This document shows positions 1 to 46,452 of a stretch of DNA of 46,452 bases, piece after piece (the stretch's first letter is position 1; the number at the start of each line of letters is the position of its first letter). The stretch covers positions 1 to 46,452 of the IMG/VR virus record IMGVR_UViG_3300020053_000020, one strand, 5' to 3'. Under the pieces are notes generated by a model that searched no databases, was not told the origin of the DNA, and saw nothing but the letters and a program-made list of their open reading frames with translations. The stretch comes from a virus. The position numbers and the translations under genes were made by a program.

Positions 1-1406
1 AAACAGATGCAGATGCATTTGAAGTAGCCGCAAAAGAATACTTGTTCCTACTAAACTTTGCTATGTTTGAATACACAGAATTATGGGACGGTGGAAGTCT
101 TGCTCCAGAGTGGACAGATGATATGCGCACTCAAGCAGGCATTCTAGCAAATAACCCATTAGGTTATGCATTCCATAACACATACATTGCTCCAATTATT
201 AGCAAACCATCACTTGCAACAATTAGAAGCATATTCCAAGATGGTAACACACCAGCACAAGACAATCCAGCAATAGCAGGTGGTTCAGGATATGTTGCAG
301 ATACAGGATATAGAGTACATCAAATAAATTGGGCCGAAGCAAGTGGTTTACCTTTTACACAAAGTTCAAACCATTATAGAGATTATCACGGACACGGCAC
401 ACATGTTGCAGGCACAGCCGCAGGATTAAATTTTGGATGGGCAAAAAATGCACGTATATACTCTGTTAAGCTCGCTGGACTGGAAGGGTCTGGAGATAGC
501 GGCACTGGTATTAGCACAACATATGCATTTGATTGTATTAAACTTTGGCATAGAAATAAACCCATAGATCCAACGACAGGATTTAAACGCCCTACTATTG
601 TAAACATGAGTTGGGGTTACAGTGCAGGGTATGGCGATCGTCCGGATGGTGTAAGTGATCTTGTTTATCGCGGTACAACTTACAATCTAGGTAACGATCC
701 AGACTTTAATAATACTGCACACCGTACTAGTACATACGGATTTTATCCATATTTTACAAGTAGTGGTTATCGATATCCTGTTAGAATTGGTTCTATTGAT
801 GCAGATGTACAAGAATTAATTGATGAAGGCATACATGTATGTATTGCCGCAGGAAATAATAGTTTTAAAATAGATGTGCCAGGCGGTGACGATTATGACA
901 ATATTGTGTTTAGTTCAGGAGGAACAGGATTCTATCAAAGAGGAAGTTCACCATATGATGATCAAGCATTTATGGTAGGATGTCTAAGTGCAACTACTGC
1001 ATCACCCGAACAGAAAGTTGGTTTTAGTTCAAACGGTCCAGGAGTTGACATTTATGCGGCTGGTCATAATATTATTAGTGCAAGTAGTAATATTAATCAG
1101 ATTGGTGGCGTAACTTATTTTAATAATTCTAGTTTTAAACAAATCAATATTAGCGGAACTAGTATGGCAAGTCCACAAGTATGTGGTTTAGGAGCAATTT
1201 ATTTACAAGCAAATCCAGACTGGAGTCCAGCACAATTACGTGATCGTTTACATAAAGACAGTGCATCAACATTAGAAGATGGGGGTCTAACTGATTATGC
1301 TGATACTTCACAAATTAGTGGAGGTCCTAATAGATTAATGGTAAGTCGATATGGTGTTGTGTCACCATATAATAGTAACTTATATGCTTTAGGCAAAAAG
1401 CGGTAA
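1..1406 (+). CDS. Subtilisin-like serine protease (S8), 5' end outside window
   Basis: Peptidase of the subtilase family, probably a virion-associated or virion-maturing protease. The frame is open to the left window edge, so the start lies upstream and the TTG at 42 is only an internal codon. Counting from that codon, the catalytic residues are all present: D87 in VADTGY, H118 in GHGTHVAG, oxyanion N272 in AAGNN, and S374 in GTSMASP. The catalytic domain therefore looks intact. The gene lies just before fibre-like genes and ends inside a late-promoter-like element, which suggests late, structural-class expression. Its substrate (a virion protein, or a host surface protein) cannot be told from sequence. 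Family is certain, role is inferred. Confidence 0.93.
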   Translation, partial: TDADAFEVAAKEYLFLLNFAMFEYTELWDGGSLAPEWTDDMRTQAGILANNPLGYAFHNTYIAPIISKPSLATIRSIFQDGNTPAQDNPAIAGGSGYVADTGYRVHQINWAEASGLPFTQSSNHYRDYHGHGTHVAGTAAGLNFGWAKNARIYSVKLAGLEGSGDSGTGISTTYAFDCIKLWHRNKPIDPTTGFKRPTIVNMSWGYSAGYGDRPDGVSDLVYRGTTYNLGNDPDFNNTAHRTSTYGFYPYFTSSGYRYPVRIGSIDADVQELIDEGIHVCIAAGNNSFKIDVPGGDDYDNIVFSSGGTGFYQRGSSPYDDQAFMVGCLSATTASPEQKVGFSSNGPGVDIYAAGHNIISASSNINQIGGVTYFNNSSFKQINISGTSMASPQVCGLGAIYLQANPDWSPAQLRDRLHKDSASTLEDGGLTDYADTSQISGGPNRLMVSRYGVVSPYNSNLYALGKKR

Positions 1407-1409
1407 ATA
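1402..1409 (+). promoter_or_regulatory. Candidate T4-type late promoter (GGTAAATA)
   Basis: TAAATA core overlapping the stop codon of the protease gene. It is followed by a 16-base string, taaatactgtatagga at 1404-1419, that recurs exactly at 31106-31121 before another gene. The ATG at 1427 follows at the expected distance and a GGAG ribosome site lies at 1417-1420. The first two bases differ from the T4 TATAAATA consensus, so this is the weaker of the set. Confidence 0.45.
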
Positions 1410-1426
1410 CTGTATAGGAGCAGAAT

Positions 1427-2128
1427 ATGGCAATACAGACAATTAATATCGGAACAATCGCAAACGACGGAACCGGAGATGACCTTCGTGAAGCGTTTGT
1501 AAAAGTTAATAATAACTTTTTAGAACTCAATGCAAGAGATCCAGAAAGAACAACAGCCGCAAACTTAGGAGCGTCGGGACAAGGTATATTTGCACAGTTA
1601 AATGGTGCAGAACTACAATTTAAAAAGATTGTTGCAGGCTCAGCTGTTACTCTTGCATCTGATGCTAATACTATTACTATTAATTCTACTGCTACTGGAT
1701 TGCCTAGTATACAAGTTTTTGCAGATAACAACAATACTATTGTTGATGCTAATAATGATACATTAACTATTGCCGGTGGAAATCTTGTCACTACTAATTT
1801 AGTAGGAAATACAATTACTATTGCTTCTGAAACATCTTTAATTACAGACACTAATCCAAGACTTGGTACTAATTTAGACGGTGCTGGAAATAAAATTTAT
1901 GGTACAAGCGATATTGAAAGTAATATTTGGGGCATTGACATTCGTCAAATGGACGGTATACAATCATTTATTAATCAACTTGATTTAGGAGAAGCACTTC
2001 CTACATCTTTTAGTAATGCATTAGAATATCTTTCACGTAATTTAGTTATTGAATTTGACGATGGTACTCAAACATTTACAGCATCAAATGAAGTAACAGC
2101 AGATATGGGAACACTACCTGTAGCATAA
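1427..2128 (+). CDS. Putative tail fibre/structural protein
   Basis: 233 residues. The N-terminus carries the segment INIGTIANDGTGDDLREAF followed by VNNNF, a module common at the start of fibre and adhesin proteins of T4-like marine phages. The rest is rich in T, N, I and V with short beta-strand patterns, as expected for a trimeric beta-structured virion protein. It has no recognisable enzyme motif. It lies 20 bases after the subtilase with a good GGAG ribosome site and before the large Ig-like protein, so it belongs to the same late virion-surface unit. The exact virion position is not determinable here. Confidence 0.6.
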   Translation: MAIQTINIGTIANDGTGDDLREAFVKVNNNFLELNARDPERTTAANLGASGQGIFAQLNGAELQFKKIVAGSAVTLASDANTITINSTATGLPSIQVFADNNNTIVDANNDTLTIAGGNLVTTNLVGNTITIASETSLITDTNPRLGTNLDGAGNKIYGTSDIESNIWGIDIRQMDGIQSFINQLDLGEALPTSFSNALEYLSRNLVIEFDDGTQTFTASNEVTADMGTLPVA

Positions 2129-2131
2129 ATA
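2124..2131 (+). promoter_or_regulatory. Candidate T4-type late promoter (CATAAATA)
   Basis: Seven of eight bases match the T4 late consensus TATAAATA. The element overlaps the stop codon of the upstream gene and lies 18 bases before the ATG at 2150, leaving room for a short leader with the GGAG ribosome site at 2140-2143. Confidence 0.6.
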
Positions 2132-2149
2132 TGTATATAGGAGTAATAC

Positions 2150-5100
2150 ATGGCAAATATCCTTTGGACAGTTAGCACTGGACACAGCTTAGGAACAATT
2201 AATGAAAGTATTGTACAGACAATTGACTTGCCTGTAGATAATACTGTTGACTCTATTAGATTAATTAGTGGAGATTTACCAGGTGGTTTAAGAATAGAAA
2301 ATTTAACACTATCAGGAACACCATTTGAAGTTAAAGAATTAAAAGATTACGAATTTGTTTTAAGAGCAAAAAAAGGAAATAGAGTAGAAGACATTACTCT
2401 AACAATTACAATTGACGGTGCTGATGCTCCAATTTGGATTACACCTGAAGGTCCGTTACCGTTAGGACCAAATAATAGATTTTATATTTTAGATAGCAGT
2501 CCTGTAGATTTTCAATTACAAGTTATCGATGCTGATTTGCCAGCAGGTGATAATATTGAATATATTTTAGAAGATGACGGCGGCGAGCTACCACCCGGAA
2601 TATCATTAGATAGAACAACTGGTAAACTTACAGGAATTGTTGAGCCACTGCTGGCGTTGGAACAAAGAGCTAGTGCAGGATTTTTTGACACCAATTTGTT
2701 TGGTTCTTTCCCATATGACTTTGGTATTAAAAGTTTTAATGGATTTGAAAGTTACTATTACGATACAACATTTTACGACTATGCAGTTCCTACTCAAAGT
2801 CCTAAAAAACTAAACAGAAATTATCAGTTTACTGTTTCAGCAAGTGACGGTGTAACTATTATTAAGCGTAAGTTTCAAATTTACTTAGTTGGTGATGATT
2901 TCTTAAGAACTGATAATACAATTATGCAAGTTGCAACTGGGTTGTTTACTGCTGATAACACATACTTACGAGCCCCAATTTGGTTAACGCCTAGTGATTT
3001 AGGATATCGACGTGCTAATAACTATGTAACATTATTCTTAGATGTGTACGATCCAACTAGTAATCAAGGTATTATTAGTTTTACAGTTAAACCGTCAAAT
3101 GCAGATGGAACAGCAAGTATATTACCTCCGGGTATGGAACTTGATAGTATAACTGGTGAGATTGCAGGGCGTGTTCCTTATCAGCCAGCAGTTACGAAAG
3201 AATACAAATTTACAATCGAAGCACTAAGACAGCTTGGTTCTTCATCATCTACTTCTACACAATTTTTTGCAAACAACTTAGGTAAGAGTCCTTGGACTCA
3301 AATTAATCCTCAATTTGAACCAACTGATTTATTTTATCCAGATGACGAAAACAACTTTTCTTTCTCAGACTTTGCTGATAGTTATTTTAATACAGGAAAT
3401 ACTGAAACAGGTTGGTTAGTGTTTAGCGAAGTTGCGTTAACTGAAGATGATGCAAGTGATAATAAAAATTATGTTGCATTAGATATTGTAGATACAAAAG
3501 TTTGGGTTATTGAACAAGGTAAAGTTGTTGCTTCTAATGCAGATAGTGCATTAACTAAAATTGAAAAAGGAACAACAGATTATAATAGAGGACAGTTTAT
3601 TGGCACTATTGCTAACGTAGGTTATAAGACTTATGATAATAATGGTGCAGTTACAGCTAATAAAGTAGTTACTATTAGTTTTTATAATTATGAAAAACAA
3701 GTAACTTCAGAAATTAATCCTACGGTTGCTAAAGATAAAGAATTTACATTAAAACTATTAGGTGAAGTTGAAAGTGCCATTACATGGAACACACTAAGTG
3801 ATCTTGGAAATCTAAGAGCAAACTTTACATCTACTCTTCGAGTAAATGCATCAAGTAACGTTCCTAATGCTGTTGTATTATATTCACTAAAGTCAGGTAG
3901 ATTGCCTCCAGGTATCATATTAGCAATTGATGGACAACTTCAGGGTAAAGTTAGACAGTTTGGTACTGTTGATTTACCTGGATTAACAACTATTGATAAA
4001 ACTACACAAACAACTACTTTTGACGGTGCAACAACAACTATTGATAGAAGTTATACATTTACTGTCGAAGCAAGAGATCAGTTTAACTTTAGTGCTAGAA
4101 CACAAGAGTTTACTATTACTACAACAGATCCAGATGATATTTTATATAGTAGTATTACTATGATACCATTGCTTCCTAAAGAACAGAGAAATACATATAG
4201 AAACTTTATTTCTGATCCGACAATCTTTACTCCTGGTAGTATTTATAGACCAAACGATCCAACGTTCGGACTACAGCCAGAAATTAAAGTATTAGCATAT
4301 GCAGGTATTGAAACTAAAAACATTAGAGAATATGTTGCGGCTATTGCTAAAAATCATAAGCGAAAAAGTTATAAACTTGGAAATATTAATAAAGCAATAG
4401 CAAAAAATGTTGGAAGTAATGATACAGTTTACGAAATAATTTATGTTGATGTTATTGATCCGGCAGAACCCGATATTGGAAAAACTAAAACTAGTTTTAC
4501 TGCACAATCTAAAAACAGAATAACAGTAGATAGTATTCAATATGCAGTTACAGACGACAATACTGGTGTTGGTACAGGCGAAGGATTTTTTGAAATTACA
4601 CTAAGAGGCGGTGATGATAGATCTCCGGCATCATCTGGTGTTATTACATTTTATACTAGAAGTGGACCTGTACTATTTACTCCAGGCGGCGGCTTTACAT
4701 GCGTGTTACAAAGTGGTCAAGAAGTTACTGTAGCAGACATTAATAACAGTATTAATTCTGATCCTTACAGATTTAGACCAATTAGCAATACTATTAAAAT
4801 TGACAGCGATGCTATCAAAGTTAGTGAGAGTAATGATCAAACTAGGTATATAAGTAATATAACTAATATGAGAGATCGAATTAGAGCAATTGGTAATAAT
4901 TTAAGAGAATTTTATCCGTTGTGGATGCGTACTCCACAGAATGTAGGTGAGCCAGAGTTAGGTTATAAATTAGCAATTCCATTATGCTATTGCTTACCCG
5001 GCGAAGCAGATAACATTTTATTAAATATTAAAAACAGTAATTTTGATTTTAAAAGTTTAGGTATAGAAATTGAACGTTATAATATTGACAGTACACTAGG

Positions 5101-5152
5101 TAATAGTAACGAACAATATATTCCGTTCGCAAACTATCAATTCAATGTATAG
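2150..5152 (+). CDS. Large tail/fibre protein with Ig-like (He_PIG-type) repeats
   Basis: 1000 residues, the largest protein in the window. At least three copies of the putative-Ig signature occur: LPPGISLDRTTGKLTG near residue 147, LPPGMELDSITGEIAG near 325, and LPPGIILAIDGQLQG near 584. Each sits in an 80-100 residue block ending in strand patterns such as YTFTVEARD. A fourth, degenerate copy begins the protein (LPGGLRIENLTLSGTP). Such repeats build extended beta-sandwich rods in phage fibres and adhesins. The last 150 residues lack repeats and may form the base or tip. It sits between two small structural genes behind its own late-promoter-like element. Host-surface binding is inferred; the Ig-like assignment is directly supported by the motifs. 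Confidence 0.75.
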   Translation: MANILWTVSTGHSLGTINESIVQTIDLPVDNTVDSIRLISGDLPGGLRIENLTLSGTPFEVKELKDYEFVLRAKKGNRVEDITLTITIDGADAPIWITPEGPLPLGPNNRFYILDSSPVDFQLQVIDADLPAGDNIEYILEDDGGELPPGISLDRTTGKLTGIVEPLLALEQRASAGFFDTNLFGSFPYDFGIKSFNGFESYYYDTTFYDYAVPTQSPKKLNRNYQFTVSASDGVTIIKRKFQIYLVGDDFLRTDNTIMQVATGLFTADNTYLRAPIWLTPSDLGYRRANNYVTLFLDVYDPTSNQGIISFTVKPSNADGTASILPPGMELDSITGEIAGRVPYQPAVTKEYKFTIEALRQLGSSSSTSTQFFANNLGKSPWTQINPQFEPTDLFYPDDENNFSFSDFADSYFNTGNTETGWLVFSEVALTEDDASDNKNYVALDIVDTKVWVIEQGKVVASNADSALTKIEKGTTDYNRGQFIGTIANVGYKTYDNNGAVTANKVVTISFYNYEKQVTSEINPTVAKDKEFTLKLLGEVESAITWNTLSDLGNLRANFTSTLRVNASSNVPNAVVLYSLKSGRLPPGIILAIDGQLQGKVRQFGTVDLPGLTTIDKTTQTTTFDGATTTIDRSYTFTVEARDQFNFSARTQEFTITTTDPDDILYSSITMIPLLPKEQRNTYRNFISDPTIFTPGSIYRPNDPTFGLQPEIKVLAYAGIETKNIREYVAAIAKNHKRKSYKLGNINKAIAKNVGSNDTVYEIIYVDVIDPAEPDIGKTKTSFTAQSKNRITVDSIQYAVTDDNTGVGTGEGFFEITLRGGDDRSPASSGVITFYTRSGPVLFTPGGGFTCVLQSGQEVTVADINNSINSDPYRFRPISNTIKIDSDAIKVSESNDQTRYISNITNMRDRIRAIGNNLREFYPLWMRTPQNVGEPELGYKLAIPLCYCLPGEADNILLNIKNSNFDFKSLGIEIERYNIDSTLGNSNEQYIPFANYQFNV

Positions 5153-5156
5153 TGCT

Positions 5157-5164
5157 GATAAATA
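5157..5164 (+). promoter_or_regulatory. Candidate T4-type late promoter (GATAAATA)
   Basis: Seven of eight bases match TATAAATA. It lies in the 34-base gap between two structural genes, 23 bases before the ATG at 5187, with a GAGAGG ribosome site at 5174-5179. Confidence 0.65.
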
Positions 5165-5186
5165 ACAGTACACGAGAGGATTAAAA

Positions 5187-5783
5187 ATGGCAAGTAATAT
5201 TAATGACACTGGCGTAAATCAAAACTACCCTGTTGCAGGTGTAGATAACGATTCGCAAGGATTTAGAGATAACTTTTCAGTTATTAGAAGCAATTTTGTA
5301 GCGGCAAAGGCTGAAATTCAAACACTACAAAATACAACTGCACAAGGAGTTACATATAACTCTGAGACAGGAACTAACGATTTTTTGAACAGTACAGTAA
5401 CAGGTTTAAATCTTATTAACAGTACTGAACAATCATATTCAGCACCTGGTACAGTTACTTCTAGTCAAAACGTCAATCTAAGTAGTGGCTTTTATCAATC
5501 TTTTACAGTTGGTGCGGATATTACATTTAACCTAACTGAATGGAACAGTGATACTGGTAAGGCAGGTAGAGTAAGAGTGTATATTAAAAATGACTCTGTA
5601 CAAAGAACTATTACATTTACATCAAATGAAAATGCTGGTACAATCAAACGAGGACCAACTTGGCCTACAGAAGATAGTACTGCCGTAATTGATGTACCTA
5701 ATACTAAAACGTTTGTTTTTGAATTTGTTAGTTTTGATTCAGGCGCAACTGTATATGCCGACTATCTCGGTATATTCGAATAA
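5187..5783 (+). CDS. Small virion structural protein
   Basis: 198 residues. The N-terminus NQNYPVAGVDNDSQGFRDNF followed by a helical S-N-F stretch is a recurrent module of small structural proteins in T4-like marine phages and resembles the opening of the gene at 1427. The middle (SGFYQSFTVGADITFNL) and end (FVFEFVSFDSGATVYADYLG) look like a beta-sandwich. It closes the late virion-surface unit of the left end; the next gene starts 2 bases after its stop. No catalytic motif is visible. Its exact place in the virion is unknown. Confidence 0.6.
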   Translation: MASNINDTGVNQNYPVAGVDNDSQGFRDNFSVIRSNFVAAKAEIQTLQNTTAQGVTYNSETGTNDFLNSTVTGLNLINSTEQSYSAPGTVTSSQNVNLSSGFYQSFTVGADITFNLTEWNSDTGKAGRVRVYIKNDSVQRTITFTSNENAGTIKRGPTWPTEDSTAVIDVPNTKTFVFEFVSFDSGATVYADYLGIFE

Positions 5784-5785
5784 AA

Positions 5786-6025
5786 ATGATACATCCTTTT
5801 AGTGAAGATACAAAAAATTTAACAGTCCAGCAGTGTTACGATAAAATTGCTGAACTATCAAATAAGTACTTTGTTACACAAAATCCTCAGCTACGCGAAC
5901 AAATTTCTACATTTATAGAATATTACAAACAAGAAGCTATTACCAAAGAAGCACAATTACGAATTGAGCAACAAAATCAAGATAATGGCAATTTAGATCT
6001 TGACAGTTTGATTAATATCAGTTAA
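5786..6025 (+). CDS. Small conserved-looking helical protein, unknown function
   Basis: 79 residues, mostly predicted helix (YDKIAELSNKYF, REQISTFIEYYKQEA) with a Gln/Asn-rich end. The ATG is 2 bases after the preceding stop, so expression is probably coupled to the structural gene upstream. I recognise no domain. Length and helical pattern would fit a small chaperone or adaptor of virion assembly, but that is only a guess from position. Confidence 0.55.
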   Translation: MIHPFSEDTKNLTVQQCYDKIAELSNKYFVTQNPQLREQISTFIEYYKQEAITKEAQLRIEQQNQDNGNLDLDSLINIS

Positions 6026-6028
6026 ACT
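6000..6028 (+). promoter_or_regulatory. Weak candidate early promoter (TTGACA-N17-TAAACT)
   Basis: A perfect -35 box TTGACA at 6000-6005 with a 17-base spacer to TAAACT at 6023-6028, which matches only four of six -10 bases. It sits just before the DnaE-like gene. An imperfectly placed inverted repeat (CAGTTT at 6004-6009, AAACTG at 6024-6029) overlaps both boxes. Confidence 0.35.
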
Positions 6029-6034
6029 GTATAC

Positions 6035-6559
6035 ATGATTATGAAAACAGATTCTTTAGGAATACCACGATTCTCAAATCGCGACTTAATCGATATGATC
6101 TATAGTGGTCATGTGGATAAAGTACACGTTGTACTATGTGATCCAAGTGATGACGTAGATAAATTTAATTCTGCAATGGAAGAACAAGGTATGAATCCAT
6201 TGCAAAAGTATATTCCATTGGATGTAGATCAAAAGACTTTTGACGGTGTATGCCAAAGTGAATGGTTTATGCCACAAGAGTATAAAGAACTTGATGTCTA
6301 TAGTTTTGTAATGAACAAAGCAGGTGATGATTTAGCAGAATTAAAAAGAGTTGAAGAAGAACTTGCACAGTTTAAAGTACGAGGCATGACTAACTTACTA
6401 CGTTACATGATCTATCTTGTAGACTTTATGCGTGAGAATAACATTGTATGGGGTGTAGGACGTGGATCAAGTGTAGCAAGTTATGTGCTGTATTTGATAG
6501 GTGTACATCGTATTAATTCAATCCAGTTTGACCTGGATTGGCGTGAGTTCCTTAGATAA
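6035..6559 (+). CDS. Truncated DNA polymerase III alpha (DnaE)-like fragment
   Basis: 174 residues. The C-terminal third (about 118-174) resembles the region of bacterial DNA polymerase III alpha that contains the GxGRGS motif: VWGVGRGSSVASYVLYLIGV, then IQFDLDWREFLR, equivalent to the FERFL segment of DnaE. In DnaE the catalytic aspartates (PDFDxD) follow directly after this segment, and here the protein stops at exactly that point. It therefore cannot be a polymerase by itself. It may be a decoy or inhibitor of the host replicase, a protein-protein interaction module, or a relic. No continuation occurs in any frame downstream. The similarity is clear to me from motifs; the function is open. 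Confidence 0.6.
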   Translation: MIMKTDSLGIPRFSNRDLIDMIYSGHVDKVHVVLCDPSDDVDKFNSAMEEQGMNPLQKYIPLDVDQKTFDGVCQSEWFMPQEYKELDVYSFVMNKAGDDLAELKRVEEELAQFKVRGMTNLLRYMIYLVDFMRENNIVWGVGRGSSVASYVLYLIGVHRINSIQFDLDWREFLR

Positions 6560-6594
6560 GTACAGTATAATAAACCTTTAACAGGAGAAATAAA

Positions 6595-6990
6595 ATGGCA
6601 GTACAACAAAAGGGTCGTAAGCAATATAGAACAATGACAGGTAAAGTTATTGATATGGATTTGCTTAGACAAAGAAATGAACTAACTCCAGCTGTAGGCA
6701 ATGCTCGTGTAAATGCACGTGGCGACGAACTAGGCCCAGGCGGAAAAATTATTAAGAAGCGTGAAGAGTTGCTTCGAGATTATTATGCAGAAAATGTCGA
6801 ACCTACTGAGTTTGAACAGCCTGCACCTAAAGAAAAAGCTGAAGAAACAGCAGAACCACAAAACACTGTAGAAGTAGAGCAACCAACAAGTAGAAGTACA
6901 AAAGCTCAACCTGGAAAAACTAAGGCCGAATCAAAAACTCAAGACGATTGGGTTGAAGACGATGACGGCAACTTTGTACCAAAAGGATAA
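6595..6990 (+). CDS. Conserved phage protein with disordered tail, unknown function
   Basis: 131 residues. The first 65 are basic and well ordered, with strings such as MDLLRQRNELTPAVGNARVN and RGDELGPGGKI that recur in T4-like marine phages as far as I recall. The remainder is rich in E, P, K, T and Q and looks intrinsically disordered, ending in an acidic segment DDWVEDDDGNF. It starts after a strong AGGAG ribosome site and lies between the DnaE-like fragment and the GroES-like gene. No enzymatic motif was found. A structural or assembly role is possible but unsupported. Confidence 0.55.
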   Translation: MAVQQKGRKQYRTMTGKVIDMDLLRQRNELTPAVGNARVNARGDELGPGGKIIKKREELLRDYYAENVEPTEFEQPAPKEKAEETAEPQNTVEVEQPTSRSTKAQPGKTKAESKTQDDWVEDDDGNFVPKG

Positions 6991-6998
6991 AGAAGAAA

Positions 6999-7451
6999 AT
7001 GGATTTTGATTACGAAGCAATGGCCAAAGGCAAAAAAGGTATTCAGGCATCAGTAAAAGCAAACACCATCAGACCTATTCATAATCGAGTGATTGTAAAG
7101 AATATGCACTTTGGTGATACTACTACTAACGGAGGTATCATTGTACTAAACGATGATGGTAAAGATCGAGGAATTAAGCCTCGTTGGGCACAAGTAGTTT
7201 CAAAAGGTCCTGAAAACGACGATCCTTATAATGAAGGAGATTGGATCTTAGTAGAACACGGTCGTTGGACTAGAAGTTTTGACGTTGATTTTGGCGACGG
7301 AGAACCTATCACTATGAGAACAGTTGAAGCAGAGAGTATTCTTATGTGGGATACTGAACGACCTGAAGATATGTTGTTCGGTAGTAAAACAGGTGCAACT
7401 AGTACTACTACTCATCGTCCAGAAGACTTTACAGGTATGCCTCCGGTATAA
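6999..7451 (+). CDS. GroES-like co-chaperonin (possible gp31 analogue)
   Basis: 150 residues. Residues about 20-85 follow the Cpn10 pattern: IRPIHNRVIVKNM, then a flexible stretch around GDTTTNGGIIVLND (mobile-loop position), then AQVVSKGPEN and GDWILVEHG. In T4 the co-chaperonin gp31 replaces GroES on GroEL for folding the major capsid protein, and this gene could do the same. The C-terminal 50 residues are not typical of GroES. It starts 8 bases after the preceding gene. The assignment rests on motif order only and should be treated as probable rather than certain. Confidence 0.5.
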   Translation: MDFDYEAMAKGKKGIQASVKANTIRPIHNRVIVKNMHFGDTTTNGGIIVLNDDGKDRGIKPRWAQVVSKGPENDDPYNEGDWILVEHGRWTRSFDVDFGDGEPITMRTVEAESILMWDTERPEDMLFGSKTGATSTTTHRPEDFTGMPPV

Positions 7452-7453
7452 AA

Positions 7454-7612
7454 ATGAATCTGTCTAATGTTTCAACAGAAGCACTAAAGGCTAAACTAAA
7501 AAAATTAGACGCAGTATATCACATAACAGATGATGTCCAAATGCGTTATAAAATAATGCAGGCGGAAGACCAAATTAAACAACAACTTAGAGAAAGAGGC
7601 GAAATTGAATAA
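7454..7612 (+). CDS. Small helical protein (52 aa), unknown function
   Basis: ATG at 7454 to TAA at 7610-7612, starting 2 bases after the GroES-like stop and overlapping the mazG start by 8 bases. The product is charged and helical with heptad-like spacing (LKAKLKKLDAVYHI, KIMQAEDQIKQQLRERGE), suggesting a short coiled coil. Its tight packing between two genes, with overlap on the right, supports it as a real gene that couples their translation. No domain is recognised. Confidence 0.55.
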   Translation: MNLSNVSTEALKAKLKKLDAVYHITDDVQMRYKIMQAEDQIKQQLRERGEIE

Positions 7613-8012
7613 CGTAGTAGATATAAACAAATACCGTGACTTTGTAAGCGAAGTTACGAGTGATGCAAGTAATGATCTAGAAGCAATGATTGTTAGATTG
7701 CGTGAATTAAACAAAACAGTAAACATTAGTTTACTAATGACAGGAGCAATTGGTATTGCATCAGAAGGAGGCGAGTTTGCAGAAATTGTTAAAAAATGTG
7801 TATTCCAGGGTAAGCCTTTGGATGATGACACTAAGTTTCACATTAAGCGAGAACTTGGCGATATTGCTTGGTATTTTGCTAATGCTTGTAGGAGCATCGG
7901 TGAAGACCCTAGTGCAGTAATTGAAGAGAATGTTCGTAAACTAGAAGCACGTTATCCAGGTGGATCATTTGATGTCCACTATTCCGAAAACCGCAAAGAC
8001 GGGGATCTATAA
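7605..8012 (+). CDS. mazG: MazG-type nucleotide pyrophosphohydrolase
   Basis: 135 residues with the MazG metal-binding pattern: E54 and E57 in SEGGEFAE, and E83 and D86 in RELGDIAWYF. Family members hydrolyse NTPs or dNTPs to monophosphates, and MazG proteins are frequent in marine phages, where roles in nucleotide recycling or in lowering host alarmone signals have been proposed. The start is a TTG at 7605, preceded by AGAGG at a suitable distance. The next in-frame ATG would remove the first helix. It lies in a nucleotide-metabolism stretch with a HAD phosphatase directly downstream. Confidence 0.85.
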   Translation: MNNVVDINKYRDFVSEVTSDASNDLEAMIVRLRELNKTVNISLLMTGAIGIASEGGEFAEIVKKCVFQGKPLDDDTKFHIKRELGDIAWYFANACRSIGEDPSAVIEENVRKLEARYPGGSFDVHYSENRKDGDL

Positions 8013-8017
8013 ATTTA

Positions 8018-8602
8018 ATGGATTATGAAAAAGAACGAAAGATTCTCACGGATGTTGATGGTGTTCTTCTAGATTGGGAATCTGCATTTACAGCATGGAT
8101 GGGAGAACGTGGTTACACCCCAGTAAATCCCGAAGTATATAAACAATCAGTACGATATAACATTGAACAAGAATTTGCAGATTCATTAGTACAAACATTT
8201 AACGAATCAGCATGGATGGGATATTTAAAACCTTTACGTGATAGTGTAAATGCACTAGATCAGTTTTCAGCTAGTCACTGGCACTTTGAATGTATTACAA
8301 GTCTTAGCACAGATCACTGGGCAGGAGAACTGCGCCGCACAAATTTAAACCGTTGGTTTGGTAATACTGTTCGAAGAGTACAGTGTATTGCTACTGGTGC
8401 AGACAAAGACGATATCCTAAAAGAATACGAACCGGGACATTGGTGGATTGAAGACAAGCCCGAAAATTGTGAAGCTGGCCTAAGAGCTGGGCATAAACCT
8501 ATCTTAATTGATCATCCATTTAATCAGGAATACAATAATCCCGATGTCATTCGAGTAAAAGATTGGCAAGAAATTTATAATATCATAACCAAAAGTTCTT
8601 GA
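8018..8602 (+). CDS. HAD-superfamily phosphatase, 5'-nucleotidase-like
   Basis: 194 residues. Motif I is LTDVDGVLLDW with nucleophile D12 and acid/base D14; ATGADKDDIL supplies the motif III lysine region, and WWIEDKPENCEAG with ILIDHPFNQ resembles motif IV. The overall layout resembles deoxyribonucleotidase (NT5C)-type enzymes that dephosphorylate nucleoside monophosphates. The position directly after mazG would fit host nucleotide breakdown and recycling. Substrate is inferred, the HAD fold is clear. It ends just before a strong sigma70-type promoter. Confidence 0.75.
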   Translation: MDYEKERKILTDVDGVLLDWESAFTAWMGERGYTPVNPEVYKQSVRYNIEQEFADSLVQTFNESAWMGYLKPLRDSVNALDQFSASHWHFECITSLSTDHWAGELRRTNLNRWFGNTVRRVQCIATGADKDDILKEYEPGHWWIEDKPENCEAGLRAGHKPILIDHPFNQEYNNPDVIRVKDWQEIYNIITKSS

Positions 8603-8627
8603 CATCTTCTCAGTAATTTGTTATAAT
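8599..8627 (+). promoter_or_regulatory. Early sigma70-type promoter (TTGACA-N17-TATAAT)
   Basis: Both boxes match the consensus exactly: TTGACA at 8599-8604 and TATAAT at 8622-8627, spacer 17. It lies between the HAD gene and a run of two small membrane proteins, the exonuclease and the clamp loader. It probably gives immediate early transcription by unmodified host RNA polymerase. Confidence 0.85.
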
Positions 8628-8650
8628 TTATAAAAATTAGGAGTATGATA

Positions 8651-8815
8651 ATGAAGTTCCCCAAACCACAATCTAGCGGAATCGGTACAACTGGTGTAAC
8701 TGGTGTTGCACTGTTAGTATTGCACGTTACAGGATACTTAACAGGGTGGGCATGGCCTATCCTGTATATACTATTGATTATGTCCGCAATGGGACAGGAA
8801 AACAGAAAAGGGTAA
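8651..8815 (+). CDS. Small membrane protein (54 aa)
   Basis: ATG at 8651, placed 7 bases after AGGAG (8639-8643); an upstream in-frame ATG at 8645 is too close to that site. The protein has a short polar start and two likely membrane segments (about 13-31, GVTGVALLVLHV, and 33-47, WAWPILYILLIMSAM) ending in a charged tail. It is the first gene after a perfect early promoter, so it is expected early in infection. Short early membrane proteins of T4-like phages often act on the host envelope or in exclusion, but nothing specific is visible here. Confidence 0.6.
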   Translation: MKFPKPQSSGIGTTGVTGVALLVLHVTGYLTGWAWPILYILLIMSAMGQENRKG

Positions 8816-8816
8816 T

Positions 8817-8942
8817 ATGGCAAAAAGAAACAAACTTGAAAGAAAACTAGATGAGTACAATCACACAATGGAACTAGTAAGAACTATTGTTCCGATCGCT
8901 GTCTTAGTTTTACAAGTTATTATATTAATGAAGTTGGTATAA
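8817..8942 (+). CDS. Small membrane-anchored protein (41 aa)
   Basis: ATG at 8817 follows the previous stop after one base, with AAGGG as ribosome site inside the preceding gene. It has a basic N-terminal helix (KRNKLERKLDEYN) and one hydrophobic segment at about 21-40 (VRTIVPIAVLVLQVIILMKL), so it is probably a single-pass inner-membrane protein with the N-terminus inside. The next gene begins immediately after its stop. Unknown function; co-expression with the neighbouring membrane protein is likely. Confidence 0.55.
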   Translation: MAKRNKLERKLDEYNHTMELVRTIVPIAVLVLQVIILMKLV

Positions 8943-9488
8943 ATGGCAACTCACGGCATGATTGATTTAGAAACACTGGGCGTAGAGCCAGACAGTGTCA
9001 TAATGACCCTCGGAGCAATTAAGTTTGATCCGTTCACTGATGACGAACCTTACAGTCCATTGTATCTAAGATGTGACATTGAAGAACAATCAGAGTTACT
9101 ATGTAGATCAATCGACGATAACACTATTGCTTGGTGGAGTAAACAAAAACAAGAAATCCAAGATGAAGCATTTGGTGATCATGAAGGCCGTGTTAATATG
9201 GATCAACTTACAAAAGCAATTAATAAATTTTGCGTAGGAGTAGATTACTTATGGTGTCAAGGCCCTTTGTTTGATTATGCTATTCTACAAAATTTATACA
9301 AGCAAGTAGGAAAACCTTGTCCTTGGAATTTTTGGCAGATACGTGATAGTCGTACACTATTTGCTATGATGCCTCAGGATCCGCGTAAAGCAATACAAGA
9401 AGAACTTCATAACGCACTAGCAGATTGTTACTATCAGGCTAAATGTGTACAACAAACATACAAACATTTTGGAGTAAAGGCAAGATAA
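8943..9488 (+). CDS. dexA: DEDDh 3'-5' exonuclease, DexA-like
   Basis: 181 residues of the DnaQ-like exonuclease superfamily. Catalytic residues visible are D8 and E10 (MIDLETLG), D111 (FDYAILQ), and H156 with D161 (HNALAD). This matches the DEDDh pattern of RNase T, DnaQ and T4 DexA. It probably degrades single-stranded DNA 3' ends during replication, repair or host DNA breakdown. It belongs to the early unit behind the promoter at 8599 and overlaps the clamp-loader gene by one base (TAATG). Confidence 0.8.
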   Translation: MATHGMIDLETLGVEPDSVIMTLGAIKFDPFTDDEPYSPLYLRCDIEEQSELLCRSIDDNTIAWWSKQKQEIQDEAFGDHEGRVNMDQLTKAINKFCVGVDYLWCQGPLFDYAILQNLYKQVGKPCPWNFWQIRDSRTLFAMMPQDPRKAIQEELHNALADCYYQAKCVQQTYKHFGVKAR

Positions 9489-10405
9489 TGAAAGAACTAT
9501 GGGTAGAAAAGTATCGTCCTAAGACGGTAGACGGTTATGTATTTAGAGATGACCATCAAAAGTCACAAGTAAAGCAATGGATTAAAGACGGCACTATTCC
9601 TCATCTACTGTTTAGTGGCAATGCAGGTATTGGTAAAACAACCCTTGCTAAAATTTTATTGAATCAATTAGAAATTAATGATTTAGATGTGTTAGAAATC
9701 AACGCAAGTAGAACAAACAGTGTAGAGGATGTTCGTGATAAGATTGTGAACTTTGTACAAATGATTCCATTTGGTGACTTTAAGGTTGTACTGCTAGATG
9801 AGGCTGATTACTTGAGTCCAAACGCACAGGCCGCACTACGTGGTGTTATGGAAGAATATCATACTACAGCACGTTTTATTTTAACATGTAACTATCCTAA
9901 CAGAATTATTCCTGCACTGCATTCAAGATGCCAAGGCTTTCATATTGAACGCATTGATCAAACGGAATTTACAGCTAGAGTTGCAGAAATCCTTATTACA
10001 GAAGGCGTAACTCCGGATTTGGATACCCTTGATACATATGTAAAAGCAACTTATCCTGACTTGCGTAAGTGCATCAACATGGTGCAAATGAATAGTGTAG
10101 ACGGTGTATTAGTACAGCCTGAAAAAAGCGATGCGGGAGATGCTGACTATAAACTTGCATTGGTTGAATTATTTAAAGCAGGTAAAATTAGTGAAGCACG
10201 TAAACTTGTATGTAGTCAAGTTCGTCCAGAAGAAATGGAAGATATATACAAATGGTTATATGATAATATTGAACTTTTTGGTGATGAAGAACGACAAGAA
10301 AGCGCAATTCTTATTATTAAACAAGGTTTGGTAGATCATACGCTTGTAAGCGATCCAGAAATTAATCTTGCGGCAACGATGATTAGGTTAGCGAGACTGA
10401 AGTGA
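9488..10405 (+). CDS. 44: Clamp loader large subunit (gp44-like AAA+ ATPase)
   Basis: 305 residues from the ATG at 9488, which overlaps the exonuclease stop by one base. It is an RFC/gp44-type AAA+ protein: WVEKYRP at the start, Walker A GNAGIGKT at 44-51, Walker B VLLDEADYL at about 101-109, and the arginine-finger motif SRC at 146-148. It loads the sliding clamp on primer-template DNA for the phage polymerase. The partner gp62 is not recognisable next to it or elsewhere in this window, and the clamp and polymerase genes are 25-29 kb away, unlike the compact T4 cluster. Confidence 0.92.
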   Translation: MKELWVEKYRPKTVDGYVFRDDHQKSQVKQWIKDGTIPHLLFSGNAGIGKTTLAKILLNQLEINDLDVLEINASRTNSVEDVRDKIVNFVQMIPFGDFKVVLLDEADYLSPNAQAALRGVMEEYHTTARFILTCNYPNRIIPALHSRCQGFHIERIDQTEFTARVAEILITEGVTPDLDTLDTYVKATYPDLRKCINMVQMNSVDGVLVQPEKSDAGDADYKLALVELFKAGKISEARKLVCSQVRPEEMEDIYKWLYDNIELFGDEERQESAILIIKQGLVDHTLVSDPEINLAATMIRLARLK

Positions 10406-10429
10406 AAACTTTAATTTGCGGAGAGAAAA

Positions 10430-10618
10430 ATGTCTAGGACACTATTAGACGGTACAGAAGTTAATGAACTGTCGGAGCCATTACAGTTAGTAGTATACAC
10501 CAAGTGTCCTGAGAAATATAAACTAATAGATATGGAAACAGGTGAGGAGTATATAGGCACTCGCCCTTCTCAACATGAGTTCCATTGGAGGAAAATAAAT
10601 GACGTATCTAGTAAATGA
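10430..10618 (+). CDS. Small protein of unknown function (62 aa)
   Basis: 62 residues starting after GGAGAG, and overlapping the start of the ferredoxin gene by 20 bases. It contains a beta-rich stretch ([20 protein letters not shown]) and the string [16 protein letters not shown]; no domain is recognised. Tight overlap suggests translational coupling with ferredoxin. Confidence 0.55.
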
Positions 10619-10937
10619 TAATTGTATCAAATGTAAGCATACTGATTGTGTAGAAGTATGTCCAGTAGACTGTTTTTACGAAGGTGAAAACATGTTAGTT
10701 ATTAATCCCGACGAATGTATTGACTGTGGTGTTTGTGAACCAGAATGTCCGGTAGATGCTATTATTACAGATTTTAATGATGTTGATAACAAATGGTACG
10801 ACATTAATTTTAAATACTCAAATACATGGCCTAACATATCTCAAAAGAAGGACGCACCTGCCGATGCTGAAGAGTGGAATGGTGTAGAAAATAAATTTGA
10901 AAACCATTTTAGCGAAGCACCTGGAGAAGGAGATTAA
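10599..10937 (+). CDS. fdxA: FdxA-type 7Fe ferredoxin
   Basis: 112 residues, very close to bacterial FdxA ferredoxins over its whole length. Cysteines C9, C17 and C50 fit a [3Fe-4S] cluster and C21, C40, C43 and C46 a [4Fe-4S] cluster; C12 and C25 are the extra cysteines usual in this type. The C-terminal signature ([18 protein letters not shown]) is also that of FdxA. It is a soluble electron carrier, probably a host-derived auxiliary metabolic gene. The ATG follows GGAGG by 7 bases. Possible electron acceptors or donors in the phage are not identifiable, but iron enzymes (2OG oxygenases) are encoded nearby. Confidence 0.93.
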
Positions 10938-11258
10938 ATGAAATTAAAATGTAAACATATTTTATTGAGTTACGATAAGGCTGAAAATAGCTCACATGAA
11001 AGACCATTAGGTGTAGCTATGAAAGATGCTGAACAATTAATTATTGAACTAAACAAGGGTACTATTTCATTTGCAGATGCCGCAGGAAAGCATAGTGCAT
11101 GTGCAAGTGGGCCAAGACACGGCGGCGACCTTGGATGGTTTGAAGAAGAAAAAATGCATCCAGACTTTAGCAATGCTGTAAAGGTACTTGGTATCGATAC
11201 TATTGGGCCACCTATTCTTACACCGTGGGGTGTACATATTGTATTAAGGACAGGTTAA
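10938..11258 (+). CDS. Parvulin-type peptidyl-prolyl isomerase
   Basis: 106 residues forming a single rotamase (PpiC/parvulin) domain: CKHILL at the start, FADAAGKHSACASGPRHGG, DLGWF, and TPWGVHIVLRTG at the end. It has no signal peptide or chaperone domain, so it acts in the cytoplasm, catalysing cis-trans isomerisation of prolyl bonds. It follows fdxA without a gap and its stop overlaps the start of the 2OG oxygenase by one base. A role in folding phage proteins, alongside the DnaJ- and GroES-like proteins of this genome, is plausible but inferred. Confidence 0.85.
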   Translation: MKLKCKHILLSYDKAENSSHERPLGVAMKDAEQLIIELNKGTISFADAAGKHSACASGPRHGGDLGWFEEEKMHPDFSNAVKVLGIDTIGPPILTPWGVHIVLRTG

Positions 11259-11791
11259 TGGTAGAATATGAGTATTACGATTGGAATAGTTTAATTACTG
11301 AAACTGACCGACAATCAATGTGTCGAGATGTTTCAGCAGGTATTGATGCTGGAAACTTCTGGACAAATAGTCCGAAGTATCAAACTAACTGGAATGTATT
11401 TCAGCAGTTTACAGATTTGAAGATGAGTTTTATTTGGTCATGTTTTAAATATTTAGGACGTGAAGTACAGATCAAACAAATACAAAGTTGGAGCTTTCGT
11501 ACAAGTTTAGAAATTGCAGAAGACAGAAACAAGCTATGGCATCATCACAATCATAATACTGAAACTACTACAGTAAGTGGTGTTTATTATATGCATTTAC
11601 CTGATGATGTAGCAGACTTAAACACAGCAGGAACAGAATTAGCACCGAACGGTGTTGACGGCGAAGGTAAATTCTTTACACCTTGGAAGACTGGACAGTG
11701 GATGATCTATCCTGGAAAAATTTGGCACCGTCCAGGAATTTTACAATCACACAATGATCGTTTTATTGTAGCGGCAGATATGGAGTTTTGA
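11258..11791 (+). CDS. 2OG-Fe(II) oxygenase-like protein
   Basis: 177 residues from the ATG at 11258 (TAATG overlap). The double-stranded beta-helix signature is seen as LWHHHNHNTETTTVSGVYYMH (iron-binding His region) and WMIYPGKIWHRPG, ending in NDRFIVAADMEF, where H and R fit the distal iron ligand and the 2-oxoglutarate contact. Such proteins hydroxylate proteins or small molecules and are very common in marine T4-like phages, mostly without known substrate. Two more members occur at 33716 and 45926. It lies in the iron-linked stretch after fdxA. Confidence 0.65.
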   Translation: MVEYEYYDWNSLITETDRQSMCRDVSAGIDAGNFWTNSPKYQTNWNVFQQFTDLKMSFIWSCFKYLGREVQIKQIQSWSFRTSLEIAEDRNKLWHHHNHNTETTTVSGVYYMHLPDDVADLNTAGTELAPNGVDGEGKFFTPWKTGQWMIYPGKIWHRPGILQSHNDRFIVAADMEF

Positions 11792-11792
11792 T

Positions 11793-12281
11793 TTGATTAA
11801 AGCAATTTTAGCATGTGATGACAATGGCGGCGTAAGTAAAGACGGTACATTACCGTGGCCGCATAATACTACAGACTTGCAATGGTTTAAGAACAATACA
11901 GCAGGACATGTTGTTGTTATGGGATCCACTACTTGGGCAGATCCCCACATGCCAAGGCCTTTACCTAAACGTATTAATGTGTTAGTAACTTCGCAAGTAT
12001 CCAAATATACTAACGACGGAATGGATGGCATTATTCAAGGTGACTTGAACATGCATTTAAGAGTGTTAGAAAAAACATATCCAGGATTAATAATTTGGGT
12101 GATTGGCGGGCCTAATATTATTGAGCAGTGTTTAGATAGTATTGAAGAATTTTATTTAAGTCGTATCCCAGGCAATTATGATTGCGATACGCATTTGCCT
12201 TTAGAGCAAATTGAAGAGATGTTCTTTTTGACACACGAAGAAGAACATCCTGAAGTTATATTTCAAATTTGGAAGAAGTGA
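11793..12281 (+). CDS. folA: Dihydrofolate reductase
   Basis: 162 residues. It starts with TTG at 11793, giving the expected MIKAILACD start, 7 bases after GGAG. Family features include GTLPWP, the active-site acid D29 in TTDLQWFKNNT, VVVMGSTTW, and VIGGPNIIEQ near the NADPH site. It reduces dihydrofolate to tetrahydrofolate with NADPH, regenerating the cofactor consumed by the thymidylate synthase encoded next. Its stop overlaps the thyA start (TGATG). The FQIWKK end makes the protein slightly short but complete for the bacterial type. Confidence 0.92.
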   Translation: MIKAILACDDNGGVSKDGTLPWPHNTTDLQWFKNNTAGHVVVMGSTTWADPHMPRPLPKRINVLVTSQVSKYTNDGMDGIIQGDLNMHLRVLEKTYPGLIIWVIGGPNIIEQCLDSIEEFYLSRIPGNYDCDTHLPLEQIEEMFFLTHEEEHPEVIFQIWKK

Positions 12282-13141
12282 TGAAACAGTATCTTGATGC
12301 CCTACAATATATTTTAGACAATGGTGAAGATGTTAGTGACCGTACAGGTGTAGGTACACGCACAGTATTTGGTTATCAAATGCGTTTTGATTTACGTAAA
12401 GAGTTTCCTGCTGTTACTACTAAGAAACTTGCATGGCGAGCTGTTGTAGGAGAATTATTATGGTTCTTAGAAGGTTCAACAGATGAGCGTAGACTTGCTG
12501 AAATTACATTTGAAGCAGACAGAACAGAAATTTGGGAAAAGAAAACCATCTGGACTGCTAACGCTGATGCACAGGGTGTAGCACTAGGCTATCGTAATGA
12601 TGATTTATATAAAGAACTAGGACCTGTATACGGAAGTCAATGGCGTGATTTTAACGGCGAAGGATTTGATCAAATACACAATATTATTCGCCAACTTACT
12701 ACAGACCCAGATAGTCGTCGTATTATTCTAAGTGCGTGGAATCCTAATCAACTAGAAGATATGGCACTTCCGCCTTGCCATACACTTAGTCAGTTTAAAG
12801 TTATTAACGGCAAACTTAGTTGCCAAATGTATCAGCGTAGTGCAGATATGTTCTTAGGCGTTCCTTTTAACATTGCTAGTTACAGTTTACTTACGCACAT
12901 GTTGGCACAAATCTGCGGGTTAGAAGTGGGCGAGTTTGTATGGACTGGTGGTGATTGCCATATCTATCAAAACCACTTTGAACAAGTTAAACAACAACTT
13001 GAGCGTACTCCTATGCAAGGTCCTACACTAGAAATGCCCAAGTTTGAAAATATTGCAGAACTATTAGAAACTGTTCCTAGTGATTATAAACTTGTTAACT
13101 ATAATCCAATGGATAGTATTAAGGCACCGATGGCAGTATGA
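12281..13141 (+). CDS. thyA: Thymidylate synthase (ThyA)
   Basis: 286 residues from the ATG at 12281. It has the catalytic Cys C166 in LPPCHTLSQF, the phosphate-binding RRIILSAWNP, and the QRSADMFLGVPFNIASYS core. It methylates dUMP to dTMP using methylene-tetrahydrofolate and works with the DHFR upstream and the dCMP deaminase downstream, which it overlaps by four bases (ATGA). This three-gene unit supplies dTMP for phage DNA synthesis. Length is normal for bacterial ThyA with one insertion around residues 85-110. Confidence 0.96.
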   Translation: MKQYLDALQYILDNGEDVSDRTGVGTRTVFGYQMRFDLRKEFPAVTTKKLAWRAVVGELLWFLEGSTDERRLAEITFEADRTEIWEKKTIWTANADAQGVALGYRNDDLYKELGPVYGSQWRDFNGEGFDQIHNIIRQLTTDPDSRRIILSAWNPNQLEDMALPPCHTLSQFKVINGKLSCQMYQRSADMFLGVPFNIASYSLLTHMLAQICGLEVGEFVWTGGDCHIYQNHFEQVKQQLERTPMQGPTLEMPKFENIAELLETVPSDYKLVNYNPMDSIKAPMAV

Positions 13142-13539
13142 AACAAAAATTTATTGAAGCATACATGGACGTTGCAGAACGTTTTGCACAATTAAGTTCA
13201 GCAGTGCGTTTAAATGTAGGTGCGATTGTTGTTAAGGATGATCGTATTATCTCTATTGGCTACAACGGTATGCCTAGTGGTTGGGATAATGTTTGTGAGC
13301 ATGAAGGCAAAACTAAGGCAGAAGTGTTACACGCCGAGTCTAACGCAATCGCTAAACTAGCTCGCTCTCCTGAAAGCGGAGAAGGCGCAAGTATTTTTAT
13401 TACCCACAGCCCTTGCATTGACTGTGCTAAACTAATCTATCAAAGCGGAATAGCCGCTGTGTACTACAAAAATGATTATCGTAGTACACAGGGCATTCAG
13501 TTTTTAAATAAATCTAATATTAAAGTAATTAAAGTTTAA
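13138..13539 (+). CDS. Deoxycytidylate (dCMP) deaminase
   Basis: 133 residues with the zinc-dependent deaminase motifs H65-A-E67 (VLHAESNAI) and P-C93-I-D-C96 (SPCIDCAKLI). It converts dCMP to dUMP, the substrate of the adjacent thymidylate synthase. It is shorter than T4 Cd (193 residues) and lacks an obvious extra zinc-binding insertion, but the core is complete. It overlaps thyA by four bases. Its stop is directly adjacent to the stop of phoH, which reads in the other direction, with no terminator hairpin between them. Confidence 0.9.
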   Translation: MKQKFIEAYMDVAERFAQLSSAVRLNVGAIVVKDDRIISIGYNGMPSGWDNVCEHEGKTKAEVLHAESNAIAKLARSPESGEGASIFITHSPCIDCAKLIYQSGIAAVYYKNDYRSTQGIQFLNKSNIKVIKV

Positions 13540-14262
13540 CTACTCATCGCCGTATACTTCTAAAATCTCCTTCACTGCATCATGCCTTTCGATATCTTGG
13601 TGATCGAACGTAACAGTCGCTAAATGCGAAGCATTACCGTGGCGATTTAATTGATTAACAAAGTCAATTAAGCCGTTGTCTTTCATTCTATCTGCCTGGT
13701 TAAGGTCTCCTGTTACTGCCATTTTCGAACCTTCGCCGAGACGTGTAAGTAGCATTTTCATTTGATTTGCTGTAGAGTTTTGCATCTCATCAGCAATAAT
13801 ATATGAACGCTTAAATGTACGACCTCGCATAAATGCTAATGGAGCAATTTCAATTACGCCTTCAGCAATCATACCTTCAATGTCTTTTGCTGTGAAATAT
13901 TCACGCAATACATCAAATATAGGTCTAGTCCACGGAGCCATTTTTTGTTCTAAAGTACCCGGTAAAAAACCTAGGTCTTCGTCAACTGAAACAGCTGGTC
14001 TTGTAACAACAATCTTGTCAATATTACCTTCTTTGAAAAATTTAATCGCAGTTAGAACCGCAATAAGAGTTTTGCCCGTGCCTGCAGGTCCGATACCAAA
14101 GACAACGTCTTTTCTATCGCTTGCAAGTGTAAGCATATATTCTTCTTGGGATCTATTACGAGGAATGATTTTAACATTCTTTTGTTTTTCTGGAAGGTAA
14201 TTATTAATTTGAACAACATTATTGTGAAAGTTCTTACTCTTGCGAGCTCGCTTTGCACTCAT
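13540..14262 (-). CDS. phoH: PhoH-like ATPase
   Basis: 240 residues, the only gene on the minus strand. The start at 14262 follows a strong AGGAGG ribosome site (14270-14275, minus strand); longer in-frame starts lack one. Walker A is GPAGTGKT at 58-65 and Walker B is YIIADEMQ at 154-161, followed by GDLNQADR. PhoH proteins are P-loop NTPases with RNA-helicase-like features and are common in marine phages; their role in infection is unresolved. The opposite orientation and an inverted repeat in its leader suggest separate regulation from neighbouring operons. Confidence 0.92.
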   Translation of the reverse strand: MSAKRARKSKNFHNNVVQINNYLPEKQKNVKIIPRNRSQEEYMLTLASDRKDVVFGIGPAGTGKTLIAVLTAIKFFKEGNIDKIVVTRPAVSVDEDLGFLPGTLEQKMAPWTRPIFDVLREYFTAKDIEGMIAEGVIEIAPLAFMRGRTFKRSYIIADEMQNSTANQMKMLLTRLGEGSKMAVTGDLNQADRMKDNGLIDFVNQLNRHGNASHLATVTFDHQDIERHDAVKEILEVYGDE

Positions 14263-14291
14263 GAAGTGTCCTCCTTTATGATATAACTTCA

Positions 14292-14314
14292 TGTAAACAT
14301 TACTTCTGTTTACA
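14292..14314. promoter_or_regulatory. Inverted repeat TGTAAAC-N9-GTTTACA (possible operator or hairpin)
   Basis: Perfect 7-bp inverted repeat with arms at 14292-14298 and 14308-14314. It lies in the 134-base intergenic region between the divergent phoH and the gene at 14397, within the phoH leader. It could be a dimeric repressor site or, in the phoH transcript, a small hairpin. It has no T-run and is unlikely to be a terminator. Confidence 0.5.
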
Positions 14315-14364
14315 AAAATATTTAGCATCTTAGAGCCAAGTATAATCTACTAACACAATATTTT

Positions 14365-14372
14365 GATAAATA
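14365..14372 (+). promoter_or_regulatory. Candidate T4-type late promoter (GATAAATA)
   Basis: Seven of eight bases match TATAAATA, in the intergenic region 25 bases before the ATG at 14397. The following ATATAGGA resembles the sequence after the late-type elements at 1404 and 31106. It would drive the 14.4-17.3 kb unit ending in lysis genes. Confidence 0.65.
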
Positions 14373-14396
14373 ATAATATAGGAAATAGGTGCCATT

Positions 14397-14927
14397 ATGA
14401 AAGATGTAATTGATGTAATCAAAAATATTCAAGACATATATGAAAGTGATAAAGCCTTTCAGATACTAAAAGATTTTGAAAGAGTACTCGATGACCTCGA
14501 TTTATATGTATATGCAAACTGGGAAGACGGCGAATTAGTTCAAGGTCCTACTATTTCGCGTCATTGGGTCACTTGTTCTTTTATGTGGGACAAAGATAAA
14601 ATGCCAGACCCTATGGGCGGCAAGCGTTTACTAGATTATGACTGTAAAGTTACATTTAAACGAGACAAAATTATTAAGCCTCGTAAAATTCGTAAACCTG
14701 ACGATATTCGCCCTATGACAAAAATGGGTAAACTTGATACACATCCAATTTGGGTTGTTGAAATTATGATGCCTAAGAAACTCATTGCTGATATTTACAG
14801 CGGATATAAAGCACTTAATGATTACGAAACTGATGTTGGAACTGCTCCAAGCGTTCCGGCACCTGCTGAAACTGAAGGCGCCGATTTGGCAGCCGATGCA
14901 ACTGCTGATGCGATAGAGACTGTATAA
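14397..14927 (+). CDS. Conserved phage protein of unknown function
   Basis: 176 residues: an N-terminal helical part (VIDVIKNIQDIYESDKAFQILKDFERVLDDLD), a central mixed domain with FKRDKIIKPRKIRKPDDI and IWVVEIMMPKKLIADIYSGY, and an Ala/Pro/Glu-rich disordered tail. It is the first gene after the late-promoter-like element at 14365, so it is probably a virion or assembly protein. No domain is recognised with confidence. It is followed one base later by another unknown, which looks like a functional partner. Confidence 0.6.
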   Translation: MKDVIDVIKNIQDIYESDKAFQILKDFERVLDDLDLYVYANWEDGELVQGPTISRHWVTCSFMWDKDKMPDPMGGKRLLDYDCKVTFKRDKIIKPRKIRKPDDIRPMTKMGKLDTHPIWVVEIMMPKKLIADIYSGYKALNDYETDVGTAPSVPAPAETEGADLAADATADAIETV

Positions 14928-14928
14928 C

Positions 14929-15633
14929 ATGGGACTACAAAAACACGATTTAAAATTTCTTGTCGATAGTATTATCGAAATTGATTCTTATAAAAGTAAA
15001 ATGGGCACTGATGAAAATATCATTACGTTAGCATTAAGTGTTAATGGTCACGAGCCTGCTAAAGATTTAGAAAATTTTGTAGAAAAAGGCTATCCGTTTG
15101 TGTTAGATGCTGATGTAAGTTCAGGTGAACAATCTGATGGTACATATAAAGTGTTTATTGAAATTGAAAGATCTAAAGATGCTACTACACAAATTTTAGA
15201 AATTGCTGACGGAGTTAAAAAACTATCTGGGTTAGATGATTTGAGATTTAGATACTATAAAAACTTTAAAAGCAAAGAACTATCAGAAGTTAACTTAGAA
15301 GCAACTGTTCCTGTTGATAGTGCATCATATGATATTGCAATCAACGAAACCCACAACGAAAATTATAAAAACTTTTTTAGTAAAAGTTATGCAGAGTCAG
15401 TTGACATGTTAGGTGAAAACACTCTTATTATTAAAAATACGTATGCACAAGCATTAAGATTTGAAGTAACTGATTTTGGTAAAGATACTGTGCTTAATGA
15501 GACAATCAATATGAATGATATGTCTGAAGTCATTTTCCTTACTAAATATCTAGGAGATTATAACATTACTAAGTATGGTAATACAATCGTACTTACAAAT
15601 GAAAGTTATAGTTTACATTTAAAAAGGATATAG
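14929..15633 (+). CDS. Conserved phage protein of unknown function
   Basis: 234 residues, alpha/beta composition with no Cys and no transmembrane segment. Repeated beta-strand-like stretches occur (YKVFIEIERSKDA, NTLIIKNTYAQALRFEVTDF, NTIVLTNESYSLHLKRI). The spacing of one base from the preceding gene and three bases to the endolysin suggests co-translation in a late unit. I cannot name a family. A structural or assembly role is a guess from position alone. Confidence 0.55.
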   Translation: MGLQKHDLKFLVDSIIEIDSYKSKMGTDENIITLALSVNGHEPAKDLENFVEKGYPFVLDADVSSGEQSDGTYKVFIEIERSKDATTQILEIADGVKKLSGLDDLRFRYYKNFKSKELSEVNLEATVPVDSASYDIAINETHNENYKNFFSKSYAESVDMLGENTLIIKNTYAQALRFEVTDFGKDTVLNETINMNDMSEVIFLTKYLGDYNITKYGNTIVLTNESYSLHLKRI

Positions 15634-15636
15634 AAT

Positions 15637-16506
15637 ATGAGTTTTGATTTTAACTTCACAAAAGAGCATCTCGCAGAAATAATTTCAGCAGATGCTAACG
15701 ATTGGTATGATGCACTATGCAAACTATTACCAAAATATGGAATTACAACAGAACGTAGAGTAGCACACTTCCTAAGCCAATGTGCTCACGAATCAGGTGG
15801 CTTTAAAACACTAGAAGAAAATCTAAACTATAGTGCAAAAGCACTTCGTGCAGTATTTGGTCGTTACTTTGGTGATGCTCCAAAAGCAGATGCTGATGAA
15901 TATGCACGTAACCCAGAGATGATTGCTAACCGTGTTTACAACGATGAGTTCCGTAAATACAAGATGGGTAACACACAAGAAGGTGATGGTTGGAGATTTC
16001 GTGGTCGTGGACTGAAGCAGTTGACAGGCCGTGACAACTACACACGCTTTGGTAAGAGTGTAGGCATGACAGCAGAAGAAGCCGCAGAATATGTAGCAAC
16101 TCCTGCAGGTGCTATTGAGTCAGCTTGCTGGTTCTGGGGCGCAAACAATCTAAACGACATTGCAGACACAGACGATGTTGTAAAGATGACTAAAAAGATT
16201 AACGGTGGTAACATTGGACTAGAAGATCGTCAAAGACGTTACAAACATGCACTACAAGTACTAGGTATGGATGCAGAAGATCTAGGTGAAGATGATGGCG
16301 CAACTATTGATGTTGATGACATTGGTACACTACGCAAAGGTTGCAAAGGCGAAGGCGTTAAAATGATGCAAGAAGCATTAGGTGTTGGAGCCGATGGTGA
16401 CTTTGGTCCAGGTACTGAACGTGCTTTAAAAGCATGGCAAAGTGCAAACGGATTAGTTGCTGATGGTATTGCGGGTCCAAAAACTTTGGAAAAATTACTA
16501 GGATAA
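15637..16506 (+). CDS. Endolysin: GH19 chitinase-like domain plus peptidoglycan-binding domain
   Basis: 289 residues. Residues about 5-210 form a glycoside hydrolase 19-type lysozyme/endolysin domain with the catalytic glutamate E52 in QCAHESGGF, followed by FRGRGLKQLTGRDNY and WFWGANNLND. Residues about 225-289 are a PG_binding_1 domain (LRKGCKGEGVKMMQEALGV, DGDFGPGTERALKAWQ, VADGIAGPKTLEKLLG). It cleaves the peptidoglycan glycan chain at lysis. It has no signal peptide, so release should need a holin; two small membrane proteins downstream are candidates. It is followed by spanin-like genes, completing a lysis cassette. Confidence 0.92.
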   Translation: MSFDFNFTKEHLAEIISADANDWYDALCKLLPKYGITTERRVAHFLSQCAHESGGFKTLEENLNYSAKALRAVFGRYFGDAPKADADEYARNPEMIANRVYNDEFRKYKMGNTQEGDGWRFRGRGLKQLTGRDNYTRFGKSVGMTAEEAAEYVATPAGAIESACWFWGANNLNDIADTDDVVKMTKKINGGNIGLEDRQRRYKHALQVLGMDAEDLGEDDGATIDVDDIGTLRKGCKGEGVKMMQEALGVGADGDFGPGTERALKAWQSANGLVADGIAGPKTLEKLLG

Positions 16507-16509
16507 ACT

Positions 16510-16932
16510 ATGTTTAGTTCTTTAAGAATCGCTATTGTACTGACATTACTTGCTACAGCAGGTGTAGGATTCTTATGGATTAAAAACTTACAACGTGATT
16601 TAGAAATAGCAAGAGAAAATGTTGCTAAACTAGAAGTTGCTGTCCAAACTAGCGAAGCAAGTTTAAAACTTGAAAGAGCAGAAACAGTAAGATTAGGTGA
16701 TTTGAACAATCAACTAAGCACGGATTTACAAAAAGCAGAGCAGTACGGAGATGAACTTCGTGCTACTCTACAAAAACACGACCTAACACACTTGGCTAAT
16801 AAAAGGCCTAGTTTGATTGAAAAGAGGATGCAAAATGCGACCAATAAACTTTGGGATGATCTTGAGTCTATCACTGATCCTAATGGGATGCTCGACGTTC
16901 AGCCCGGAACCACAAATAGTAACAGTAACTAA
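16510..16932 (+). CDS. Rz-like inner-membrane spanin candidate
   Basis: 140 residues: one N-terminal membrane segment (about 6-24, RIAIVLTLLATAGVGFLWI), then a long charged coiled coil (about 25-95) and a flexible Asn/Ser-rich end. This is the topology of Rz-type i-spanins, which connect to an outer-membrane lipoprotein to fuse the two membranes after endolysin action. It begins 3 bases after the endolysin stop. Its last 98 bases overlap, in another frame, a gene with a lipoprotein signal, the classic Rz/Rz1 arrangement. No sequence-level spanin family match is claimed, only architecture. Confidence 0.65.
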   Translation: MFSSLRIAIVLTLLATAGVGFLWIKNLQRDLEIARENVAKLEVAVQTSEASLKLERAETVRLGDLNNQLSTDLQKAEQYGDELRATLQKHDLTHLANKRPSLIEKRMQNATNKLWDDLESITDPNGMLDVQPGTTNSNSN

Positions 16933-17218
16933 TACCGTAAAAACTACTGTACCTATAGTTGCTCATCCAAAGAAAGTTCAATTGAACGATGTTAAGATCT
17001 ATGTGGTTTCAAAAGAAAACTATGACGAGTTTGTAAAAGAGTTCGAAGACAAGAATGGCGGGGATGCTTACATTGCTATTAGTGTAAAAGACTACGAAAA
17101 TCTTAGTTTAAACTTTGCAGAACTAAGACGTTATATTGAACAACAGAAACAAATTATTGTATACTATGAAGAAGCAGTTAAGCCTGAGCCTGATACTGAT
17201 ACTGCTGAGTCTAAGTAG
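16835..17218 (+). CDS. Lipoprotein (o-spanin candidate, 127 aa)
   Basis: ATG at 16835 follows AGAGGA by 6 bases. The N-terminus MRPINFGMILSLSLILMGC is a lipoprotein signal peptide with lipobox L-M-G-C and lipidated C19, so the mature protein is probably anchored to the outer membrane. The mature part has a Thr/Val/Pro stretch (VTVTNTVKTTVPIVAHP), a small alpha/beta part and a C-terminal helix (LRRYIEQQKQIIVYYEEAV). It overlaps the spanin-like gene upstream by 98 bases and another lipoprotein gene downstream by 53 bases, each in a different frame. It is longer than usual Rz1 proteins, so it is an unusual o-spanin or an extra envelope protein. Confidence 0.65.
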   Translation: MRPINFGMILSLSLILMGCSTFSPEPQIVTVTNTVKTTVPIVAHPKKVQLNDVKIYVVSKENYDEFVKEFEDKNGGDAYIAISVKDYENLSLNFAELRRYIEQQKQIIVYYEEAVKPEPDTDTAESK

Positions 17219-17330
17219 TTGTACTAGCCAATCTACTTGCACCATAAAACCTGGCATTGAGGCAAATACTAAAGGTGAAACTATTCAAGAAATGGTGTTA
17301 CCTAAAGGCGAAGTTAGTTGCTCTTTCTAA
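17166..17330 (+). CDS. Small lipoprotein (Rz1-like candidate, 54 aa)
   Basis: ATG at 17166, inside the end of the previous lipoprotein gene in another frame. The N-terminus is a textbook lipoprotein signal: MKKQLSLSLILILLSLSSC, with lipobox L-S-S-C and lipidated C19, leaving a mature peptide of about 36 residues that includes two further cysteines (C25 and C52). Size fits Rz1-type o-spanins, although it lacks their proline richness. Together with the two genes upstream it makes a three-gene chain of out-of-frame overlaps. Which of the two lipoproteins partners the i-spanin is not decidable from sequence. Confidence 0.6.
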   Translation: MKKQLSLSLILILLSLSSCTSQSTCTIKPGIEANTKGETIQEMVLPKGEVSCSF

Positions 17331-17336
17331 TAAATA
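17329..17336 (+). promoter_or_regulatory. Candidate late promoter (AATAAATA)
   Basis: Matches seven of eight late-consensus bases directly after the stop of the small lipoprotein gene. A transcript starting about 6-7 bases downstream would begin near 17343, just ahead of an AAAAGGG ribosome-site-like string at 17344-17350. Confidence 0.45.
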
Positions 17337-17370
17337 AAATATCAAAAGGGCATTAATCATATTATCCTTT

Positions 17371-17808
17371 ATGCTTGCTGGGTGTGTTGAACCAATGCAA
17401 GATCCTACTGTAACAGCAGTAGAGTTTCTCGGTCTGAATGAATACCAAAATCGTAATCAAATAAAAGAACTTACAGGTGTAGATCCTGTTCGTACAGAAT
17501 GGTGTGCGGCTTTTGTAAATGCTATACTTGAAATGGACGGTATACCTGGTTCAGAAAGTGTAAGCGAAAATCCACTTATGGCAAGAAGTTTTCTATCTTG
17601 GGGGGATCCTATAGATCCAGAAGATATCCAAAAAGGTGATGTTGTTGTTTTTCCAAGAGGCAATAGCAGTTGGCAAGGACACGTAGGATTCTTCATACAA
17701 GAATACAATGGACAATGGATAATCCTCGGTGGCAATCAAGACAATACAGTTAATTATAAACTATTCAACCCTAGTAGAGCTATCGGAATTAGGCGTCGGC
17801 CGGAATAA
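17371..17808 (+). CDS. NlpC/P60-like (TIGR02594-type) peptidase, probable lipoprotein
   Basis: 145 residues from the first ATG. The sequence follows the TIGR02594 pattern of phage cell-wall peptidases: EWCAAFVNAILEMDGIPG (catalytic Cys region), KGDVVVFPRG, WQGHVGFFIQEY (His) and WIILGGNQDNTVNYK. It probably cuts peptide bonds in peptidoglycan. Residues 2-5, L-A-G-C, form a lipobox, and the same frame continues upstream with a hydrophobic stretch (ALIILSFM preceded by KR) back to a stop at 17335. Translation may therefore begin upstream at a rare codon such as ATC at 17356, 5 bases after AAAAGGG. Otherwise the ATG at 17371 gives a soluble enzyme. Confidence 0.75.
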   Translation: MLAGCVEPMQDPTVTAVEFLGLNEYQNRNQIKELTGVDPVRTEWCAAFVNAILEMDGIPGSESVSENPLMARSFLSWGDPIDPEDIQKGDVVVFPRGNSSWQGHVGFFIQEYNGQWIILGGNQDNTVNYKLFNPSRAIGIRRRPE

Positions 17809-17811
17809 ATA
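17804..17811 (+). promoter_or_regulatory. Candidate T4-type late promoter (AATAAATA)
   Basis: Seven of eight bases match TATAAATA. It overlaps the end of the peptidase gene and lies 24 bases before the ATG at 17835, with GAGAGGG as ribosome site at 17823-17829. Confidence 0.6.
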
Positions 17812-17834
17812 CACATAGTAAAGAGAGGGTTATT

Positions 17835-18119
17835 ATGTGGGAAATGATACAACAGATGGCGGGCGACCGCTTATGGATTTATACTAGCATTGTAGGGTCA
17901 TTACTAGGTGCCGCATTTTTATTCTGGTTTAAAGACACAAGAATGGCAACATGGGGCGTAACTAAATTTGATGCTACTCTAGAATATCTAGCAATACGCT
18001 GGGGCTGGACTTGGCTTCAGAATGATCCAAACGCATGGCGTGTTAAGTATCCTAAAATCACATCAAAAATTGACGAGCTTGAAGCTCGTATTAAAAAATT
18101 AGAGGGGAAACGTAAATGA
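17835..18119 (+). CDS. Membrane protein with C-terminal coiled coil, holin candidate
   Basis: 94 residues. One clear membrane segment lies at about 13-31 (LWIYTSIVGSLLGAAFLFWF), followed by a Trp-rich amphipathic middle (IRWGWTWLQNDPNAW) and a charged helix at the end (KIDELEARIKKLEGKRK). It starts a small late unit after the lysis genes and overlaps the next membrane protein by four bases (ATGA). Position beside the endolysin makes it a holin or antiholin candidate, but no holin family signature is recognised. Confidence 0.5.
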   Translation: MWEMIQQMAGDRLWIYTSIVGSLLGAAFLFWFKDTRMATWGVTKFDATLEYLAIRWGWTWLQNDPNAWRVKYPKITSKIDELEARIKKLEGKRK

Positions 18120-18457
18120 GCGAAGAAACTAAAAATGTAACTATGGATGCTGAAACTGTAGCACGTATGGATACAAACGGAGACGGGCATATCTCTGCAG
18201 AAGAAGCGGCAATGGATCTTGAATTCAAACGTAAGCGTTATGAAGACATGGATGCTATGCGTGATGCACAGCGTAACATGGCGTGGTTCGCATTGTTTGG
18301 TATGCTACTATATCCATTTGCAGTTGTTGCGGCTGGATTCTTAGGCTTAGAAGAAGCAAGTAAAACATTAGGGTCAATGGCTCCGACATATTTTGTTTCA
18401 GTAGCGGCTATTGTCTCTGCATTCTATGCTAAAGAAGCATTTGTAAAGAACAAATAA
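18116..18457 (+). CDS. Two-TM membrane protein with an EF-hand motif
   Basis: 113 residues. Residues 19-30 form a canonical EF-hand calcium loop, DTNGDGHISAEE, with acidic or polar residues at positions 1, 3, 5 and 12, Gly at 6 and Ile at 8, and helices on each side. Two membrane segments follow at about 54-77 (MAWFALFGMLLYPFAVVAAGFL) and 86-105 (MAPTYFVSVAAIVSAFYA). It overlaps the preceding membrane gene by four bases. In this lysis neighbourhood it is another holin-class candidate; calcium sensing is inferred from the loop alone. Confidence 0.6.
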   Translation: MSEETKNVTMDAETVARMDTNGDGHISAEEAAMDLEFKRKRYEDMDAMRDAQRNMAWFALFGMLLYPFAVVAAGFLGLEEASKTLGSMAPTYFVSVAAIVSAFYAKEAFVKNK

Positions 18458-18475
18458 TCAGTTATTGTAAAATCT

Positions 18476-18510
18476 AATAGTCCATACGATAAGTAGTTGT
18501 ATGGACTATT
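18476..18510 (+). promoter_or_regulatory. Perfect 12-bp hairpin sequestering the dnaJ start codon
   Basis: Arm 1 AATAGTCCATAC at 18476-18487, 11-base loop 18488-18498, arm 2 GTATGGACTATT at 18499-18510. Arm 2 contains the dnaJ ATG (18501-18503) and the first codons. No T-run follows and the gene would begin inside it, so an intrinsic terminator is unlikely. The only purine-rich ribosome-site-like bases (ATAAG) are in the loop. This is a candidate translational switch such as an RNA thermometer. Confidence 0.65.
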
Positions 18511-19301
18511 ATTCTATCTTAGGCGTCCCTAAGAACGCTTCCGAACAAGACATACGAAAAGCATACAAAAAACAAAGTATGCAACACCATCCTGACCGCG
18601 GAGGCGACGAAGAACAATTTAAAAAAGTCAACGAAGCATACAGTACACTAAAAGATCCACAGAAACGTCAGCAGTACGATAATCCGCAACCACAAGGTTT
18701 TAGGGGTTTTAACGGTCCGTTTAACGGCACTGGATTTGAAGACGTTTTTTCTAACTTTGGATTTGGTCGACAAAGTGTACGAAATCGTGATATTAATATA
18801 GGATGTAATTTAGAATTAAAAGATGTTTACACAGGTAAACAAATTGTTGTAGCATACAGACTTAATAACGGAAAAGAACAAACAGTTGATCTTAATATTC
18901 CTATTGGAGTTCGACAAGGAGACCGTATTCGATTTGCTCAAATGGGACAACACGATATACCACAAGTTCCTCCAGGAGATTTATTTGTTCAAATTAATAT
19001 TATGAATACACCTGAATTTGAAGTTCACGGGTTGGATCTATTAATGACAAGAAGAGTAAGTGTATTAAAATTAATAACAGGAACAACTATTGAAATCAAG
19101 ACACCAAATGATAGTTTTTTAGAACTAAAGATATCAAAAGGCACACAACCAGGCACAACATTAAGACTTACTGGAAGAGGTTTACCTAATAGGGCCGGAG
19201 GTCAAGGTAGTATTTTAGTAAAAGTTATAGGACAAACTCCGTCAGGACTTGATCAAGAAGACATCGAAAAAATTGAACAAATTGAGCAAAAGTACTCTTG
19301 A
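18501..19301 (+). CDS. dnaJ: DnaJ/CbpA-like J-domain co-chaperone
   Basis: 266 residues. It has an N-terminal J domain (about 1-62) with H30-P31-D32, a short Gly/Phe-rich linker (FRGFNGPFNGTGFEDVF), and a C-terminal substrate-binding part (about 90-250), but no zinc-finger CxxCxGxG repeats. This is the type II (CbpA-like) layout. J proteins deliver clients to DnaK and stimulate its ATPase, so this protein could redirect the host DnaK. The start codon lies in a hairpin and has no good ribosome site in front, which suggests translational control. It is followed by the ClpA-like gene with its own promoter. Confidence 0.9.
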   Translation: MDYYSILGVPKNASEQDIRKAYKKQSMQHHPDRGGDEEQFKKVNEAYSTLKDPQKRQQYDNPQPQGFRGFNGPFNGTGFEDVFSNFGFGRQSVRNRDINIGCNLELKDVYTGKQIVVAYRLNNGKEQTVDLNIPIGVRQGDRIRFAQMGQHDIPQVPPGDLFVQINIMNTPEFEVHGLDLLMTRRVSVLKLITGTTIEIKTPNDSFLELKISKGTQPGTTLRLTGRGLPNRAGGQGSILVKVIGQTPSGLDQEDIEKIEQIEQKYS

Positions 19302-19326
19302 CTTTAAAGATATAAAGTTATATAAT
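19298..19326 (+). promoter_or_regulatory. Early sigma70-type promoter (TTGACT-N17-TATAAT)
   Basis: TTGACT at 19298-19303 and TATAAT at 19321-19326 with a 17-base spacer, just before the ClpA-like gene. Only the last -35 base deviates from consensus. The -35 box overlaps the dnaJ stop codon. Confidence 0.75.
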
Positions 19327-19354
19327 AGTTAAATACAAATATGGAGATTAATTA

Positions 19355-21607
19355 ATGGTTGAGCCAAGTGAAGAACTACAGGTAGTATTCGATAAAGCAA
19401 TTAAAGATGCTAGAAGTTTAAATCATGAATACGTAACATTAGAACATTTATTGTTTGCAATGTTATGCTCAGATAACTTCTTAAACATTCTAAACGGTTT
19501 TGGTATTGAATCAGAAAAGCTAAAGGCTGAAGTTCTTGATTATGTAAAAACTAAACTAGACGATATCGTTACCGATGTTGAAAAATACAAACCTAAAAAG
19601 ACACAAACTGTAGAACGTGTAATGAACAGAGCATTTACACAAGTACTGTTTAGTGGTCGTCAACAGATTGATATTAGCGATGTATTTCTATCAATGCTTA
19701 ATGAAAAGAAATCATACGCAACATACTTGATTACTAAGTCTGGCGTAGATAAGGAACGATTCAGTAATTATCTCAATAGCGAAATTGCTAATGAAATTGA
19801 AGACGACGAATTGCAGGGGCAAGCACAGAGAGCATTACGTGCATTTACTACCAACCTAAATAGTCAAGTTGAAAACGGAAAAATTGATCCTGTAATTGGT
19901 CGGCAAGAAGAAATTGATAGTATTGCATTGTCATTAGGACGCCGTAATAAAAATAACGTATTACTTGTTGGTGATCCGGGTGTAGGTAAAACTGCTATTG
20001 CAGAAGGTCTTGCATATCGTATTGTTAATAAAGAAGTTCCTAAGTTTCTTGAAGAGTACAGTGTTTACAATCTAGATATTGGTGCTATGCTTGCTGGTTC
20101 AAAATATCGCGGTGACTTTGAAGAACGCTTTAAACTAGTTATGGCCGCAATTAAAAAGCAAGGTAAAACTATTGTGTTTATTGACGAAGCACATATGATG
20201 AATGGCGCAGGTGCTGGCGGATCCAATAATGCAAACGATCTTGCTAATATGCTTAAACCTGCTCTAGGTAAAGGTGATATTAAAGTTGTTGCTTCAACTA
20301 CTTGGGACGAGTATCGCAAGTACTTTGAAAAGGATCGCGCTCTTATGCGTCGATTCCAGCGTGTGAGTGTTGACGAGCCTAACAAGGAAACAACAACACA
20401 AATTCTATATGGTATTAAAAAGTACTATGAGGAGTTTCATCACACAACAATTACTGATCAAGCAATTGAAGAAGCAGTAAAATTGAGTGTAAAATATATT
20501 ACCGATAAGAAGCTTCCTGATAAAGCAATTGATTTAATCGATCTAGCATGCTCAAGATTCAAAGTAAATAATATTGAAGATAATCGAGTTGTTGGTCCAG
20601 ATGAAATTAAATTTGAACTTGCTAAATTTGTAAATCTTCCACCAGAACAGATTCAGCAAAAAGAAACTAATAATTTAAGCCAGTTAAACAAAAATCTTAA
20701 ATTAAATGTTTACGGACAAGATCAAGCAATTGACGAAATTGTTGACAAAATTCTTGTTGCACAGGCAGGACTTAAAAGCGAAGACAAACCAATTGGTAGC
20801 TTTGTGTTTATGGGACCAACTGGTGTAGGTAAAACAGAGCTTGCTAAACAACTTGCTAAACATCTAAGCATTGAACTTGCAAGATTTGACATGAGTGAAT
20901 ATCAAGAAAAGCACAGTGTAAGTAAACTTATTGGTTCTCCTCCAGGTTATGTTGGTCATGACGATTCAAGTGGACAACTTATTAATAAGTTACAAGAATA
21001 TCCTAATTGTGTACTATTACTTGATGAGATTGAAAAAGCACATCCAGATGTTGCACAAATCTTGTTGCAAATTATGGACAATGGTAAGATCACGGGTAGC
21101 GATGGAAAAGAAGCAGATGCTCGCAACTGTATTCTAATCCTTACTACTAACTTAGGCGCTGAGCAAGCTGAGAAAAACACTATTGGATTTAGTCAAGACT
21201 TTGCCGAAGATTATGGTGATGATGAATTCAAACGTTTCTTTGCTCCAGAGTTCCGCAACAGACTAGACGGTGTAGTTACGTTTGGTAAACTAGATAAAGA
21301 AATTTCTATTAAGATTGTTGGTAAGTTTTTACTTGAATTAAGAACAATGTTAGACGATAAAAATATTTCTTGTGAAATTTCTGATGATGCAATTGACTAT
21401 ATTGTTGAAAAAGGATTTGATTCTAAGATGGGTGCTAGACCAATGCATCGATTTATTGATAAGGAAATTAAACGTCCTCTAAGTAAAATGATGTTGTTTG
21501 GAGATCTAAGAGATGGTGGCTTGTTAAAGATTGATATTGCCAATGATGTCTTAACACTTATTGCACAGAAACAAAATATTGCTGATGAATCGCTTCAACA
21601 CAACTAA
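19355..21607 (+). CDS. clpA: ClpA-like AAA+ unfoldase
   Basis: 750 residues, the length of bacterial ClpA. It has an N-domain (about 1-145), then AAA-1 with Walker A GDPGVGKT at 206-213 and VFIDEAHMM, and AAA-2 with Walker A GPTGVGKT at 487-494 and LLLDEIEKAHPDV. The ClpB-type coiled-coil middle domain is missing. The segment TIGFSQD holds I610-G611-F612 at the place of the ClpP-docking loop (IGL in E. coli ClpA, IGF in ClpX). So it can probably feed substrates to host ClpP, rather than act as a disaggregase. It has its own early-type promoter and lies after dnaJ. Confidence 0.9.
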   Translation: MVEPSEELQVVFDKAIKDARSLNHEYVTLEHLLFAMLCSDNFLNILNGFGIESEKLKAEVLDYVKTKLDDIVTDVEKYKPKKTQTVERVMNRAFTQVLFSGRQQIDISDVFLSMLNEKKSYATYLITKSGVDKERFSNYLNSEIANEIEDDELQGQAQRALRAFTTNLNSQVENGKIDPVIGRQEEIDSIALSLGRRNKNNVLLVGDPGVGKTAIAEGLAYRIVNKEVPKFLEEYSVYNLDIGAMLAGSKYRGDFEERFKLVMAAIKKQGKTIVFIDEAHMMNGAGAGGSNNANDLANMLKPALGKGDIKVVASTTWDEYRKYFEKDRALMRRFQRVSVDEPNKETTTQILYGIKKYYEEFHHTTITDQAIEEAVKLSVKYITDKKLPDKAIDLIDLACSRFKVNNIEDNRVVGPDEIKFELAKFVNLPPEQIQQKETNNLSQLNKNLKLNVYGQDQAIDEIVDKILVAQAGLKSEDKPIGSFVFMGPTGVGKTELAKQLAKHLSIELARFDMSEYQEKHSVSKLIGSPPGYVGHDDSSGQLINKLQEYPNCVLLLDEIEKAHPDVAQILLQIMDNGKITGSDGKEADARNCILILTTNLGAEQAEKNTIGFSQDFAEDYGDDEFKRFFAPEFRNRLDGVVTFGKLDKEISIKIVGKFLLELRTMLDDKNISCEISDDAIDYIVEKGFDSKMGARPMHRFIDKEIKRPLSKMMLFGDLRDGGLLKIDIANDVLTLIAQKQNIADESLQHN

Positions 21608-22265
21608 ACTCTTTTATAGAAAGTATCTATATAAATTAAGAATACGCAACGATGTTGCCGGGCTGTTTAGAGGTCTTAATCTTAGCTATATTAAGTCTAA
21701 GTTAGACACTATGCAACAGTTTGCTGAAGGCGAGTTATCAATTCCAAGCCCCTTTAAATGGGGCTTGCGAACTCCTAAAAATGTATCTTTAGAAATGTTT
21801 ATGGATGCATGTGTATTATATCGTACATTTTTAGATAATAAAGATAACTGCACAATTAGAGTTGAAGGACATGTCATTGACATTTATTCAAACGAAGAAG
21901 ATTGGTTAGAGAAATTATCTAAGCAAATAAATTGCGAAGAGTTTCATGCTCCTAGCAATGAAAATAAAGAGTTTTTAAAAAACAATACTAATGTAGTAAT
22001 TTGTAATGAAGAGGTTGTGGAATGGCCATATCAAATATATTTTGGAAAATTTATTGATCCTAACTTTGCTAGTTACTGTGAAAATAATTCTAATATTAAA
22101 ATAGGAAAAACAGCATTAGAATGTGCTAGATCTAAAGGTTGGTGTTTAGGATTTTACTTTTGGACCACTACTGAAAAGCAAGCAATGCTGGCTCAAATAG
22201 CACTAGGCGGAGGCGTACAAAAAATCATAAAATATGTAAGTCAGTCCGAATTGCATAAATACTAG
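21585..22265 (+). CDS. Protein of unknown function (226 aa)
   Basis: ATG at 21585 within the end of the ClpA-like gene, overlapping it by 23 bases; a longer TTG start at 21561 is possible. The N-terminus is strongly basic and aromatic (KLFYRKYLYKLRIRNDVAGLFRGLN), then comes a mixed alpha/beta part including CTIRVEGHVIDIYSNEEDW and KGWCLGFYFWTTT. I do not recognise a family. The overlap suggests co-translation with the unfoldase, so an adaptor role is imaginable but not shown. A GC-rich hairpin lies within the gene at 21745-21767. Confidence 0.5.
   Translation: MNRFNTTKLFYRKYLYKLRIRNDVAGLFRGLNLSYIKSKLDTMQQFAEGELSIPSPFKWGLRTPKNVSLEMFMDACVLYRTFLDNKDNCTIRVEGHVIDIYSNEEDWLEKLSKQINCEEFHAPSNENKEFLKNNTNVVICNEEVVEWPYQIYFGKFIDPNFASYCENNSNIKIGKTALECARSKGWCLGFYFWTTTEKQAMLAQIALGGGVQKIIKYVSQSELHKY
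21745..21767 (+). repeat. Intragenic GC-rich inverted repeat (8-bp stem, 7-base loop)
   Basis: Arms CAAGCCCC (21745-21752) and GGGGCTTG (21760-21767) around TTTAAAT, perfect pairing with six G-C pairs in a very AT-rich genome. It lies within the gene at 21585. No T-run follows, so it is not a standard terminator. Confidence 0.6.
22254..22261 (+). promoter_or_regulatory. Candidate T4-type late promoter (CATAAATA)
   Basis: Seven of eight bases match the late consensus. It overlaps the end of the preceding gene and lies only 5 bases before the ATG at 22267, which has no ribosome site. A transcript from here would be leaderless or nearly so. Confidence 0.5.
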
Positions 22266-22266
22266 T

Positions 22267-22608
22267 ATGCCTAGTACAAGTGAAATAATTTTATCAGCAA
22301 ACACAGCAACAGACGGTTCTACAGTAACTACTGTTGTTGGATCCGCCTTTAAGGGCGACGGTTATTATGGACGATCTGATGGTGTCCATACAGTTCAATA
22401 CGACTTAAACGGAGTTACCGGTGATATTATCATCCAGGCTACTCTTGCAATAGATCCAGCAGATGCTGACTGGTTCAATGTACATTCGTATACTGCCGCA
22501 CAAGAAACTACCGTTAGATATACAAATTTTACTGGTAATTTTGTTTGGATTAGAGCAAAAATAATCATCACAGATGGAACCGTAAATAGCATTAGGCTAA
22601 ATCATTAG
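22267..22608 (+). CDS. Small beta-rich structural/adhesin-like protein
   Basis: 113 residues with repeated beta-strand patterns: GDGYYGRSDGVHTVQYDLNG, GDIIIQATLAIDPADADWF, FTGNFVWIRAKIIITDG and NSIRLNH. This layout is one I associate with small virion-surface proteins of T4-like marine phages. It lies after a late-promoter-like element and begins the long late region of packaged-protein candidates. Position in the virion is unknown; no enzyme motif is present. Confidence 0.55.
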   Translation: MPSTSEIILSANTATDGSTVTTVVGSAFKGDGYYGRSDGVHTVQYDLNGVTGDIIIQATLAIDPADADWFNVHSYTAAQETTVRYTNFTGNFVWIRAKIIITDGTVNSIRLNH

Positions 22609-22616
22609 GAAGTAGA

Positions 22617-22880
22617 ATGAAGAATTTTATTAACATTGTATTTGACAAAATTGAAGAAGTAGATGATATTGTAGTCGAATCAGTTGCTACAAGTGCATCT
22701 AATGCTTTAATGGAAAGTGAAACTAATTATTTGTTATTTGAAGATGAAAGCAAAACAATCTTAGCAGTTGAAACTCATGTGCAACTAACTGAAGAAGAGT
22801 CTAATGAAGTTGCAGTTAATATTGCAAATACATTGTTTGACCTAGGATATGAGAGTTTTGATATCGAGGTAAGTGTATAA
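22617..22880 (+). CDS. Small acidic protein, unknown function
   Basis: 87 residues, strongly acidic (EEVDDIVVES, EDESKTILAVETHVQ, EEESNEVAVNIANTL), with a helical second half. The start MKNFINIVFDKIEEV has a vague resemblance to the capsid-targeting N-termini of the genes that follow, but it lacks a clear (I/L)-x-E end. Its stop overlaps the next start by one base (TAATG). It is possibly a scaffold or core component; no domain is recognised. Confidence 0.5.
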   Translation: MKNFINIVFDKIEEVDDIVVESVATSASNALMESETNYLLFEDESKTILAVETHVQLTEEESNEVAVNIANTLFDLGYESFDIEVSV

Positions 22881-24586
22881 TGAAATTTTTTCAAATTAAA
22901 GAAGCTATTAATTCTAAACAATTATTAGAAGCTAATACTGGATTAGAAGCTCAACATGCAATGCATGATATAAAAACAATTAGTGATGCATTACCAAAAG
23001 TTCCTACAGAAGAAGTACAACAAAAAAAGTCACTAATTAATGATCTTAAAAATATTAAACAATTTTTAAGTAATTTTATTGAAAAAGCAAAGGCTGAGTT
23101 AAATCAACCTGCTACAGAATCAATTGAAACTGAAGCTACTCCTGATGTTAAAAGAAAGTTAGATCTTCTTAGTCCAAATGCTAAAAAACGTGCACCAGCA
23201 ATATCTGCTACAGATAATCTTGATGAAGACGCACAAGAAATTTTAGCTGAAATTATGGATATGATCCAATGGGTCGAAGTTAATGTTGAAGATGAAAGTA
23301 AGAAAAAAGAAGGGATAGCTCGTGTTAACAGTTTGTTAGATAAAGTTACTAATAAATTCGTAGTACTGACACAAGAAAGAGATACTGCTCGTTCACAGCG
23401 TGATGAAGCAATTAATTTTGTGAAAGAAGTAACTGGTGTACTTGTACAATTAGGTAACAAAGTACAGGGCTTTGAAATTAAAGATCCATCTGAACTAAAA
23501 GGCAAAGATAAAACTTCTTATAATAAACTTGCAGTCAATGCAGAAAAGTTTACAAAGACTTTAAAGCAAGCATTGTTTGGTAAAATACTTGATATGCAAG
23601 AAGGAAGTGATGTAACCCAAGATGAGATCAAAGATTTTTTACAAGCCTGTGTCGACGGTAAAGTAATTAATATGCTAAGACTTATTTCTGTAAACAAAGG
23701 TAACGTTAAAGATTTTGTAAATCCAAACTATCAAAAAGTTTTTGACATTTTTGTAAAAGAAAATATCTTTAGTTATTCGCCAGGATCAACTTCAGGAGCT
23801 ATTGGCCCAGGAGAAATGGCATTATCGATGATGGGCAACCCTGCCGAAAAAGGTAAAAAGGGTGACTTGAAAATCGGCGATAAGGAAGTTGAAATTAAAG
23901 CTAGTGATCGAACAGGTGGGCGTTTTAATAGTAAAGCACTTGCAAAGGCAACTACAGGTTGGAAAATTTGGGCTGAAAAGATTAATCAAATTTGTCAAAA
24001 TGCTCCTAAAGATGCAACTATAAAAGTTAAACAAAAAGATGGCACATTTAAAAAAATGCCTATGACAAAATATGACGGTAATCAATATAATGTACTTAGA
24101 GGGAAAGCGAAACTAGGTAGTAGATATAACTGGAATGGCGGAGGTCTTGAAAAGTTAAACAATGAAGTATTAGAACCTTATTCAAACTTTGACATGACAT
24201 ATAATCTATTCCATGATACTATTAAAGGATTAGTTCAAAATTACGATCAAATTTCAAAACCGGCTTTTAACGACGATGGAACTCCAAATGAACATCATAA
24301 GCCTTTTGATCCAAGTGCGTTGATTGGCGGCGCAATTAAGCAGAATGGCGAAGTTGACATAGAAAAAATGAATGTTGCGTATTCTAAAATTGCGTATACC
24401 AGTTATCATTTAGCAGATGGTATTACTACTATCATGTTATTAAGAACTGATAATCTAAATTTCACTATAATTGACGACGGAGATGACTTAGTTGATAACA
24501 TGGAACGTAATCAAGTTTCTACAGGCGGCGGATTTACATGGAATGATGATCAGCAATCGCCGACACCAGGATATATGTCAGCATAG
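22880..24586 (+). CDS. Putative packaged protein with PD-(D/E)XK-like nuclease domain
   Basis: 568 residues. The N-terminus MKFFQIKE-A resembles the capsid-targeting/prohead-protease signal of T4 internal proteins. A long helical region follows (about 20-230, with charged coiled-coil segments). Then comes a candidate nuclease core: E312 in GPGEMALSMM, D329 in KGDLKIG, and E338-I-K340 in VEIKAS, the spacing of a PD-(D/E)XK active site. The C-terminal 200 residues are of unknown fold. If packaged and injected, it could act on host DNA or on competing DNA. Nuclease activity is inferred from motif spacing only. Confidence 0.6.
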   Translation: MKFFQIKEAINSKQLLEANTGLEAQHAMHDIKTISDALPKVPTEEVQQKKSLINDLKNIKQFLSNFIEKAKAELNQPATESIETEATPDVKRKLDLLSPNAKKRAPAISATDNLDEDAQEILAEIMDMIQWVEVNVEDESKKKEGIARVNSLLDKVTNKFVVLTQERDTARSQRDEAINFVKEVTGVLVQLGNKVQGFEIKDPSELKGKDKTSYNKLAVNAEKFTKTLKQALFGKILDMQEGSDVTQDEIKDFLQACVDGKVINMLRLISVNKGNVKDFVNPNYQKVFDIFVKENIFSYSPGSTSGAIGPGEMALSMMGNPAEKGKKGDLKIGDKEVEIKASDRTGGRFNSKALAKATTGWKIWAEKINQICQNAPKDATIKVKQKDGTFKKMPMTKYDGNQYNVLRGKAKLGSRYNWNGGGLEKLNNEVLEPYSNFDMTYNLFHDTIKGLVQNYDQISKPAFNDDGTPNEHHKPFDPSALIGGAIKQNGEVDIEKMNVAYSKIAYTSYHLADGITTIMLLRTDNLNFTIIDDGDDLVDNMERNQVSTGGGFTWNDDQQSPTPGYMSA

Positions 24587-24595
24587 GAAAATTAT

Positions 24596-25525
24596 ATGAA
24601 AAAAACTTTTAAAGATTATCTAGCAGAACAAGAAAAATTTAGAGATCACCTTGCTGAAGAAGAATATGACAGACAGCGTGACAAAGATGCAGTAAGTGGT
24701 AAGCCTCGCAAATTATCCGTAGGCTCTGGTGGCGGAAAACCTAAAGGTTATAGCAAAGATGAAGCTGAACAGGCCGCATTGGATAACATAAAGAAAATGC
24801 CGCAATTTTCTAAAGAAGATGCTCCTAAAGCATTAAAAGTAGCAGGTGGAGTAGCACTCGGTACACTAACTGGTGTTGGCGGAGCATTGATTGGACAAAT
24901 GTTTGCTCCATTCTTAGGTGGCGCGGCTGGCGGTATTGCTGGTGCTGTTGGAGGATATAAAGCAGGTGCAGGTGGAACTGATGCACTGTGGAACACTATA
25001 GCTAGTAAATTTGGAAGCGAAGAGCGAGCACAAAAAGTAGGTATGGCTCATGCTAAAGCCGCTGCCGATGGTGAAAAAACATTTACTGTTGGAGATAAAG
25101 AATATCCTGTAACTCTAAAACCAGAAAACGCAGGAAAAGCTGTACAAGCAGTTAAACAAGCTGTTGCAACAAGTGAAACTATTAGAATTAAAGAACTTGC
25201 AGGTATTAGTGAAGAAACTTACGACGGCGATGACTTTTATGAAGCATATGGTGACCTTTGGTTTAATGAAGACGAAATGCTAGACGAAGCAGAATATCAA
25301 GGACGCAAAGTCAAACTTGGCAAGCCAATGCGTGGCGATGTTAAAAAGTTTAAAGTATATGTTAAGAATCCTAAAGGCAACGTAGTTAAAGTTAACTTTG
25401 GTGATCCTGACATGAAGATTAAAAAAAGTAATCCAGCACGTAGAAGAAGTTTCCGTGCAAGACATAACTGTGATAATCCAGGACCACGTACTAAAGCACG
25501 TTACTGGTCGTGTAGAAAATGGTAA
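24596..25525 (+). CDS. Putative packaged protein with glycine-zipper segment and basic tail
   Basis: 309 residues. The N-terminus MKKTFKDYLAEQ ends its amphipathic start in L-A-E, a T4 prohead-protease-type site. Residues about 82-127 are a Gly/Ala-rich hydrophobic stretch with many GxxxG spacings (GGVALGTLTGVGGALIGQ), like membrane-inserting glycine zippers. After a linker with ELAGISEE, the C-terminal about 75 residues are very basic with two Cys and two Trp (RRRSFRARHNC, RYWSCRKW). This is a small module I associate with T4-like marine phage head proteins. Membrane or DNA interaction on ejection is inferred. Confidence 0.55.
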   Translation: MKKTFKDYLAEQEKFRDHLAEEEYDRQRDKDAVSGKPRKLSVGSGGGKPKGYSKDEAEQAALDNIKKMPQFSKEDAPKALKVAGGVALGTLTGVGGALIGQMFAPFLGGAAGGIAGAVGGYKAGAGGTDALWNTIASKFGSEERAQKVGMAHAKAAADGEKTFTVGDKEYPVTLKPENAGKAVQAVKQAVATSETIRIKELAGISEETYDGDDFYEAYGDLWFNEDEMLDEAEYQGRKVKLGKPMRGDVKKFKVYVKNPKGNVVKVNFGDPDMKIKKSNPARRRSFRARHNCDNPGPRTKARYWSCRKW

Positions 25526-25534
25526 GGAAGTAAT

Positions 25535-25879
25535 ATGAAGTTATTTGAATTTGTAGAAGATAGAATGGGACAAGAAAAAGATAAACTTCCGTACGATGTA
25601 GTCGAAGACATTCATTTTCATATGATTAGTGACGATTCATTTTATAGAAAACATTATCTACCATGTATGGATAGTTTAGGTGAAGATGGCATGGATGAAG
25701 AAAAAGTTATGCCTATGATTCATAAATGCGTTAATCACTATTGCAATAAATATGACATTAATAAAGAACCAAAAGATTTACTTTCTAACGAAGAAAAAGC
25801 GGACTTAGTAAAGAGAGTTTTAGATTACGAAAAAAATCCACCCAAAGGAGATGACGGTGCGTTTAAGACATCTATTTGA
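25535..25879 (+). CDS. Small putative packaged protein (114 aa)
   Basis: The N-terminus MKLFEFVED fits the short M-K-hydrophobic start with an acidic end seen in the neighbouring genes. The rest is helical with several His, Cys and Met (DVVEDIHFHMISDD, YLPCMDSLGEDGMDEEKV, IHKCVNHYCNKYDIN), possibly metal-binding. It overlaps the next gene by 23 bases. No known domain is recognised. It is grouped with the cargo locus by its N-terminus and position. Confidence 0.5.
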   Translation: MKLFEFVEDRMGQEKDKLPYDVVEDIHFHMISDDSFYRKHYLPCMDSLGEDGMDEEKVMPMIHKCVNHYCNKYDINKEPKDLLSNEEKADLVKRVLDYEKNPPKGDDGAFKTSI

Positions 25880-27302
25880 AGCTGAAACAAAAACAGCCGT
25901 TGCATCTTTTGGTAGACTTAATCCTCCTACCACTGGCCATAATGCTATGGTTGATGAAATTAAAAAAGTGCCAGGGGATCACTTTTTATTTTTAAGTCAT
26001 TCGCAAGGCGCTAAAAACCCAGATGCTAAACCTGGAACTAAAGCAGGTGAAAACAAAGATCCTTTAAGTTTTTCAGAAAAACTACCTTTGGTTAAACAAG
26101 CATTTCCGAACGTAAATGTAGGATATGCTGATGTTACTAAGATCTTTGACATGCCTGTAAAATTATATAAATTAGGATATAAAAAACTAATTATAGTTGC
26201 TGGCAATGATCGTATGTCTTCATATAAAAGTATATTTCCTAAATATAATGGTGTAGAAGGCGATCATGGTTATTACAAATTTGACAATATTGAATTTGTA
26301 GAACTTACAAGAGATGAAGAAGCTGAAGGTGTAGAAGGCATGAGTGCTAGTAAACTACGTCAGGCTGTTCGTAACAATGATTTTGAAAGTTTTAAAAAAG
26401 GATTAATTGCTGGTAATCCACAACAATTATTTGACACTATCAAAGAAAGACTTGCTGTAGATAGTTTAGGAGTAAAACAAGAAGAACCTATAGAAGAGCC
26501 TATAGAAGAGCCTGCAAAAGAAGGTATCGGTGCTATGGCTAAAGGTGCTGTAGGTCATGTTAAAAATGCCGCAACAGCAGGCAAATTAATTTTAAAGTAT
26601 GACCAAACAGGTAGAGAAGAAGATGCATTTGCGGCGATCAAGCACGGCTGGCAATGGATTAAAAATCCTAAGATGCGAAGAGGTATTGTAAATCTTGTTA
26701 AAAAATATGCAACAAAACAAGGACAAGATTGGCCAACTGCTGTAGCTCATATTAAAAAGAACACAGGAATAGATGTCTCTAATGTAAACGAATCACAAGA
26801 TACTCCTACAAGAGACAAAGAAGATTATAACGCAAAGAGAAAAGCATTACAAGATATACAAATGGATCCTAATACAGCTAACGATCCAGATCTAAAAAAA
26901 GAATTAATTCGACGTCTTGCGTCCTTAGAAAAAAATAAGCCACAAGAAATTGCCGAACTTAAAGTACAACAACAACGTCCAAAGATTGAGGTAATGTATA
27001 ATATTGCTGATCGTAAAGACGATAAACCTTTTCCATTAAGTTATAAAGATACTGGCGGCGCAAGCACAGGTGGACAAGTAATGATCACACCACAACAAGC
27101 ACAAAAATTTATTAAATTCTACGAACAACGAGCCGATGATGAAAAAATATTAATGCAAAAAGCATTGTCTAGTGTTAGCGGTACAATGAACTTGTTAAAG
27201 AATCTTGGTATGGAAGCTAATTCTATACTACCTAATAACCCAGATGCAGAAATTAAAAGTCCTGAAGAGAAACTTAGAGCTAATTTAGCAAAGGGCGTGT
27301 AA
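25857..27302 (+). CDS. Putative packaged nucleotidyltransferase (HxGH superfamily)
   Basis: 481 residues from a GTG at 25857. That start is preferred because AAAGGAG (25844-25850) lies 6 bases ahead of it, whereas the ATG at 25851 touches that site. It also gives MRLRHLFE-A, the cargo-type N-terminus. Residues about 13-200 form a nucleotidyltransferase domain: ASFGRLNPPTTGH (19-28 holds the HxGH-like site) and GMSASKLRQAV at 161-171, as in NMN adenylyltransferases and related enzymes. A tandem EEPIEEPIEEPA hinge follows, then helical regions. Substrate is unknown; NAD or other cofactor metabolism is possible. Confidence 0.7.
   Translation: MRLRHLFEAETKTAVASFGRLNPPTTGHNAMVDEIKKVPGDHFLFLSHSQGAKNPDAKPGTKAGENKDPLSFSEKLPLVKQAFPNVNVGYADVTKIFDMPVKLYKLGYKKLIIVAGNDRMSSYKSIFPKYNGVEGDHGYYKFDNIEFVELTRDEEAEGVEGMSASKLRQAVRNNDFESFKKGLIAGNPQQLFDTIKERLAVDSLGVKQEEPIEEPIEEPAKEGIGAMAKGAVGHVKNAATAGKLILKYDQTGREEDAFAAIKHGWQWIKNPKMRRGIVNLVKKYATKQGQDWPTAVAHIKKNTGIDVSNVNESQDTPTRDKEDYNAKRKALQDIQMDPNTANDPDLKKELIRRLASLEKNKPQEIAELKVQQQRPKIEVMYNIADRKDDKPFPLSYKDTGGASTGGQVMITPQQAQKFIKFYEQRADDEKILMQKALSSVSGTMNLLKNLGMEANSILPNNPDAEIKSPEEKLRANLAKGV
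26487..26510 (+). repeat. Tandem 12-base repeat (2 copies) encoding a Glu/Pro hinge
   Basis: Two exact copies of cctatagaagag at 26487-26498 and 26499-26510, preceded by a related GAAGAACCT, encode PIEEPIEEP. It separates the nucleotidyltransferase domain from the helical part and is likely a length-variable linker. Confidence 0.7.
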
Positions 27303-27529
27303 TGGATATTGAACGTTTAAAACAGCTTGCAGGTATAAATGAATTCAAAGGATGGACACAATACACTCCTGAGAATATCTCTCAGACTGGTACAGAAAAA
27401 CGTAAAATAGAACGCGAAAAAAATATTAAACCTGGTACAGATGAATGGTTTAAACTTTGGTTTAGTTTACCTCATATGACTGGTTCTGTTAATAAATCTC
27501 CAGGATTTCGAGGACGTAAACGCAAATGA
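27302..27529 (+). CDS. Small basic putative packaged protein (75 aa)
   Basis: Starts by one-base overlap (TAATG). The N-terminus MDIERLKQLAGINE-F carries the L-x-x-LAGI motif also found near residue 200 of the protein at 24596 (IKELAGISE) and ends in I-N-E, a possible prohead-protease site. The second half IKPGTDEWFKLWFSLPHMTG followed by a basic GRKRK end is a small module I associate with head-associated proteins of T4-like marine phages. It overlaps the next gene by four bases. Function unknown. Confidence 0.5.
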   Translation: MDIERLKQLAGINEFKGWTQYTPENISQTGTEKRKIEREKNIKPGTDEWFKLWFSLPHMTGSVNKSPGFRGRKRK

Positions 27530-29385
27530 AATTTCATCAAATCAAAGAAGGCGTAGGTAGAATTGTTAAAGGTGTTAATACAACACCTGATGTAGGTCCT
27601 GACGAAGTTAAAATACAAGCGGCTAAGTTTGGTAATACTGTTGACAAAGATGGACGACCACCTACACTAAGCAAAAAAGTTAAAGGTTCCAAAACAAATG
27701 TATTGTTTAACTTAGGTATGGTTGAAAGTGTTGAAGAACGCTCGCTTACCAAAAGTGAAAAAAATAAAAAAGAAAAGATAGTTAAAGGCATGAAAAAAGC
27801 CAAAGGCGATTTTAAAGATCGTTATGGCAAAGATGCAAAAGCTGTAATGTATGCTACAGCAACAAAGATAGCTAAAAAGAAAAAAAAGAAAAAAACTAAC
27901 GAAAGCAATATTACTAGAAAAGATCTAAAAGATCAAATTCTGCAAGGTATTAAAGTTGAATTAGAACACACTGACGATCCTAAAATTGCTTTAAAGATCG
28001 CTATTGATCATATAAAAGAGGATCCTGCATATTACGATAAATTAAAATTTATTGAAAATAAAGAAGTAGCGCAACCAAGTGAAATTTATGTTGACATGGA
28101 TGGTGTGCTTGCAGACTTCTTTGGTAGTTGGAAGAAACTTATTGGAAAAGATTGGCGTCAGATTGATGACATTGAACCAGCGTTACAAAAGATACGTGAC
28201 ACAGATGACTTTTGGTTAAAGATACCTCCTACTAAAAATGCAAATAATTTGTTAAGTATTATCAAACAAATTAAAGGTAGCTACAATATATTAAGTGCTC
28301 CTTTACCTAATGATCCTAATTCAGAACCTCACAAGCGCGAATGGATTGAAAAATATCTAAAAAGTTTTCCTCCTAATAAAGTTATCATTACACAAGACAA
28401 AGCGAAGTATGCAACCCAATCAGACGGTACACCTAATATATTAATTGATGACTTTGGACAAAACGTTGCTAAATGGGAAGCCGCAGGTGGTGTTGGATTT
28501 AAACATAAAGATCATAAGTTTGAAAGAACGGCTCGCAATTTAGCCGCTCATTTAAGACAGCCTGCAAAAGAAACTTATACAAGAGAAGAACTACCTCAAA
28601 TTAGTAGAAAAGATTTAAAACACATTTATTATACTGTAGAAACTATTAAAGTTGCAGACATAAAACCTATCCAAAAAGAACGCATCAAAGAAAATTTTAC
28701 AAGACAACTTAATCGTGTGCAAAAAGGAAAATACAGTCCAATTATTGTTGACTGTGAAAACAAAATTATAAATGGTCATCATAGATATGACATTATTAAA
28801 ATGTTAGAGATGGAAGAAATAACTGTTTATAAACTTCCTTTGTATGTTGAAAATCTAGTAGAGTTTAATAAATTAACTAAAAAAATAGGAGCAGGTGCTC
28901 TAGCAGGTGCAATGGCATTAGCACCTATGGGCAAAGCGTTTGCTGGAGATGCTCCTACTGATCCATTGCCTAACAAGCAGACATCTACTATGGTGCAGAA
29001 AGATGTGGGCGGTAAGCAAGATTTATCAAAAATTCAAGCACCAGTAAAAAATGATTTTTGGAAAGTTACAATAAACTATAAGGGCAAGGATGTTAATTTA
29101 AAACTACCATTTGACGCAGGAACCAATAAAAAACAGATAAAACAATTTGTTGACGATATGATGTCTCAACAAGGTGTAAAGGATTACGCAGTTAAGGATA
29201 TCGATACTCTTAATAAGGTTCCTATAGATCAATCCATACTGAAAAAGTTAGTTCAAGAATTAGAAAAAAGAAACGGAAAACAGAGTATTCCATATCTTGC
29301 CGGAATGGCAAAGAGAGCAGGTGCTAAACCAGGTGCAGACAATGCACACGCAACCGCGGCAATGAAGGCATACTTAGGAAAATGA
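27526..29385 (+). CDS. Putative packaged multidomain protein: HAD phosphatase plus ParB-like domain
   Basis: 619 residues starting MKFHQIKE-G, nearly the same opening as the gene at 22880. Domains in order: a basic region (about 65-125, KKKKKKT), a HAD-like phosphatase (about 185-340) with YVDMDGVLADFF carrying D190 and D192 and NILIDDFGQN, and a ParB/sulfiredoxin-like domain (about 365-440) with IINGHHRYDI around residue 416. Next come the string NLVE and a signal-peptide-like stretch (KKIGAGALAGAMALAPMGKA, ending AFA-GD), and finally a 140-residue tail. It may be a polyprotein cut by the prohead protease. Domain calls are by motif; no function is established. Confidence 0.65.
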   Translation: MKFHQIKEGVGRIVKGVNTTPDVGPDEVKIQAAKFGNTVDKDGRPPTLSKKVKGSKTNVLFNLGMVESVEERSLTKSEKNKKEKIVKGMKKAKGDFKDRYGKDAKAVMYATATKIAKKKKKKKTNESNITRKDLKDQILQGIKVELEHTDDPKIALKIAIDHIKEDPAYYDKLKFIENKEVAQPSEIYVDMDGVLADFFGSWKKLIGKDWRQIDDIEPALQKIRDTDDFWLKIPPTKNANNLLSIIKQIKGSYNILSAPLPNDPNSEPHKREWIEKYLKSFPPNKVIITQDKAKYATQSDGTPNILIDDFGQNVAKWEAAGGVGFKHKDHKFERTARNLAAHLRQPAKETYTREELPQISRKDLKHIYYTVETIKVADIKPIQKERIKENFTRQLNRVQKGKYSPIIVDCENKIINGHHRYDIIKMLEMEEITVYKLPLYVENLVEFNKLTKKIGAGALAGAMALAPMGKAFAGDAPTDPLPNKQTSTMVQKDVGGKQDLSKIQAPVKNDFWKVTINYKGKDVNLKLPFDAGTNKKQIKQFVDDMMSQQGVKDYAVKDIDTLNKVPIDQSILKKLVQELEKRNGKQSIPYLAGMAKRAGAKPGADNAHATAAMKAYLGK

Positions 29386-29843
29386 GAATATTCGAACTAA
29401 TAGAAAACAACGAAAACTTTGCTAACGCAACAAAACAAGATTTTCTTGCATTTAAAAAATTTGTCAAAGGTACTACACATTTATTTAAGAATTATAATAA
29501 TATGTCCGAAGAGGAACAAGACGAGTTGCTTGCAGATCTTGTAAAATTACAATTTGATAGTAATTTAATGAATAGTTTTCCTAAGTGGAAAGAGTATGCT
29601 ATTAAAACCATGAAAAATTTGGATGACGAAAGAATTCAAAAAGTATTTAAACAGGCAGGACTTGTTGAAAACTTTGCTGACGGTAAGAAAAAAGAAACTA
29701 TAGAAGAAACTATTCGTAAGCAAGGTGACAAGTATGTTATCTACAGTAAAGACGGTAAAAAGAAACTTGGCACATACGATAGTCGTAAAGCAGCCGAAAA
29801 GCGTCTAGGACAAATAGAGTATTTTAAACATGCTGGTAAGTGA
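29382..29843 (+). CDS. Putative packaged protein (153 aa) with small basic C-terminal module
   Basis: Four-base overlap with the previous gene. The N-terminus MRIFELIE-N is a close fit to a capsid-targeting signal with L-I-E cleavage site. A helical central region follows. LVENFADGKK near residue 98 repeats a motif found at the start of the next protein. The C-terminus (GDKYVIYSKDGKKKLGTYDS, then KAAEKRLGQIEYF) is a compact beta-beta-alpha module I recall from several T4-like marine phage proteins. The gene overlaps the next by 14 bases. Function unknown. Confidence 0.5.
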   Translation: MRIFELIENNENFANATKQDFLAFKKFVKGTTHLFKNYNNMSEEEQDELLADLVKLQFDSNLMNSFPKWKEYAIKTMKNLDDERIQKVFKQAGLVENFADGKKKETIEETIRKQGDKYVIYSKDGKKKLGTYDSRKAAEKRLGQIEYFKHAGK

Positions 29844-29870
29844 GATTACAGAAAACTTTGCTGACGGTAA
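29667..29870 (+). repeat. 20-base direct repeat in two adjacent genes (164-base separation)
   Basis: gaaaactttgctgacggtaa occurs exactly at 29667-29686 and 29851-29870, encoding ENFADGK in both proteins, each time right after a potential cleavage site (L-V-E, I-T-E). A shorter copy gaaaactttgct is near 29413. This points to duplication or recombination of a module boundary. Confidence 0.8.
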
Positions 29871-30036
29871 AGTAAAAGGCAAAAGCAGACCAGGACGAGT
29901 AAAGAAGTCTGGTGCTAGTTGCAATGGTAGTGTTACAGCATTACGCAAACGTGCTAAAAATGCAAGTGGTGAAAAGGCTAAAATGTACCACTGGTGCGCC
30001 AACATGAAATCAGGTAGAAGCAAAAAAGGTAAATAG
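29830..30036 (+). CDS. Small basic putative packaged protein (68 aa)
   Basis: The N-terminus MLVSEITE-NFADGK ends in I-T-E and repeats the ENFADGK segment of the previous gene. The remaining part is highly basic with two Cys (KSGASCNGSVTALRKRAKNA, MYHWCANMKSG, ending KKGK), likely nucleic-acid binding and possibly metal-binding. It is a recurrent module of T4-like marine phage head-region proteins as far as I recall. If cleaved after E8 the product would be a DNA-condensing internal peptide, which is inference. Ribosome site is poor; coupling through the 14-base overlap is likely. Confidence 0.5.
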   Translation: MLVSEITENFADGKVKGKSRPGRVKKSGASCNGSVTALRKRAKNASGEKAKMYHWCANMKSGRSKKGK

Positions 30037-30040
30037 TATT

Positions 30041-31108
30041 ATGAGATTAAGAGAAATTACATCTAACATTAAACAGCCAATTAACGAATTTGATATTTTA
30101 GGCGGATTAAAATGGCTTGGCAGGGCCGCACTAAGTGGGCCAGCAACTGCCGCACAAATTGCGTTAACACCTAGTTCTACATCCGCATGGGACACTACTG
30201 ATGCTCCGGCTATGTTGTATAATAAATTACGTGCAGACGGACGAGATGAAGCAACTGCAAATGCCGCGGCATTAGAACTTAGAGATAGAATTAGTCGAGG
30301 CGATCACACCGCTATTCAAACATACAGAGATGCTACAGGGGACACTGGCCAATTGCCATGGGACTTACAAGATTTACAAACTTCAATTGATCAAAGAATT
30401 GCATCAGGTGGCGGACGTGGAAACGGTGCCGCTGAACTTGCTCAAAGGCGAGCAGATGCGGCAAATGGTGTTCCAGGAGCAGGTCCTGCTCCAACAGACA
30501 GTCCAAAAGCAGATACTACTGCTCCACAACAGCCATCTACACCTGGTGCAAGTGATTCATCTAATGCGCCAAGTAGCACAACGGATACTAGACCATCAAC
30601 TACTGCTCCTAAGACTACTACTGCTCCTAAACAACCAGATGCTGTTCCAACTTCTGTTGCAAATTTGCCTAATGTTGTTAAAGACGCAGGCGCCGCTCAA
30701 GCACTAGCACAATCTAATCCACAAACATCAGCACAATGGGCTGATGGTATTGCAAAAGCAACTGGTGGTACGCTAGGTGCATCAACTGTACAGTCGTTAG
30801 CACAAGGTGCTATGAAATATGCTTTGCCAGCGGCAGCTGTAGTTGCATTGTTATACGGTGGTAAAAAATTGCTTGATTATGCAGGTTCTAAAAAGAAAAA
30901 AGAATCAATAGGTGAAAATAGCTCTGCTCCAATAGTTGCCGCTAATGTGGCATCTGTTGCTAATCCTCAACACGCAAAAGGCCATGTTGGAAAAGATAAA
31001 AATGGCTTACCAAAGAAAAACTCAAAGAAACAACCTGGTACTAATTTAGTAATAAATGCACTAGATGATGACGAGGGCTTCTTTGGCTCCAAGACAATCA
31101 AAAGATAA
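30041..31108 (+). CDS. Putative packaged protein with Pro/Thr/Ser-rich linker and membrane-like segment
   Basis: 355 residues. The start MRLREITSNIKQPINE has the family opening, with I-N-E as the first cleavage-like site. Residues about 10-130 are helical and Ala-rich. Residues about 145-210 are a low-complexity P/T/S/A linker with TTAPK-type repeats. A hydrophobic segment with GG follows near 265-285 (YALPAAAVVALLYGGKKLL), then a Lys-rich tail. This layout (head, linker, membrane-like helix) could suit a protein passing through or inserting in the envelope on ejection. No known domain is recognised. Confidence 0.5.
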   Translation: MRLREITSNIKQPINEFDILGGLKWLGRAALSGPATAAQIALTPSSTSAWDTTDAPAMLYNKLRADGRDEATANAAALELRDRISRGDHTAIQTYRDATGDTGQLPWDLQDLQTSIDQRIASGGGRGNGAAELAQRRADAANGVPGAGPAPTDSPKADTTAPQQPSTPGASDSSNAPSSTTDTRPSTTAPKTTTAPKQPDAVPTSVANLPNVVKDAGAAQALAQSNPQTSAQWADGIAKATGGTLGASTVQSLAQGAMKYALPAAAVVALLYGGKKLLDYAGSKKKKESIGENSSAPIVAANVASVANPQHAKGHVGKDKNGLPKKNSKKQPGTNLVINALDDDEGFFGSKTIKR

Positions 31109-31111
31109 ATA
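31104..31111 (+). promoter_or_regulatory. Candidate T4-type late promoter (GATAAATA)
   Basis: Seven of eight bases match TATAAATA; it overlaps the stop codon of the upstream gene. The 16 bases taaatactgtatagga at 31106-31121 are identical to those at 1404-1419. The ATG at 31129 follows at a typical distance. Confidence 0.7.
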
Positions 31112-31128
31112 CTGTATAGGAAAACACA

Positions 31129-32091
31129 ATGAGAGAAAAACATTTAAAAGAAACTGGTTTAGCCGATATGGCATTTAAGGTTGAACAAGACCACGAAGTT
31201 CAAATGGCTCGTGCCGAATTATATAAACTAGCTAAGTATGCAATCAAATTACACGAAATGCTTAAAGGTGTATCAGAGCAACAAGGTTTAGAAGGTTGGG
31301 TGCAAGCTAAGATTACAAAGGCCGCTGACTATGTTTCAAGTGTTTATCATCATATGGATTACGAAACTAAGTTTGAAGAAGTAACAGAATCCAATAAATC
31401 AATTGTAGAAGGCATCGACTCTCCAATAGTGACGATGACTATTCCAAACACAACTCCTGAGATGGCAGAAAAAATGGAGAGAATTGCTAACGAAAAGAAC
31501 ATCGAGTTTTCAAAACAAGGAAACACTGTTTTTTTGAAGGGTAAAAGAATTGATATGACAATGCTTACAACTAAAATGGCTATTGCTCAGACAAACATAC
31601 CAATGGTTCCTGTTGAACCAAAGCGTGGCACTCCAGGTAATCCAATCGGCATGTCTAAGGATCAAATGGCAGATCCTGCTAATCAAGACCTAATGCAAAA
31701 AGCAAGACGTATGGATGCATTAGGTGATAGTGTAAACTATAAAGGTTTTTTAAGCAGTTTATTAGAAGAAAAAGTAACAAATAAGTTATCTGAAAAAGTA
31801 GAAATGTGTCCAAAAGCATGTTGCGGGAAACCTGTAACAGAATGCTCATGTGGACCAGATTGTAAACATTGTGATTGCTACGAAAAGAACAAGGCAATGA
31901 AGGAATCTAAAAATAACCTATGTGAAGATTGCGGTAAAGAAAAACTTACCAAAACAGAAATGACAGAAATTGCTAATCTAGAAGAAGGCAAAAAACACGG
32001 CAATAGTAAAGTTTATGACAAATGCTGGAAAGGCTGTCGTAAAGTTGCAGGCAAAAAACGTGGTGAGCCAGGCTCGTGCAAGTGTGACTAA
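31129..32091 (+). CDS. Putative head-region protein with Cys-rich metal-binding modules
   Basis: 320 residues, behind its own late-promoter-like element. The N-terminal part is helical and includes GWVQAKITKAADYVSSVYHH, a segment I recall from T4-like marine phages. The middle has a small alpha/beta part (EFSKQGNTVFLKGKRIDMT). The C-terminus holds about 15 cysteines in clusters (CPKACCGKPVTECSCGPDC, CKHCDCYEKN, CEDCGKEK, KCWKGCRKV, CKCD), probably binding several metal ions. The start MREKHLKE-T is a weak match to the cargo signal. Co-location with the preceding genes suggests a packaged or core protein. Confidence 0.5.
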   Translation: MREKHLKETGLADMAFKVEQDHEVQMARAELYKLAKYAIKLHEMLKGVSEQQGLEGWVQAKITKAADYVSSVYHHMDYETKFEEVTESNKSIVEGIDSPIVTMTIPNTTPEMAEKMERIANEKNIEFSKQGNTVFLKGKRIDMTMLTTKMAIAQTNIPMVPVEPKRGTPGNPIGMSKDQMADPANQDLMQKARRMDALGDSVNYKGFLSSLLEEKVTNKLSEKVEMCPKACCGKPVTECSCGPDCKHCDCYEKNKAMKESKNNLCEDCGKEKLTKTEMTEIANLEEGKKHGNSKVYDKCWKGCRKVAGKKRGEPGSCKCD

Positions 32092-32721
32092 ATGTCTCAA
32101 TCATCCATTGGTGGTTACTATCTAGAAGACAGTGCCGAAGATTTTGTTTGGCAAACAATAGATCCAGATCATATCTGGGTTATGGATAAACTAATACTTT
32201 CACGTAAATTAAAATATAATAGTGGCCCGGTCGGACTTGATGTTCCGCATCCGGGCTTTTATATTGTACGTCCTTGTGTTAACATGTTAGGACTAGGACT
32301 AGGCGCTCAAAAGGTTTGGATCGAACAACAAACAATACATCTTCCATTAGGACACTTTTGGTGCGAGTTTTTCGAAGGCGATCATTACAGCATAGATTAC
32401 TTCAAAGGTAAGCAAATGCTATGTGTACAAGGTAAAAAACCTGAAGATACATTTACAAAGTGGACTGATTGGCGCAGAGATGATAAGAAATTTACGTTTC
32501 CCACATTACTAAATGAATTAGTTGAACATCATCCTTGGATGAACTGCGAGTTTATAGGTAACAAACTCATCGAAGTACACCTAAGACGCAACGAAGACTT
32601 TGATGGCAACATCAATCATTTCATTCCAGTCTGGAAAGGGCAGGATACTACTCCGCCCAAAGGATACACGTATCGTGAATACCCAGACATCCACGACAGA
32701 ATTGGTGCTTTTGTTAAATAA
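32092..32721 (+). CDS. Conserved protein of unknown function, possibly ATP-grasp-like
   Basis: 209 residues, starting directly at the preceding stop. Segments HPGFYIVRPCVNMLGLGLGA, LPLGHFWCEFFEGDHYSIDY and NCEFIGNKLIEVHLRRNEDF follow one another in the way of a reduced ATP-grasp domain (nucleotide-binding strand, acidic pair, N-E-x-H-R end). However, the match is loose and the N-terminal lobe is short. It contains an internal hairpin at 32225-32256. Function unknown; ligase or kinase activity is only a suggestion. Confidence 0.5.
   Translation: MSQSSIGGYYLEDSAEDFVWQTIDPDHIWVMDKLILSRKLKYNSGPVGLDVPHPGFYIVRPCVNMLGLGLGAQKVWIEQQTIHLPLGHFWCEFFEGDHYSIDYFKGKQMLCVQGKKPEDTFTKWTDWRRDDKKFTFPTLLNELVEHHPWMNCEFIGNKLIEVHLRRNEDFDGNINHFIPVWKGQDTTPPKGYTYREYPDIHDRIGAFVK
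32225..32260 (+). terminator. Intragenic terminator-like hairpin
   Basis: GCCCGG (32225-32230) pairs with CCGGGC (32251-32256), with an inner CGGA/TCCG helix, and TTTT follows at 32257-32260. It lies inside a gene, so full termination would truncate it. It may be partial attenuation or chance. Confidence 0.3.
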
Positions 32722-32726
32722 AACGC

Positions 32727-32755
32727 TTGACAAAGCCTAAATAATCATATATAAT
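32727..32755 (+). promoter_or_regulatory. Early sigma70-type promoter (TTGACA-N17-TATAAT)
   Basis: Exact consensus boxes at 32727-32732 and 32750-32755 with a 17-base spacer, in the 67-base gap before the DsbA-like gene. It marks the switch from the late cargo region to the early region on the right. Confidence 0.88.
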
Positions 32756-32788
32756 TAACTTAAATTACAACTCAACAAGGAGAAAACT

Positions 32789-33049
32789 ATGAGCGATCGT
32801 ACCTATGGTGCAGAAGAAAAAGCAAAACTCGAGCGTCTTGTCAATGAAGGCGCAACAGTTCTAAGAGAAATTGAAGATCTTACAATGGGTCTTAAAGAAA
32901 CAGTTAAAGCCGTAGCAGAAGAACTAGATATTAAACCAGCACTAATTAACAAAGCTATCAAAGTAGCACACAAAGGTGACTGGGATAAAGTAAACGATGA
33001 GTTTGAAGATCTTGAAACACTAGTTGTTACTGTTGGGAAAGACAAATAA
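32789..33049 (+). CDS. dsbA: DsbA-like dsDNA-binding protein
   Basis: 86 residues, helical and charged: LERLVNEGATVLREIEDLTMG, LKETVKAVAEELDIKPALIN, KAIKVAHKGDWDKVND. It fits the small double-stranded DNA-binding protein DsbA of T4-like phages, thought to bind late-promoter regions, in size, helical composition and the central E-L-D-I-K-P region. It has a strong AAGGAG ribosome site and is the first gene after a perfect early promoter, which would suit an early transcription factor. Assignment is by pattern recollection. Confidence 0.65.
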   Translation: MSDRTYGAEEKAKLERLVNEGATVLREIEDLTMGLKETVKAVAEELDIKPALINKAIKVAHKGDWDKVNDEFEDLETLVVTVGKDK

Positions 33050-33052
33050 TAA

Positions 33053-33334
33053 GTGGAAAAAATAAAAGACTTTTGGCTAGATAGTTATACTAGTGATAAA
33101 ACTGCATTTGCATTTGAACTTGTAAGTTTTATATTTACAGTTGGTGCAAGTATGACACTAGCCTTAAATGCCAAAGATCCAAATATGCTTATTGTGTATC
33201 CAGGGTTTTTTGTTGGAAGTATAACTCAAGCGTATGCAAGTTATCGTAGAGGAGCGGCATGGGTATTGCTGTTGACTACTTATTTTGCATGTGTTAACAT
33301 TTTTGGATTTGGAGTTGCATCACAATGGTGGTAG
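33053..33334 (+). CDS. Small three-TM membrane protein (93 aa)
   Basis: GTG start at 33053, 4 bases after the DsbA-like stop. Three hydrophobic segments are visible at about 18-38 (FAFELVSFIFTVGASMTLAL), 46-60 (LIVYPGFFVGSITQA) and 68-88 (AAWVLLLTTYFACVNIFGFG). Size and topology recall half-transporters such as SemiSWEET, but no family motif is convincing. It forms a cluster with two further small membrane proteins downstream, all in the same early unit. Confidence 0.55.
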   Translation: MEKIKDFWLDSYTSDKTAFAFELVSFIFTVGASMTLALNAKDPNMLIVYPGFFVGSITQAYASYRRGAAWVLLLTTYFACVNIFGFGVASQWW

Positions 33335-33426
33335 AAGTTTTAAAACTTTTAGGACTTCTTGTATTATTTTATGCTGTTCCTATCGGAGCATTAATAATGT
33401 GGAATAATGAGGACCCAAAAAAATGA
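33325..33426 (+). CDS. Tiny single-TM membrane protein (33 aa)
   Basis: ATG at 33325, overlapping the previous gene by 10 bases and the next by four (ATGA at 33423). The product is almost entirely one membrane helix (about 5-25, LKLLGLLVLFYAVPIGALIM) with a polar NNEDPKK tail. The overlap on both sides supports it as a translated gene bridging two membrane proteins. Function unknown. Confidence 0.5.
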   Translation: MVVEVLKLLGLLVLFYAVPIGALIMWNNEDPKK

Positions 33427-33641
33427 TAGTAAAACCTTACCAGTGGTTAGCTTGGTTCAGTACAGCTTGTTTGTTAGTTGCCGCTACACTAGCCGCATTT
33501 AATATCTATCCTTGGTACATCTTTGCGTTTATTGGCAGTAATAGTCTTTGGGTACTAATAGGTATTCTATGGAAAGAAAAAAGTTTGATTGTGCTAAACG
33601 CAGGACTAACCGCAATTTACATTGCGGGATTGATGTTCTGA
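33423..33641 (+). CDS. Small three-TM membrane protein (72 aa)
   Basis: Overlaps the previous tiny gene by four bases. Three hydrophobic segments fill the protein: about 8-25 (WLAWFSTACLLVAATLAA), 28-49 (IYPWYIFAFIGSNSLWVLIGIL) and 54-72 (SLIVLNAGLTAIYIAGLMF). It could work with the three-TM protein at 33053 as a heteromeric channel or transporter. No known family is claimed. It is followed by a 74-base gap in which I see no RNA gene. Confidence 0.55.
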   Translation: MIVKPYQWLAWFSTACLLVAATLAAFNIYPWYIFAFIGSNSLWVLIGILWKEKSLIVLNAGLTAIYIAGLMF

Positions 33642-33715
33642 TAAGTAATAATAACGCCAATAGCAATAGCTAGGTAAGTAGATGGTTAAGTTGGCCACAA
33701 GCAACGTAGGAAAAA

Positions 33716-34318
33716 ATGAAATTATCGTGTAGTACAATGTACATTTCTCAGCCCGTCGCTATTAGACATGGTGCAATCGGCTTTAGTAAACAATTCCGAC
33801 AATCTATTATTGAACACTTTCTTAAATTGAAAGAAGAAAGTGAACCTACGCACGAGTCTTGGAAAACCGGACACGATATTCATCTTGACCATAACATACT
33901 CAATCCATTACTAGACAAAATACACTTATGGTATTGTCATAATGTTGTAGGACCTCGCGGTCCTAAATTTATAACTAGTCAAGTTTGGAATAATACTCAA
34001 CGTTTAAATATTGATGCTGAAGTATGGTTCCAAGAGAGCTTACCTGGGCAAGGTTGCCCACAACATGAACATGGCACATTAAGCCGTTATAGCTGGGTAT
34101 ATTACTTAGATGTTGGTGAAAGTAATAGTCCACTTACATTTGTTGAAATGAAAGAAACAAAAAACGAAGTATTTCCGGTTGACGAAATACATCTTCCTGT
34201 GTATAATGATATGATAGTTATGTTTCCAAGTAACATACATCATAAAGTTTATCCTGTAAACACAACCAGGTATATACTAGCAGGAAATATTAACGATATC
34301 TCGTATAAGGAGAATTAA
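33716..34318 (+). CDS. 2OG-Fe(II) oxygenase-like protein
   Basis: 200 residues. The cupin-type core is seen in WFQESLPGQGCPQHEHGTLS (first iron His and following strand), YSWVYYLDVGESNSPLTFVE, then DMIVMFPSNIHHKVYPVNTTRY, where the second His and the Arg for 2-oxoglutarate lie. Probably a hydroxylase with unknown protein or small-molecule substrate. It is the second of three such proteins in the window. A TTGACG-N17-TATAAT promoter sits inside its 3' part and would drive the DNA polymerase gene that starts directly after its stop. Confidence 0.7.
   Translation: MKLSCSTMYISQPVAIRHGAIGFSKQFRQSIIEHFLKLKEESEPTHESWKTGHDIHLDHNILNPLLDKIHLWYCHNVVGPRGPKFITSQVWNNTQRLNIDAEVWFQESLPGQGCPQHEHGTLSRYSWVYYLDVGESNSPLTFVEMKETKNEVFPVDEIHLPVYNDMIVMFPSNIHHKVYPVNTTRYILAGNINDISYKEN
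33948..33965 (+). repeat. Intragenic perfect inverted repeat (7-bp stem, 4-base loop)
   Basis: Arms TAGGACC (33948-33954) and GGTCCTA (33959-33965) around TCGC, within the oxygenase gene where it encodes a G-P-R-G-P repeat. The coding symmetry may explain it, so regulatory meaning is uncertain. Confidence 0.5.
34179..34207 (+). promoter_or_regulatory. Intragenic early promoter (TTGACG-N17-TATAAT) for DNA polymerase
   Basis: TTGACG at 34179-34184 and TATAAT at 34202-34207 with a 17-base spacer, inside the 3' end of the oxygenase gene and about 110 bases before the polymerase start. Confidence 0.65.
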
Positions 34319-36991
34319 TTGAGTTACGTAGACGCATTATTTGATAGAGACAATGATATTATTCGTGTTGTCGAACGCAAGGACGGCAAAAGAGAGTATC
34401 GAGAGTATCAAGCAAAGTACACGTTTTATTATGAAGACCAACGTGGCAAATACAAAAGTATCTACGGAACTCCGTTGACTCGAATTGTATGCAAAAATAC
34501 AAAAGACTTTCGTAAAGAAGTTGCTATTAATAATAGTAAAAAACTATTTGAAAGTGATATCAATCCAATCTTCCAATGTTTGAGTGAAAACTATCTTAAC
34601 CAAGATGCTCCTAAACTAAACATTGCATTTTTCGATATTGAGACGGACTTTGATCCGGAACGAGGCTTTGCTGATCCTGCAGATCCATTTATGCCTATTA
34701 CATCAATATCTGTATATTTGCAGTGGTTAGAAACAATGGTGTGTCTTGCTGTTCCGCCTAAGACGCTTACTATGGACGAAGCAAAGAAAACACTTGAAGG
34801 TATTGACAATGTAATGTTGTTTGAAAAAGAAGGTGATATGATTGATACCTTCTTAACACTAATTGAAGATGCTGATATTTTAAGTGGTTGGAACAGTGAA
34901 GGTTATGATATTCCGTACACTGTAAATAGAACTAGTCGTGTACTAAGCAAAGATGACACACGTAGATTCTGCTTGTGGGGTCAGTTGCCTAAGAAGCGTG
35001 AATATGAAAAGTATGGGAAATCAGCTGTTACCTTTGACCTAATAGGTAGAGTGCATTTAGATAGTTTGGAATTATATCGTAAATACACATATGAAGAAAG
35101 ACACAGCTACAGGCTTGATGCCATTGGTGAGATCGAAGTTGGTGAAAACAAAGTCCCTTATGAAGGTACTTTGGACCAGTTGTACAACAATGACTTTAGA
35201 AAATTCATCGAATACAACATACAAGATACCGCACTACTGGACAAGCTGGACAAAAAACTAAGATTTATCGATCTTTCTAATTCGATTGCACACGAAAACA
35301 CAGTGATGCTACAAACCACTATGGGTGCTGTTGCTGTTACAGAGCAAGGTATTATTAACGAAGCACACAACAGAGGGTTGCAAGTACCTAATCGTCCAAA
35401 GCGCGATGATACAGAAAACACACAAGCCGCAGGTGCATATGTTGCGTTTCCTAAAAAGGGCTTACACAAGTGGATTGGATCAATGGATTTAAATTCACTA
35501 TACCCATCTGTAATTCGTGCATTAAATATGGATCCTGCAACTATCGTTGGACAAATTCGTCCTGATATAAGTGAGTCTCGTGTACGAGAAGATATGGGGC
35601 TACAGAAAAAGAGTTTTGCAGGTAGCTGGGAAGGACGCTTTAGTACAGAAGAATACGAAGCAGTTATGGACCAGCGCAAAGATATCGCACTAACTATTGA
35701 TTTTGAAAATGGTCAAACAGAAGTTTTAAGCGGTGCAGAAATACACAAATTAATTTTTGATAGTAATATGCCGTGGATGCTTAGTGCTAACGGCACAATC
35801 TTTACAACAGAATTTGAAGGAGTTATTCCTGGTCTATTAAAGCGTTGGTATAGTGAGCGTAAAGATCTGCAAAAGATGTTAAAAAAGGCAAAAGATGCAA
35901 AGAACGAAGCAGAAATTGAGTACTGGGATAAAAGACAACTTGTCAAAAAAATTAACCTTAATAGCTTGTATGGTGCTATTCTTAATCCTGGGTGTCGCTT
36001 TTTTGATAAACGTATTGGCCAGAGTACTACACTAACTGGTCGTACTATTGTTAAACATATGAGTGCAGAAGTTAACAAAGTTATTACTGGAGTATATGAT
36101 CATGTTGGCGAAGCAGTTATTTACGGTGACACTGACTCTGTATACTTTAGTGCGTGGCCTACTTTACATAAAGAAGTAGAAGCTGGTAACATTCCTTGGA
36201 CTAAAGAAAATGTAATTACACTTTATGATCAAGTATCAGAGGCGGCTAATGCAACGTTTTTTGATATGATGGCAAAATCATTCCATTGTCCAAAGAGTCG
36301 TAGTGATGTTATTGCGGCGGGTAGAGAAATTGTTGCAGAAAGCGGACTGTTCATTACTAAAAAGCGTTATGCGGCACTGGTGTATGACACGGAAGGTTTC
36401 CGTTCAGACGTAGATGGTAAGCCAGGTAAAGTCAAAGCTATGGGCTTAGACTTGCGCCGTTCAGATACTCCTGTGTTTATGCAAGAATTCCTAAGCGAAC
36501 TATTGCTTATGGTATTAACTGATAAGAAAGAAAAAGACATTCTTGAACGCATTACAGTGTTCCGTAAGGAGTTTAGTGCAAGACCAGGCTGGGAGAAAGG
36601 TTCACCTAAACGTGCAAACAAGATTGGGCATTATCAACGTCTTGAAGAAAAGCAAGGCAAAGCAAACATGCCTGGACACGTAAGAGCAAGCATCAACTGG
36701 AACACGCTGAAGCGTATGAACGGTGACAAGTACTCGCAAGAGATTGTAGACGGTATGAAAGTTATTGTTTGTAAACTAAAACAGAATCCATTGGGCTATA
36801 CAAGTGTCGCTTATCCAACAGATGAGCTACGTATTCCAGAATGGTTTAAGGAACTGCCGTTTGATGATGCGGCAATGGCAGAAACTATCATCGATAATAA
36901 ACTGGACAATCTAATTGGTGTGTTGAATTATTCATTAGAAGATACTAAACAACACACTACATTTAATAGTTTGTTCGACTTCGGAGACTAA
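34319..36991 (+). CDS. 43: Family B DNA polymerase (gp43)
   Basis: 890 residues, close to T4 gp43 (898). It starts with TTG at 34319, 6 bases after AAGGAG. The 3'-5' exonuclease has D106 and E108 (FFDIETD), a second motif in GWNSEGYDIPY and a third in YNIQDTALLD. Polymerase motif A is SMDLNSLYPSVI with D390, motif B is KKINLNSLYGA, and motif C is YGDTDSVYF with D604 and D606. All catalytic residues are present, so it is an active replicative polymerase with proofreading. It begins immediately after the oxygenase stop and probably has its own early promoter inside that gene. The regA and 62 genes usually nearby are absent here. Confidence 0.97.
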   Translation: MSYVDALFDRDNDIIRVVERKDGKREYREYQAKYTFYYEDQRGKYKSIYGTPLTRIVCKNTKDFRKEVAINNSKKLFESDINPIFQCLSENYLNQDAPKLNIAFFDIETDFDPERGFADPADPFMPITSISVYLQWLETMVCLAVPPKTLTMDEAKKTLEGIDNVMLFEKEGDMIDTFLTLIEDADILSGWNSEGYDIPYTVNRTSRVLSKDDTRRFCLWGQLPKKREYEKYGKSAVTFDLIGRVHLDSLELYRKYTYEERHSYRLDAIGEIEVGENKVPYEGTLDQLYNNDFRKFIEYNIQDTALLDKLDKKLRFIDLSNSIAHENTVMLQTTMGAVAVTEQGIINEAHNRGLQVPNRPKRDDTENTQAAGAYVAFPKKGLHKWIGSMDLNSLYPSVIRALNMDPATIVGQIRPDISESRVREDMGLQKKSFAGSWEGRFSTEEYEAVMDQRKDIALTIDFENGQTEVLSGAEIHKLIFDSNMPWMLSANGTIFTTEFEGVIPGLLKRWYSERKDLQKMLKKAKDAKNEAEIEYWDKRQLVKKINLNSLYGAILNPGCRFFDKRIGQSTTLTGRTIVKHMSAEVNKVITGVYDHVGEAVIYGDTDSVYFSAWPTLHKEVEAGNIPWTKENVITLYDQVSEAANATFFDMMAKSFHCPKSRSDVIAAGREIVAESGLFITKKRYAALVYDTEGFRSDVDGKPGKVKAMGLDLRRSDTPVFMQEFLSELLLMVLTDKKEKDILERITVFRKEFSARPGWEKGSPKRANKIGHYQRLEEKQGKANMPGHVRASINWNTLKRMNGDKYSQEIVDGMKVIVCKLKQNPLGYTSVAYPTDELRIPEWFKELPFDDAAMAETIIDNKLDNLIGVLNYSLEDTKQHTTFNSLFDFGD

Positions 36992-36992
36992 T

Positions 36993-37748
36993 ATGAAATT
37001 AACTTTAATCGGATACGGATTTGTAGGCAAGGCTGTATATGAACTACTAAAAAATCATTATGATATTAAAATTGTAGATCCTACTTATAATAACAATGAA
37101 ATTCAAGACGACAGTGACGGATATATCGTGTGTGTGCCAACTCCATCGACTGTAACTGGTGTATGTGATATGTCTATTGTTGAGTCAGTAATTAAAGAAT
37201 GTCCTAATAGCAAACCTATCTTAATTAAAAGTACTATTAGTTTAGAAGGATGGAAACAACTTGAAACATACAATAAAGAAATTACGTTTAGTCCTGAATT
37301 TTTAACTGCGGCAAATGCCAATGAAGATTTTAAAAACCAAGATAAGATGTTATTTGGTGGTGGTAATAAAGAATTTTGGAATGATGTGTTTATAGAATGT
37401 AAAGCCTTTAATCCAATATACGCAACAGTAGAAGAATTAATTTTAACAAAGTATTTACGAAATAGTTTTTTAGCAACAAAGGTTGCTTTCTTTAATGAAG
37501 CGTTTAATCTATGTGAAACAGCAGGCATAGATTATAATCAAGTTAAGGCATTGGTAGGAATGGACGATAGGATTACACATAGTCATATGCAGGTTCCTGG
37601 TCCAGATGGTGAAAGAGGATTTGGCGGCGCTTGTTTTCCTAAAGACACAAAAGCATTACTACATAGTGCAGAAGAAATTGGATGTTCGCTACTAATCTTA
37701 GAAAGTGCTGTAAAAAGTAATCAACAACTTAGGAGTAAAAATGACTAA
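36993..37748 (+). CDS. UDP-sugar 6-dehydrogenase-like protein lacking the C-terminal domain
   Basis: 251 residues. It has an N-terminal Rossmann fold with G7-Y-G9-F-V-G12, then YIVCVPTPS, FSPEFL, a central helical dimer domain, and the catalytic cysteine C214 in GFGGACFPKDTKAL. This matches UDP-glucose/GDP-mannose dehydrogenases, which oxidise the sugar to a uronate, but the family's C-terminal UDP-binding domain (about 100 residues) is missing and the protein ends soon after the active site. It may therefore act on a different or smaller substrate. It overlaps the epimerase gene by 8 bases and forms a nucleotide-sugar set. Confidence 0.8.
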   Translation: MKLTLIGYGFVGKAVYELLKNHYDIKIVDPTYNNNEIQDDSDGYIVCVPTPSTVTGVCDMSIVESVIKECPNSKPILIKSTISLEGWKQLETYNKEITFSPEFLTAANANEDFKNQDKMLFGGGNKEFWNDVFIECKAFNPIYATVEELILTKYLRNSFLATKVAFFNEAFNLCETAGIDYNQVKALVGMDDRITHSHMQVPGPDGERGFGGACFPKDTKALLHSAEEIGCSLLILESAVKSNQQLRSKND

Positions 37749-38460
37749 CATATTAATAACTGGCCATAAAGGATTTATTGGAACTGTACTTACTAGTCGA
37801 TTAGATAAAAAATTTGATACACTAGGATTAGATATCAAGGAAGGCGACGATATTTTAACTTGCGATTTACCGCATCCCAGTGTTGTAGATGTAGTTATAC
37901 ACCTAGCCGGTATTGGAGGAGTTCGAGAAAGTCTAGCTGACCCTAAAAAATATTGGGATACTAATGTAGAAGGTACTAAACGTATCTTAAATTATTATCC
38001 AAATGCAAGAGTGCTAGTCGCAGGATCAAGCTCACAATACGAACCAGAATTAAATCCGTATGCGGCAAGTAAACATGTAATTGAGTTTATTCCTCATCCT
38101 AATGTTTGCTTTATGCGATTCCATACAGTATATGGCCCTAGTCCAAGAGCAAATATGTTCTTTGATAAGTTACTAAACAATAAACTAGAATATGTTACAG
38201 CTCATAAAAGAGACTTTATTCATATTGAAGATCTTTGCGATGGAATTGAATTGCTTATTGACAGTCAAGTACAAGGTCCTATTGATATTGGTACAGGAAC
38301 TACTGTTAGTATCCAAGAAATAAGACCCGATTTACCTGTTAAGTTAAATACTATTGGTGAACGACAAGTTACCCAGGCAAATACAAGAGCAATGAGAACA
38401 TTAGGCCACAGACCTAAATACACAGTAGAAAACTTTTTAAAAGAACGAGGCTTTAAATGA
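37741..38460 (+). CDS. NAD-dependent sugar epimerase/dehydratase (SDR)
   Basis: 239 residues of the extended SDR type: TGHKGFIG (residues 7-14, NAD-binding GxxGxxG), VVIHLAGIGG, SSSQYE and the catalytic Y107-AAS-K111 in NPYAASK, RDFIHIEDL near the substrate end. It is shorter than typical UDP-glucose 4-epimerases (about 330), mainly in the C-terminal lobe. It overlaps the preceding dehydrogenase by 8 bases and the cytidylyltransferase by four, so the three probably serve one pathway for an activated sugar or polyol used on DNA, the virion or the host surface. The product is not determinable. Confidence 0.85.
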   Translation: MTNILITGHKGFIGTVLTSRLDKKFDTLGLDIKEGDDILTCDLPHPSVVDVVIHLAGIGGVRESLADPKKYWDTNVEGTKRILNYYPNARVLVAGSSSQYEPELNPYAASKHVIEFIPHPNVCFMRFHTVYGPSPRANMFFDKLLNNKLEYVTAHKRDFIHIEDLCDGIELLIDSQVQGPIDIGTGTTVSIQEIRPDLPVKLNTIGERQVTQANTRAMRTLGHRPKYTVENFLKERGFK

Positions 38461-38891
38461 AAATAGGCTTTACATGTAGTACATTTGATCTGCTTCATGC
38501 AGGACATATACAAATGTTACGAGATGCAAGAGAACAATGTGATTATCTAATTTGTGGATTACAAATTGATCCCAGTATTGATCGGCCAGAAAAGAACTCA
38601 CCTGTTCAAACAATTGTTGAAAGACATATTCAACTCAGTGCAGTTAAGTATGTTGACGAAATTATTCCTTATCAAACAGAAACTGATTTAGAAGATATTC
38701 TAAATATGCTTCATATTGATGTAAGGATTCTTGGCGAAGAATATAAAAACGGCAAATTTACCGGAAGAGCAATATGTGCCAAGCGAGGAATTGAACTTTA
38801 TTTCAATAAAAGAGAGCATAGATTTAGCTCAAGCGATCTACGCAAAAGAGTATCGAACAGAGAAGGTAATGCCTATCATCCCCAGGGATAA
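38457..38891 (+). CDS. Cytidylyltransferase (glycerol-3-phosphate type)
   Basis: 144 residues, close in size and motifs to TagD-like enzymes: GFTCSTFDLLHAGHIQML with the HxGH site at H14-H17, and RFSSSDLRKRV at the end in place of the ISST signature. It would attach CMP to a phosphorylated small alcohol such as glycerol-3-phosphate. Four-base overlap (ATGA) with the epimerase gene. Its stop lies just before a strong early promoter. Substrate is an inference from family, not seen in the sequence. Confidence 0.85.
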   Translation: MKIGFTCSTFDLLHAGHIQMLRDAREQCDYLICGLQIDPSIDRPEKNSPVQTIVERHIQLSAVKYVDEIIPYQTETDLEDILNMLHIDVRILGEEYKNGKFTGRAICAKRGIELYFNKREHRFSSSDLRKRVSNREGNAYHPQG

Positions 38892-38906
38892 AAGGTAAAA
38901 AAACAC

Positions 38907-38935
38907 TTGACATTTAAACAAATATGTCGTATAAT
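38907..38935 (+). promoter_or_regulatory. Early sigma70-type promoter (TTGACA-N17-TATAAT)
   Basis: Exact consensus boxes at 38907-38912 and 38930-38935, spacer 17, in the short gap before the sliding-clamp gene. Confidence 0.88.
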
Positions 38936-38955
38936 CTAACAATAGGAGAATCATT

Positions 38956-39702
38956 ATGAAAGACATTTTACAAGATATCGTTGCTAAAACACATGCACTA
39001 GGCTTTTTGAGTTTGGTAAAAGTTACAGGCGACGAAACATCAACTACAGTTGAATCAATGGCAGAGGATCGTTCAGTCATTCTTTCAAGTTCAACTAAAC
39101 AAAAAGTTGAAGAGTTTGGCGAGAACATTTTTGGTATGCCTAATCTGGACAAACTTGCATTGCATTTGAAGAATCCAGAATATCAAAAGAATAGTAAACT
39201 TACTATTATTAAACAAGAACGCAATGGTGCAACAGTTCCAACTGGTATTCACTTTGAAAACGAAGCAGGTGACTTCCAGAACGACTTCCGTTTTATGGTA
39301 ACTGAAATTATTAACGAAAAACTTAAAAGTGTTAAGTTTAAAGGTGCAACATGGAATGTTTCACTAACTCCAAGTGTAGCATCTATTACAAGACTTAAAT
39401 TACAAAGTGCGGCACACTCAGAAGAAACTACATTTACAGCAAAAGTTGAAGAAACTGGCGGCGTAAAAGATCTAGTATTTTACTTTGGTGACGCAAATAC
39501 ACACGCAGGTAAATTTGTTTTTGCAACCGGTGTTGAAGGAAATCTTACACACGCATGGACATATCCAATTGCACAAGTTCAAAGTATTCTTAACTTAGAC
39601 GGTGATACAACTATGAGTCTAAGTGATCAAGGTGCTATGCAGATTAGCGTAGATTCAGGCATGGCAACATACGATTATATTTTACCAGCGCAAAGCAAGT
39701 AA
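38956..39702 (+). CDS. 45: Sliding clamp (gp45-like)
   Basis: 248 residues. The layout is that of T4-type clamps: two similar beta-rich halves, FGENIFGMPNLDKLALHLKN in the first (compare the ENIFG-like interdomain strings of related clamps), FENEAGDFQNDFRFM in the middle, and AWTYPIAQVQSIL with a polar end. It tethers the polymerase to DNA and, in T4, also activates late transcription. It has a perfect early promoter and an AGGAG ribosome site of its own. The identification is by pattern and context, less certain than that of gp43 or gp44. Confidence 0.7.
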   Translation: MKDILQDIVAKTHALGFLSLVKVTGDETSTTVESMAEDRSVILSSSTKQKVEEFGENIFGMPNLDKLALHLKNPEYQKNSKLTIIKQERNGATVPTGIHFENEAGDFQNDFRFMVTEIINEKLKSVKFKGATWNVSLTPSVASITRLKLQSAAHSEETTFTAKVEETGGVKDLVFYFGDANTHAGKFVFATGVEGNLTHAWTYPIAQVQSILNLDGDTTMSLSDQGAMQISVDSGMATYDYILPAQSK

Positions 39703-39714
39703 AAGAAAGGACGA

Positions 39715-39900
39715 ATGAGTAAACTCATAGATAAAATAGGCAAACTACATTCAAGATTATTTAATTATGTTAGTGAAAAAGCAAAGACAAGCAGAACATG
39801 GGCAATAGTACTTACTATTCTTGTTATATACGAGTTGATAGAACATTTAGTATATCCGTGGCTTGTACCTTTGTTAGCCTTTAAGGCATTTGGAGAATAG
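39715..39900 (+). CDS. Small membrane protein (61 aa)
   Basis: 61 residues: a basic amphipathic N-terminal half (MSKLIDKIGKLHSRLFNYVS, EKAKTSR) and a hydrophobic C-terminal half (TWAIVLTILVIYELIEHLVY and WLVPLLAF), probably one or two membrane segments. It follows the clamp gene after AAAGGA and precedes the DpdA-like gene by four bases. Function unknown. Confidence 0.55.
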   Translation: MSKLIDKIGKLHSRLFNYVSEKAKTSRTWAIVLTILVIYELIEHLVYPWLVPLLAFKAFGE

Positions 39901-39904
39901 TAAA

Positions 39905-41440
39905 TTGAACACGGATCTAACAGCATCACAAAAAGACTACGCAGTATTCTTGCCTGCATTAAGTGGGTTTTATGCTACATTTATAGGTAAGCAACGTAGA
40001 GAAGAATATGTTGAACAAAGTCGTATTCCTTATCCAAATATGGAAAGTATGAATTGGTTAAACAAAAAAGAAGGATTGTTTAACTATCACTGGACCTTAT
40101 ATTCAGCAGGACATGCTGAATTAGATATTAACAAGGATGCACCTAAAGAACTAATGGTGCGTGAACGTGATAGAGAGAACAGTTGGCTACTTGGTGACTC
40201 AGGTGGTTTCCAGATTGGTAAGGGTGTTTGGGAAGGTGATTGGAAAGATCCTAACTGTCCTAAGGCGCAAAAGAAACGTGAGCAAGTTCTTGCGTGGATG
40301 GATGCTTACATGGACTATGGAATGATCCTTGATATTCCGGCTTGGGTGGCACGTTCGCCAGCAGGAGTAAAAGCAACAGGTATTAGTACATATCAAGAAG
40401 CAGTTAATGCTACACGCATTAATAATGATTACTTTATGAAACATCGCACTGGTGCTTGTAAGTTCTTAAATGTTTTGCAAGGTGAAAATCACGCTGACGC
40501 AGAAGATTGGTATCAGCAGATGAAAGACTATTGCGATCCAGTTAAGTATCCTGACACACACTTTAATGGTTGGTCAATGGGTGGTCAGAACATGTGTGAT
40601 ATTCATCTAGCATTAAAACGTATTGTTGCACTACGATTCGACGGATTACTTGAAAAAGGCAAACATGACTTCATGCATTTCTTAGGTACAAGTAAACTAG
40701 AGTGGGCGACACTGCTAACGGATGTACAAAGAGCAGTTCGAAAGTATCACAATCCTAACTTTACAATTACATTTGACTGTGCTAGTCCTTTCCTTGCAAC
40801 TGCTAACGGACAAATTTACATTCAAACAGAAACTGAAGATAGAACAAAATGGGTCTATCGAATGGTTCCTAGTATCGACGAGCTAAAATATGCAAATGAT
40901 ACTCGTAATTTTCGCGATGCAGTATTACAAGATGGTATCTTTAAAAACTTTACAGATAGTCCATTAACTAAAAATATTAAAGTTAATGATGTTTGTATAT
41001 ATGCCCCCGGAGATACTAATAAAGTAGGCGGACCTAAAATCCTCAAAGGTGACATTGACCGTGATAAACATGGTAATCCGATCTTAGATGAAAGCGGCAA
41101 TCCTATTGTAAGAGGAAAAGATTCAACAAGTTGGGATAGCTTTAGCTATGCTATTCAAATGGGGCATAACGTATGGAGTCACATAAATGCAGTACAAGAA
41201 GCAAACAGACAGTATGATAAAGGAAATCTTCCAGCCATGCTTGTTCAGGAACAGTTTGACAGGGTTTTATTTAGAGATGTTGTGGATGCGATATTCGCAA
41301 CAGACAACAGAGACAGAGCAAACGAAATCATTGAAGAACACTCAAAATTTTGGATGAGTATTATTGGTACTAGGGGTGCAACAGGTAAAAAAACTGTAAA
41401 TGCACAAACACATTTTGGTAATTTATTTGAGGAAGTATAA
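39905..41440 (+). CDS. dpdA: DpdA/TGT-like transglycosylase (7-deazaguanine DNA modification candidate)
   Basis: 511 residues from a TTG at 39905, chosen because GGAG lies 9 bases ahead; a TTG at 39890 is the alternative. The TGT-type active site is present: D98 in LLGDSGGFQIGKG (base recognition) and D291 in FTITFDCASPF (nucleophile position), with YGMILDIPAW and WSMGGQN between. The zinc-binding CxCxxC of tRNA-guanine transglycosylases is absent. Phage DpdA proteins swap guanine in DNA for a 7-deazaguanine such as preQ0, which protects against restriction. A QueD-like gene 0.8 kb downstream supports this. The DNA target is inferred. Confidence 0.75.
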   Translation: MNTDLTASQKDYAVFLPALSGFYATFIGKQRREEYVEQSRIPYPNMESMNWLNKKEGLFNYHWTLYSAGHAELDINKDAPKELMVRERDRENSWLLGDSGGFQIGKGVWEGDWKDPNCPKAQKKREQVLAWMDAYMDYGMILDIPAWVARSPAGVKATGISTYQEAVNATRINNDYFMKHRTGACKFLNVLQGENHADAEDWYQQMKDYCDPVKYPDTHFNGWSMGGQNMCDIHLALKRIVALRFDGLLEKGKHDFMHFLGTSKLEWATLLTDVQRAVRKYHNPNFTITFDCASPFLATANGQIYIQTETEDRTKWVYRMVPSIDELKYANDTRNFRDAVLQDGIFKNFTDSPLTKNIKVNDVCIYAPGDTNKVGGPKILKGDIDRDKHGNPILDESGNPIVRGKDSTSWDSFSYAIQMGHNVWSHINAVQEANRQYDKGNLPAMLVQEQFDRVLFRDVVDAIFATDNRDRANEIIEEHSKFWMSIIGTRGATGKKTVNAQTHFGNLFEEV

Positions 41441-41649
41441 TGTCTAATTACACAAATACTAGCGAAAAGATTGAATCACATCTTGAAGAACTAAAACGGA
41501 AACATCGAGCCATTGACACAGAGTTAGAAATCAAGTATAATAATCAAACATTAACTGAAGAAGTACGTAGAATGAAAACAATGAAGTTATGGTTTAAGGA
41601 CGAAATACATCGACTTGAAGCTGAACTTCGTTCATTAAACGGAGAGTAG
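41440..41649 (+). CDS. Small coiled-coil protein (DUF465/YdcH-like)
   Basis: 69 residues, one long helical hairpin: ESHLEELKRKHRAIDTELEI then EVRRMKTMKLWFKDEIHRLE. The HRAIDTE and KLWFKDEIHRL strings match the pattern of DUF465 (YdcH-like) proteins. It overlaps the preceding gene by one base (TAATG). Unusually, a perfect early promoter (41513-41541) lies within its coding sequence, so part of the gene is also promoter for the next gene. Function unknown. Confidence 0.6.
   Translation: MSNYTNTSEKIESHLEELKRKHRAIDTELEIKYNNQTLTEEVRRMKTMKLWFKDEIHRLEAELRSLNGE
41513..41541 (+). promoter_or_regulatory. Intragenic early promoter (TTGACA-N17-TATAAT)
   Basis: Exact consensus boxes at 41513-41518 and 41536-41541, spacer 17, inside the DUF465-like gene. 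It would drive the gene at 41658 and those after it. Confidence 0.75.
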
Positions 41650-41657
41650 TAGAAAGA

Positions 41658-42191
41658 ATGAAAAGAGATTACGAAACAGGCACAGCAGATGACATTGTTT
41701 TCTTTACAGGCGTAGAAGTTGAAAAGACTCCTGCATATGGAATGAAGACACTGTTTGTAACTGGTGTGCAACCTTGTGATGTTATACAAAAGCATTATGA
41801 TGAAGAGCAGTGCGAACATATCTTCTTTGGTGCTAATCATAGTTTTAATCCAGGTACTAACTTTCCTGAAGATGCAGATCAATGGGATCCTTGGGAAAAC
41901 ATGATTAAAGCGTTTCTAACAGCAGGTAAGATTTGTAGTTTAGACATTCCTATTACACTTGCTGAAGCATTTCTTGAATCAAGTTTAGTAGAATATGACA
42001 ACTTTATCCCACAACTTCGAATTCCATTGCCTTATGCGAAACTGTGGAACTACAACACTATGTTGAAGATTGATGATAAAGATTTTAAGGCAACTAACCC
42101 AGGTGTCTGGTGTCATAGCTTGCACGATCTAATGGACAGAGAAAAGTTTACAGATTGGACGAAATATGGGCTTGACAAAGTATTGAAATGA
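41658..42191 (+). CDS. Conserved protein of unknown function next to dpdA
   Basis: 177 residues. The N-terminal half contains DIVFFTGVEVEKTPAYGMKT, LFVTGVQPCDVI and HIFFGANHSFNPG; the C-terminal half contains SLDIPITLAEAFLES and PQLRIPLPYAKLWNYNT. I recall similar proteins in T4-like marine phages beside QueD-like genes, so a link to deazaguanine or related metabolism is possible. There is no CxxxCxxC radical-SAM motif and no other catalytic signature. It has an internal early promoter upstream and carries the next promoter's -35 box in its last codons. Confidence 0.5.
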   Translation: MKRDYETGTADDIVFFTGVEVEKTPAYGMKTLFVTGVQPCDVIQKHYDEEQCEHIFFGANHSFNPGTNFPEDADQWDPWENMIKAFLTAGKICSLDIPITLAEAFLESSLVEYDNFIPQLRIPLPYAKLWNYNTMLKIDDKDFKATNPGVWCHSLHDLMDREKFTDWTKYGLDKVLK

Positions 42192-42200
42192 AAGTATACT
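42172..42200 (+). promoter_or_regulatory. Early sigma70-type promoter (TTGACA-N17-TATACT)
   Basis: TTGACA at 42172-42177 and TATACT at 42195-42200 with a 17-base spacer. The -35 box lies in the last codons of the upstream gene. Transcription would start near 42207, before the QueD-like gene. Confidence 0.75.
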
Positions 42201-42266
42201 ATAAAGACAATGCAAGAAAGATATCACGATTATATGTTACGTAGAATGAAAGAAGAAGACAATAAA

Positions 42267-42665
42267 ATGAGCAACCCTATGACAACAGCAGAACGTAGTA
42301 TTTGGGTAACCTTTCAAAAAGAAGGTGTACATATGTACCCAGGTGCTGATAAAGATCCTAAACTAGCAACCGGCGATTGGGATGACGTATCATTCCTTGG
42401 TATTCCACATCGTCATATCTTTCACTTCCGTGTTCGTATTGAAGTATTTCATAACGATCGCGATATTGAGTTTATTCAATTTAAACGTTGGATGCAACGA
42501 CTATATGATGTCGAAGGTGTCCTTGAACTGAATCACAAGTCATGTGAGATGATCGCAGATGACTTGTATCAAGAAATTTCTGCAAAGTATCCCGGCCGCT
42601 TTGTAGAAATTAGTGTCGCTGAAGACAACGAAAACGGCTGTTCTATTTTTTATCCAAAGTCATAA
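42267..42665 (+). CDS. QueD-like (6-carboxytetrahydropterin synthase/T-fold) protein
   Basis: 132 residues from the ATG at 42267. In-frame ATGs at 42210, 42234 and 42246 are possible, but the first would be almost leaderless from the promoter at 42172. The T-fold enzyme order is visible: a possible zinc His in FQKEGVHMYPG, the His pair in PHRHIFHFRVRIEV (HGH in QueD), DIEFIQFKRWM (the IIDFAELK region), LNHKSCEMIADDLYQEI, and VEISVAEDNENGCSIFY (the catalytic Glu/Asp end). QueD makes the pterin intermediate of preQ0, the base that DpdA can insert. Homology is by aligned motifs; catalytic competence is uncertain because the order of His residues is altered. Confidence 0.6.
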   Translation: MSNPMTTAERSIWVTFQKEGVHMYPGADKDPKLATGDWDDVSFLGIPHRHIFHFRVRIEVFHNDRDIEFIQFKRWMQRLYDVEGVLELNHKSCEMIADDLYQEISAKYPGRFVEISVAEDNENGCSIFYPKS

Positions 42666-42683
42666 CTAAGAGGAATATATATT

Positions 42684-42953
42684 ATGACAATCGAATTTAA
42701 TCGCGAAGCGTATAACAAAGTGTTTGAAGACCTAGAACGTTTTAAAGCGTTTTGTGCAACTGCTTACCTATATGGTCATAACGGCTATACTTGGGACGAA
42801 GCAAATCTTTATAACAACAAGAGTCCAGCATGGCAAGCCTATACTAGGTTCCGCAATGGTGGGAAAAAACGCAATAATGACCGCAACAACAATCGCGGCA
42901 ATAATAACTATCGCGGCAATAACAACCGATTTAATAGCAACCGAGGTAACTAA
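42684..42953 (+). CDS. Small protein with Asn/Arg/Gly-rich low-complexity tail
   Basis: 89 residues. The first 55 form a compact helical part (NKVFEDLERFKAFCATAYLY, YTWDEANLYN). The last 30 are built almost only of N, R and G with RGN repeats, a composition seen in RNA-binding and phase-separating proteins. The tail DNA contains an 18-base period (atcgcggcaataa at 42892 and 42910). Good GAGGA ribosome site. It may bind nucleic acid; function is unknown. It abuts the glycosyltransferase gene. Confidence 0.55.
   Translation: MTIEFNREAYNKVFEDLERFKAFCATAYLYGHNGYTWDEANLYNNKSPAWQAYTRFRNGGKKRNNDRNNNRGNNNYRGNNNRFNSNRGN
42892..42922 (+). repeat. Short 18-base-period repeat encoding RGN units
   Basis: atcgcggcaataa occurs at 42892-42904 and 42910-42922 inside the low-complexity tail. 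Such repeats can expand or contract by slippage. Confidence 0.7.
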
Positions 42954-44027
42954 ATGACAATTTTCATTGTAGATATTGAAGCAGTAGATACACGCTACAC
43001 TAAACAGTGGAAAGAGTATCTTCCTAAACAACTGCGAAACTCTACAAATGAAGAAGTTGTAGTTATTAGTGGAGGGGAAACGCCTCAGGCTACAACGCCT
43101 GGGGCTTTCCTTAACTTTGGTGGTACTAATGTTTACAAAAGTAAACAACTAGAACAAATAGGAGAAATGTTCTGTGCAGGAACTATTAAGGACGGTGATT
43201 ATTTTCTCTATACCGATGCCTGGAATCCTACAGTTATACAACTACGCTACATGGCAGAGCTATTGGGTGTTAACATTCGCATTGGTGGCTTGTGGCATGC
43301 AGGCAGTTATGATCCCCAGGATTTCTTAGGTAGGCTAATTGGAAATAAACCCTGGGTAAGAAATGCTGAACGTTCTATGTATGAATGTTATGATAACAAT
43401 TTTTTTGCTACCCAGTTCCACATTGATTTATTCCAACATACTTTTAAACCTAATGGTTCTCCAGAACGTGATTGGGTAGATACTAGTAAGACAGTAAGAG
43501 CAGGTTGGCCTATGGAATATCTAAAAAATAGTTTAGATAGTTATAAACATATGCCTAAAGAAAATATTATTTTGTTTCCGCATCGCATTGCTCCTGAAAA
43601 ACAAATTGAGATCTTTAGAGATCTTAAGGAACACTTAACACAATACGAGTTTATTGTTTGTCAAGAACAAGAGCTCACTAAAAACGAATATCACAATCTA
43701 CTAGGTCGTGCTAAACTTGTGTTTAGTGCTAATTTGCAAGAAACATTAGGCATTAGTTGGTACGAAGGATTACTAGTAGATTGTATTCCAATGGTGCCAG
43801 ATAGACTTAGCTATAGTGAAATGGCAATAAACGAATTTAAATATCCTAGTATTTGGACTAAGAATTATACCCAATACGAAAAATATAGAGAGCCACTCAA
43901 AGAAAAAATTGTTGATTATATGGAAAATTATAAAGATTATTATATTCCGTTAGATAAACAACGTAAAAAACTTAACAATCAATTTTTTAGTGGAGAGGCG
44001 TTGTATAATGCAATCAAAGAAGGATGA
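42954..44027 (+). CDS. GT-B-type glycosyltransferase
   Basis: 357 residues. The C-terminal half has the nucleotide-sugar-binding layout of GT-B enzymes: ILFPHRIAPEKQIEIFRDL, YEFIVCQEQELTKNEYHNLL, and AKLVFSANLQETLGISWYEG with LVDCIPMVPD, the equivalent of the E-x7-E region. The N-terminal half includes SGGETPQATTPGAFLNFGGT. It transfers a sugar to an unknown acceptor; DNA bases, a virion protein or a lipid are possible, and the sugar set at 37-39 kb may supply the donor. A strong hairpin lies within its 5' part at 43082-43105. Confidence 0.8.
   Translation: MTIFIVDIEAVDTRYTKQWKEYLPKQLRNSTNEEVVVISGGETPQATTPGAFLNFGGTNVYKSKQLEQIGEMFCAGTIKDGDYFLYTDAWNPTVIQLRYMAELLGVNIRIGGLWHAGSYDPQDFLGRLIGNKPWVRNAERSMYECYDNNFFATQFHIDLFQHTFKPNGSPERDWVDTSKTVRAGWPMEYLKNSLDSYKHMPKENIILFPHRIAPEKQIEIFRDLKEHLTQYEFIVCQEQELTKNEYHNLLGRAKLVFSANLQETLGISWYEGLLVDCIPMVPDRLSYSEMAINEFKYPSIWTKNYTQYEKYREPLKEKIVDYMENYKDYYIPLDKQRKKLNNQFFSGEALYNAIKEG
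43082..43105 (+). repeat. Intragenic GC-rich hairpin, terminator-like
   Basis: GCCTCAGGC (43082-43090) pairs with GCCTGGGGC (43097-43105) over nine positions with one G-U wobble, loop TACAAC, followed by TTTCCTT. It is one of the strongest hairpins in the window and lies 130 bases into the glycosyltransferase gene. A shorter competing pairing (GAGG with CCTC) lies just upstream. Confidence 0.6.
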
Positions 44028-44406
44028 TAGTTTTACTATCGATATAAGTGATTTAAAGTTGGACAATTTTGTAGATAATACTACTGCTGATGATGTTACT
44101 ATTAACTTAGACGATACCTACGGTACAACTACATCGTACTGGGCAGGTGTCAGTGCAAGTGATATTGCATTTGATAATAGTACTCCGGGTACAATTACTA
44201 TAGACACTAATACTGCTGACACTATCGATATAAGTTGGATCTACAATAATATGAATATAGATCCAAACCAAGTCGATAAGATGTGTGAACTCTATCCAGG
44301 TTTAGATAAAGTTTGGCGCAACTTTAAAAGCGTATATGATATGTGCAAACAAGATTACGAAGGAAAGAAAAAAGCAGGAGAAATTAACGATGACTATCCT
44401 TTCTAA
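44008..44406 (+). CDS. Acidic conserved phage protein, unknown function
   Basis: 132 residues from the ATG at 44008, 9 bases after GGAGAGG, overlapping the glycosyltransferase by 20 bases. The N-terminal two thirds are Asp/Thr-rich with short strand repeats (SFTIDISDLKLDNF, VTINLDDTYG, GTITIDTNTADTIDIS). The C-terminal helix region (NQVDKMCELYPGLDKVWRNF, KSVYDMCKQDYEGKKKA) is a string I recall from many T4-like marine phages. No enzyme motif. It overlaps the next gene by 17 bases. Confidence 0.55.
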   Translation: MQSKKDDSFTIDISDLKLDNFVDNTTADDVTINLDDTYGTTTSYWAGVSASDIAFDNSTPGTITIDTNTADTIDISWIYNNMNIDPNQVDKMCELYPGLDKVWRNFKSVYDMCKQDYEGKKKAGEINDDYPF

Positions 44407-44908
44407 GATTATGGACAAGCTCGGCAGGCGTCGAGTTATCACAGACAGAGACGGAAAGGTACCTTACCTTATCCGTTATTATGTATTTTTAAAAGAACGC
44501 AAGAACTTTCCTTTTAATATTACACTACACAAAGTTCTTGTAAGTGATGAACCTACACTACATGATCATCCTTGGGGTTATGCTACATTTATTCTTAAAG
44601 GTGGTTATTGGGAACACATTCCTATTATTAGTAAAGAAGGTGCAGTAGTAGGAAGCACAAGAGTATGGCGTGGGCCAGGACATTTCCGTAAGCGTTCAGC
44701 AGATGATTTACATTGGCTAGAACTTGCTAAAGACTCAGAAGGTAATGAAATTCCTTGTTGGAGTTTGTTCTTTATGGGACGTAAGCAAAAGGAATGGGGC
44801 TTTATGAGATTTGTTCAAGTTAAAGATGTTAATAAAATCCACGAAGCAGGTTACCGTTGGATTCACAATGAAAAATATCTAGCAAGAGGTGCTAAAGACG
44901 ATGGGTGA
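44390..44908 (+). CDS. Cupin-like protein
   Basis: 172 residues from the ATG at 44390, 8 bases after AGGAG. The central segment PTLHDHPWGYATFILKGGYW is a cupin motif 1 (HxH and conserved Gly), followed by HFRKRSADDLHWLEL resembling motif 2 with the third His. Probably a metal-binding beta-barrel enzyme or sugar-binding protein. With the glycosyltransferase and the sugar-nucleotide genes in this part of the genome, a sugar-related reaction is possible. It overlaps the next gene by 8 bases. Confidence 0.6.
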   Translation: MTILSKIMDKLGRRRVITDRDGKVPYLIRYYVFLKERKNFPFNITLHKVLVSDEPTLHDHPWGYATFILKGGYWEHIPIISKEGAVVGSTRVWRGPGHFRKRSADDLHWLELAKDSEGNEIPCWSLFFMGRKQKEWGFMRFVQVKDVNKIHEAGYRWIHNEKYLARGAKDDG

Positions 44909-45179
44909 TCGTAGGGTAGATGCTATCTTTAATAGCACACAAAACTATAATCCATATATTACAGAAAGCACATTTCCTGTAGAACACACTCTTACTGTAG
45001 AAGGCCGTGCTATTGTACAGGGTAGAGACATACTAACAGAACTTGACGAAATGCGTGATGTTCTGTTATTATTAAAGCGTGATGTAGATATGGAAGCAAA
45101 GTATCCTAAACTGCGAGAACTGAAGGATGCTTACGAAGCACAACTTGAAAAATACAAAACATTTGAGGTACTGAAGTAA
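44901..45179 (+). CDS. Small protein with helical C-terminus, unknown function
   Basis: 92 residues from the ATG at 44901. After a polar N-terminus (NSTQNYNPYITESTFPVEHT) the rest is helical (LTELDEMRDVLLLLKRDVDM, KLRELKDAYEAQLEKYKTFE), likely a coiled coil. It overlaps the cupin gene by 8 bases and the next gene by one. I recognise no domain; its place in a chain of coupled early genes is the only context. Confidence 0.5.
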   Translation: MGDRRVDAIFNSTQNYNPYITESTFPVEHTLTVEGRAIVQGRDILTELDEMRDVLLLLKRDVDMEAKYPKLRELKDAYEAQLEKYKTFEVLK

Positions 45180-45388
45180 TGCAACACACAATTCAACAAC
45201 TAATGGATAAGATTAGTGCAATGCATGGATTGGCTGTGCAAGCACATAGAGAAAAATATAAAAAGGCTCCTGGTGAGCCTTATGATGTTGATCATGTTAC
45301 ATATCTTGTAGATCAAATTCAAGCAATGGCGGGCGACATTTATAATGATCGTACACTTCATCCTAAACTACAGGCGAAAAAGAAATGA
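45179..45388 (+). CDS. Small helical protein (69 aa), unknown function
   Basis: 69 residues, helical and charged (QQLMDKISAMHGLAVQAHRE, VTYLVDQIQAMAGDIYND, ending QAKKK). One-base overlap with the preceding gene (TAATG) and four-base overlap with the phosphoribosyltransferase (ATGA), so the three are probably co-translated. No family recognised. Confidence 0.5.
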   Translation: MQHTIQQLMDKISAMHGLAVQAHREKYKKAPGEPYDVDHVTYLVDQIQAMAGDIYNDRTLHPKLQAKKK

Positions 45389-45933
45389 TTAAAAAACACT
45401 ATTACACTTGGCAAGACGTAGAAAAAATGTGCATTAGTATTGTTAATCAAATGTACAAAGACAACTGGCGTCCTGATTACATCGTAGGACTAACACGAGG
45501 TGGTAATGTACCTGCTACTATTATTAGTAACATGTTAAACATTCGTTGTGAGGCATTGAAAGTAAGTTTGCGGGACGACGAGCAAGGTCCTGAAAGTAAC
45601 TTTTGGATGGCAGAAGATGCTTTTGGTTATGTAGAAAAAGATGAAGATCGTATTACAGGTGGTCCACTAGAAAAGAAAATTCTTATTGTAGATGACATTA
45701 ACGATACAGGTGCTACATTTAATTGGATTGCAAAAGATTGGCAATCAAGTTGTTTGCCTAACGATCCTAAATGGAATCGTATTTGGGGCAACAATGTTCG
45801 TATTGCAGTTCTAACAGATAACATGGCTAGCGAAACTGTTTTGCCTATTAGTTATTCATGTCACGAAATTAATAAAGCCGAGGAAGACGTATGGTTAGTT
45901 TATCCCTGGGAGAATGTAGGTAGCTATGATTGA
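45385..45933 (+). CDS. Phosphoribosyltransferase (PRTase type I)
   Basis: 182 residues with the PRPP-binding signature KILIVDDINDTGATF at about 98-112 and YIVGLTRGGNVPA at about 33-44, as in hypoxanthine, xanthine and related phosphoribosyltransferases. It joins a free base (or releases one) with PRPP, so it could serve purine salvage. Given the DpdA/QueD-like genes nearby, a modified purine base is also a possible substrate, but that is speculation. Overlaps both neighbours (4 and 8 bases). Confidence 0.8.
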   Translation: MIKKHYYTWQDVEKMCISIVNQMYKDNWRPDYIVGLTRGGNVPATIISNMLNIRCEALKVSLRDDEQGPESNFWMAEDAFGYVEKDEDRITGGPLEKKILIVDDINDTGATFNWIAKDWQSSCLPNDPKWNRIWGNNVRIAVLTDNMASETVLPISYSCHEINKAEEDVWLVYPWENVGSYD

Positions 45934-46452
45934 AAAACAATATATCTTTCCTGTTCAAGTATTTAGAGCAGTCTACGATAATGCGCAGGAATTACAGAAA
46001 AAAATTGTTCCAGAATTTTTAGCAAGAGAAAAATCAGACGAAAGTCCTGTACGCTATAGTGCTAATGGATATACATCATATGGGTCTAACAGCGATATTC
46101 TTAACGATCCGTTGCTAGAAGACCTTAAAGGATTTATCGAACTTTGTGTACAACAGTGTCATAAAGAAACAAAACTTGCAGGCATTCCAAAATTAGCGGC
46201 TAGTTGGTTTAGTATTAACCGCAAATACACTTACCACGAAGAACACAATCATTTACCAGACCTATGGAGTGGTGTTTATTATGTGCAAGCAAATCAAGAT
46301 CACCCTGGGCTTACGCTAGTTAATGGTAATCAAAAAGCAAATTGGCCTAAGAGTGGTATTACTGAACTGTGTGAGTCAAACTCTCCTACTGTTACTTGTG
46401 CGGCAAGCACAGGAAGTTTAATTATTTTTCCTAGCTACCTGTGGCACAAAGT
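45926..46452 (+). CDS. 2OG-Fe(II) oxygenase (TIGR02466-like), 3' end outside window
   Basis: ATG at 45926, overlapping the phosphoribosyltransferase by 8 bases; the frame is open to the window's end. The sequence read from the bases includes SWFSINRKYTYHEEHNHLPD (iron-binding H-x-H/D region), LWSGVYYVQ, and GSLIIFPSYLWHKV at the edge, which holds the second iron His. The Arg that binds 2-oxoglutarate would lie beyond the window. This is the pattern of the TIGR02466 family of putative oxygenases common in marine phages. Third oxygenase in the window. Confidence 0.75.
   Translation, partial: MIEKQYIFPVQVFRAVYDNAQELQKKIVPEFLAREKSDESPVRYSANGYTSYGSNSDILNDPLLEDLKGFIELCVQQCHKETKLAGIPKLAASWFSINRKYTYHEEHNHLPDLWSGVYYVQANQDHPGLTLVNGNQKANWPKSGITELCESNSPTVTCAASTGSLIIFPSYLWHK

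Follow-up and report, generated by a model that had tools for sequence, protein, structure and literature searches.

Does the run of consecutive genes that begins at position 22880 of this phage DNA encode proteins that are packed into the head and delivered at infection? The window (IMGVR_UViG_3300020053_000020, 46,452 nucleotides) comes from a T4-like marine phage, a bacterial virus, of which it covers only a part. An earlier note had proposed that eight genes here share a capsid-targeting N-terminus of the T4 type, cut by the prohead protease and fused to unrelated effector domains. A near-identical 146-kb contig, G001 (99.84% identity to the window over 33.8 kb), encodes a T4-type prohead protease gp21 (PF03420, E 1.1e-28, in a region outside the window), a gp22-like scaffold, and the capsid protein gp23; gp21 and gp23 of this phage type fall in T4-type Pfam families. 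Among 11 records searched, five have the protease, and gp23 is present in all five; in the six without the protease, gp23 is absent from five and partially matched in one (G008). A gp21 protein query of five contigs gave no match, and four of these had no gp23 match and one a partial match. The records without a protease match are probably incomplete sequences.

We consider it likely that the block encodes T4-style internal proteins, that is, head-packaged cargo, in an enlarged multi-enzyme set, perhaps of polyprotein character. That this phage packages, cleaves, and injects them is what we infer. As in T4, the short hydrophobic/basic tag would bind the prohead core during head formation. gp21 would cut after hydrophobic-x-E, a site pattern identified by conservation, and free the cargo in the head, while further gp21 sites between modules would yield cargo pieces there. 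By the T4 precedent, the cargo would exit with the DNA at infection and act early. The early-acting set would comprise, in presumed roles, a cytidylyltransferase/NMNAT-like enzyme, an NT5C-type nucleotidase with a ParB-like domain, a glycine-rich protein, and small basic modules.

All genes of the block lie on the plus strand (a slash within a motif marks the predicted cut). The first cargo gene (22880–24586, 568 amino acids) begins MKFFQIKE/A, contains an E..GD..ExK motif, and has a second site, QLLE/A, directly before a conserved ANxGLEAQHAM; the prefixes of its relatives differ, yet contain hydrophobic-x-E too. The next (24596–25525, 309 amino acids) has MKKTFKDYLAE/Q and then HLAE/E, a glycine-rich segment, and a C-terminal phrog_7595 module; its HLAE/EEYDRQRD is matched by MRFRELIKE/EGYDTQRD in a relative (L131). 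The cargo gene at 25857–27302 (481 amino acids), whose start is an internal ATG of an open reading frame beginning at 25851, has MRLRHLFE/A abutting its domain (phrog_3041, 1.5e-35). Its family is cytidylyltransferase/NMNAT-like by sequence, and the substrate may be CTP or NMN. The 75-amino acid product of 27302–27529 begins MDIERLKQLAGINE/F and carries an LKxLAGI motif, with which the gp22-like scaffold also ends. The largest cargo gene (27526–29385, 619 amino acids) begins MKFHQIKE/G and combines a GRIVKGVNTT module with DUF5661, NT5C phosphatase, and ParB-like domains. A 153-amino acid protein (29382–29843) follows with MRIFELIE/N and an internal GLVE/NFADGK junction; a search for relatives of its N-terminus found none beyond its own contig. 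The 68-amino acid basic protein of 29830–30036 reads MLVSEITE/NFADGK, and elsewhere is a module of larger, mostly tagged proteins. The gene at 30041–31108 (355 amino acids) begins MRLREITSNIKQPINE/F, with a predicted cut after residue 16, and the cargo gene at 31129–32091 (320 amino acids) begins MREKHLKE/TGLAD. Beyond the window, G001 has a further tagged gene at 113708–114475 (MKVFDILTE/S).

The eight genes originally listed are thus real, with the N-termini described, and two tagged genes had been missed, 27302 and 31129. Comparison with relatives shows the tag to be kept in five of the eight (22880, 24596, for which relatives are few, 25857, 27526, and 29830), as well as in 31129; 27302 and 30041 have variant forms. 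The 114-amino acid product of 25535–25879 (MKLFEFVE/D) is doubtful cargo: its relatives have a similar hydrophobic N-terminus but do not keep the glutamate, and with the tag present in 9 of 39, conserved cleaved cargo was rejected. For 30041, the cut first placed after MRLREITS was likewise rejected, residue 8 being serine, and asparagine in its single N-terminal relative (L218, 28% identical). A hydrophobic-x-E does stand directly before phenylalanine at residue 16 (INE/F), the likely cut, and at residue 17 of that relative (PVLKE/F).

The labels nucleotidyltransferase, NT5C phosphatase, and ParB-like are upheld by PHROG and Pfam profile matches; the nucleotidyltransferase alignment, run as a profile against solved structures, met with no real match. 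The nuclease-like label of 22880, examined as a PD-(D/E)XK fold, was set aside as unsupported. It finds no support in Pfam or PHROG, a profile search gave no convincing PDB match, and the AlphaFold model, whose pLDDT averages 62.6 and which shows a helix-strand-strand-strand-helix run at 310–372, had no PDB match at E ≤ 0.001 by Foldseek, which leaves the E..GD..ExK motif by itself. Neither megablast of the block nor tblastn of the 22880 protein against named phages gave a match.

Of the 10 ORFs called in the block on G001, 7 match M[KR]-x(1-8)-hydrophobic-x-E, versus 4 of the 138 outside it (Fisher p = 1.4e-7), and 6 match the strict (L/I)xE, versus 9 of 138 (p = 6e-5); the genes had been seen before the two patterns and the limits of the block were fixed, and ORF calling had put an antisense ORF in place of 29830. 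Comparison among families is a stronger test of the predicted tag. Hydrophobic-x-E falls within the first 13 residues of 96 of 104 cytidylyltransferase homologues, against 0 of 17 exonucleases and 4 of 27 ClpA proteins (the DNA polymerase and PhoH pattern controls matched nothing and were left out). The tag is present in 40/53 proteins with the GRIVKGVNTT module, 27/37 with the GLAD/DHEVQM module, and 53/66 of the 29830 (NFADGK) family. In the 76 families of 8 or more members (4,057 distinct ORFs), the M[KR]-tag rate is at least 0.5 in 11 and zero in 51, the latter including DNA polymerase (0/66), ClpA (0/68), and some antisense ORFs.

What is kept across relatives is the pattern, although its letters vary. 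Where ~300 amino acids have been inserted before the nucleotidyltransferase, the tag is still at the extreme N-terminus. The NFADGK module either stands by itself behind a tag of its own or forms part of larger proteins that are tagged. In both cases the tag is independent of the domain behind it. The earlier note had counted domains kept without their first residues against targeting; this holds for 25535, and the cytidylyltransferase homologues of L083, L092, and HTVC008M also have no usable tag (the L083 contig has the protease). As the protease is encoded, the pattern is conserved, the tag remains N-terminal after a change of domain, and relatives of the cassette occur in virions, a T4-type capsid-targeting tag on unrelated cargo is well supported by comparison, as had been proposed. 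The size of the set is also borne out in degree but not as a kind apart: among 39 loci around a distinct cytidylyltransferase with enough flanking sequence, this phage has the most tagged genes, 8 versus a median of 4 (all ORFs counted, identical proteins included).

Hydrophobic-x-E also recurs inside the chains. The 24596 protein contains LAGISE/E (25196–25213, plus strand), a scaffold-tail-like motif and possible internal cut, and an LDE/AEYQGR junction (25280–25288, plus strand); the 29382 protein contains LVE/NFADGK (29661–29669, plus strand). Among 58 distinct internal junctions of the EYQGK module, 56 have E at P1 and 55 hydrophobic-x-E, P3 being hydrophobic in 97% versus 5–48% at neighboring positions. 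For distinct internal junctions of the NFADGK module, E is at P1 in 66/66 and hydrophobic-x-E in 54/66, with P3 hydrophobic in 82% versus 18–30% at P10–P4 and P2. Control domain starts (n ≥ 12) have hydrophobic-x-E directly upstream in 0–3%. Too few for inclusion were the control starts DUF5661 (n=1), TGREEDAF (n=1), and SGASC (n=3) and, among junctions, two of RSLTK and five of GLAD (four of them having E); LAGIxE junctions have E by construction and provide no test. The GRIVKGVNT module, when internal, has E at P1 in 0 of 6. Several cargo proteins probably carry gp21 sites between modules and may be split in the head.

Two further features tie the cargo to head proteins. LKxLAG[IL]-type motifs number three in G001 ORFs (24596, 27302, and the end of the gp22-like protein) versus 0.32 expected, and of 71 distinct N-termini selected for the LAG motif, 60 read LAG[IV]xE. 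In addition, near the start of its chain gp23 of G001, G006, G009, and G010 carries L-x-E/[NA]ATAG, and modules in relatives' cargo begin xATAG with E before it. The ATAG pattern gave 37 matches, with E at P1 in 31 and hydrophobic-x-E in 24; the six without E were judged to be chance matches because the module continuation is absent. No ATAG module occurs in the window's block. The module behind the relatives' junction resembles, in sequence, that behind the clade's predicted gp23 maturation site. The G001 gp23 site falls in a different alignment column from T4 E65, with a gap spanning the region, and is equivalent by position only. New here are the hydrophobic-x-E at internal module junctions, the gp23-like segment in relatives' cargo, and the scaffold-tail motif in cargo.

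Cargo polyproteins may then be packaged by mimicry, a reading we regard as tentative and somewhat short of probable. The LKxLAGI copy of the scaffold tail would direct them to the core, and gp21 would cut at hydrophobic-x-E junctions, followed in relatives by a gp23-N-arm-like segment, into an enzyme and basic, perhaps DNA-binding, modules, so that one gene gives several injected products. It would mean that head-maturation machinery (internal cuts, scaffold-tail motif, capsid N-arm module) has been turned to cargo loading and splitting. Both this reading and the broader one of T4-style internal proteins are weakened because the G001 gp23 site is equivalent by position only and GRIVKGVNT has no internal E.

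It is also quite possible that the internal hydrophobic-x-E is part of folded modules and stays uncut, with only the N-terminal tags processed. The glutamate is near-invariant before NFADGK and EYQGK whatever precedes it, as a structural role would also have it, and the internal GRIVKGVNT modules fit this too; in SPN3US, 13 of 14 mapped cuts are at N-terminal propeptides, the other being in the protease itself (PMC10052503). However, the junctions obey the protease rule (hydrophobic P3, free P2, E at P1), which other conserved positions of the same proteins do not, and the sequence behind the predicted gp23 site is similar.

A role for the tagged proteins as components of the prohead core or structure, packaged and cut like T4 gp67, gp68, and gp22, rather than as delivered effectors, seems unlikely to us. 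The LKxLAGI common to two block proteins and the gp22-like scaffold, the ATAG segment common to relatives' cargo and gp23, and the small, basic nature of some modules are as expected of core proteins, but a core has no need of enzyme-type domains (NT5C, nucleotidyltransferase, and ParB-like here; a zeta-toxin-type kinase and a poly(A) polymerase in relatives). Many tagged T4 proteins are, moreover, ejected into the host (PMC9026906).

Head-packaged cargo also agrees with the virions of relatives, as given in three reports (PMC9602691, PMC9146016, PMC10665884). Cytidylyltransferase homologues have been detected in cyanophage virions; in S-SCSM1, the consecutive cassette ORFs 89–93 are labeled virion proteins by mass spectrometry, which also detected cassette members 136, 139, and 140 in S-SZBM1 and 154, 155, 156, and 160 in S-CREM2. 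In all three phages a homologous cytidylyltransferase/NMNAT from a corresponding cassette is in virions (S-CREM2 compared by description). S-SZBM1 133, 134, 135, 137, 138, 141, and 142 are unnamed in the available parts of that paper's text and table. Tag and virion label do not coincide throughout. S-SCSM1 ORFs 92 and 93 are virion proteins without an (L/I)xE tag (ORF92 has YME at residue 13), ORF30 has a textbook tag (MKTFKQFMSE/S) yet no virion label, and only 140 of the three detected S-SZBM1 members is tagged. The simple N-terminal pattern was also rejected as a marker of virion proteins in general: among 48 virion-labeled S-SCSM1 genes (our own list from the record; the paper gives 45 proteins), 10 have the strict (L/I)xE, versus 33 of 280 called ORFs.

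The authors of two of these virion-proteome studies say that such enzymes could have co-purified instead of being packaged. We find it improbable that the enzymes belong to ordinary metabolism in the cytoplasm and adhere to virions during purification: the five consecutive S-SCSM1 cassette products are virion-labeled, whereas those of the adjoining mazG, helicase, primase, and nrdA are not, and for each of the two enzyme types this phage has another gene with no tag, at 8018–8602 (phrog_420, matched by 27526 too) and at 38457–38891 (phrog_7878). Least of all do we favor N-termini alike by chance, or through a shared basic, hydrophobic, or AT-rich start bias without targeting, which is very improbable: the M[KR]..hydrophobic-x-E pattern is loose, matching 17 of 279 T4 ORFs (most of them not known to be packaged), but tag rates differ sharply between families of the same contigs, the glutamate is kept at the conserved-domain boundary, and an inserted domain leaves the tag in first place.

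T4 IPI, IPII, IPIII, and Alt, as portrayed in PMC9026906 and PMC12373910, likewise have a short N-terminal tag, a gp21-type cut, unrelated proteins behind it, and, in Alt, enzyme cargo. The set here departs from them in gathering about nine tagged genes into a single cassette, in its large proteins of several domains, and in having hydrophobic-x-E junctions within the chains; it also has a motif in common with the gp22 tail and, in relatives, a module in common with gp23. Ejection proteins of giant phages (SPN3US, PMC10052503; phiKZ and 201phi2-1, PMC9026906) are similar in that many head proteins are cut after x-E, some propeptides having several sites. SPN3US has an AxE motif and propeptides of 20–254 residues (PMC10052503), whereas the site here is hydrophobic-x-E, tags are mostly 8–17 residues, the protease is of PF03420, and gp21 and gp23 are T4-type. 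Polyvalent proteins are also multidomain and thought to be delivered with DNA (PMC5512222); none of their signature domains was found at E ≤ 0.05 when ten proteins of the window were scanned with Pfam.

No description of such tags in marine T4-like phages was found among the matches listed (titles and abstract starts), and a search joining capsid targeting with cyanophage gave the Black review only. The words cytidyltransferase, internal protein, and prohead are absent from the available portion of the Sullivan 2010 cyanophage comparison. Enzymes, cytidylyltransferase among them, recur in the virion proteomes of ocean cyanophages, and the portions seen of the reports (PMC9602691, PMC9146016, PMC10665884) give no packaging mechanism; the tag rule suggests one, a route into the head. 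It also allows candidate cargo to be picked out by sequence in phages whose marine hosts are uncultured.

Late-promoter-like sites stand before two of the genes. One, CATAAATA (22254–22261, plus strand), begins 13 bp before the 22267 gene leading into the block, a short leader that makes it weak for 22267; another, GATAAATA (31104–31111, plus strand), lies 25 bp before 31129. We call NATAAATA sites late-promoter-like after the T4 late-promoter consensus, and 17 of the 26 in G001 lie within 8–110 bp before a called gene start, versus 5.4% of random positions.

The window (46,452 bases, an IMG/VR record) belongs to a T4-like phage, with genes for a gp43-like DNA polymerase, an ATP-dependent (ClpA-like) protease, endolysin, MazG, and tail proteins. 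It is 99.84% identical over 33.8 kb to a larger contig, G001 (IMGVR_UViG_3300022926_001804, 145,946 bases), which encodes prohead protease gp21 (PF03420), gp23 (PF07068), and, between their genes, a gp22-like protein named by its position. By cytidylyltransferase protein, the closest named phages are Methylophilales phages of the Melnitz group (~40% identity). G001 also has a series of minus-strand ORFs (~56300–67600), several with N-terminal CxxxC-type motifs, which suggests radical SAM enzymes.

All eight ORFs described in an earlier note as injected cargo are found in the window. The tag of such proteins is a short N-terminus ending in hydrophobic-x-E, after which gp21 is predicted to cut (slash). 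In G001, M[KR]-x(1-8)-hydrophobic-x-E occurs in 7 of the 10 ORFs called in the block that holds these genes versus 4 of 138 outside, and strict (L/I)xE in 6/10 versus 9/138. The corresponding region of Melnitz gives 3/8 versus 7/205 and 5/8 versus 21/205, respectively. As patterns and block limits were set after inspection, enrichment p-values are a guide only. In T4, the positive control, 17 of 279 ORFs match, ipII and ipIII among them; ipI also fits, at a site presumably other than that of its cut. The N-terminus of T4 gp61.1 (locus L270, 18966–19130), MKTFKEFIKE/D, resembles that of IPIII, and its gene is flanked by genes 61 and 41, as cyanophage cassettes are by helicase/mazG and primase genes; the protein is a candidate further internal protein of T4.

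Loci around homologues were taken from IMG/VR in three sets (at least 80, 79, and 80 loci), with gene starts called by a tag-blind rule. Among the matches listed, 96 of 104 cytidylyltransferase N-termini (25857 family) carry hydrophobic-x-E somewhere in residues 1–13, usually directly abutting the domain (MRLRQLFE/SPRTAVMAFGR, MKFKDIKE/APKTAVLAFGR, MKSFKQFVTE/APQEAVFTFGR). The tag remains first (MRFKDFIKE/SIIDIPRRTYA) even in a group with a ~300-residue insert having weak polymerase-beta-like matches. Varied tags precede the GRIVKGVNTT module in 40 of 53 27526-like proteins among those listed, and many of the other 13 have a longer prefix and an E slightly upstream of the module. Relatives of 22880 vary in prefix length and place hydrophobic-x-E close to where conservation begins, and those of 31129 begin MREKDLKE/TGLAD, MREKHLKE/GLAD, or MRQKDLKE/GLAD. 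Across 4,057 distinct ORFs in loci L031–L269, the M[KR]-tag rate is at least 0.5 in 11 of the 76 families with at least 8 members and zero in 51, including DNA polymerase (0/66) and ClpA (0/68; strict (L/I)xE, 3/68). The M[KR] pattern is imperfect, as one large cytidylyltransferase family scores 17/58 by it versus 41/58 by (L/I)xE. The 27302 family, also at zero, has a LAG motif in place of the tag.

Two of the proposed tags did not hold up: 25535 is tagged in just 9 of 39 relatives among the matches listed, and residue 8 of 30041, the supposed cut site, is S. The nucleotidyltransferases of loci L083 and L092 have no tag. The L083 contig encodes the prohead protease, and two other nearby genes there are well tagged (MLTFQEYVTE/A and MKTFKSYLME/N). 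The HTVC008M homologue begins MKTLKELLRKK, with no E. The cytidylyltransferase start of phage C48C1 (L020, 7984–8049) is annotated too late, and an upstream GTG places the tag IKNFSQYLLEE ahead of the domain.

Hydrophobic-x-E also occurs at internal junctions. The NFADGK module (29830; inside 29382) stands alone with its own tag or lies within larger proteins. At its 66 distinct internal junctions, P1, the residue before the predicted cut, is E in 66/66 and P3 is hydrophobic in 82%, compared with 18–30% hydrophobic residues at P10–P4 and P2. Junctions of the EYQGK module (phrog_7595; inside 24596) have E at P1 in 56/58 and a hydrophobic P3 in 97% (remaining positions, 5–48%). Control domain starts (n at least 12) have hydrophobic-x-E directly upstream in 0–3%, and internal GRIVKGVNT modules have E at P1 in 0/6. 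The junction glutamate may have a structural role; as read from sequence, the pattern is the prohead protease rule.

T4 gp23 has FLTE/A at residue 65, agreeing with the 65-residue propeptide given in PMC9026906. G001 gp23 has YLAE/NATAGATSAGNVATL, equivalent by position and not by column because of an alignment gap over the T4 site, and three further contigs have YLAE/AATAG, HLKE/NATAG, and ALNE/NATAG. Relatives' cargo proteins contain modules such as INE/FATAGATSAGNIASVANP, and this pattern has E at P1 in 31 of 37 matches, G001 gp23 being one; ATAG-type modules were not found in the window's block. The gp22-like proteins of the same four contigs end in ELKRLAGLK, DIRRLAGLN, DIKRLAGI, and QLKKLAGLK, a LAG-type C-terminus not found in T4, Melnitz, S-SCSM1, S-SZBM1, or contig G003. 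The motif occurs three times in G001 ORFs (27302, N-terminal; 24596, internal; and the gp22-like protein) versus 0.32 in shuffled proteins; the obvious reading would be a common binding site on the growing head.

Virion data exist for related cyanophages. S-SCSM1 ORFs 89–93, consecutive, and 95 and 97 are labelled as virion proteins (PMC9602691). These are located between mazG and primase, away from the main structural region, and include the NMNAT-like homologue, ORF91 (MKSFLQFLKE/A). Neither ORF92 nor ORF93 begins with an (L/I)xE tag. Virion-labelled ORF93 (L027, 42626–42835), which resembles DUF3008, has a tag-like sequence, RTFKEFLEYIE, at its C-terminus, the opposite end from usual. ORF30 (L026, 44215–44535), amid structural genes, has a textbook tag (MKTFKQFMSE/S) and no virion-protein label. 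S-SZBM1 cassette products 136, 139, and 140 (the last beginning MRFRQFIIE/A) are in the detected-protein table of PMC9146016, and 133–135, 137, 138, 141, and 142 are unnamed in its text. Proteins detected for S-CREM2 include its cytidylyltransferase (ORF154) along with the products of ORFs 155, 156, and 160 (PMC10665884). The S-SCSM1 and S-CREM2 authors suggest virion carriage or co-purification.

The cassette has the sequence-level features of the T4 internal protein system and probably works like it, with products predicted to be present in the head, cleaved, and injected. The internal junctions and the capsid- and scaffold-like motifs go beyond the T4 system and are new here. The nucleotidyltransferase, phosphatase, and ParB-like labels of the earlier note are borne out by matches to cytidylyltransferase, NT5C, and ParB-like families; DUF5661 is also supported. 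The set is large, at eight tagged genes by a conservative count, the upper end for 39 related loci (median 4). Among the genes of related loci are ones for a zeta-toxin-type kinase, DUF6267, and a poly(A) polymerase/CCA-adding enzyme. The same phage has untagged phosphatase-like (phrog_420, 8018–8602) and nucleotidyltransferase-like (phrog_7878, 38457–38891) genes, as would be expected if the tagged versions had a role of their own. T4 internal proteins block type IV restriction enzymes (PMC12373910).

Seventeen of the 26 NATAAATA sites in G001 are located 8–110 bp upstream of a called gene start, compared with 5.4% of random positions. This sequence resembles the T4 late promoter. Two such sites lie in the block region, at 22254 (13 bp before 22267, with a short leader) and at 31104, before 31129. 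Away from the cassette, a tagged gene of G001 (113708–114475; MKVFDILTE/S) has TATAAATA 29 bp upstream.
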